In this document: positions 1 to 29,105 of the stretch, one piece after another
How positions within the stretch are numbered: the first letter of the stretch is position 1
How the letters are laid out: each line of letters starts with the position of its first letter
Virus record (IMG/VR): IMGVR_UViG_3300021964_011278
Span: 1 to 29,105 of that record
Length of the DNA stretch: 29,105 nt
Source of the DNA: a virus
Reading direction: 5' to 3' (one strand)
Notes under the pieces: model-generated
What the model was told of the DNA's origin: nothing
The model's input: the letters and a program-made list of their open reading frames with translations, nothing else
The model's database searches: none
Position numbers and translations under genes: made by a program

Positions 1-29
1 ATAGCAAAGATTGTGCCGAATGGCAACAT
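1..29 (-). CDS. Start of an unidentified protein, cut by the window edge
   Basis: An ATG at 29 on the minus strand overlaps the stop of the preceding minus-strand gene (TAATG junction), the same tight coupling used throughout this window. Only nine codons (MLPFGTIFA) are visible before the sequence ends, so no family can be assigned. It is listed because it shows that the minus-strand operon continues to the left. Confidence 0.4.
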
Positions 30-379
30 TAAATTTTAAATAAATCTTGAATTGATTTGGCAGTATGTGCTGTAGTCACTTCGCCAAAGGTTTTAATGCG
101 TTGTGGAGGCATTACCACTTTTCCACGACGCCAAAACTCTCGTGCATCATACCAGTGATGACGCTCATAAGATCGCCACAGAGCATTGATGCGTTCAGCA
201 GCTTCATCAAACTCGTCGAATAAGGGATTTTCCAAAGATATGCGATCTTTGGCTTCATCCATCCACTCAACTGCACACCAAGGTGAAAATCGAGCTACAT
301 TGACAGCTTCTCGCAGAGTGCGTTTCACACTCCACACAGAGTATCCGCCAGGTGAAAATTTAGGTGTTGATCTAGCCAT
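29..379 (-). CDS. Unidentified 116-residue protein
   Basis: I do not recognise the family. The start ATG at 379 is preceded by a strong Shine-Dalgarno core (GGAG in TTAGGAGAA, about 11 nt upstream on the minus strand). The protein is rich in Arg, Trp and Glu, with a charged helical middle (roughly residues 35-75) holding several tryptophans and no predicted membrane segment. It is the third gene of a minus-strand operon starting at 639, and its stop overlaps the start of the next gene. Opposite orientation to the rest of the window suggests a separately controlled early or accessory module. The plus-strand reading of the same DNA (186-398) is treated as a shadow. Confidence 0.7.
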   Translation of the reverse strand: MARSTPKFSPGGYSVWSVKRTLREAVNVARFSPWCAVEWMDEAKDRISLENPLFDEFDEAAERINALWRSYERHHWYDAREFWRRGKVVMPPQRIKTFGEVTTAHTAKSIQDLFKI

Positions 380-470
380 AGATTGTATATTCTCCTAATG
401 ATACGATTAAAAGGATGATAAGTGAGTATTGAACAATTTTAAGTAAGCAGTAGGTGGTTAAGTCAGCCAT
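372..470 (-). CDS. Possible 32-residue single-pass membrane peptide
   Basis: A short minus-strand frame starts with ATG at 470 inside the last codons of the preceding gene and ends at TAG (374-372), overlapping the start of the following gene by a few bases. It encodes a hydrophobic core (residues about 13-27: VQYSLIILLIVSLGE) that could span a membrane. An AAAGG-like site lies about 8 nt upstream. It fills exactly the gap between two genes that would otherwise be separated by about 80 nt, which is why I list it. At this length it could be chance, and the function is unknown. Confidence 0.35.
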   Translation of the reverse strand: MADLTTYCLLKIVQYSLIILLIVSLGEYTIYG

Positions 471-639
471 TTACTGCCTTTTCTTGTAAGTGATTGAAGT
501 GATCTACAATGTCAACAATGAATCGAGCTGCAAAGAACTCACCGTGTGATTCTTTTAACAGTTCATACTCCTGCATTGTTTCAGGTGAGTGTTGTGTGAG
601 GACAGCTTTTGCCTCTGCAAGTGATGGACGTTTGTGCAT
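463..639 (-). CDS. Small unidentified 58-residue protein
   Basis: The frame starts at ATG 639 (minus strand) after an AAGGA Shine-Dalgarno sequence and ends with TGA at 465-463. The product is mostly helical and charged: an N-terminal MHKRPSLAEAKAVL segment, an acidic middle, then an amphipathic stretch (FFAARFIVDIVDHF). There is no cysteine, signal peptide or membrane segment. It would be the first gene of the minus-strand operon and it explains an otherwise empty 340-base stretch. The family is not recognised. Support is the Shine-Dalgarno sequence, position and plausible composition only. Confidence 0.6.
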   Translation of the reverse strand: MHKRPSLAEAKAVLTQHSPETMQEYELLKESHGEFFAARFIVDIVDHFNHLQEKAVNG

Positions 640-719
640 TCGTCATTCCTTATTATGGTTGAATAGTTATAAGACAATTTATTCTTGACTTATAAAAACA
701 TTATAGCTAAAATAATCAC
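640..719. promoter_or_regulatory. Divergent promoter region between the two operons
   Basis: This 80-bp AT-rich spacer separates the minus-strand operon from the plus-strand operon. On the plus strand, TTGACT (685-690), a 17-nt spacer and TAAAAT (708-713) form a housekeeping-sigma-like promoter ending just before the ATG at 720, so the transcript would be nearly leaderless. On the minus strand, TTGTCT followed 16 nt later by TAATAA could drive the leftward genes, but that match is weaker. Promoter function is inferred from sequence alone. Confidence 0.5.
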
Positions 720-908
720 ATGTATGCAACTGAAAAATATGTTCGAATGGAAGTGAAAGACGTTCATTCGCAAATTCATGAGCTGGCAAATGATCTTGGT
801 GGAGACATTCGTTTTTTACACCAAGAGATCACTGAACAGCGCAATTTAATTGAACAACTAGTTCAAGACATTTCAGAGTTAAGAGAGAAATTTAATGCCC
901 AGCTATAA
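720..908 (+). CDS. Small coiled-coil protein, 62 residues
   Basis: Almost the whole protein has heptad-like spacing of hydrophobic residues (VKDVHSQIHELANDL, then FLHQEITEQRNLIEQLVQDISEL), predicting a coiled coil that probably oligomerises. There is no other recognisable domain. It is the first gene of the plus-strand operon, directly downstream of a TTGACT-N17-TAAAAT promoter, and its 3' end overlaps the next start by 14 nt. The partner is unknown. It could be a small scaffold or regulatory helper, but this is a guess from shape only. Confidence 0.6.
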   Translation: MYATEKYVRMEVKDVHSQIHELANDLGGDIRFLHQEITEQRNLIEQLVQDISELREKFNAQL

Positions 909-1161
909 AGTTGTGTTATTTTCTGATTCAATACATCAACAATACATGATTGATCAGGAATTAGCAATTAATAATGCACTTCCTCAAGTAACCACTGAAC
1001 AAGCTACTCATGAAGATGCTCGTCTTGCGCTCTATTCTACAATTCCCACTCGAATGCCTGCACTGTTAGTTCTCAAAGATGGTGCGCGGCTACAAATAAG
1101 GCACGCCAAGCGTGGTCATGATGAAATCGTGACTTGGATAAAATCTATAGTTGGCGTATAG
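895..1161 (+). CDS. Small protein, possibly thioredoxin-fold without active-site cysteines
   Basis: This 88-residue protein starts at ATG 895 inside the end of the preceding gene. The C-terminal half (IPTRMPALLVLKDGARLQI) resembles the cis-proline strand and following beta-hairpin of thioredoxin-like proteins, where the sequence is usually xMPTxxxFKDG. The protein has no cysteine at all, so it cannot carry a CxxC redox centre. If the fold is right, it would be a binding or structural variant. The start YKVVLFSDS also fits a first beta strand. The family assignment is weak; the gene itself is well supported by position and overlap. Confidence 0.6.
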   Translation: MPSYKVVLFSDSIHQQYMIDQELAINNALPQVTTEQATHEDARLALYSTIPTRMPALLVLKDGARLQIRHAKRGHDEIVTWIKSIVGV

Positions 1162-2252
1162 TGCCTAAAGCTATTGCCTTTATTCCTCATAAACAACGAA
1201 TCGAACAACATCGCGTAGACTATTTGCGTGTCATTTCTGATGCTATGGAGTATCCTTTTCAAGCAGAAGATGGCCGTGAACTAGCTCCAATTCAACAAAA
1301 ACTAGCTCAAGCTTGTGCTACGTACTCAAAACTCCCCTACTGGTCTTTTACTAATTGCTGTACAGATTCATTGCAAATGGCTGTGCAACTTTTAACTAAT
1401 GTAGGTGATAGAGTGATAGTTCCGGCATATGGATGGAGAGCTTTTTCTAATGCTCCTACTATTATGGGTCGTGAGGTTGATTTTTGTGATATTGATACAA
1501 CAGGAAATGTTGATTTGAACGAACTTGAATCTATGATAAAGCAAGAAGCTCCAGCTGCTGTGATCATAGTACATAACTTTGGAACTATTGTAGATGTGTC
1601 TCAAATTGCTTCTACGTGTGAACGCTATGGAGTAAAGATAATTGAAGACGCTGCTCCATCGTTCTATATGGGTGAGCCTTATACATATAAACCTGGTCAC
1701 TCATCAGATGTAGTGTGTTATTCTTTTGATTTTACAAAGTTTCCTGGCTGTTTAGGATCAGGAGGTGGACTTGCTACTCGTGATGCTGAGTTATCTGATA
1801 GAATCTATGAACTTCAAGCACATGGCACAGATCGCAACAAACAAGTTGTAGGAATTGGAACAAAGAGTTTTATGGATAATACTTCTTGTGCTGTTCTTTT
1901 AAAAGAGTTTGAGATTTTTGAACAAAATCAGTATCGAGAGCGTCGAAGACAGAATGCTACTTGGTATATAAACAATCTTCCCTATAAATCTATACCAGGA
2001 GAAAATTATATTTGGGAAAGGTATTCAATGTTTGTTCCTTCAAAAGAAGTTGTGGATGTTTTAGAGCGACTTCACTCTATTAAGTGTTTAGCTCGTACAA
2101 TGTTCAAACAACCTCTTAACACCTATTCTTTTTATAAAAGCCGTAAACATCTTCCTAAAGTACTGCACTTTGTAGATAACTTAGTACATCTTCCTTGTCA
2201 TCAACATATGACTGAAGAAGAGTTGATAAGAATAAAAGAAGTATTATCATGA
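1161..2252 (+). CDS. DegT/DnrJ/EryC1-type PLP sugar aminotransferase
   Basis: This is a fold-type I PLP enzyme of the DegT/DnrJ/EryC1/StrS family, which transaminates a nucleotide-linked ketosugar to an aminosugar. With the GTG start at 1161 (overlapping the upstream stop by one base), the PLP-contacting Asp is in IIEDAAPS (about D163) and the Schiff-base Lys is in SFDFTKFPG (about K193), followed by the typical glycine-rich GSGGGLA. Length (about 363 residues) is normal for the family. A TTG at 1134 in the same frame would add nine residues. The downstream gene, overlapping by ATGA, is an NAD-dependent epimerase, which fits a sugar-nucleotide pathway. The exact sugar cannot be told. Confidence 0.85.
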   Translation: MPKAIAFIPHKQRIEQHRVDYLRVISDAMEYPFQAEDGRELAPIQQKLAQACATYSKLPYWSFTNCCTDSLQMAVQLLTNVGDRVIVPAYGWRAFSNAPTIMGREVDFCDIDTTGNVDLNELESMIKQEAPAAVIIVHNFGTIVDVSQIASTCERYGVKIIEDAAPSFYMGEPYTYKPGHSSDVVCYSFDFTKFPGCLGSGGGLATRDAELSDRIYELQAHGTDRNKQVVGIGTKSFMDNTSCAVLLKEFEIFEQNQYRERRRQNATWYINNLPYKSIPGENYIWERYSMFVPSKEVVDVLERLHSIKCLARTMFKQPLNTYSFYKSRKHLPKVLHFVDNLVHLPCHQHMTEEELIRIKEVLS

Positions 2253-3175
2253 AAATCTTAATTACAGGCGGATTAGGATTTATTGGATCTCACCTTGTAG
2301 CAGCTTTTGGGCACAAGCATAGCGTGGATATACAAGATAATTTTTCAGAAGATTATATTGGTTATAAAATGATTCACAGAGGCTCACAAGGACTCTGTGA
2401 AACTAATGAGATAGAGAAAAAGCACAGAAAACTAAACCTTGAATACAGACTTAAAATGATTCAAGGTAAATATAATGAAATATTTAGATATTGGACTTTT
2501 AATCAACTTCCTAAAAAAGAGTATGATTTAATTATCAACTGTGGTTCGCTGTGTGAAGCAATACTATCAGGATATGTTTCACATTTCTCAAGAGAATCAA
2601 TATTTGTAGGAACTCAACAAATTAAACGTCAATTTCCTCAAACACCTGTGCTACACATAAGTAGTAGCATGGTTTATGGCACTTGGGAAGAAGTAATTGA
2701 CGAGCAGTACTCTTTAGGATCTGAGAACCCTTATGGTGCTAATAAAATAAAGGCAGAAAAGGTTTGCGACAAAAATGATGTAATTTTGCGGCCCATACAT
2801 GTTTATGGTATAGGTGATTCAAAATTTCCAATCTGGATGAACATAGAGCGACAGATTGCAGCCGCAAAACCAGTACTTATAGAAGAAGCTGGATGTATTT
2901 ATATCAACGACTTTGTACTAGCAGTAAAAAATATTGTAGACAAATGGATTCCAGGAACGTATAATATATCCTACATATTTAGAAGATCAGCTGAAGCACT
3001 AAAAACAGTTTATCCTAAACCTTTTGAGACACAAATCAAACTTGGTCCAACAGGTAAACCTCGTGGGTTATTAAACTGTGATAAGCTAATAAAAACATTT
3101 GGAGTTGACTTTGAATACCAAACCTATGAGGAAACAGTCAGAGACTATTATAGACGATATGAAGATATATGTTAA
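2249..3175 (+). CDS. NAD-dependent epimerase/dehydratase (extended SDR)
   Basis: An extended short-chain dehydrogenase/reductase acting on nucleotide sugars. The N terminus carries the Rossmann motif GGLGFIG (residues 7-13). A catalytic Ser cluster (SSS, 138-140) is followed by MVYGT and the YxxxK pair in PYGANK (Y162, K166). Length, 308 residues, is typical of UDP-glucose 4-epimerase-like members. It overlaps the aminotransferase upstream by ATGA, and its 3' end contains the start of the bS21 gene. The substrate is not defined by sequence; epimerase, dehydratase or reductase activity are all possible. Confidence 0.85.
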   Translation: MKILITGGLGFIGSHLVAAFGHKHSVDIQDNFSEDYIGYKMIHRGSQGLCETNEIEKKHRKLNLEYRLKMIQGKYNEIFRYWTFNQLPKKEYDLIINCGSLCEAILSGYVSHFSRESIFVGTQQIKRQFPQTPVLHISSSMVYGTWEEVIDEQYSLGSENPYGANKIKAEKVCDKNDVILRPIHVYGIGDSKFPIWMNIERQIAAAKPVLIEEAGCIYINDFVLAVKNIVDKWIPGTYNISYIFRRSAEALKTVYPKPFETQIKLGPTGKPRGLLNCDKLIKTFGVDFEYQTYEETVRDYYRRYEDIC

Positions 3176-3476
3176 AAATAATGACGTAGGTCGAGCCTTA
3201 CGTATCATGAAGAAAAAGATGTTAGCTGAAGGTCTTGGAAAAGAACTCAGAGATAGACGATTTTTTCGGTCAAAAGGTGAAGAGCGTAGGTTAGCAGAAA
3301 AAGCTGGACGAAAGCGTTGGGAAAAGAAACGTGCTCAACTAGAGCAAAAGTTTATACGTGAAGAACGCAATCAGATACGTAATAATCGAAAGAAAAAGAA
3401 TGTTCAAAGATCTAACCAAAATTCAAATCAATCTAGAAACCAATCACGTCCACCTCGCAATCAGAATCAACGATAA
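3159..3476 (+). CDS. rpsU: Ribosomal protein bS21 with low-complexity C-terminal tail
   Basis: Residues 1-65 match bS21, the small-subunit protein near the anti-Shine-Dalgarno end of 16S rRNA that helps initiation. Visible signatures are the N-terminal KIYVKNNDVGRALRIMKKK, the central ELRDRRFF, and the basic helix RRLAEKAGRKRWEKK. I chose ATG 3159, which gives exactly this N terminus, rather than the longer frame from 3099. The protein is 105 residues, longer than the usual 60-70, with an Asn/Gln/Ser/Arg-rich tail after about residue 80. It overlaps the epimerase by 17 nt. Phage-encoded bS21 is a known phenomenon, and incorporation into host ribosomes is the expected role. Confidence 0.88.
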   Translation: MKIYVKNNDVGRALRIMKKKMLAEGLGKELRDRRFFRSKGEERRLAEKAGRKRWEKKRAQLEQKFIREERNQIRNNRKKKNVQRSNQNSNQSRNQSRPPRNQNQR

Positions 3477-3717
3477 TCACGTTCATAACCTAGTTTTTTC
3501 ATTTGATACTTTTACTCATATTATGAGTAAGGATGTAGAAAAGTGGTGTGGACAAATACATGGAAGATATTGGGAGTTGCAAAAGCTTTCAAACCGTGTT
3601 AAACTCTTTTCAGAATCATATGAATATCATTATAGATTTTCTTTAGATGAATGGAATACGATTCGTAGACAATTTTTAAAATGCTTGAAAAAATATACGT
3701 TGCACAAGAAGCAATAA
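3400..3717 (+). CDS. Unidentified protein; start uncertain
   Basis: The open frame continues from within the bS21 gene to 3717 and overlaps the FkbM methyltransferase start by 37 nt. The credible part begins near 3475, just after the bS21 stop: a beta-like stretch (HVHNLVFSFDTFTHI) followed by KDVEKWCGQIHGRYWELQKLS and an aromatic C-terminal segment. The only in-frame ATGs are at 3400, deep in the bS21 tail, and at 3522, which would drop the beta stretch. A non-AUG start (ATC or ATT near 3470) or coupling to bS21 termination is possible. Family not recognised. Confidence 0.5.
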   Translation: MFKDLTKIQINLETNHVHLAIRINDNHVHNLVFSFDTFTHIMSKDVEKWCGQIHGRYWELQKLSNRVKLFSESYEYHYRFSLDEWNTIRRQFLKCLKKYTLHKKQ

Positions 3718-4430
3718 ATAATAATGTAAACAAGAGATTACTAGGTAAAAACCCATCCTTAGATTATAGTGGCGCAATAGGTTGGGAATATGATGTCATG
3801 GATTGGCATACTATGTATCTTGGTTTATTCCTTATTGATACTTTTAAGATTGATAAAAATCAATGTATTGATATAGGTGGTTTTAAAGGATTTTTTTCAT
3901 CTGTTTATAGTAGACATTTTAAAGAAGTACACACTTTTGAACCAAATCCTTACGCCTATATTACAGCTAAGTTAAGTTTTAAAAGACAAGAGTTACCTAA
4001 CGTAACTCTTCACAAAATTCCACTATTTGAGGAAGAAAAAGAAACAAATTTTTATTTAAATTTTTATGATACAGATAAGAAATTTGTAGCAGCTCAGAGT
4101 AATTTAGAAAAAAAACCAAAAAACTCAAATTTCTATACTGAAGTTATCAAAGTAAAAACAAGAACTTTAGATAGTTTTAGTTTTAAACCATCTTTTATTA
4201 AAATTGACGTTGAAGGCTTTGGTCTCGAAGTTATTAATGGGGGGTGGAACACCATTACAACTTATAAACCTTTTATTCAAATTGAAAATGATATTGTTTT
4301 AGAAAATAATGATGTTATTGAAAATCTGTTGAAAGATATTGGTTACAAAAAAATTGATACGAAAGACTATTTACACGTTTATAACGGTAACTGGGATCTG
4401 ACAGATAGTTATTTTTTGCATAATGGTTAA
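3681..4430 (+). CDS. FkbM-family SAM-dependent methyltransferase
   Basis: A class I S-adenosylmethionine methyltransferase of the FkbM type, a family that often O-methylates sugars in glycan clusters. The SAM-binding loop is CIDIGGFKGFFS (around residues 62-73), the acidic strand end is HTFEPNP (about 84-90), and the family hallmark KIDVEGFGLEVINGG follows at about 174-188. Length, 249 residues, is normal. It is the last gene of the first plus-strand operon, and its final codons contain a hairpin and T-run that look like a terminator. Methylation of the sugar made by the upstream aminotransferase/epimerase pair is a reasonable inference. Confidence 0.8.
   Translation: MLEKIYVAQEAINNNVNKRLLGKNPSLDYSGAIGWEYDVMDWHTMYLGLFLIDTFKIDKNQCIDIGGFKGFFSSVYSRHFKEVHTFEPNPYAYITAKLSFKRQELPNVTLHKIPLFEEEKETNFYLNFYDTDKKFVAAQSNLEKKPKNSNFYTEVIKVKTRTLDSFSFKPSFIKIDVEGFGLEVINGGWNTITTYKPFIQIENDIVLENNDVIENLLKDIGYKKIDTKDYLHVYNGNWDLTDSYFLHNG
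4388..4417 (+). terminator. Probable intrinsic terminator inside the end of the FkbM gene
   Basis: TAACT (4388-4392) and ATCT (4396-4399) pair with AGAT (4403-4406) and AGTTA (4407-4411), closing a 3-nt loop, with a GGG bulge on the 5' side. Six Ts follow at 4412-4417. It lies just upstream of a new promoter, where termination of the first operon would be expected. The stem is short and AT-rich, so efficiency is uncertain. Confidence 0.4.
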
Positions 4431-4445
4431 ATAGTTTTATATAAT
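4416..4445 (+). promoter_or_regulatory. Housekeeping-sigma-like promoter for the 4471 gene
   Basis: TTGCAT (4416-4421), an 18-nt spacer and a perfect TATAAT (4440-4445). Transcription would start near 4452, leaving a short leader with GGAG at 4460-4463. The -35 form TTGC recurs before 25573 and 26685. Confidence 0.6.
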
Positions 4446-4470
4446 CTCCCTATAACTAATGGAGATTTAT

Positions 4471-4719
4471 ATGAAAGCATTTAAAGGCACTTTTAAGAAA
4501 AAGAACGGTGAGTCTCGTCAAATGACTTTTGCTCGTTTAGCAGATTTACCAGACCAGTTTTTAGAGACTCGTATTAGTGGGGCTGGTTCTGAACAAAAGT
4601 ATCCTGACGGAATGGAGCTAGTTTGGGACTTAGAAGCAGACTCTTTTAGAATTTTCAACTGGAACACAGCAGAAGATTCTCCAAAGGAGCTAACTATTGA
4701 CGAAAGTCTCTTTTCATAA
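4471..4719 (+). CDS. Small conserved-looking phage protein, 82 residues
   Basis: I chose ATG 4471 because GGAG lies 7 nt upstream; a GTG- or ATG-led extension to 4459 would lose that spacing. The sequence begins MKAFKGTFKKKNGESRQMTFARL and continues with GMELVWDLEADSFRIFNW, an alternation of short strands and turns suggesting a small beta barrel. It resembles the small SH3/Sm-like proteins (WYL_2 type) common in T4-like phages, but I offer that only tentatively. It is the first gene behind a strong promoter, so early expression is likely. Confidence 0.65.
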   Translation: MKAFKGTFKKKNGESRQMTFARLADLPDQFLETRISGAGSEQKYPDGMELVWDLEADSFRIFNWNTAEDSPKELTIDESLFS

Positions 4720-4996
4720 AGAATATGTCTTAGTAGAAACTGATACAATTAATTTAACAGATTTAAGAAATGCAGAATTGAGAATGTACTATATAGTAGA
4801 AATACATGATGTAGACTCAGAAGACATAGGTTGTATCATGAAAGAAAACGATGAAGGGCAATTAGCCCCAACTCGTTTTGATACATTCTCAAAAGCAAGA
4901 GTTCAAGCAGCATTAGTAGATGCTCAATTACCAAAAGGTAAATATACACATATTGTGAGTTTGAATGATGATAAATCTTCTGATGATAAAGCTTGA
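4697..4996 (+). CDS. Unidentified 99-residue protein with TTG start
   Basis: A TTG at 4697 is the likely start, because AAAGGAG lies 7 nt upstream (4683-4689) inside the previous gene. The next in-frame ATG would remove the first 29 residues, which look like genuine protein (beta-rich, YVLVETDTINLTDL). The C-terminal half has a helix (FDTFSKARVQAALVDAQL) and a strand (KYTHIVSLN), then an acidic tail. No catalytic motif is visible. It overlaps its upstream neighbour by 23 nt, which suggests translational coupling. Function unknown. Confidence 0.6.
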   Translation: MTKVSFHKEYVLVETDTINLTDLRNAELRMYYIVEIHDVDSEDIGCIMKENDEGQLAPTRFDTFSKARVQAALVDAQLPKGKYTHIVSLNDDKSSDDKA

Positions 4997-5087
4997 ACGC
5001 TGGTTTATAAAAATTTTTAAAATCAAAACTAAAGAACAACCAGATTACTTAGGATATAGAGCTTCTAAGAAGCGAACCAAACGCTAG
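4965..5087 (+). CDS. Possible 40-residue basic peptide overlapping the tmRNA acceptor piece
   Basis: A frame opening with two ATGs (4965, 4968) inside the end of the preceding gene runs to TAG at 5085-5087. The product is strongly basic: a hydrophobic-basic helix (KLERWFIKIFKIKTK), then a tail KKRTKR. A later ATG at 4983 is also possible. No good Shine-Dalgarno sequence is seen. The last part coincides with the tmRNA acceptor domain, so the two may have been selected together or the frame may be chance. Confidence 0.3.
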   Translation: MMINLLMIKLERWFIKIFKIKTKEQPDYLGYRASKKRTKR

Positions 5088-5331
5088 ACTGGACACGGGG
5101 GCAGTACCCGTCGTCTCCACCAATTTGTAGGCATCTACAGTTTCAGAGGGGACGAATTAGGATCGACAGGTAGTTAATAGGCAAGTGGAGAAGCAGGTGC
5201 GCAAGCGACCTAAACCGCAAGACTAAAACAACTGCAAATGATAATTTCGCAGCCGAGGACATCCGCCTAGCGGCTTAGTCTCATGGGGTATGGTTCCACC
5301 TAGCAACAGAACGGGCCATCAACCATATGAG
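5061..5331 (+). ncRNA. ssrA: Circularly permuted (two-piece) tmRNA
   Basis: The tRNA-like 3' half comes first and the tag-coding half second, as in alphaproteobacterial two-piece tmRNA. Acceptor piece: hairpin GCTTC-TAA-GAAGC (5061-5073), helix strand CTAGACT (5084-5090), T arm ACGGG/CCCGT (5095-5111) with a 7-nt loop GGCAGTA, acceptor strand CGTCTCC (5112-5118) and ACCA (5119-5122). The 25-nt intervening segment should be removed. The coding piece starts GGGGACG (5148-5154), giving a 7-bp acceptor stem with the G3-U70 wobble that alanyl-tRNA synthetase reads. AGTT and TAG (5172-5180) pair with CTAGACT, bulging AA. The tag frame follows at 5234, then a hairpin CTCA..TATGGTT/AACCATA-TGAG (5280-5331). 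Outer ends are approximate. The product should rescue stalled ribosomes and tag their peptides. Confidence 0.92.
5234..5278 (+). other. tmRNA proteolysis-tag reading frame (ANDNFAAEDIRLAA)
   Basis: The resume codon GCA at 5234 opens a 14-codon frame ending in TAG (5276-5278). The tag ANDNFAAEDIRLAA begins with the ANDNFA seen in alphaproteobacterial tags and ends in LAA, the C-terminal signal recognised by ClpXP-type proteases. An A-rich stretch (CTAAAACAAC) precedes the resume codon, as is typical of tmRNA. The acidic EDIR centre differs from the Caulobacter tag (ANDNFAEEFAVAA). Confidence 0.9.
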
Positions 5332-5337
5332 GGAATC

Positions 5338-5961
5338 ATGTCTAACATCTACATTCTTGGCAACGGCGGCTTTGCACAAGAAGTCTTTGAACAAATCATT
5401 TTAGGACACGCAGTTAAAGAAACTTTTGGAGGCTTCATCATTCTAAAAAATGATGAGGCTATTCTTATAGGTGAAGAAGGCTCTACTAAGTTTGATTACC
5501 CTGCATCAGCTCGTTTCATTTTAGCTACTGGTAATAAACAGTGGCGCAGAAACTTTATCTCACACTTTACATCTCAGTATCCTATTAATTCTTGGCATTT
5601 TCCAAATGTAGAAGCGGGCTATGCTCACGTATCAAAAATAAGCAAGATGGGCGTAGGTAATCTTTTTATGAATTTTTCTCTAATTAATGCAAACGCTGAT
5701 ATTGGTAATTTTAATATGTTGTATTCTTACTCTTCAATTCATCATGATACTATAATCGGAGATAATAATGTCTTCTCACCTTATGCAGGTCTTATGGGTT
5801 ATTGTAAGTTAGGAGACGAAAACTTTTTAGGAACTGGAACACACATCACTCCAAAATGTTCACTTGGTAATGAAAACACTCTTTCTGCTGGTGAAACACT
5901 ATTCGAAGATATGGAAGACAGACAGTTTTTTCAATCTGGAATCATACAGGATAAACCATGA
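5338..5961 (+). CDS. NeuD/PglD-like sugar O- or N-acyltransferase
   Basis: The N terminus MSNIYILGNGGFAQEVFEQI is a small Rossmann-like motif found in NeuD/PglD acyltransferases. The C-terminal half (from about residue 95) is a left-handed beta-helix of hexapeptide repeats (IGNFNM, IIGDNNVF, LGDENFLGTGTHI, LGNENTLSAG) that binds acyl-CoA. The product is 207 residues, normal for the family. I chose ATG 5338 with GAGGG just upstream; the longer frame from 5290 would read through the tmRNA. It is the first gene of the main glycan cassette and overlaps the next gene by ATGA. It likely acylates an aminosugar such as the product of the DegT enzyme. Confidence 0.8.
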   Translation: MSNIYILGNGGFAQEVFEQIILGHAVKETFGGFIILKNDEAILIGEEGSTKFDYPASARFILATGNKQWRRNFISHFTSQYPINSWHFPNVEAGYAHVSKISKMGVGNLFMNFSLINANADIGNFNMLYSYSSIHHDTIIGDNNVFSPYAGLMGYCKLGDENFLGTGTHITPKCSLGNENTLSAGETLFEDMEDRQFFQSGIIQDKP

Positions 5962-6725
5962 TCGTTTTATTTAGAAGCTGTGAAGCTAATTTATCGCCAG
6001 GGTCTCTTGGAGATGGTTTTGAAGATAAACCTCGTTGGGAAGGACACGGTAAACTTGAAATACTACGTAAATGCTATATGTCATTACAGCCAGGATTAGA
6101 TGAGAAAGATGTAATTAATATTATTAATGATAGAACTACACAAGACACACTTAACTGGATGAAAGATAATTCTAAAGCATGGGTTCATCAATTCGATATT
6201 AGATCATTAGATGAATTGCGTAAGAATCACCCATATCCTGACTATCATCCAGTAACCGCAAATTCTTGTCCTGATCTAATGGAGTTTTTAGTTGAAACAG
6301 CCGAAAGATATCCAGATGAAATTATTTATGTTTGTGAAGATGATTACTTACACGTAGATCATGCTATTATTGCTATGAAAGAAATATTTAAACAAGGCTA
6401 TCAAGGTTTTTATGCTCCTTATGATTATCCTGACAGATATACTATTGATAGACATAAAGACGCAGAACTTCATGCAGGACCTTTTGGTCACCTAAGAACT
6501 ATTCCTAGTTCAACTCTTACGATTGCTGCATTAGGTAAAACTTGGCTACGCTATAAATATGAGCTACTTCGTTCAGGCGTATTTGCTGATGATACTTGGA
6601 CTTGGAAAGCTTTTGCTCAAGTAGGTGCTTTATGTCCTGTTCCTGGACATGCAACTCATTTACAGAATCACTGTATAACCCCGTTTATTAATTGGAAAAC
6701 TATATATGAAAACATTCGTATCTAA
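5958..6725 (+). CDS. Putative glycosyltransferase-like protein, 255 residues
   Basis: I recognise the shape rather than a precise family. The central segment EIIYVCEDDYLHVDHAII resembles the metal-binding acidic loop (EDD, residues 127-129) of GT-A glycosyltransferases, and the later part (GFYAPYDYPDRY, DDTWTWKAF, HCITPFINWKTIYENI) resembles acceptor-side features of phage and capsule glycosyltransferases. It sits between the NeuD-like acyltransferase (ATGA overlap) and the second DegT aminotransferase (20-nt overlap). Transfer of the modified sugar is a reasonable inference; the donor is unknown. Confidence 0.6.
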   Translation: MIVLFRSCEANLSPGSLGDGFEDKPRWEGHGKLEILRKCYMSLQPGLDEKDVINIINDRTTQDTLNWMKDNSKAWVHQFDIRSLDELRKNHPYPDYHPVTANSCPDLMEFLVETAERYPDEIIYVCEDDYLHVDHAIIAMKEIFKQGYQGFYAPYDYPDRYTIDRHKDAELHAGPFGHLRTIPSSTLTIAALGKTWLRYKYELLRSGVFADDTWTWKAFAQVGALCPVPGHATHLQNHCITPFINWKTIYENIRI

Positions 6726-7701
6726 AAAGTCAATTGATTATAAAAAACTAAAAAAATATCTTGAACCAGCTCATAATACTAATCAGTTTTCTAATGGTGG
6801 ATGGGCTGTATCAGAATTAGAACGTCGTGCGCGTGATATGTTACAAATAGATGATTCTAAAGCTATTATAGCTACTTCATCAGGTTCTTCAGCTCTACAT
6901 GCTATAATATTTGCAATACATAGATATAATGAAGCAAGTTTACGCATTGTCACACAAGATTTTAATTTTCCATCAGCATCTCAAGGTCCAGCTACTGGAC
7001 CTATCTTAGTTGATTTTGATAATGAACTTAATTTTAAACTTGATGATGAGTTAGCTTTTAATTATGGATCTATTTACATAGTTACTAATTGTTTTGGTCA
7101 TTTACAAGACTTAGATAAAATCTTAACTTTTTGCCAAAAACACAAAAAGACAGTAATTTTTGATAACGCTGCTTCTCCATACTCTTTTCATAATGGTATT
7201 AACTCGTGCAATTTAGGTAATGCCTCATTTATTTCTCTTCATCATACAAAACCTATTGGTTTTGGTGAAGGAGGTTTAGCAATCGTTGAGAAACACCTTG
7301 AAGAGTATGTTAGAATAGCGTGTAACTTTGGTTTCATTGATAGACGATTCAATGAGCGTGGAAGTAACTTTAAGATGAGTGAACTTTCTGCTGCCGGTAT
7401 TCTTCAGTATTGGGACTCATTTAATATAGATGAGTTGATGGATAATACTTTAGATTCATATTATGATACGCTATTTCATCTTAATCAAAGTCATTTAGGA
7501 GATCTTTTTCCAAATCACGCAGACGATAATAAATTTTTGCCATCTTGTCTTCCATACATCTATGAGAAACCAATGACACTTGAAGAAATAGACAATAGCG
7601 AAGCTAAAAAATATTATGTTCCTTTACGAGGTTTAAGAATATCTACTGAAATCTATAACAGAATCATTTGTCACCCAATCATGAGAAAAGAAAATGAATA
7701 A
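6706..7701 (+). CDS. Second DegT-type PLP sugar aminotransferase
   Basis: A second fold-type I PLP enzyme of the DegT/DnrJ family. ATSSGSSALHA (about 56-66) is the phosphate-binding segment, IFDNAASPYS holds the pyridine-contacting Asp (D153), and SLHHTKPIGFGEGG holds the Schiff-base Lys (K182). At 331 residues it is slightly shorter than usual. It diverges strongly from the aminotransferase at 1161, so they are not a recent duplication and probably use different ketosugars. It overlaps the genes on both sides and is followed by an RmlB-like dehydratase, whose 4-keto product would be its natural substrate. Confidence 0.85.
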   Translation: MKTFVSKKSIDYKKLKKYLEPAHNTNQFSNGGWAVSELERRARDMLQIDDSKAIIATSSGSSALHAIIFAIHRYNEASLRIVTQDFNFPSASQGPATGPILVDFDNELNFKLDDELAFNYGSIYIVTNCFGHLQDLDKILTFCQKHKKTVIFDNAASPYSFHNGINSCNLGNASFISLHHTKPIGFGEGGLAIVEKHLEEYVRIACNFGFIDRRFNERGSNFKMSELSAAGILQYWDSFNIDELMDNTLDSYYDTLFHLNQSHLGDLFPNHADDNKFLPSCLPYIYEKPMTLEEIDNSEAKKYYVPLRGLRISTEIYNRIICHPIMRKENE

Positions 7702-8656
7702 AATAGCTGTAGTTACAGGATTTGCAGGTTTTATTGGTACCACCTTTACTCAGTTACTTCTACGTAATGGGTGGAAAGTATATGGTATAGATAAGTTTAC
7801 ACACGTATCAAATCGTGCACACCTAAAATATGATCTTAATCAATTTACATGGGTTGAAAAAGATATTAAAGACGTAAAATGGCTCCCAGAATGTGACGTA
7901 ATTTTTAATTTTGCAGCTGAATCTGACGTTGATATTGGTAATCAAAATTGTTCAAACTTTATACAATCTAATATTGATGGGGTAAGAAACCTATTAGAAT
8001 TAATTAATAGTAGAATTGTAATTCGCTCTGATAAACCACTTTTTTTTCAGATATCAACAGACGAAGTATATGGTGATATCGTTGAGGGCGAGTTTAATGA
8101 ATGGGACATGTTAAATCCTTCTAACCCTTATTCTGCTTCTAAAGCTGCCGCTGATTTATTAATTCAAAGTTGGGCAAGAACTCATGGACTTGAATATATT
8201 ATAACACGCCCTTCTAATAACTATGGGTATTACCAATACCCTGAAAAACTTATTCCACTCTCTGTAAAAAGGCTAACAAGAGGAAAAACAATTAAACTTC
8301 ATAATATGGGAAAACCGTATAGAACCTGGACACACTCAGCGGATACAGCAGAAGCAATTTTACTACTCTATAATAAAGCAGAAAGAAATAATATTTATAA
8401 TATTTCATCGCAATTTGAACAAATGAATAAAGATACAGTTGAAAAGATAATTAAGTCCTATTTCATGGGTTATCTCAATAGATCTGTACCTAAGATTCAT
8501 GAATACTATGATTTATCTTATGAAAGACCAGGACAAGACGAACGTTATGCCATTTCTTGTAGACCCCTACGATCTTTAGGTTGGGAACCAAAACATGAGT
8601 TTGATAAAGATATAGTTGAGCTTGTAAAACATTACAAAAAGGAGTTTGTCTGGTGA
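7694..8656 (+). CDS. RmlB-like nucleotide-sugar 4,6-dehydratase (extended SDR)
   Basis: An extended SDR with the Rossmann motif GFAGFIG (9-15), the RmlB-type active site STDEVYGD (T122, D123, E124) and PYSASK (Y146, K150). The D-E pair after Thr is the hallmark of dTDP-glucose 4,6-dehydratases, where it carries out water elimination. RPSNNYGYYQYPEKLIPL, conserved in the family, follows. Length (320) is a little below the usual 340-360. It would make a 4-keto-6-deoxy sugar nucleotide for the DegT enzyme next door. The next gene starts GTG inside its stop. Confidence 0.85.
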   Translation: MNKIAVVTGFAGFIGTTFTQLLLRNGWKVYGIDKFTHVSNRAHLKYDLNQFTWVEKDIKDVKWLPECDVIFNFAAESDVDIGNQNCSNFIQSNIDGVRNLLELINSRIVIRSDKPLFFQISTDEVYGDIVEGEFNEWDMLNPSNPYSASKAAADLLIQSWARTHGLEYIITRPSNNYGYYQYPEKLIPLSVKRLTRGKTIKLHNMGKPYRTWTHSADTAEAILLLYNKAERNNIYNISSQFEQMNKDTVEKIIKSYFMGYLNRSVPKIHEYYDLSYERPGQDERYAISCRPLRSLGWEPKHEFDKDIVELVKHYKKEFVW

Positions 8657-9660
8657 AAAGAGTAATCATCACGGGTATTTCAGGATTATTAGGAAGTACT
8701 TATGCACGCTATCTTATAAATAAAGGTGGTTATGAGGTTATAGGCATAGATAATATGATAGGCGGGGTAGAAGGAAATGTACCTGAAAAAGCAGAGTATA
8801 TTAGAGGAGATATTCAAGATACAGCACTTTTAACAGAAATTTGTAAAGGTGCTGACTGTGTATTTCATACTGCGGCTCTTCCTTACGAAGGTTTGAGCGT
8901 ATTCTCTCCTGCTTGTACAGTAAATTCTATAGTATCTGGAACTGTATCTATCGCATCAGCTTGTTTAGCCAATAATGTAAGATTGTTAATTAATTGTTCT
9001 TCTATGGCTAGATATGGAGATCAAACACCGCCATTTACAGAAGACTTACCTCGTAAACCAGTAGATCCTTACGGATTAGCAAAAGCTCAAGCAGAAGAAC
9101 ACCTTGAGATGCTACATGAAATACATGGGTTAAATTTTGTAACAGTTGTTCCTCATAATGTGATTGGTAAAGGACAAAGGTATTATGATCCGTTTAGGAA
9201 TGTAGTCGGTATTATGATTAATCGAACATTACAAGGAAAACCTATTATTGTCTATGGAGATGGTGAACAAAAAAGGTCTTTTTCAAATGTTTATGACTGT
9301 ATTGAAGCTGTATATAAAATAATGATTTCTGATAGAGATATAGCAAAACAAATATATAATATTGGTCCTGATGATAATGAAATCTCTATTAAACAATTAG
9401 CTTATAAAGTAGGACATTTTTGTGAAAAGTATCCAAATCTTCAGCATTTTCCCGATAGACCTCGTGAAGTAAAAAATGCTTTTTGCTCATCTGATAAAAT
9501 AAGAAAAGAATTTAATTATAATGCATCAATTACTGTAGATCAAACTCTTAAAGAAATGATCTCGTGGATTAAACCGCAAGTGCGAGAGTTTGAATATCAC
9601 CTTCCGTTAGAATTTGTAACGGACGAAACCCCTAAAACTTGGACTGATAAGTTAATATAA
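8653..9660 (+). CDS. UDP-glucose 4-epimerase-like SDR
   Basis: An extended SDR with N-terminal GISGLLG (8-14), then NCSSMARYG and DPYGLAK (Y140, K144), matching the UDP-glucose/GlcNAc 4-epimerase group. The start is GTG at 8653, overlapping the upstream stop (GTGA). Length is 335 residues. C-terminal RPREVKNAFCSSDKIRKEF is typical of this family. It shares little sequence with the epimerase-like gene at 2249 beyond the fold. Together with the dehydratase, aminotransferase and acyltransferase it forms a plausible four-step sugar route. Confidence 0.85.
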   Translation: MKRVIITGISGLLGSTYARYLINKGGYEVIGIDNMIGGVEGNVPEKAEYIRGDIQDTALLTEICKGADCVFHTAALPYEGLSVFSPACTVNSIVSGTVSIASACLANNVRLLINCSSMARYGDQTPPFTEDLPRKPVDPYGLAKAQAEEHLEMLHEIHGLNFVTVVPHNVIGKGQRYYDPFRNVVGIMINRTLQGKPIIVYGDGEQKRSFSNVYDCIEAVYKIMISDRDIAKQIYNIGPDDNEISIKQLAYKVGHFCEKYPNLQHFPDRPREVKNAFCSSDKIRKEFNYNASITVDQTLKEMISWIKPQVREFEYHLPLEFVTDETPKTWTDKLI

Positions 9661-9830
9661 TGCTTACAAGTATTGAAATGAATCTTTTACATGCTTTACA
9701 ATGGGAATCTCATGATTTTGAAGTAGCAAACTATAAAGAGCGCTGGAATCTCTCAAAAGAAGAAGCCGATGCTGTCAAAAAATGGATTCATGCACGTACT
9801 GAAGAGATTAAAAATAAAAATAAAATATAA
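9660..9830 (+). CDS. Small unidentified 56-residue protein
   Basis: ATG at 9660 overlaps the upstream stop (TAATG), and the stop at 9828-9830 overlaps the next start in the same way, so the frame exactly fills the space between two genes. The protein is helical: MNLLHALQWESHDFEVANYKERWNLS-type charged segments with two tryptophans, and a Lys/Asn-rich end. No motif is recognised. Position and coupling are the main support. Confidence 0.65.
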   Translation: MLTSIEMNLLHALQWESHDFEVANYKERWNLSKEEADAVKKWIHARTEEIKNKNKI

Positions 9831-10255
9831 TGAGAGAATGTTTAATTGTGGGTGCTGGCTCTTCAAAAACAAAAGCTGCTGATTACCCTGATATATTTTC
9901 TATTAGTGCAAATTTACATCACCCTAATGCAAATATAATTTTTGCACAAGATGACCCGATTATGGATCGTATATTACGTGAAGGTGTTGATGGGTTTAGA
10001 ACTCAACCAGTTTTTACTACACCACAAAAATATAAAAAATATAAAGACCATTTTAGATGTTATGAATTTAACTATAGACTATTTCATAGTTGTTCCAGCT
10101 TATCGTCTGGATTAAACGCGATAGCTTTAGCACAATTTTTCAACTTTGAGCGTATTATTCTTTGTGGATTTAATTTTGACGAAAAAGAAGCTAATTATAA
10201 TGAACTTTTTCAAACAATCTCACATGAGAGTGAAATAGAGTATGTTTTTAAATGA
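9830..10255 (+). CDS. Rossmann-type DUF115/sialyltransferase-like protein (short)
   Basis: The start MRECLIVGAGSSKTKAADYPDIFSIS resembles the nucleotide-binding beginning of GT42-type sialyltransferases and DUF115 proteins (IxGxGxSLK followed by a Tyr-Pro segment). The later SSLSSGLNAIALAQFFNFERIILCGFNFD resembles their TSGxxxxxxAxxLGxxxIxLxGxDF strand-helix-strand. At 141 residues it is about half the family size, so it is either a compact version or a single-domain remnant. A role in sugar transfer would fit the cassette. Confidence 0.6.
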   Translation: MRECLIVGAGSSKTKAADYPDIFSISANLHHPNANIIFAQDDPIMDRILREGVDGFRTQPVFTTPQKYKKYKDHFRCYEFNYRLFHSCSSLSSGLNAIALAQFFNFERIILCGFNFDEKEANYNELFQTISHESEIEYVFK

Positions 10256-10860
10256 ATTATTTTACTAACTTATTTGATTATAACTTACGTTACGTGCATG
10301 CTCCAAAATGTTCTTCACGAACTACTCTTGCTTGGATGGTTTTAATTAGAGAACCTCATCTTTATGAAAGTAAGCCTGAGTGGTTTATGAGCGTTCCTAG
10401 TAAAAGAGACCATGCTTATAAAAATATAAAAAGACGAGTACAAAAACATGATTTTTTTGAAACTGAGTATGATACATCAAAAATTACTTTTTGCATAAAA
10501 AGAGATCCTGTTAAACGTTTTATCAGTGCATATCAAAATATGAGATGGCTTGGTGAGCTTGGAAATAATATTGAAAAATTAATTAATAATTGGGATGATT
10601 TACTGATGAACCGTCCAGTTTTAAAAGAGCATTTTAGAACACAGACCTCTTGTTATGGAACTCACGCAATTTATTCACACATATTTAAGCATGACAGAAT
10701 GAAAGAGGTAAGAGAATTTTTAGAAGACTACGCAAAAGTTCATCTTCCAAATCTTCATTTACAACAATCAGGTGAAAAAGAAGAAATTGTACTTAATAAT
10801 GAACAAATAAAATGGATTATGGAAAAATATAAAGAAGATTATAATAATGGCTGGTATTAA
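10252..10860 (+). CDS. Sulfotransferase (family 2-like)
   Basis: A carbohydrate-type sulfotransferase, expected to move sulfate from PAPS to a sugar hydroxyl. The 5'-phosphosulfate loop is YVHAPKCSSRTTLAW (about 14-28), including the KxxSRT core, and the 3'-phosphate site is FCIKRDPVKRFISAYQN (R84, S92), the canonical RxPxxRxxSxY pattern. Length, 202 residues, is at the small end. It overlaps the upstream gene by ATGA and the glycosyltransferase downstream by 14 nt. Both PAPS motifs are intact, so activity is plausible. This implies a sulfated product. Confidence 0.82.
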   Translation: MNYFTNLFDYNLRYVHAPKCSSRTTLAWMVLIREPHLYESKPEWFMSVPSKRDHAYKNIKRRVQKHDFFETEYDTSKITFCIKRDPVKRFISAYQNMRWLGELGNNIEKLINNWDDLLMNRPVLKEHFRTQTSCYGTHAIYSHIFKHDRMKEVREFLEDYAKVHLPNLHLQQSGEKEEIVLNNEQIKWIMEKYKEDYNNGWY

Positions 10861-11590
10861 AATTATTACACCTTATGTGTTTGAGAATGAAATTCTTCAT
10901 CATAAAAATCAATTCTGGGAATTAGATATTCATTATGAGCGTGATGTTGCTGGAATTGGATCAGATTTGATGTTTCAAAAGATGTGGTCGCAATATCCAG
11001 ATGATGACATCTTTATTTTACACGCCGACATGTCTCCTTATCATGACGGATGGTGGGAGGAGGTGCTTGAATATGTCGAGCGTTACCCAGAAGCAGGAAT
11101 GTTTGGTTGTTTGTTACTGTACCCAGCAACAAACGAGAGTGGCCAACATTACATACAATGTGCAGGAGGAAAATTCACAGACAATAGACCAGATCACTTC
11201 GGAAGTGGGTTGGTACTTGAAAACGGGAGAACTTTTAAGTCAGAACTGGAAGTTGATTCAGGACAATACGATTCCACGAGAGAAGTTGCTTGGACAACAT
11301 TTGGAGGTTGCTACATTAGACGGGAATTTATCAATACCGTTGGCGACTTTGACCCCTCCTATGAATGGACTTACAACAGAGACGTCGATTATTGCTTATC
11401 AGGAAGACAAGCTGGTTTCAACATCTATCAGATACCTGTACGACTCTATCACCATGAATCCAGAGATAACAAACGAATAAAAGATCAAAATAAAGCTGAT
11501 ATGGAAATGAGAAATCTCGCTCGTCTCCAGACGAAATGGGCAAACTCAAAATTTTATAAAACGCTGGACAAGGAGATTAAAAGTGGATAA
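10847..11590 (+). CDS. GT2-type glycosyltransferase (GT-A fold)
   Basis: A GT-A fold protein: IFILHADMSPYHDGWWEEVL holds the metal-binding acidic loop (HAD, D61), and AWTTFGGCYIRREFINTVGDFDPSYE with NRDVDYCLSGRQAGF is the acceptor-side signature of family 2 (usually GxxxxxRRxxxxxxGxFDE...EDxDxxxR). Length is 247 residues. From about 11020 the gene is clearly richer in G+C than its neighbours (52% in 11041-11100 against 27% in 10741-10800, counted by eye), suggesting separate origin or recombination. Donor sugar unknown. Confidence 0.8.
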   Translation: MAGIKIITPYVFENEILHHKNQFWELDIHYERDVAGIGSDLMFQKMWSQYPDDDIFILHADMSPYHDGWWEEVLEYVERYPEAGMFGCLLLYPATNESGQHYIQCAGGKFTDNRPDHFGSGLVLENGRTFKSELEVDSGQYDSTREVAWTTFGGCYIRREFINTVGDFDPSYEWTYNRDVDYCLSGRQAGFNIYQIPVRLYHHESRDNKRIKDQNKADMEMRNLARLQTKWANSKFYKTLDKEIKSG

Positions 11591-11795
11591 AGTATTTATA
11601 TCAAAAGATGACTTAGAAAAAGCATTGGTAAATACAAAAAGACGTGCAGGCCCTCTTACTACAATTATAGCTTGGTTTGGGTTTATTTGTACAATATTAT
11701 GGGCGATTCCATTATTAGTATTTTGGATTCTATTACTAGTATTTTGTATTCCATTTTTTCTAATAGATAATCATATTTTAAGGAGACAAAAATGA
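11583..11795 (+). CDS. Small membrane protein, 70 residues
   Basis: GTG start at 11583 overlapping the upstream stop by 8 nt. A charged N terminus (about 20 residues) precedes one long hydrophobic region (roughly residues 25-61, TTIIAWFGFICTILWAIPLLVFWILLLVFCIPFF split by a short turn), long enough for two closely spaced membrane helices as a hairpin. A short basic end follows (HILRRQK). It sits between a glycosyltransferase and a methyltransferase and could anchor the glycan enzymes at the inner membrane. This is speculation from topology. Confidence 0.6.
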   Translation: MDKVFISKDDLEKALVNTKRRAGPLTTIIAWFGFICTILWAIPLLVFWILLLVFCIPFFLIDNHILRRQK

Positions 11796-12544
11796 GTAAA
11801 GTAACTCACAATTGGGTTTTAGCTGCTCTGCAAGAAGCAGATAGTGAAAGATCAAAACTTACTGAAAGAGAACGTGATATTTTTGGTTTATGCTCTCGTA
11901 GGTTAAAACATTTTATTAATAATATCAATGCTGCTGGTGAACATAATTATTTAGAAATTGGTACATATAAAGGCGCTACGCTTATTGCCGCTATGCGGGG
12001 TAATAAAATTAATGCGTATGGTGTTGATAATTTTATGTATGACGATAGAGAAGCAAATAAGTGGGCTCCTGAAGGTTTTATTTGGGATAATATGAAGTCA
12101 CAGCTTGAATCTAATATTAATACCTATAGATTAGCAGCTGACGTTTTAAATGGTGATAAAATTACTATGATTGAAGGTGACTTCAGAGACGTAAACTGGA
12201 CTGGTAAACCAAAGTTTGATGTTTGCTTTTTTGATGTTTCGCCTGTAAGTAGAGAAGTGTATGAAGCGTTTTTTGAAAAAGTTTTACCCACACTTGCTCA
12301 AGAGTCTGTTGTTATCTTTTCACAACAGTCAAACTCAATGCATGCTAAAGAACTTAATGAGGCAATGTTAAAGCATCAAGAGAAATTTACAGTTCTTTGG
12401 GATGAAAAACGTCTATCTGGCGCAACTAGTGATGCCTCTAATTACTATAGTGGTATTCGTATTTACGGACTTAAAAAGAAAGCTGTTGCTACAAAATCTA
12501 TACCAATTCCTGCCAAACCAACCTCTAACACTGCTTCAAAGTGA
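11792..12544 (+). CDS. Class I SAM methyltransferase (Methyltransf_24-like)
   Basis: The SAM-binding loop is NYLEIGTYKGATLIAAM (about 52-68), with the acidic residue at the end of the second strand in AYGVDNFMYDD and a motif-4-like FDVCFFDVSP. This is typical of the cephalosporin-hydroxylase/macrocin-O-methyltransferase-like group acting on sugars. It starts at ATG 11792 (ATGA overlap with the upstream stop) after an AAGGAG site. The C-terminal tail (KKKAVATKSIPIPAKPTSNTASK) is Pro/Ser/Thr/Lys rich and unlikely to be folded. O-methylation of the cassette's sugar is inferred. Confidence 0.72.
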   Translation: MSKVTHNWVLAALQEADSERSKLTERERDIFGLCSRRLKHFINNINAAGEHNYLEIGTYKGATLIAAMRGNKINAYGVDNFMYDDREANKWAPEGFIWDNMKSQLESNINTYRLAADVLNGDKITMIEGDFRDVNWTGKPKFDVCFFDVSPVSREVYEAFFEKVLPTLAQESVVIFSQQSNSMHAKELNEAMLKHQEKFTVLWDEKRLSGATSDASNYYSGIRIYGLKKKAVATKSIPIPAKPTSNTASK

Positions 12545-12551
12545 GGAATGA

Positions 12552-13400
12552 ATGTTAAAAAAATCAGCTATAAGCCTTATTAGTTATGATGCTAATCGGT
12601 TTTTACCTAAATCTATTGAACGCTATTACAACTACGTAGATGAAATTGTTTTAGGAATTGATAAAGATCGCATGACTTGGAGTGGTAATACCTTCTCAAT
12701 CAACGAAGAAGCGTTATGGAAAGAACTTTCACAAATTGACGGTGATGGAAAAATTTCAATTATTGAAGAAGATTTTCATCAGTCTCAAGTTGCAATTGAA
12801 AATGATAACTATGAACGTAACTTTCTTAAAGCTCAATGTTCACATGATTGGATTTTCTCTTTTGATGCAGATGAGATGCTTGTAAATGCGAAAACATTCT
12901 TTTATGATTTTTGTCCTATTGTAGAGCCATACTTTAACAAAGTTGATATTTGCATGACCTGGGCAACTCCTTATAAGGTTGTAACAGATGAAGAAGACAA
13001 ATCACAAACTCTTGTTATTGCAAATCATGATGATACGCCTTTTTTCGGAGAAAATCAAGGATTTGCTACATCAAAAAACAGTACATTTACTTATGCTCGT
13101 TGGACTGATAAGTCAGGTGCAGGAGCTAATAGAATCATGTCCCCACTTGTCGCTCTTCATTGGAGTCTTTGCCGTCCTGATAAAGAACTTCATGAAAAAA
13201 TACACAATATTGGTCATTCAGATCTAGTCGAAAAAGATCCTTTTTATCAAATCTGGTCACAGGTTACTTGGGATAACTATCATGAACTAGAAAACTTTAA
13301 AACATCGGGTTTAGGACAAGCACAATGGCCTAAGCTATTTGCAGTTCCATCAGAACATGTAGAAGATTATATTAAACAAAATCTAGGGAGAGCATACTAA
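12552..13400 (+). CDS. GT2-like glycosyltransferase with DxD motif
   Basis: The N terminus (AISLISYDANRFLPKSIERYYNYVDEIVLGID) matches the donor-binding half of GT-A enzymes that act in glycan and lipooligosaccharide synthesis. The metal site is WIFSFDADEML (D105-A-D107). The following region (CMTWATPYKVV, RIMSPLVALHWSLCR) is more variable. Length is 282 residues; AGGA lies about 6 nt upstream of ATG 12552. TAATG links it to the GT4 enzyme downstream, so two sugars may be added in sequence. Donor and acceptor are unknown. Confidence 0.75.
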   Translation: MLKKSAISLISYDANRFLPKSIERYYNYVDEIVLGIDKDRMTWSGNTFSINEEALWKELSQIDGDGKISIIEEDFHQSQVAIENDNYERNFLKAQCSHDWIFSFDADEMLVNAKTFFYDFCPIVEPYFNKVDICMTWATPYKVVTDEEDKSQTLVIANHDDTPFFGENQGFATSKNSTFTYARWTDKSGAGANRIMSPLVALHWSLCRPDKELHEKIHNIGHSDLVEKDPFYQIWSQVTWDNYHELENFKTSGLGQAQWPKLFAVPSEHVEDYIKQNLGRAY

Positions 13401-14566
13401 TGTTAGTTGAAATTGTAGGAAAGTTTTTTGATAATCATTCATTAACTATAATTAATCGTAATTTAGCATTAGGATTACAAAAATATCATGATGTATATAT
13501 TACTCCTCTTGATTCGTTTGATCCAGTTCATGGTTTAAATAAAGGCGTTGTTAAAGAGCTAAAAAATCTTGCTGGTAAAGAGATGCCTAAAACAGGAGCA
13601 CAAATACAATTAAGACACTCATACCCACCTATTTGGCAATGGCCTCCTAAAGATGGAACTAAAGTTATCTATATTCAACCATGGGAATATCCAAAATTAC
13701 CGTTTGAGTGGCAATATAAATGGGAAACTTTCGCAGATCATGTAATAGTACCGTCAAACTATATTAGAGATATTGCAATTCGTGGAGGAATGCGGCCTGG
13801 TGGTATTACAGTGGTTCCAAATGGTTATAATCAAGATATTTTCAACAAATCTGCAAAACCTTTAACAAAATACGGGATAGATCCTAATAAATTTAATTTT
13901 GTTTACGTAGGTAATCCTCAATGGAGAAAAGGTTTAGACCTGGTAATCAATGCATGGCATAAGTCTTTTAAGTCTTATGATAATGCTCGTTTAATTATTA
14001 AAGACACACCCCAAATTTATGGTCAAAATAATATTCTTAATGAGATCATTAAAATGCAATATAAAACTGAATGTGCAAAAGTTATTTATATAGATGATAC
14101 TCTTACTGATGAAGAAATGGCTGGGCTATTTACCGCTTCAAAAGTGGTTGTACACCCTTATCGCGCTGAAGGGTTTGGGATGCATATACAAGAAGCTGTA
14201 GCATGCGGGTGCTTGCCTATCTTACCTGATAAAGGACCTCATGAAGACTTTATTCCAAATGATATCGGATTAAGAATCCAAACTAACCCAAAACCTGTAG
14301 ATATTACTTCTGGTCAAATTTTTGCTCAAAAACCAGGAGACGCTTTCACCATGATGAATTCTCATACTTTTATGAATGAACCTGATGGACAATCTTTATC
14401 AAAAGTAGTACAATATATTTATCATTCGCACGATAAAAAAGAACATTTTTCTAAATTAGATAGTCTTGAAATGACTAACACTTGGGAAAATGTTGTAGAA
14501 TCTTATGTGAAAGTAATCGAGAAAGTAGATGCCAGAAAAACACACCCTATCCGACATAGAAATTGA
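13400..14566 (+). CDS. GT4-type glycosyltransferase (GT-B fold)
   Basis: A retaining GT-B enzyme. The C-terminal donor domain shows FVYVGNPQWRKGLDLVINAW, then VVHPYRAEGFGMHIQEAVACG, with the EX7E motif (E...GFGMHIQE) typical of family 4. The N-terminal half holds IYIQPWEYPKLPFEW and VIVPSNYIRDI. Length, 388 residues, is normal. It begins on the stop of the previous gene (TAATG), and its end is overlapped by 38 nt by the Fe-S carrier gene. It likely adds a further sugar to the phage-directed glycan. Confidence 0.85.
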   Translation: MLVEIVGKFFDNHSLTIINRNLALGLQKYHDVYITPLDSFDPVHGLNKGVVKELKNLAGKEMPKTGAQIQLRHSYPPIWQWPPKDGTKVIYIQPWEYPKLPFEWQYKWETFADHVIVPSNYIRDIAIRGGMRPGGITVVPNGYNQDIFNKSAKPLTKYGIDPNKFNFVYVGNPQWRKGLDLVINAWHKSFKSYDNARLIIKDTPQIYGQNNILNEIIKMQYKTECAKVIYIDDTLTDEEMAGLFTASKVVVHPYRAEGFGMHIQEAVACGCLPILPDKGPHEDFIPNDIGLRIQTNPKPVDITSGQIFAQKPGDAFTMMNSHTFMNEPDGQSLSKVVQYIYHSHDKKEHFSKLDSLEMTNTWENVVESYVKVIEKVDARKTHPIRHRN

Positions 14567-15068
14567 TAAGTGGTTTGCAGAACTTGAAGCAGAACTAGAA
14601 GCTAATAAAGACGAAGATGAGCTTGCAAGATTGGCTCAAAAGGTTTTAGACAACCATCAACCATCTCTTGCAGATAAAGTATTACAGGATTTTCATGGAA
14701 ACGCTCCGATCATTGATGAGTCTTATTCTGGTCAGTTGCCAGATATTACTCCTAAAGCTAGAATATTTATTACTCAGAATTTGGAAGAAGGACAATATTT
14801 TAAGTTCTCAGTCTACGGCGGGGGATGTTCCGGTTTTAATTATGCTTTTGATGTGGCTTCAGAAATTACAGATGAAGATATTCAGTTTTCGAATTCACCA
14901 CCAGCTTTAGTAGATCGTGAATCTCTACAATTTTTGTACGGAACTACTATAGATTTAGAAGACAAAGGAATGAACAAGCTTCTCAAAGTTGATAATCCTA
15001 GTGCTAAAGCCTCTTGCGGATGTGGAACAAGTTTTGCATTTGATGAAGATCTACTGGATATATATTGA
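14529..15068 (+). CDS. A-type iron-sulfur carrier (IscA/ErpA-like) with N-terminal extension
   Basis: Residues about 72-179 are an A-type carrier domain that holds an Fe-S cluster and passes it to apo-proteins. All three ligands are present: C100 in YGGGCSGFNY and C163, C165 in ASCGCGTSF. The C-to-C spacing (63 then 2) is almost the same as in IscA. An acidic helical extension of about 70 residues (AELEAELEANKDEDELARLAQ) precedes it and is absent from bacterial IscA, which is about 107 residues. It may be a partner-binding arm. Fe-S carriers of this type are known in marine phages. Possible clients here are the radical SAM protein and host Fe-S enzymes. Confidence 0.85.
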   Translation: MPEKHTLSDIEIDKWFAELEAELEANKDEDELARLAQKVLDNHQPSLADKVLQDFHGNAPIIDESYSGQLPDITPKARIFITQNLEEGQYFKFSVYGGGCSGFNYAFDVASEITDEDIQFSNSPPALVDRESLQFLYGTTIDLEDKGMNKLLKVDNPSAKASCGCGTSFAFDEDLLDIY

Positions 15069-15700
15069 TGAAAGACTTTAATTGGATAGTAAATGAAAGT
15101 GGATTACCTTGGTTAAAGCTTGACATCCAATTCAACTATGAATCTATGCTTAAAGAGGCTGTTGCATTAAAAGATCGCTTTGTAAATCACCGCGATGAGG
15201 ATGGTGTAGGGGGTTATAGACATAAAGGTTGGCGTAGCTTATCAATTCACGGTATTTCGGCAGAAAAAACAAATCACTATGAACAATATGGTTATAAATC
15301 TAATGAAGAAACTCCTTACAGATGGACAGAAATTTCTGGTCTTTGTCCTAATACAGTTTCTTTTTTTAAGAATGTATTTCCTTTTTCTTCTTATTATAGA
15401 GTAAGATTCATGTTACTTGAGCCAGGAGGTTTTATTACACCACATAAGGATACAGATATTAATAAGCTTTCTCCTATCAATATGGCTTTAAACCACCCAA
15501 AAGGCTGTAAGATGAAAATGAAAGGCCATAAAGGATTTGTCCCTTTTAAACCTGGAACCATGATGATGTTGGATGTAGGTAATGAGCATGCATATATTAA
15601 TAATTCTAACGAAGATCGATACCATATTATTGTTCACGGAATAAAAACAGAAGAATTTAAGGATTTAGTAGTTCGTAGCTATGAGAAAAATGGGAATTAA
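15068..15700 (+). CDS. 2-oxoglutarate/Fe(II)-type oxygenase (aspartyl/asparaginyl hydroxylase-like)
   Basis: A double-stranded beta-helix oxygenase: the iron ligands are HKD in GFITPHKDTD (H126, D128) and H174 in GNEHAYINNS, and R184 in DRYHIIVHG is placed to bind 2-oxoglutarate. This arrangement matches the aspartyl/asparaginyl beta-hydroxylase and related cupin-like groups. Start ATG 15068 overlaps the upstream TGA (TGATG); a TTG at 15065 is less likely. The length is 210 residues. The substrate could be a protein, a sugar or another small molecule. Proximity to a second such enzyme at 17032 suggests a shared pathway. Confidence 0.75.
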   Translation: MKDFNWIVNESGLPWLKLDIQFNYESMLKEAVALKDRFVNHRDEDGVGGYRHKGWRSLSIHGISAEKTNHYEQYGYKSNEETPYRWTEISGLCPNTVSFFKNVFPFSSYYRVRFMLLEPGGFITPHKDTDINKLSPINMALNHPKGCKMKMKGHKGFVPFKPGTMMMLDVGNEHAYINNSNEDRYHIIVHGIKTEEFKDLVVRSYEKNGN

Positions 15701-17048
15701 TAAAAACTATGTGGTAGGCATCTATGATGATACTAGACACGGTAATTTAACTCTTGATCAGAAAAGGAAAGAAATTACTGAATTTTTTACCAGATTTAAA
15801 TATTTTGGACCTATTATTGTTAAACAAGATATTAACGATGTACTAGATGAAGCATTAACTCATGGTGTTGATTACTGTATAGTTCAATCTGTAGGTCATA
15901 TTATTAAAGATGTTTCCTTTTTTACCTTTATTGAAAAATGGATTAAAGAACAAAATTTCTTTGTTACTGGTCATATTATGGATAAAGAAAAAAAGAATAA
16001 AAATAACCCTCAAGGTTTTAATGGGTATTACGGGCTACATAAGCAGTGTATGCTAGTAAACTTAAAATATTATGAGAAGTTTGATCGTCCTGTTTTTGGG
16101 GAAAAAACGACTAAAGAAGAATTTGTTACTAAAGCTATAAGACATTCAAAAGATATACATGATGATTATACTCCTTTATCCTTAAAACCGGCTGAAAACT
16201 TAACTGTTTGTACTCCTCTTGTAGATGGGTGGAATTTTATTAATACAAGTCTTGCTAATGATTTAACAGTTTTTAACTTTCATCCGAAAATTAGAGAATC
16301 AAAAGAATATATTTATCCTACTACTAGTGCTGCTGACCTAGAACATCAATTATCTTGGATAAATAATATTATTAGTTTTGCTCCAAAATGTGTATTTTTT
16401 TGGAATACAGAAAATTACATAGATTTAGATTATGTAAAAATAGATAAACCTATTAATAAATTATACTCTGTTGCTGCAAGTTTTAAACCTAATATGATAC
16501 TTAATCGTTTTGGTTTTCAAGAAGATACAGAAGTTGTGTTTTATGATTATAGTAAACCAGCTCTTGCTTTTAAAAAACTTTTGTTATCTCACTGGAATGG
16601 AGAAGACTACCCTGACTTTTTAGATTGGGCAGAAAGAAAGTATAATATAGATGAAACTGGAGGTAATGAAACTCAAAAGCTTTCTCGACAAGAACTTTGG
16701 CAAAGAGAGATTAAGTGGTGGGGATCAGAAAAAATCATTAAAGAACATTGGAATCAATACAAAGAATTAAAACACTCATATATTCATTGCGATGTATGTG
16801 AAAATCCTGAAAAAATAACATCAAAAATTACTCAAGATCAAACTTCAGTCATATGGTGGAGCAATGCTTTTCATACTGTAAATGCTCAGTACTTAAGAGG
16901 CTTATCAGGAGTAAAAAAATGTTATGACGATTGGTGTAGTCAAATAAACGAAAAAAATCCTAATATTTGGATACTTGGAAAGGATTATTTGGATAAACCT
17001 GTTGAGGGTAACCAAATAAAAAATTATTTAAATGCTTATCTTACCTAA
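15681..17048 (+). CDS. Unidentified 455-residue protein between two oxygenase genes
   Basis: No known family is recognised with confidence. The first 130 residues (NYVVGIYDDTRHG, DYCIVQSVGHII, NFFVTGHIMDKE, YYGLHKQCMLVNLKYYEKF) have the alternation of strands and helices of a GT-A-like nucleotide-sugar domain. The middle (FFWNTENYIDLDYVKID, KNPNIWIL further on) is aromatic-rich, and the last 120 residues contain IHCDVCENPEKI and VIWWSNAFHTVNAQYLRG. Either ATG 15681 or 15690 may be the start; both lie inside the preceding gene. Overlap with oxygenase genes on both sides implies a joint function. Confidence 0.7.
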   Translation: MRKMGINKNYVVGIYDDTRHGNLTLDQKRKEITEFFTRFKYFGPIIVKQDINDVLDEALTHGVDYCIVQSVGHIIKDVSFFTFIEKWIKEQNFFVTGHIMDKEKKNKNNPQGFNGYYGLHKQCMLVNLKYYEKFDRPVFGEKTTKEEFVTKAIRHSKDIHDDYTPLSLKPAENLTVCTPLVDGWNFINTSLANDLTVFNFHPKIRESKEYIYPTTSAADLEHQLSWINNIISFAPKCVFFWNTENYIDLDYVKIDKPINKLYSVAASFKPNMILNRFGFQEDTEVVFYDYSKPALAFKKLLLSHWNGEDYPDFLDWAERKYNIDETGGNETQKLSRQELWQREIKWWGSEKIIKEHWNQYKELKHSYIHCDVCENPEKITSKITQDQTSVIWWSNAFHTVNAQYLRGLSGVKKCYDDWCSQINEKNPNIWILGKDYLDKPVEGNQIKNYLNAYLT

Positions 17049-17619
17049 AACTATTATAAATTTTAATTTTAAACATTGGGATAAGATAGATTTTAGAGAT
17101 CATTTTGACTATGATTTAAAAGGACATTGTCAAGGAATAGCTATTAAAAGTTTAGATGGAAAAATACACACATTTTATAGAGACGGTTTGCAAGAACACC
17201 CTGATGATTATTCCTACACTGCTTATTATAAGCTTTTTAAACCTTTAGTAGATTTTTTTGATATTAACACTACTAGAATTAGGCTACATCAACAATTACC
17301 TAATAATGAAACACCAATGCATGTAGACTATAATAACATAGAGGTAAAAAATAATGCTGATTATAATATTAGATTACTAACAGCGTTATCAGAAAGCGAT
17401 GATTTTATTTATAGGTTTAAACCTAAAGGCGAAGAATTAAAAGAATTTACATTAAAAAAAGGACAATCTGTCATATTTGACCCAGATATTGTAGCACACG
17501 GTATGATAAATAACTCAAAAACAGAAACTCGATATTCTTTAATACAAATTTTTAAAGCGTATCCTGTTACTCCGTGGTTAAAAGATTTTATCAACACAGA
17601 ACAGATTATCAAGCTATGA
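17032..17619 (+). CDS. Second 2-oxoglutarate/Fe(II)-type oxygenase
   Basis: The iron-binding triad is visible as PMHVDYNN (H97, D99) and DIVAHGMINNS (H156), with R167 in TRYSLIQIF as the likely 2-oxoglutarate ligand. The core strand KKGQSVIFDPDIVAHG is typical. Length is 195 residues. It resembles the 15068 enzyme in fold and motif order but not in detailed sequence, so it is a paralogue at most, not a recent copy. It overlaps the unidentified 455-residue protein by 17 nt and the PC4-like gene by ATGA. Confidence 0.72.
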   Translation: MLILPKTIINFNFKHWDKIDFRDHFDYDLKGHCQGIAIKSLDGKIHTFYRDGLQEHPDDYSYTAYYKLFKPLVDFFDINTTRIRLHQQLPNNETPMHVDYNNIEVKNNADYNIRLLTALSESDDFIYRFKPKGEELKEFTLKKGQSVIFDPDIVAHGMINNSKTETRYSLIQIFKAYPVTPWLKDFINTEQIIKL

Positions 17620-17879
17620 ATATTGATTTTGGTACTGCTTTTCATAAACCAAACGGGAATGCAGTAAAAGTTACTATAAATGAATTTAGAGAAACTCTTT
17701 ATCTTCATATTAGAGAATATGCGATGGATGGGGATACCGGACAATGGTATCCAACTAAATCAGGATTTTCTATCCCAGCAGATGAAGTAAGTTCTCTTAT
17801 CCCTCTACTAGAAGACGCAAGTAAAGCGGTTGCCCAACGATACGTATGGAATAACCAGCTTGAATTAGAATTGGAGTAA
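17616..17879 (+). CDS. PC4-like ssDNA-binding/transcription coactivator
   Basis: Residues about 14-65 match the PC4 (p15) domain: AVKVTINEFRETLYLHIREYAMDGD followed by QWYPTKSGFSIPADEVSSLIPLL, the usual beta strands with K-x-x-x-G-F/I-S/T-L and a C-terminal helix. PC4 domains dimerise and bind single-stranded or melted DNA. I chose ATG 17616 (ATGA overlap), giving 87 residues; a longer frame from 17574 reads unrelated sequence of the upstream gene. It could protect ssDNA during replication or change host transcription. The Myb-like gene follows after three bases. Confidence 0.8.
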   Translation: MNIDFGTAFHKPNGNAVKVTINEFRETLYLHIREYAMDGDTGQWYPTKSGFSIPADEVSSLIPLLEDASKAVAQRYVWNNQLELELE

Positions 17880-17882
17880 ATA

Positions 17883-18191
17883 ATGAGCGTAAAAGCTTGG
17901 AATGACGAACAAGAAGCAGAATTAATTAAACTATATACTGAAGAAAACCAAAAAGATGTATACGAATTAGCTTCTCACTTCTCAAAAGGTTATAGAAGTG
18001 TTATAAGTAAATTAGTTCAATTGAAGATTTATGAAAAACCTGAAATTGAAGAACAAGATCGTTCTTTAACTGTTAAAGTAATGCTTCGTGAGCTTGAAGA
18101 AATATTAGAAATTGAAGTTGAAGGTGTTAATCTTAATAAAAAAGAAAACCTTCAAAAACTTCTCAATGCTATTAAACAAAAGGTTAAGTAA
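17883..18191 (+). CDS. Small Myb/SANT-like helix-turn-helix protein
   Basis: Residues 4-50 (AWNDEQEAELIKLYTEENQKDVYELASHF followed by YRSVISKLVQL) have the form of a three-helix Myb/SANT-type or homeodomain-like unit: Trp start, acidic first helix, then the recognition helix with R/K-S-V-x-x-K-L. The C-terminal half (RSLTVKVMLRELEEILEI to LLNAIKQKVK) is a separate helical region that may oligomerise. The same short unit recurs in the four-repeat protein at 25573. DNA-binding function is inferred; the target is unknown. It lies in a cluster with PC4 and bL33. Confidence 0.7.
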   Translation: MSVKAWNDEQEAELIKLYTEENQKDVYELASHFSKGYRSVISKLVQLKIYEKPEIEEQDRSLTVKVMLRELEEILEIEVEGVNLNKKENLQKLLNAIKQKVK

Positions 18192-18394
18192 TGGCTGCAA
18201 AAAAGAATCGTAATAATAAGGTGTGGATGATACCTGAAGGTGAAAAACGTGATTCAGCTTCTTATCATTTTATTCACGCAAAAACCTTAACTCAACTGCG
18301 CAATGCGCAAAAGCTGCGTATGCGCAAATACCACCCTAAACTTCGCCAACACATCTGGTTTGTTGAATCAAAAATGCCCCCACACTCAAAATAG
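18191..18394 (+). CDS. rpmG: Ribosomal protein bL33-like, cysteine-free form
   Basis: The C-terminal two thirds match bL33, a small protein near the ribosomal E site: YHFIHAKTLTQLRNAQKLRMRKYHPKLRQHIWFVESKM lines up with the bacterial pattern of FY-T-KN-R-x-PEKLELKKFDPxxRxHVxYKEAKIK. It lacks the two CxxC pairs of the zinc-binding form. Length is 67 residues against about 50-55 in bacteria, from a 15-residue basic extension at the start. It is in TAATG overlap with the Myb-like gene. Together with bS21 at 3159 it suggests modification of host ribosomes. I am less sure than for bS21 because the family is short. Confidence 0.72.
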   Translation: MAAKKNRNNKVWMIPEGEKRDSASYHFIHAKTLTQLRNAQKLRMRKYHPKLRQHIWFVESKMPPHSK

Positions 18395-18402
18395 GAGATA
18401 AA

Positions 18403-18858
18403 ATGTCTGATTATGAAACTTTTGAACAATTTCTTGCAAGAAAAACAAAAGAAGAGGAAGCTGAACGAAAACATAGAATTGAAAAATCTCAGTCGCATCA
18501 TGATTTAGTAAATCCTAAAATTTATGAATCTCCTGATGGTGGTAAAACTGTGTATGAACGTAATTTTGGTAAAACTAATCGTAGGCAAATTGCTTCTTCA
18601 CCTGAAGAAAAAAAGATACGTGATTACCTAAATCGTGATGTAGATATGGTAAATCACCCACCTCACTATAACAAAGGTATTGAGACTACAACCTATATTG
18701 ATTCTTGGGAAATGGGTTTTTCACAAGGTAATGTTATAAAATATGTTACTCGGTATAATCTTAAGCACGATACAAAAGAAAAACAGCTTGAAGACCTTAA
18801 AAAAGCTCGTTGGTATCTTGATGATTTAATTCAGTTAGTTGAAAATGGAAAATCTTGA
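18403..18858 (+). CDS. DUF3310 family protein (phage nucleotide kinase-like)
   Basis: Residues about 83-145 are the DUF3310 domain: VNHPPHYNKGIETTTYIDSWE, then FSQGNVIKYVTRYNLK and LEDLKKARWYLDDLI. This pattern (HPxHY...GNxxKYxxRxxxK...DLxKAxxYLxxL) is widespread in phages. Some members are annotated as nucleotide kinases, but the biochemical role is not settled. An 80-residue charged N-terminal region is extra. GGAG at 18392-18395 is 7 nt upstream of ATG 18403. The next gene overlaps its end. Confidence 0.78.
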   Translation: MSDYETFEQFLARKTKEEEAERKHRIEKSQSHHDLVNPKIYESPDGGKTVYERNFGKTNRRQIASSPEEKKIRDYLNRDVDMVNHPPHYNKGIETTTYIDSWEMGFSQGNVIKYVTRYNLKHDTKEKQLEDLKKARWYLDDLIQLVENGKS

Positions 18859-19342
18859 AACCTATTTTGCAAACGAATACGTAAGTAAAGATAGTGATCC
18901 CCACGTTATACGGCTAGTAACACAGTCACAATGTGTTTTAGATGTTGGATGTGGGGATAATCTTTTTAAAAAACAAATTCGTTTAGGAACTTTTACGGGA
19001 ATTGATCTTTATAATAAAAACGCAGATATAATGTGTGATATTTTGGATTATAAAACAAATTTAAAATTTGATTTAATTATATGTTTTGGTTCAATTAACT
19101 TTTATGATATTAAATGGATCGATGATAGAATGCACAAGGTATTCTCACTTCTTAAACCCGGTGGTACAATATGTATGAAAGTTAATCCAGGCGAACCTTT
19201 TGAAAATGGCAAAAAACTAGCATGGTTCGACCGATGGACCGTTCCTCTTGCTAAACATTATGCAGAGTTGTACAATATGAAAATTGAACATTTACGAGAA
19301 GGATCTCGTAAGCGAATTAAATGGGATTACGTAACAAAATGA
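18845..19342 (+). CDS. Small class I SAM methyltransferase
   Basis: The SAM-binding loop CVLDVGCGDNLFKKQI (30-45) and the acidic residue in FTGIDLYN are intact. The usual motif-4 to motif-6 stretch is seen in FDLIICFGSINFYDI and SLLKPGGTICMKVNPG. With the start at ATG 18845 it has 165 residues, a minimal Rossmann methyltransferase; a TTG at 18839 would add two residues. No target-recognition domain is present, so a small molecule or a partner-delivered substrate is likely. It ends in ATGA overlap with the symporter gene. Confidence 0.75.
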   Translation: MENLETYFANEYVSKDSDPHVIRLVTQSQCVLDVGCGDNLFKKQIRLGTFTGIDLYNKNADIMCDILDYKTNLKFDLIICFGSINFYDIKWIDDRMHKVFSLLKPGGTICMKVNPGEPFENGKKLAWFDRWTVPLAKHYAELYNMKIEHLREGSRKRIKWDYVTK

Positions 19343-20775
19343 ATTTATTTCCACTATTTGAGCCTTCTACTGGTTTAACAATACTTTTAGCCTATGGGTT
19401 ATTTGCACTAGTAATGACTTATTGGTATTCAAGAGGTTATAATGACTCAAAAACCTCTTTCTTAGTAGCTCGTCGTGAGCTTAACACTTTTCAAGGCAGT
19501 TTATCTGTTGCTGCTGCTTGGCTTTGGGCTCCAGGACTATTTATTTCTGCACAACAAGCCTATGTTAATGGTTTAGTAGGACTATTCTGGTTCTGTTTAG
19601 GTAATTTCTTAACTCTTGGAGCATTTGCATATTTTGCTAAACAAATCAGGGAACGTGCTCCAGAAGGATTTACCTTTTCTGGATACTTAAAAGAACGTTT
19701 TTCTGGTAGAGTACAAGCTCTTTTTGTAGTTGAGATGATGATTCTTGCCACGTGTGCTTTTGCTATCAATCTTCTAGCTGGTTCAAAAACTGTAGAAGTG
19801 CTAACAGGTATTAACTACACTCTTGCTACTTTACTGATGGCTGGTGTAGCTATTCTTTATTCTTTTAGAACAGGACTTAAAGCAACAGTTGTTACAGAAA
19901 TTATTAAGATCTGTGTCGTCTGGGCAGGTGCTGTAGTATTAGTTCCTTGGGCTATCTCTGCTGCAGGTGGTTGGGATGTTGTAGTTGCAGGCTTAGGAGG
20001 TCGCACCGGTGAAGGTGCTCAAATCTTTGGGACTCCGTTTGCTTGGGGTATTTTTACAGGATTTGGAGCTGCTGCATTTCTGGGTCACATGGGAGGTCCT
20101 TGGGGTGATAATTCTTTCTATCAACGAGCCTTTTCTATCAAAACAAGGTCAATTATTCCATCATATGTAATCGCATCATTTGTTTTTATTGTGATTCCAA
20201 TCCTTATGGGAATGCTTGGATTTCTTGCTGCAGGATTAGAACTTGGTATTCCAAATAACATGGTTGGTACTACCAATGCTATCGTGATTGGAACACTGCT
20301 ACCTCCAGTAGCATCCATCTTTTTTGCATTCATGATTTTTGCTGGACTTGTTGCTATTCTTGACTCTCAGTTTGCTTCTGTAGCAAATATGACAGGACAT
20401 GATATCTTTAACGCTTTTAAAGGTGGTACAGATGATCAAGCAGTTATCAACTACGCTAGATGGGGAATGATTGCGTTAGCTGTAGCTGGAGTAGCTGTAG
20501 CTAATATTCCTGGAATGCAACTTGTGTATCTATTTTTATTCTTTGCAGTTTTAAGGGCTGCTGTATGGTTACCTTCTATGATTTCCTTAGTAAGACCACA
20601 CTGGATCACAGAACGTGGTATGTTTTGGGGTATTTTAATTCCAGCTACAGTTGGTGAAATATTATTTGTAGCAGGAAAATTAGGTTATACCAATACTGCT
20701 TTTATGGGAACTTTAATTGCAATCTTTGGTTCTCCTATTCTAGCCCTTGTTATCAGTAAGATGAATGTCAAATAA
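19339..20775 (+). CDS. Sodium:solute symporter (SSS/SSF family)
   Basis: A full-length secondary transporter of the SSS family, an inner-membrane protein with about 13 helices importing a solute with sodium. Signatures are SFLVARRELNTFQGSLSVA (N-terminal), AYVNGLVGLFWFCLG, then APEGFTFSGYLKERFSGRVQ, and later SFRTGLKATVVTEI and FMIFAGLVAILDSQFASVA. The pattern WLWAPGLFISAQQAYVNG...RAPEGFTFSGYLKERF looks closest to urea-type (DUR3-like) members, but the substrate is not reliably readable. Start ATG 19339 overlaps the previous stop (ATGA). Length, 478 residues, is normal and unbroken. Parts of the gene are near 50% G+C, above its neighbours, suggesting transfer from a host. Confidence 0.85.
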   Translation: MNLFPLFEPSTGLTILLAYGLFALVMTYWYSRGYNDSKTSFLVARRELNTFQGSLSVAAAWLWAPGLFISAQQAYVNGLVGLFWFCLGNFLTLGAFAYFAKQIRERAPEGFTFSGYLKERFSGRVQALFVVEMMILATCAFAINLLAGSKTVEVLTGINYTLATLLMAGVAILYSFRTGLKATVVTEIIKICVVWAGAVVLVPWAISAAGGWDVVVAGLGGRTGEGAQIFGTPFAWGIFTGFGAAAFLGHMGGPWGDNSFYQRAFSIKTRSIIPSYVIASFVFIVIPILMGMLGFLAAGLELGIPNNMVGTTNAIVIGTLLPPVASIFFAFMIFAGLVAILDSQFASVANMTGHDIFNAFKGGTDDQAVINYARWGMIALAVAGVAVANIPGMQLVYLFLFFAVLRAAVWLPSMISLVRPHWITERGMFWGILIPATVGEILFVAGKLGYTNTAFMGTLIAIFGSPILALVISKMNVK

Positions 20776-21382
20776 AAAACTCATTATTCTAACAGGACCA
20801 CAAGGTTCTGGAAACCATCTTTGGTCAAAGATATTTGCGCTTCACCCAAAAGTATTTGGGTGGAGTGCTCTTTTAGATACTTATTGGATAGGTCATCATG
20901 AAGAACCTTTTTCTCTTTGCTGGAAAAATCCAGATCTACTTCATGCTTTTGACTGGGATAAATCAGACTACTTTATCACGTCAATTTCATGTCCCTATTT
21001 TTACAATAAACAACCAAATATTCCAAAATATTTTGAATTCTTTAATATAGCAAGACTATATTGTGATATTACTTTTTTAATTATCGGTAGAGACAAGAAC
21101 ATTCTTGAAAAACAAGAAGAAAGAGTAAGAGGCGAAAAAACCTATCATAAATTCCTAAAAGAGTTAAAAAATATAAAATACGCTGATAAAATATATTTAA
21201 GTACAGAGTTGTTATATTTATATAAGCAAGAATATTTGGAAACATTAACTAAATTTTTTCCTATTGATTTTGATAATCCTTTGATAGATGACATTATAAA
21301 AATTGATGAAAATAGGAAGTATGTTAATCAAATATCTCAACAACCCTTGGATTTAGTAGTAAAGCAAGTAAGTTATGAATAA
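20765..21382 (+). CDS. Sulfotransferase-like P-loop protein
   Basis: The N terminus KKLIILTGPQGSGNHLWSKIFALHPKVFGW has the strand-loop-helix (GPQGSGNHLW) of sulfotransferases and related P-loop proteins. The later FLIIGRDKNILEKQEERV resembles the 3'-phosphate segment (RDxxxxxxS), but the canonical Ser is not evident. Length is 205 residues. It overlaps the symporter by 11 nt. Either a divergent sulfotransferase or another phosphate-binding enzyme fits. Confidence 0.55.
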   Translation: MSNKKLIILTGPQGSGNHLWSKIFALHPKVFGWSALLDTYWIGHHEEPFSLCWKNPDLLHAFDWDKSDYFITSISCPYFYNKQPNIPKYFEFFNIARLYCDITFLIIGRDKNILEKQEERVRGEKTYHKFLKELKNIKYADKIYLSTELLYLYKQEYLETLTKFFPIDFDNPLIDDIIKIDENRKYVNQISQQPLDLVVKQVSYE

Positions 21383-22013
21383 AATAAAAAAGGCCTTTGA
21401 GAAATTAGTTTTAAAAAATCCAGACAACTTTATAATAATATTTTTCCATGGTGGTATGGCTGGATCTTCCCTATTACGCATCTTATCAGCTCATGAGGAG
21501 TTTTATCACTCTTTTAAAAACTTAAATCAGTTAGAGTATGACGATCCTATAAGATATCCTGATTCCGTAGAAGGTTTTTATACAGACTTAACTCATGAAC
21601 TTTCTTTCAAAGAACAACATTTAGCATGTGCTCATATACATTTTCATACACCTTGGGAAAGTGATGAAAATCTTTTAAAATACTTTGATCTCGTTAAGCA
21701 AAATAAAAAAATAGCTCTTAAAACACATGATTTTTCTCTTTATGAAAAGTATAAAAAAAGTAAATGTATTTTTGTCACGGGCGATAATCTTTCAAACAGA
21801 AGAATTATAAATAGTGGAAACCCCCCATTTTTACCTGAAGAAGTTATCAAAGTTCGTATCGATAAACTTATGTCCTTAGATTACGATACCTTTTTACAAG
21901 AATACTTAAACTTAGTTTTTGAATTCAATCTTACCCCAAGAATAAATTCAGTAAGAGCTTTTACCTTAATGTGGTTAGAAAGACAAGAAAGATTCAAAAG
22001 AAGTCTTTCCTAA
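21375..22013 (+). CDS. Divergent sulfotransferase-like protein
   Basis: Residues 17-45 (NFIIIFFHGGMAGSSLLRILSAHEEFYHS) resemble a sulfotransferase 5'-phosphosulfate loop, followed by ALKTHDF (a KxHxF segment common in that group) and CIFVTGDNLSNRRI, in the position of the 3'-phosphate site. The protein lacks a clear R-x(7)-S pair, so the assignment is tentative. It overlaps the previous gene by 8 nt; the two form a pair directly after the symporter. Length is 212 residues. Confidence 0.45.
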   Translation: MNKIKKAFEKLVLKNPDNFIIIFFHGGMAGSSLLRILSAHEEFYHSFKNLNQLEYDDPIRYPDSVEGFYTDLTHELSFKEQHLACAHIHFHTPWESDENLLKYFDLVKQNKKIALKTHDFSLYEKYKKSKCIFVTGDNLSNRRIINSGNPPFLPEEVIKVRIDKLMSLDYDTFLQEYLNLVFEFNLTPRINSVRAFTLMWLERQERFKRSLS

Positions 22014-22040
22014 TGCTTAATTTTCAGATATATTCTTTAT

Positions 22041-23783
22041 ATGAATTACAAAGAACTCAAACAACTTATTCAAAAACATAATCATGCTTATTATGATTTG
22101 TCTGCTCCTTCTATTTCAGATGGTGAGTATGACCAGTTGTATGATAAGCTTGAAGCTATGGAAAAGGCACAAGGTTGGCGAGACCACGATTCACCAACTC
22201 TTCGTGTAGGCGGTTCTGCTGGTAAAATTACACATCCATATAAACTTTACTCTCTCCGTAAGATTTATGAAGGTGAAGAAGAAGTTGAATCTTGGATGGA
22301 TGTTATACTCCCAAAAATTGATGGTTCTAACTTAACTCTGGTTTATCGTAGGGGCAAACTTAAGCTTGCGATAACTCGTGGTAACGGAGAACAAGGCGAA
22401 GATGTGACACATCTTGCAGAATGGATTAAAAATGTTCCACATCGTATTGATACACAGTTTGATGAAATTGTTGTTAACGGCGAGTGTGTTACAGATAATC
22501 AAGTTGAAAACTTCAGAAATTACGTATCAGGCGCGTTAGGCTTAAAATCTGCGCATGAATTTAAAGATAGAAATATTAATTTTATTGCACACGATTGGCT
22601 CGGAATCGATATGGATTACTTGCCTCGTATGAAAGTTTTAACAGGGTTGGGATTTTTTACAGCTCTTGAAGACCGCGCTTGGGAATATCCTCAAGACGGA
22701 GTAGTGTATCGTTGCAGTTCGTATGCTAAATCACAACAACTGGGGTATACATCAAAGTATCCTCGATTTGCTGTGGCTCTGAAAAAGCGTATGACAGAAG
22801 TTGCTATTACTACGTTACAAGATGTCTTGTGGGTAGTTGGTCGTACAGGAACTGTTAATCCTACAGGTATTGTTGATCCTGTAGTGCTTGATGATGCTAC
22901 TATTTCTCGTGTCACTCTTCATAATCTTGGTATTATCGAAGAACATGATCTTGGATTAGGGGATTTAATTCAGATTGAACGTGCTGGAGGAGTTATACCA
23001 AAGTTTATTGGTGTAGTCCAACACTCAGAACACGGCATAAAGATTACAAAAAACCACGCAGAACAGACCATTGGTATGCAAACAAAAAGAGACGGTCCTA
23101 GACTAGTGGTTGCAGATAAGAATAATATTAATACATCAAAAGTTTTGGAACATTTTATCAAAACTATTGATATCAAAGGACTAGGCCCAGCTTCTGTTCA
23201 AAAGATGGGACTTACACACCCAGTCGATATTTATGATGATCAAAACTGGGCAAAACTTGGTGCTAATGGCGCTAAAGTCGAAGCTGAAATTGAGCGAACA
23301 AAGACCAAACCTTATGATATTGTTCTTGCTTCCCTTGGTATCCCTGGAGTTGGTAAGTCTGCTGCTAAACTAATTATTAGTAAGATTCCAGCGTTCAGAA
23401 ATCTAAGAGATATTGAAACTACAGAAATAAAAGGTATCGGCCCTTCTACTGTTGATTCAGTTCTATCTTGGCTCGACGAAAACGAAGAGTGGGTTACGAC
23501 TTTACCTCTTCAACTAGAACAGAATGTCACGGTTGAAGAAACAGTTGGAACTCCTGCTCGTAAAATATGCATTACAGGAAAGCTGGATATGCCTCGTGGT
23601 GATCTTGCAGATCGTCTCGAAAGCAAAGGCTTCAAAGTAACTTCAACAGTCACTAAAGATTGTTATGCTCTTATTACTGGCGGTGATACCTCATCTTCTA
23701 AATATAAACGTGCTATTACTCTTGGTGTAACCATTGTAGATTATTGGTCAAGCCAGAAAGAAGTATTATCTGGTGATTTTTAA
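22041..23783 (+). CDS. ligA: NAD-dependent DNA ligase lacking the zinc finger
   Basis: Seals nicks using NAD. The Ia-type NAD-binding domain (HAYYDLSAPSISDGEYDQLYD) leads into the nucleotidyltransferase core with the adenylated Lys in PKIDGSN (K92) and TRGNGEQGEDVT. An OB fold follows (VGRTGTVNPTGIVDPVVL), then helix-hairpin-helix motifs (IDIKGLGPASVQKMG, LGIPGVGKSAAKLI, IKGIGPSTVDSVL) and a C-terminal BRCT domain (about 505-575). The four-cysteine zinc finger normally between the OB fold and the HhH domain is absent: that segment has no cysteine. Length is 580 against about 670 in bacteria. ATG 22041 is the start; a weak TATATT box lies at 22029-22034. Confidence 0.92.
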   Translation: MNYKELKQLIQKHNHAYYDLSAPSISDGEYDQLYDKLEAMEKAQGWRDHDSPTLRVGGSAGKITHPYKLYSLRKIYEGEEEVESWMDVILPKIDGSNLTLVYRRGKLKLAITRGNGEQGEDVTHLAEWIKNVPHRIDTQFDEIVVNGECVTDNQVENFRNYVSGALGLKSAHEFKDRNINFIAHDWLGIDMDYLPRMKVLTGLGFFTALEDRAWEYPQDGVVYRCSSYAKSQQLGYTSKYPRFAVALKKRMTEVAITTLQDVLWVVGRTGTVNPTGIVDPVVLDDATISRVTLHNLGIIEEHDLGLGDLIQIERAGGVIPKFIGVVQHSEHGIKITKNHAEQTIGMQTKRDGPRLVVADKNNINTSKVLEHFIKTIDIKGLGPASVQKMGLTHPVDIYDDQNWAKLGANGAKVEAEIERTKTKPYDIVLASLGIPGVGKSAAKLIISKIPAFRNLRDIETTEIKGIGPSTVDSVLSWLDENEEWVTTLPLQLEQNVTVEETVGTPARKICITGKLDMPRGDLADRLESKGFKVTSTVTKDCYALITGGDTSSSKYKRAITLGVTIVDYWSSQKEVLSGDF

Positions 23784-25429
23784 TGCCTGAAGTAATACTT
23801 TTAAATGATGCAACTTATCACAAACACCCCCTGTCTACAAGACCAGCAGGGGGTCATGTCATAGCTTCTAATATCAGAGAAGCAGGTTACACTTGTGAAG
23901 TGATTGATTGGTTTACAGTTTTACCTGATTTTTTTAATATTCTCAAAAAACTTGCTACAAAAGATACTAAAGTGTTAGCTATCAGTACTACTTTTTTAGC
24001 TCCTCCTACTTCAGTAGGATTTAATGAAGCACTTTCAGAACAAACAGGTCTAGGCGTATATAAAGATGAAACTTTAGACAACGCTTCTATAGACTCTGAA
24101 ATTATTTATGATAGAAATCTATATCTCTGGCTAGGCAGTGAAGAAAATGCTAAAAACTGGTTTTCTAAAATTAGGCAAATATTACCAGGAGTTACGATCA
24201 TTATGGGCGGGCCTAGAACCGCAAGAATTTTTAAAATAGCAGAAAGAAAAAATGTAGAAAGCGCAATTAACAATGTAGATTATTTTGTAGTAGGTGAAGG
24301 TGATGAAGCAATTATAAAAATCTTAAATAAAACAATCAAAGGTAAAGGACATTTTTTAAAAGAAATACATAAAAACGGTTTAAAATTTATATTTTCTAAT
24401 AGATATGATAAACCAATACCTCCAATAAAGTATACAACATATACTAATGCGATAAACGGTGAATGGATGCCCTTAGAGATCAGTAGGGGTTGTAAATTTA
24501 ATTGTTCTTTCTGTAATTATGAGAAAAATGTTTATAGAAAAAAGGAACGCCAGACTCTAATAGATGAGCTTACAAGAAATTATGAAATGTTCGGTATAAA
24601 AGGTTACCATTTAACTTGTGACTGTCTTAATGATTCAAAAGAATACATTGATATTTTTACTGACGCTTTAAAATCTTTATACTTTAATATTGAATATGTT
24701 TCTTATACACGTTTAGATATGTTCCACAAATATGAAGATATGATGGAACAGCTTTTTGAGACAGGTTTTAAGGCAGGTTGGTTTGGCTTAGAAACTTTTA
24801 ATCATGATGCAGCAAAAGCAGCAAAAAAAGGATTGCATCCTGAAAGAGTAAAAGAATTAATGAAATTACTAAAAGATAAATCCGTTAACTATGGAGGATT
24901 CTGGTTAAGCGTTTATCTAGTCTTTGGTTTGCCTAAAGAAACCATAAAATCCTTAGAAGACACTATCGACTGGTTTAAACACAATCATGTCGTAGATGAA
25001 GTCTCAGTTTCTGTGTTAGATATTGCAGAATTTTCTGAGCAACTCGTTGATATGACGAGCTTTAGTGATCACACTTTAAACCCAGAAAAATATGGGTTTT
25101 CAGAGTTATCATATAACCCATTCTATTGGAAGCATGAAACAATGGATCTTCATGATGCTATTAGAATGAAAGAAAAATTTAAAGAAGAAATGAAACATCA
25201 TACTTCTACTCGATATGGTGGAAGTGCGATGAATGAGTATGGATCTATAAGAACTCTTGGATTTACTCATGACGAAACAGTAAAACTTCTTAAAGTTAAA
25301 CTAGGAGATGTTGGTTCTAAATTACTTGATGTAGATAAGAATCTAAAAGTTAATGTTAGAAAACAATTGCTTCAACTTAGTCAAGAAAAACTTAAGAATT
25401 ATAATGATAGTTTACTGTCTTTTAAATAA
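23783..25429 (+). CDS. Radical SAM protein with B12-binding-like N-terminal domain
   Basis: The radical SAM core has the [4Fe-4S] ligands in SRGCKFNCSFCNYEK (C237, C241, C244). The N-terminal 180 residues have a cobalamin-binding-like Rossmann arrangement (GGHVIASNIREAGYTCEVIDW, VTIIMGGPRTARI, YFVVGEGDEAIIKIL), but no DxHxxG motif is seen, so cobalamin may not be bound. WFGLETFNHDAAKAA and SVYLVFGLPKETIKSLEDTI are typical barrel strands. Length is 548 residues. It starts in TAATG with the ligase stop. The reaction is unknown: methylation or other chemistry on a nucleotide, sugar, lipid or protein. The A-type Fe-S carrier at 14529 could supply its cluster. Confidence 0.85.
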   Translation: MPEVILLNDATYHKHPLSTRPAGGHVIASNIREAGYTCEVIDWFTVLPDFFNILKKLATKDTKVLAISTTFLAPPTSVGFNEALSEQTGLGVYKDETLDNASIDSEIIYDRNLYLWLGSEENAKNWFSKIRQILPGVTIIMGGPRTARIFKIAERKNVESAINNVDYFVVGEGDEAIIKILNKTIKGKGHFLKEIHKNGLKFIFSNRYDKPIPPIKYTTYTNAINGEWMPLEISRGCKFNCSFCNYEKNVYRKKERQTLIDELTRNYEMFGIKGYHLTCDCLNDSKEYIDIFTDALKSLYFNIEYVSYTRLDMFHKYEDMMEQLFETGFKAGWFGLETFNHDAAKAAKKGLHPERVKELMKLLKDKSVNYGGFWLSVYLVFGLPKETIKSLEDTIDWFKHNHVVDEVSVSVLDIAEFSEQLVDMTSFSDHTLNPEKYGFSELSYNPFYWKHETMDLHDAIRMKEKFKEEMKHHTSTRYGGSAMNEYGSIRTLGFTHDETVKLLKVKLGDVGSKLLDVDKNLKVNVRKQLLQLSQEKLKNYNDSLLSFK

Positions 25430-25572
25430 AATTGAAAAGAACCAACTCACCAAAATCCTTCACATTTCAGTTGCTTCTTATAAAGTTTTTCTGTAATATC
25501 TCTATATAAAGTCAAGAGATTAAGAAAACTCTTGAAAATTCAACAAAACTTAAAGTTCGAGGGGAACAATAC
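25430..25572 (+). promoter_or_regulatory. Intergenic region with promoter for the repeat-HTH gene
   Basis: TTGCTT (25471-25476), 17 nt and TAATAT (25494-25499) form a good housekeeping-type promoter. About 65 nt of leader follow, ending with GAGGGG 8 nt before the ATG at 25573. The leader contains an AAGAGATTAAGAAAACTCTTGA segment that can fold weakly (AAGAG/CTCTT, 25514 to 25534). Nothing else is seen in this gap. Confidence 0.6.
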
Positions 25573-26256
25573 ATGTCAAAGTTTGAATACACTGATGAAA
25601 TGGTTACTCGCATGCACGATGTTGCAGGTTCAGGAGTAACTGAAGATATTATCGAATCACTAATGGGTGAGTTCGATTTTCCACGTCGGTCAGTCACAGC
25701 AAAGCTTCGCAAGCTGGGCTACGACGTACCAAAGAAGCCAGGCGCAGCTCCTGTCTTCTCAGCTGAAGAAACTGATGCTCTTGCATCATTCTTGGAAGCT
25801 AATTCTGGCAACATGACTGCCGAAGAAATTGCTGATTCTTTCATGGACGGCAAATTCACTGCTCGCCAGATTAATGGTAAAGCTCTTTCACTGGAAATGA
25901 CAGCCCATGTCAAGCCAGCTGAAAAGAAGGTAACACCACGTACCTACTCTGAGGAAGAAGAAGCCAAAATCACATCCATGGTTGAAGGTGGTTCATTCCT
26001 TGAAGAAGTTGCTGATGCAATGGGACGTTCAGTTAACTCCATTCGCGGTAAGCTTCTTTCAATGGGTCTCAAGGCTCCTCAGCGTGATAAGAAAGCTGTT
26101 AAGTCAGATCCTTATGAAGGTATCGAAGATATGCTCGACCAAACAGTTGAAGAGATTGCAACCTCATTCGATAAAACTGTTCGTGGCGTGAAGACTGTAC
26201 TTACACGTCGTGGCTTGAGCTGTGCAGACTACACACCTAAAGCTGCTGGTGAGTAA
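25573..26256 (+). CDS. Protein of four tandem Myb/SANT-like HTH repeats
   Basis: The 227-residue protein is built of four divergent copies of a 45-50-residue unit at about 5-50, 61-110, 125-167 and 180-218. Each has an acidic first helix (YTDEMVTRM, FSAEETDAL, YSEEEEAKI, YEGIEDML), a middle helix with an EEIA/EEVA core, and a last helix with R-x-V/I-x-x-K/V-L (RRSVTAKLRKLG, ARQINGKAL, VNSIRGKLLSMG, VRGVKTVLTRRG). This is the helix-turn-helix form of Myb/SANT modules. The gene is markedly GC-rich (57% in 25681-25740, counted by eye) with frequent CGC/CTC-type codons, as in highly expressed genes. It has its own promoter and Shine-Dalgarno sequence. A DNA-coating or transcription-control role is likely; the exact function is unknown. 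Confidence 0.75.
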   Translation: MSKFEYTDEMVTRMHDVAGSGVTEDIIESLMGEFDFPRRSVTAKLRKLGYDVPKKPGAAPVFSAEETDALASFLEANSGNMTAEEIADSFMDGKFTARQINGKALSLEMTAHVKPAEKKVTPRTYSEEEEAKITSMVEGGSFLEEVADAMGRSVNSIRGKLLSMGLKAPQRDKKAVKSDPYEGIEDMLDQTVEEIATSFDKTVRGVKTVLTRRGLSCADYTPKAAGE

Positions 26257-26285
26257 TTCTCGCTCTTAACTTTCTGATTGTTAAG

Positions 26286-26311
26286 GAGGGGTGGCGGAAA
26301 CGCCATCCCTT
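26286..26311 (+). terminator. GNRA-capped hairpin after the repeat-HTH gene
   Basis: GGAGGGGTGGCG pairs with CGCCATCCCTT over 11 positions (one G-T within the stem, one at the base) around a GAAA loop. The following TTATCTATAT is only moderately T-rich. It probably ends or attenuates the strong transcript from 25499. Its 5' arm includes the AAGGAGG site, so it could also control translation of the gene at 26318. Confidence 0.55.
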
Positions 26312-26317
26312 ATCTAT

Positions 26318-26623
26318 ATGACCCCACTAATTCTTGAAGATTTATCTGATGAAATATTAGATACTATTCTTTCTCTACATCCAAAAGATAGAGCCACTTA
26401 TTTTGAAAAAATGGCTACAAAATACTATCCCCATACAAAGCCTGATTCGGATGATTTTCACAGTTTAGTAGAGAGCTATAACTCATCTTTTTATGTTGAA
26501 AAACTATACAGAACTAATCGTTTTTTTAATGAAAAGTTTACGATAGTTTATACAGAAACAGGGCTTGTCCGTAACGTCATTTGTGATTTGTTCTTTGCAG
26601 ATGATGACCTCATTACCCATTAA
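26318..26623 (+). CDS. Unidentified 101-residue protein
   Basis: The frame is open from a GTG at 26291, but that codon lies inside the hairpin loop region only one base after the AAGGAGG; ATG 26318 is more plausible. The protein is helical and acidic at the start (PLILEDLSDEILDTILSLHPKDR), with an aromatic middle and ends CDLFFADDDLITH. No motif is known. If 26318 is right, translation starts 29 nt after the Shine-Dalgarno sequence, but only about 7 nt if the hairpin is folded out, which would bring the site close through structure. A new promoter follows downstream. Confidence 0.55.
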   Translation: MTPLILEDLSDEILDTILSLHPKDRATYFEKMATKYYPHTKPDSDDFHSLVESYNSSFYVEKLYRTNRFFNEKFTIVYTETGLVRNVICDLFFADDDLITH

Positions 26624-26631
26624 ATGACATC

Positions 26632-26660
26632 TTGCTAAATGCACTCACTTATGTTATTAT
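26632..26660 (+). promoter_or_regulatory. Housekeeping-sigma-like promoter for the helicase operon
   Basis: TTGCTA (26632-26637), 17 nt, TATTAT (26655-26660). The start would fall near 26667. CAGGAG at 26672-26677 is the ribosome-binding site for ATG 26685. Same TTGC-type -35 as at 4416 and 25471. Confidence 0.65.
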
Positions 26661-26684
26661 TACTAATAATAACAGGAGATATCT

Positions 26685-27452
26685 ATGGCAGAAATCACAG
26701 AAGCAAAAATACGTCAAGCTATCTGGATGATTAAAGCAAAAAAGACAAAAAAGTCTGTTTGTGAACATCTTGGTATTGCTTATAATACTAAACGTCTTGA
26801 TCAAATTATTAAAGATTTTCATGCAAAAGAAGAGCGTGAAGCAGAGCTTAAAAAGAAAGCTCGAACTAAAATATTCTCAAAAGCTGAAAAACAAGGTATG
26901 GCAGATTCATATCTTAATGGCGAGTCTCAATCTGCAATTGCAAAACAATTTTACATCTCTCCACAACGAGTAAAAAACATTCTTATGGAGATGAATGTTC
27001 CAATTCGTGCTCGCGGTAAAGGCAAAGCTGCAAAAGTAGACCATGTAGTACAAGATCTTGAAGTACGTTTTGCAAAAGGTGATAAAGTATTTTATGCACC
27101 TGAAAACTGTTTTGCAACAGTTCGTGAAGTATATGATGAAGAATACCTTGAGTATCTTGAAAACGGTAGGCAAAAATGGGTAGACCTCATTCCTTTTAAG
27201 CCTGATCCTCGTACTGGGTTATGTGGTAGATACACAGAACCTGAAAAGGGTGTACATTATGAAGTATACTGGCTTCTTGAAGGAGAAAAGTTCGGTACTT
27301 GGAAACTTGATTCTCTCTTGCTTCATCGTCAAAAAATTGATAGAGTATTAGAAGAAACTGGTAGAGAGTCTTACCTTATCTATAAAACTGATGATTATGG
27401 CGGATATAAAACCGTCACTCGCGACAAACTATTCCCTGTTAAGGCTGGTTAA
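26685..27452 (+). CDS. Two-HTH DNA-binding protein with unknown C-terminal domain
   Basis: The first 50 residues (TEAKIRQAIWMIKAKKTKKSVCEHLGIAYNTKRLDQII) and residues 64-103 (FSKAEKQGMADSYLNGESQSAIAKQFYISPQRVKNILMEM) each have the form of a homeodomain-like helix-turn-helix, the second resembling resolvase- or sigma-type HTH units. A linker (RARGKGKAAKVD) leads to a beta-rich C-terminal domain (FAKGDKVFYAPENCFATVREVYD, then WVDLIPFKPDP and TWKLDSLLLHRQKI) of unknown family. It begins the helicase operon behind its own promoter and joins the helicase by TAATG. A regulator or replication-initiation helper is possible. Confidence 0.65.
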   Translation: MAEITEAKIRQAIWMIKAKKTKKSVCEHLGIAYNTKRLDQIIKDFHAKEEREAELKKKARTKIFSKAEKQGMADSYLNGESQSAIAKQFYISPQRVKNILMEMNVPIRARGKGKAAKVDHVVQDLEVRFAKGDKVFYAPENCFATVREVYDEEYLEYLENGRQKWVDLIPFKPDPRTGLCGRYTEPEKGVHYEVYWLLEGEKFGTWKLDSLLLHRQKIDRVLEETGRESYLIYKTDDYGGYKTVTRDKLFPVKAG

Positions 27453-28840
27453 TGGCAATTGACTTACAAAAGCTTACTCTGCGTAGATTACTTGATACGC
27501 AGAGTAATGATCTATATTCTAAATTACTAAATCAATACTTTACTGGTATTAATTCAGTTCTTTTTGATAAAATCAAATCATTTTATAAAGCAAATACTCG
27601 TCTGCCTTCTACAGACGAGATTCTTGCGTTACGCAAAGACACAGGTCTTCAGGAGTATATTGAAAATCAAATTTGTTCTGAAGACAATCAAAACGAACAA
27701 ATTTTAGATGAGTTTTTAGTAGCACAACTACAAGATTATTATATCCGTGATGAAACAATACATTTTATGGATAAGCTGATAGATGATTTGGATGATTTAG
27801 AAAAAGTTGAAGTTGTAGATAAGTTTCAAAATCACCTTCTACACCTAAATCAAGCAATTCCACACGATGATGAACTATATGACATTGCAGAGCTTGACTT
27901 CTTTCCATCAGAAGATGACTTTAGAATATATCCTTCTGGACTTTCTGCAGAGTTTGATGCTATTAATGGTGGTTTTGCAACACAAGAACTTATTCTATTA
28001 GGTGGTAGGCGTGGTTCTGGTAAATCAATCATCTCTCTTAATCTTGCAATAAATCGATTTTTGCAGGGAAACACTGTTGCATTCTTTACAATTGAAATGC
28101 GGTATAAAGAAGTTTATGATCGTGTTCTTTCAATTGTATCAGGAGTTCCCTTTCTTGATATTTTCAGATACCAACTCAATGATCAACAGCGACTACAACT
28201 CGCAAAAGCAAAGTTTGATACATTTTACAAACCATCAGAAAAAGTTGATGAGTTGATGAAACATCTTGAGTATACAAAAGACTTTAAAAACTTTGAAAAA
28301 CGAGTAAAGATTGAAAAACCTGATATGAAAGATCATAGACTTTTTATGATTGATGATGAGTCGCTTACTTTAAATCGTATTGATCACTACTGTAATATGT
28401 TTGCATCAAAGTATCCAAACTTTAACATGGGCGTAGTAGACTATATTAATATTGTAAAACACGATAATCAAAAAGACTGGCAAACACAGATTACAATTGC
28501 AGATAATCTAAAATCTCTTTCTCGTAAATATGATATTACAATGATTTCACCTTACCAAATTGACGCATCAGGTGAAGCACGTTTCGCAAAAGGTATTCTT
28601 GACTCTGCAGATAGAAGCTTTAACTTCTTTCCCCCACCAGAGACAGAGGATAGAACTCTTGACTCAAAGATTACTATTCACACAACAAAAATGCGTAACG
28701 GTAGACACATGAGTTTTGATGTAATGATGGATTGGTCTTGTGTAAAGATTGATCCTAATACATCAGCAACTGTGAGTGAAAAACCACATAATGCAGTAAA
28801 ATTTGGCTCTGGCAAAGAAGAAGGATCAAAAGACTTATGA
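27452..28840 (+). CDS. DnaB-like replicative DNA helicase
   Basis: The RecA-type motor begins near residue 165. Walker A is ILLGGRRGSGKSIISLNLA (K191, S192), followed by VAFFTIEMRYKEVYDRVLS (the H1a-type acidic residue E215). Walker B is FNMGVVDYINIV (D330), and then DNLKSLSRKYDITMISPYQID (motif H3) and HTTKMRNGRHMSFDVMMD (motif H4) follow. The first 150 residues are a helical N-terminal domain. Length, 462, fits phage DnaB/T4 gp41-type helicases. It would unwind DNA ahead of the phage polymerase. The primase expected to bind it likely starts at 29052. It overlaps its downstream neighbour by ATGA. Confidence 0.9.
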   Translation: MAIDLQKLTLRRLLDTQSNDLYSKLLNQYFTGINSVLFDKIKSFYKANTRLPSTDEILALRKDTGLQEYIENQICSEDNQNEQILDEFLVAQLQDYYIRDETIHFMDKLIDDLDDLEKVEVVDKFQNHLLHLNQAIPHDDELYDIAELDFFPSEDDFRIYPSGLSAEFDAINGGFATQELILLGGRRGSGKSIISLNLAINRFLQGNTVAFFTIEMRYKEVYDRVLSIVSGVPFLDIFRYQLNDQQRLQLAKAKFDTFYKPSEKVDELMKHLEYTKDFKNFEKRVKIEKPDMKDHRLFMIDDESLTLNRIDHYCNMFASKYPNFNMGVVDYINIVKHDNQKDWQTQITIADNLKSLSRKYDITMISPYQIDASGEARFAKGILDSADRSFNFFPPPETEDRTLDSKITIHTTKMRNGRHMSFDVMMDWSCVKIDPNTSATVSEKPHNAVKFGSGKEEGSKDL

Positions 28841-29052
28841 CAGATTTAAGACAAAAATTAACAGATAGAATGGATCAACTACAAGCTTGGATGGAATCCA
28901 ATCATCACTTAAAAGACAATGACTGCAACATGGAAGTTTGGGATCATTGTCTTAATTTAAGCAAATTTTGGTCTATCTTATCTGAAGAAGATCGTGATTA
29001 TGTAGACTGTGCAAAAGACGCAATACTTGAACGAAAAAGATGGAATGTTTAA
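28837..29052 (+). CDS. Small helical protein between helicase and primase genes
   Basis: 71 residues, all predicted helical, beginning MTDLRQKLTDRMDQLQAWMESN and rich in acidic and aromatic residues, with three cysteines spread through it and no CxxC. It overlaps the helicase stop by ATGA and ends in TAATG with the next gene, so it belongs to the replication operon. A helicase- or primase-associated accessory is a fair inference; no family is recognised. Confidence 0.65.
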   Translation: MTDLRQKLTDRMDQLQAWMESNHHLKDNDCNMEVWDHCLNLSKFWSILSEEDRDYVDCAKDAILERKRWNV

Positions 29053-29105
29053 TGGATTTAGTTGATCTTTTAAATGCTCGTGGTATTGAGTATAGACGTA
29101 CAAAC
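29052..29105 (+). CDS. Start of a probable DNA primase, cut by the window edge
   Basis: Eighteen codons are visible after ATG 29052 (TAATG overlap): MDLVDLLNARGIEYRRTN. The pattern LLxxxGIxYRxxx is common just before the CHC2-type zinc finger of phage and DnaG-type primases, and the gene follows the helicase. The zinc ligands lie beyond the window, so this is a position-and-pattern guess. Confidence 0.4.
   Translation, partial: MDLVDLLNARGIEYRRTN

Follow-up and report, generated by a model that had tools for sequence, protein, structure and literature searches.

A phage gene for a predicted SSS-fold permease with an altered Na2 site recurs beside a gene for a putative sulfotransferase-fold protein

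Results

An intact SSS-family gene in a phage operon

The window, by which we mean the whole stretch of 29,105 nucleotides analyzed here, comes from a 29 kb contig held as an IMG/VR virus record (IMGVR_UViG_3300021964_011278). It carries an open reading frame of the sodium:solute symporter (SSS) family that is uninterrupted, with no internal stop in its translation, and that stands among phage genes (Table 1). An alternative in-frame ATG at 19321 would give a product of 484 residues; we set the start at 19339 because this codon forms an ATGA overlap with the upstream stop and because a length of 478 residues is also found in a 96% relative (L003). On the upstream side, the SSS start overlaps the stop of a methyltransferase-like gene by 4 nt, and at its 3' end the gene overlaps the downstream ORF by 11 nt. 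An earlier note on this DNA had described a complete 478-residue SSS gene with overlapping joins in a phage operon, and the intact frame, the match to PF00474 and the two overlaps bear this description out.

The window helicase and ligase were nearest to those of T5-like Vibrio phages, at about 30–36%. The region was abundant in sugar-nucleotide, glycosyltransferase, and other modification genes, and its 2OG oxygenase is a possible functional counterpart of the oxygenase-like cluster c3 described below. The window also contained a radical SAM protein (23783-25429), with a weak match to a B12-binding domain and no PHROG match, and a phage-borne A-type Fe-S carrier protein (14529-15068; PF01521) with an N-terminal extension.

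Table 1. Features of the window and the basis on which each was called. Cluster names (c1, c2, c39) refer to partner genes grouped around the SSS loci.
Feature	Position	Strand	Basis
Sulfotransferase elsewhere in the window	10252..10860	+	PF03567
Asp/Arg beta-hydroxylase-like 2OG oxygenase	15065..15700	+	PF05118
DUF3310 phage protein, upstream, phage context	18403..18858	+	
Class I SAM methyltransferase-like gene, cluster c2	18839..19342	+	PF13489, 28.9 bits (cut-off 27)
SSS-fold permease ORF (predicted fold), 478 aa + stop	19339..20775	+	ORF call, PF00474 E=1.2e-21, AF2 model, dN/dS
Codon E187 = PutP D187 (TM5, acidic residue of proposed Na3 site)	19897..19899	+	Alignment
Codons A339-I340 = PutP S340-T341 (Na2 side-chain ligands, TM8)	20353..20358	+	Alignment
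Codon D342 (PutP S343), invariant in marine-phage clade	20362..20364	+	Alignment
Sulfotransferase-fold protein (predicted fold), cluster c1, 205 aa, motif GPQGSGNH	20765..21382	+	AF2 pLDDT 94.9; top PDB matches sulfotransferases
Cassette neighbour, cluster c39 (5 loci), P-loop-like N-terminus	21375..22013	+	Sulfotransferase-like by eye only
NAD-dependent DNA ligase, phage context	22041..23783	+	
DnaB-like replicative helicase, phage context	27452..28840	+	

The protein matches the SSS family but none of its annotated subfamilies

The window protein scored 77.5 bits against PF00474 (Pfam SSF; TC 2.A.21), for which the cut-off is 22.8. It passed neither the NCBIfam superfamily cut-off nor any NCBIfam subfamily cut-off: the superfamily model TIGR00813 gave 115.8 bits, below its own cut-off of 184, and the PutP, PanF, and ActP equivalogs gave 41, 35.7, and 32.9 bits against cut-offs of 515.5, 328.05, and 1099.25, respectively. 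PHROGs assigned it to a family of unknown function. The AlphaFold (AF2) model (pLDDT 85, pTM 0.85) showed a permease fold along the whole protein, with TM1 broken, and polar residues in its core are invariant. SSS structures headed both the Foldseek and the VIA lists, with DUR3 and CHT1 first; these lists are rankings, in which a family missing from the list may still be a match. On the basis of the model, the protein is predicted to have the LeuT-type SSS fold.

The gene is spread among viruses and is under strong purifying selection

One IMG/VR scan returned 58 further loci with SSS relatives of 45–100% identity. The dN/dS of the window gene against nine relatives was 0.03–0.085, with the highest dS values near saturation, and its GC3 was 0.215 compared with 0.15–0.24 in its neighbors. 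The SSS gene is under strong purifying selection. At one locus (L056, 5087-6427), the homologue lies in two overlapping ORFs of 289 and 178 aa, from a frameshift or an assembly error. T4-like capsid genes were present in 2 and terminase in 6 of 22 long SSS contigs. About 50,000 annotated phage records gave a single match, the metagenomic gut record MT836198 (34%), and no cultured phage in that collection had a relative. In 84,980 prokaryote genomes, a strict-pattern search based on the marine-phage alignment turned up no relative; a second scan of prokaryote genomes, started from the gut-phage protein, yielded 80 loci.

In a maximum-likelihood tree, the marine-phage SSS proteins formed one branch beside an alphaproteobacterial gene (L138), and a very long DUR3 fragment attached to its base. 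The earlier note had proposed such a comparison of SSS subfamilies; the marine-phage branch is distant from PutP, PanF, and ActP, and its link to DUR3 runs through that very long branch. The gut-prophage proteins formed a separate branch with cellular genes in between. Phages therefore likely acquired SSS genes twice, separately, as judged from the tree, although this is not certain because several supports were only in the low 90s.

In the gut group (most of the Clostridia and Treponema loci among L061-L140, from dozens of gut bacterial genomes), the SSS gene directly preceded PAPS_reduct and ParB_N genes and a terminase in most loci, which indicates that this clade is prophage-borne. Cellular cousins (L122, L125, L131, L123, L132, L133, and L134) adjoined asparagine-synthase-like genes, identified by Pfam in L125 and by motif in L132. 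Reading a substrate from these neighbors was tried and dropped, as asparagine-synthase-like, PAPS_reduct, and ParB_N genes point to none; they are suggestive of an ATP-activated partner enzyme. One contig (L123 and L124) carried two apparently identical segments ~11 kb apart, each with secDF-like, SSS, and asparagine-synthase-like genes.

The classical Na2 side-chain pair is altered in the marine-phage clade

We aligned 49 full-length marine-phage, 66 gut-prophage-locus, and 9 cellular SSS proteins with E. coli PutP, ActP, and PanF. At position 339, the marine-phage proteins had Ala in 37 and Ser in 12 cases, the cellular proteins had Ser in 8 and Gly in 1, and the gut-prophage proteins had Ser in 66/66. 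At position 340, the corresponding residues were Ile (45) and Val (4), Thr (8) and Lys (1), and Thr (66/66). The window protein has neither side chain of the classical Ser/Thr pair, and a Na2 site with these side chains can be ruled out for it, as judged from the alignment. The position of PutP D187 was Glu in 49/49 marine-phage proteins and Asp in 66/66 gut-prophage and 8/9 cellular proteins, while H250, W255, and E132, together with D342, were invariant across the marine-phage clade. Compared with the SiaT-type Na3 site (a TM5 acid plus two TM8 serines), the aligned window protein has E187 in place of Asp, then D342 and S343.

ActP, a listed sodium/acetate symporter, has Ala and Val at the two Na2 positions in the same alignment, and loss of the hydroxyls is therefore no proof of lost Na+ coupling. 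Nevertheless, Na+ coupling of the marine-phage proteins appears doubtful, since position 340 is Ile or Val in all of them and Thr in nearly all cellular and all gut-prophage proteins. According to a review (PMC7918813), Na2 substitutions were highly deleterious in the transporters tested, CbrA, which has no Na2 residues, is proton-driven and still transports, and MctC is a proton symporter of the SSS family. The earlier note had held that loss of the sodium-site residues would overturn its reading; the window protein has indeed lost both Na2 ligands, and the whole clade has lost the second, but purifying selection on the gene is strong. Such selection despite the loss would fit a changed coupling site better than decay.

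A sulfotransferase-fold gene is the near-constant partner of the SSS gene

ORFs around 59 SSS loci (the window and the 58 relatives) were grouped into partner clusters. The gene c1 was found in 54 of the 59, usually directly downstream of the SSS gene. Four of the five loci without it are on contigs that end within the SSS gene, so that c1 was present at 54 of 55 informative loci and L045 alone truly lacks it. The two genes mostly overlap, and their order recurs among otherwise different phages. The earlier reading, of a single gene, missed the larger gene set around it.

The c1 model matched TPST1 in Foldseek (E 2.6e-5) and 4gox in VIA (Z 12.2, rmsd 3.1 over 166 residues), with kinases at 9.6 or less, and c1 is accordingly modeled as having a sulfotransferase fold. 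Its loop GPQGSGNH lacks the usual PAPS-loop Lys/Arg of sulfotransferases, and the Pfam sulfotransferase models did not match it. Although c1 was present in at least 595 viral contigs, often together with genes for oxygenase-like proteins, methyltransferases, and APS kinases, it had no match in about 50,000 phage records. The distances of SSS and c1 were correlated with r=0.42, which suggests that their history is shared only partly and that partners have been swapped or re-associated.

The methyltransferase-like c2 likewise occurred at 54 of the 59 loci; 23 loci had the oxygenase-like c3, and 11 had c7, another P-loop gene. In c3, the residues of an HxD...H...R pattern (H126, D128, H181, and R191) were invariant in 12 sequences; its similarity to a cyanophage protein annotated as a 2OG oxygenase was weak. 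We did not adopt c7 as a sulfotransferase because it has no detectable homology to c1 (hhalign probability 8%). The c39 neighbor had no Pfam match, and profiles of c3, c7, and c15 found no relative in the PDB. The last of these, c15, is a small secreted protein upstream of SSS in nine loci (L039, L040, L042, L043, L044, L049, L050, L056, and L059), with a signal-peptide-like N-terminus, a C-terminal Phe in most copies, and a likeness to an outer-membrane barrel; single c15 proteins gave no Pfam match over the cut-off. Judging by these features, c15 could be an outer-membrane pore partnering the inner-membrane SSS permease.

Related gene sets carry a different transporter

We viewed about 3 kb on each side of 80 c1 loci, selected from the at least 595 contigs as those most similar to the window c1 and hence not a random sample. 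Within these limits, 46 of the best 80 had TctC- or TctA-type genes of the tripartite tricarboxylate transporter (TTT), 7 had SSS, and none had both; a second TctC-like cluster (s15) was counted by resemblance only. SSS was absent in 73 of these 80, and an APS kinase-like gene was within 3 kb in 32. In four of the 80 with c7 or c3 but without a transporter, the contig ends upstream. On the scale of whole contigs, neither TctA nor TctC was found in 22 SSS contigs, and no SSS was found anywhere in 27 c1 contigs without SSS beside c1; of these 27, 25 carried TctA or TctC, in some cases elsewhere than next to c1. In very large phage contigs of up to 525 kb (L152-L231), the c7-c1-c3 set occurred with TctC/TctA, APS kinase, and DUF2061 genes, and some of these contigs had two or three TctC genes.

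This pattern is an association and does not prove interchange, since SSS and TTT occur in phages of different lineages and probably of different habitats. The mutual exclusion could reflect the host rather than function.

Discussion

The SSS gene as an uptake member of a phage cassette

The results reported above describe a conserved phage transporter gene that recurs with a particular set of partners. We hypothesize, at even odds, that it encodes a working SSS permease that serves as the uptake member of a phage cassette of group-transfer-type enzymes. The phage would install the permease in the host inner membrane during infection, and the permease would import a small solute, as its fold and conservation suggest. 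The solute or a derivative would probably be modified, since the cassette partners have group-transfer enzyme folds or motifs: the sulfotransferase-fold protein and the methyltransferase here, and, in related cassettes, an APS kinase and 2OG-oxygenase-like proteins as well. Sulfation is suggested by the c1 fold together with that APS kinase, and a functional link with the permease by the gene association. Coupling may be by H+ or through a rearranged cation site that includes E187 and D342, not through the classical Na2 site, and SSS may be one of several interchangeable uptake modules for the cassette. The complete form of this proposal is more tentative: an import-and-modify system in which uptake would fall to either SSS, with a rebuilt and possibly proton-driven site, or TctA/TctC, and the solute taken up would be chemically converted for the virus by the sulfotransferase-fold protein, the oxygenase, the methyltransferase, and the APS kinase.

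Several other explanations have to be weighed against this one. The gene might be a stand-alone auxiliary metabolic gene, unrelated to c1, whose product takes up urea or a different nitrogen source, or else an osmolyte (choline, for example). The best solved relatives are a urea and a choline transporter (DUR3 and CHT1), motifs in TM1 and TM6 are common to DUR3 and the window protein, and estuarine viral SSS genes are reported as osmoregulation genes (PMC13288924). This reading nevertheless has to contend with an identity of about 20% to any solved member and the failure of every equivalog, and it leaves unexplained both the near-constant c1 partner and the mutual exclusion of TTT and SSS; we regard it as rather unlikely. 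A similarly low probability attaches to the view that SSS does transport but is a passenger in a hypervariable region, adjoining glycan- or protein-decorating genes by position only. The many modification genes of the window, the lack of SSS in most of the best c1 loci, and the modest SSS-c1 correlation would fit a passenger, but c1 accompanies SSS lineages that are 45–100% identical, mostly with overlapping genes, and other phages pair the same gene set with another uptake system.

Loss of the Na2 side chains, and the use of SSS domains in sensors such as CbrA (PMC7918813), might instead suggest a membrane sensor or a membrane modifier, for example in superinfection exclusion, built on an SSS scaffold without ion coupling. 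We consider such a role improbable, because the model retains a full-length permease fold with the broken TM1 and an invariant polar core, CbrA still transports, and TctA/TctC in other phages indicate solute handling. Finally, SSS genes are common in bacteria, and the earlier note had raised the case of a host-phage chimera. An assembly chimera or a decaying host gene has next to no chance, given that 58 further viral loci, drawn from many metagenomes, share its neighbors, that dN/dS is low and GC3 like that of the neighbors, and that the prokaryote genome scan with the phage alignment and strict patterns was empty.

Phage auxiliary genes are usually read singly; in this case, a transporter comes with a particular set of partner genes, and the occurrence of an unrelated transporter with the same set in other phages is a strong handle on function. 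As c1 is present in at least 595 viral contigs yet unmatched in about 50,000 phage records, the cassette may be a common, unseen route to altered host chemistry. The Na2 change, in a natural clade under purifying selection, offers a ready test of coupling-ion switching in SSS.

Comparison with known systems

The literature on phage SSS genes, DUR3 cryo-EM, and phage cassettes with sulfotransferase or APS kinase yielded partial precedents only. Viral SSS genes from estuarine viromes (PMC13288924), and viral tctA plus a 2OG oxygenase from SUP05 phages (PMC4164917), are reported as single auxiliary genes; in the passages found, neither study describes the cassette, an exchange of SSS for TTT, or a changed Na2 site. 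Nor did we find a description of these three in the literature searched, which left most subscription journals outside.

The top PDB match to the window protein is the urea-H+ symporter DUR3 (9j7c, 9j7d, and 9vim; profile E 1.4e-34, Foldseek TM 0.82). Both have W61-x-W63-A64 in TM1 and D257-N258 in TM6 (window numbering), and the Na2 pair of DUR3 is also non-classical (S/A). However, their identity is about 20%, the phage protein is more than 100 residues shorter, and phage E187 and D342 correspond to Ser and Ser in DUR3. The high-affinity choline transporter CHT1 (9bim and 8j74) shares the fold and is level with DUR3 (Z 37.5) at 18% identity. The urea-type likeness noticed earlier holds insofar as DUR3 ranks with the best matches of known structure in both sequence and fold, but no equivalog passes and CHT1 is its equal by structure. 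We rejected naming a substrate from the nearest relative, given the DUR3/CHT1 tie and identities of about 20%, and the suggested assignment to a nitrogen-source or osmolyte class is likewise without support, with no NCBIfam equivalog over its cut-off.

E. coli PutP, PanF, and ActP belong to the same Pfam family and have the same architecture, with alignable Na2/Na3 positions, but the window protein is far from them in the tree and misses every equivalog cut-off. The gut-prophage clade of Clostridia and Treponema, which includes MT836198, belongs to the same SSS subgroup, is phage-borne, and is about 35–39% identical to the window protein. It retains S-T at Na2, whereas the window clade does not, and its neighbors are PAPS_reduct, ParB_N, and terminase, whereas those of the window type are c1 and c2.
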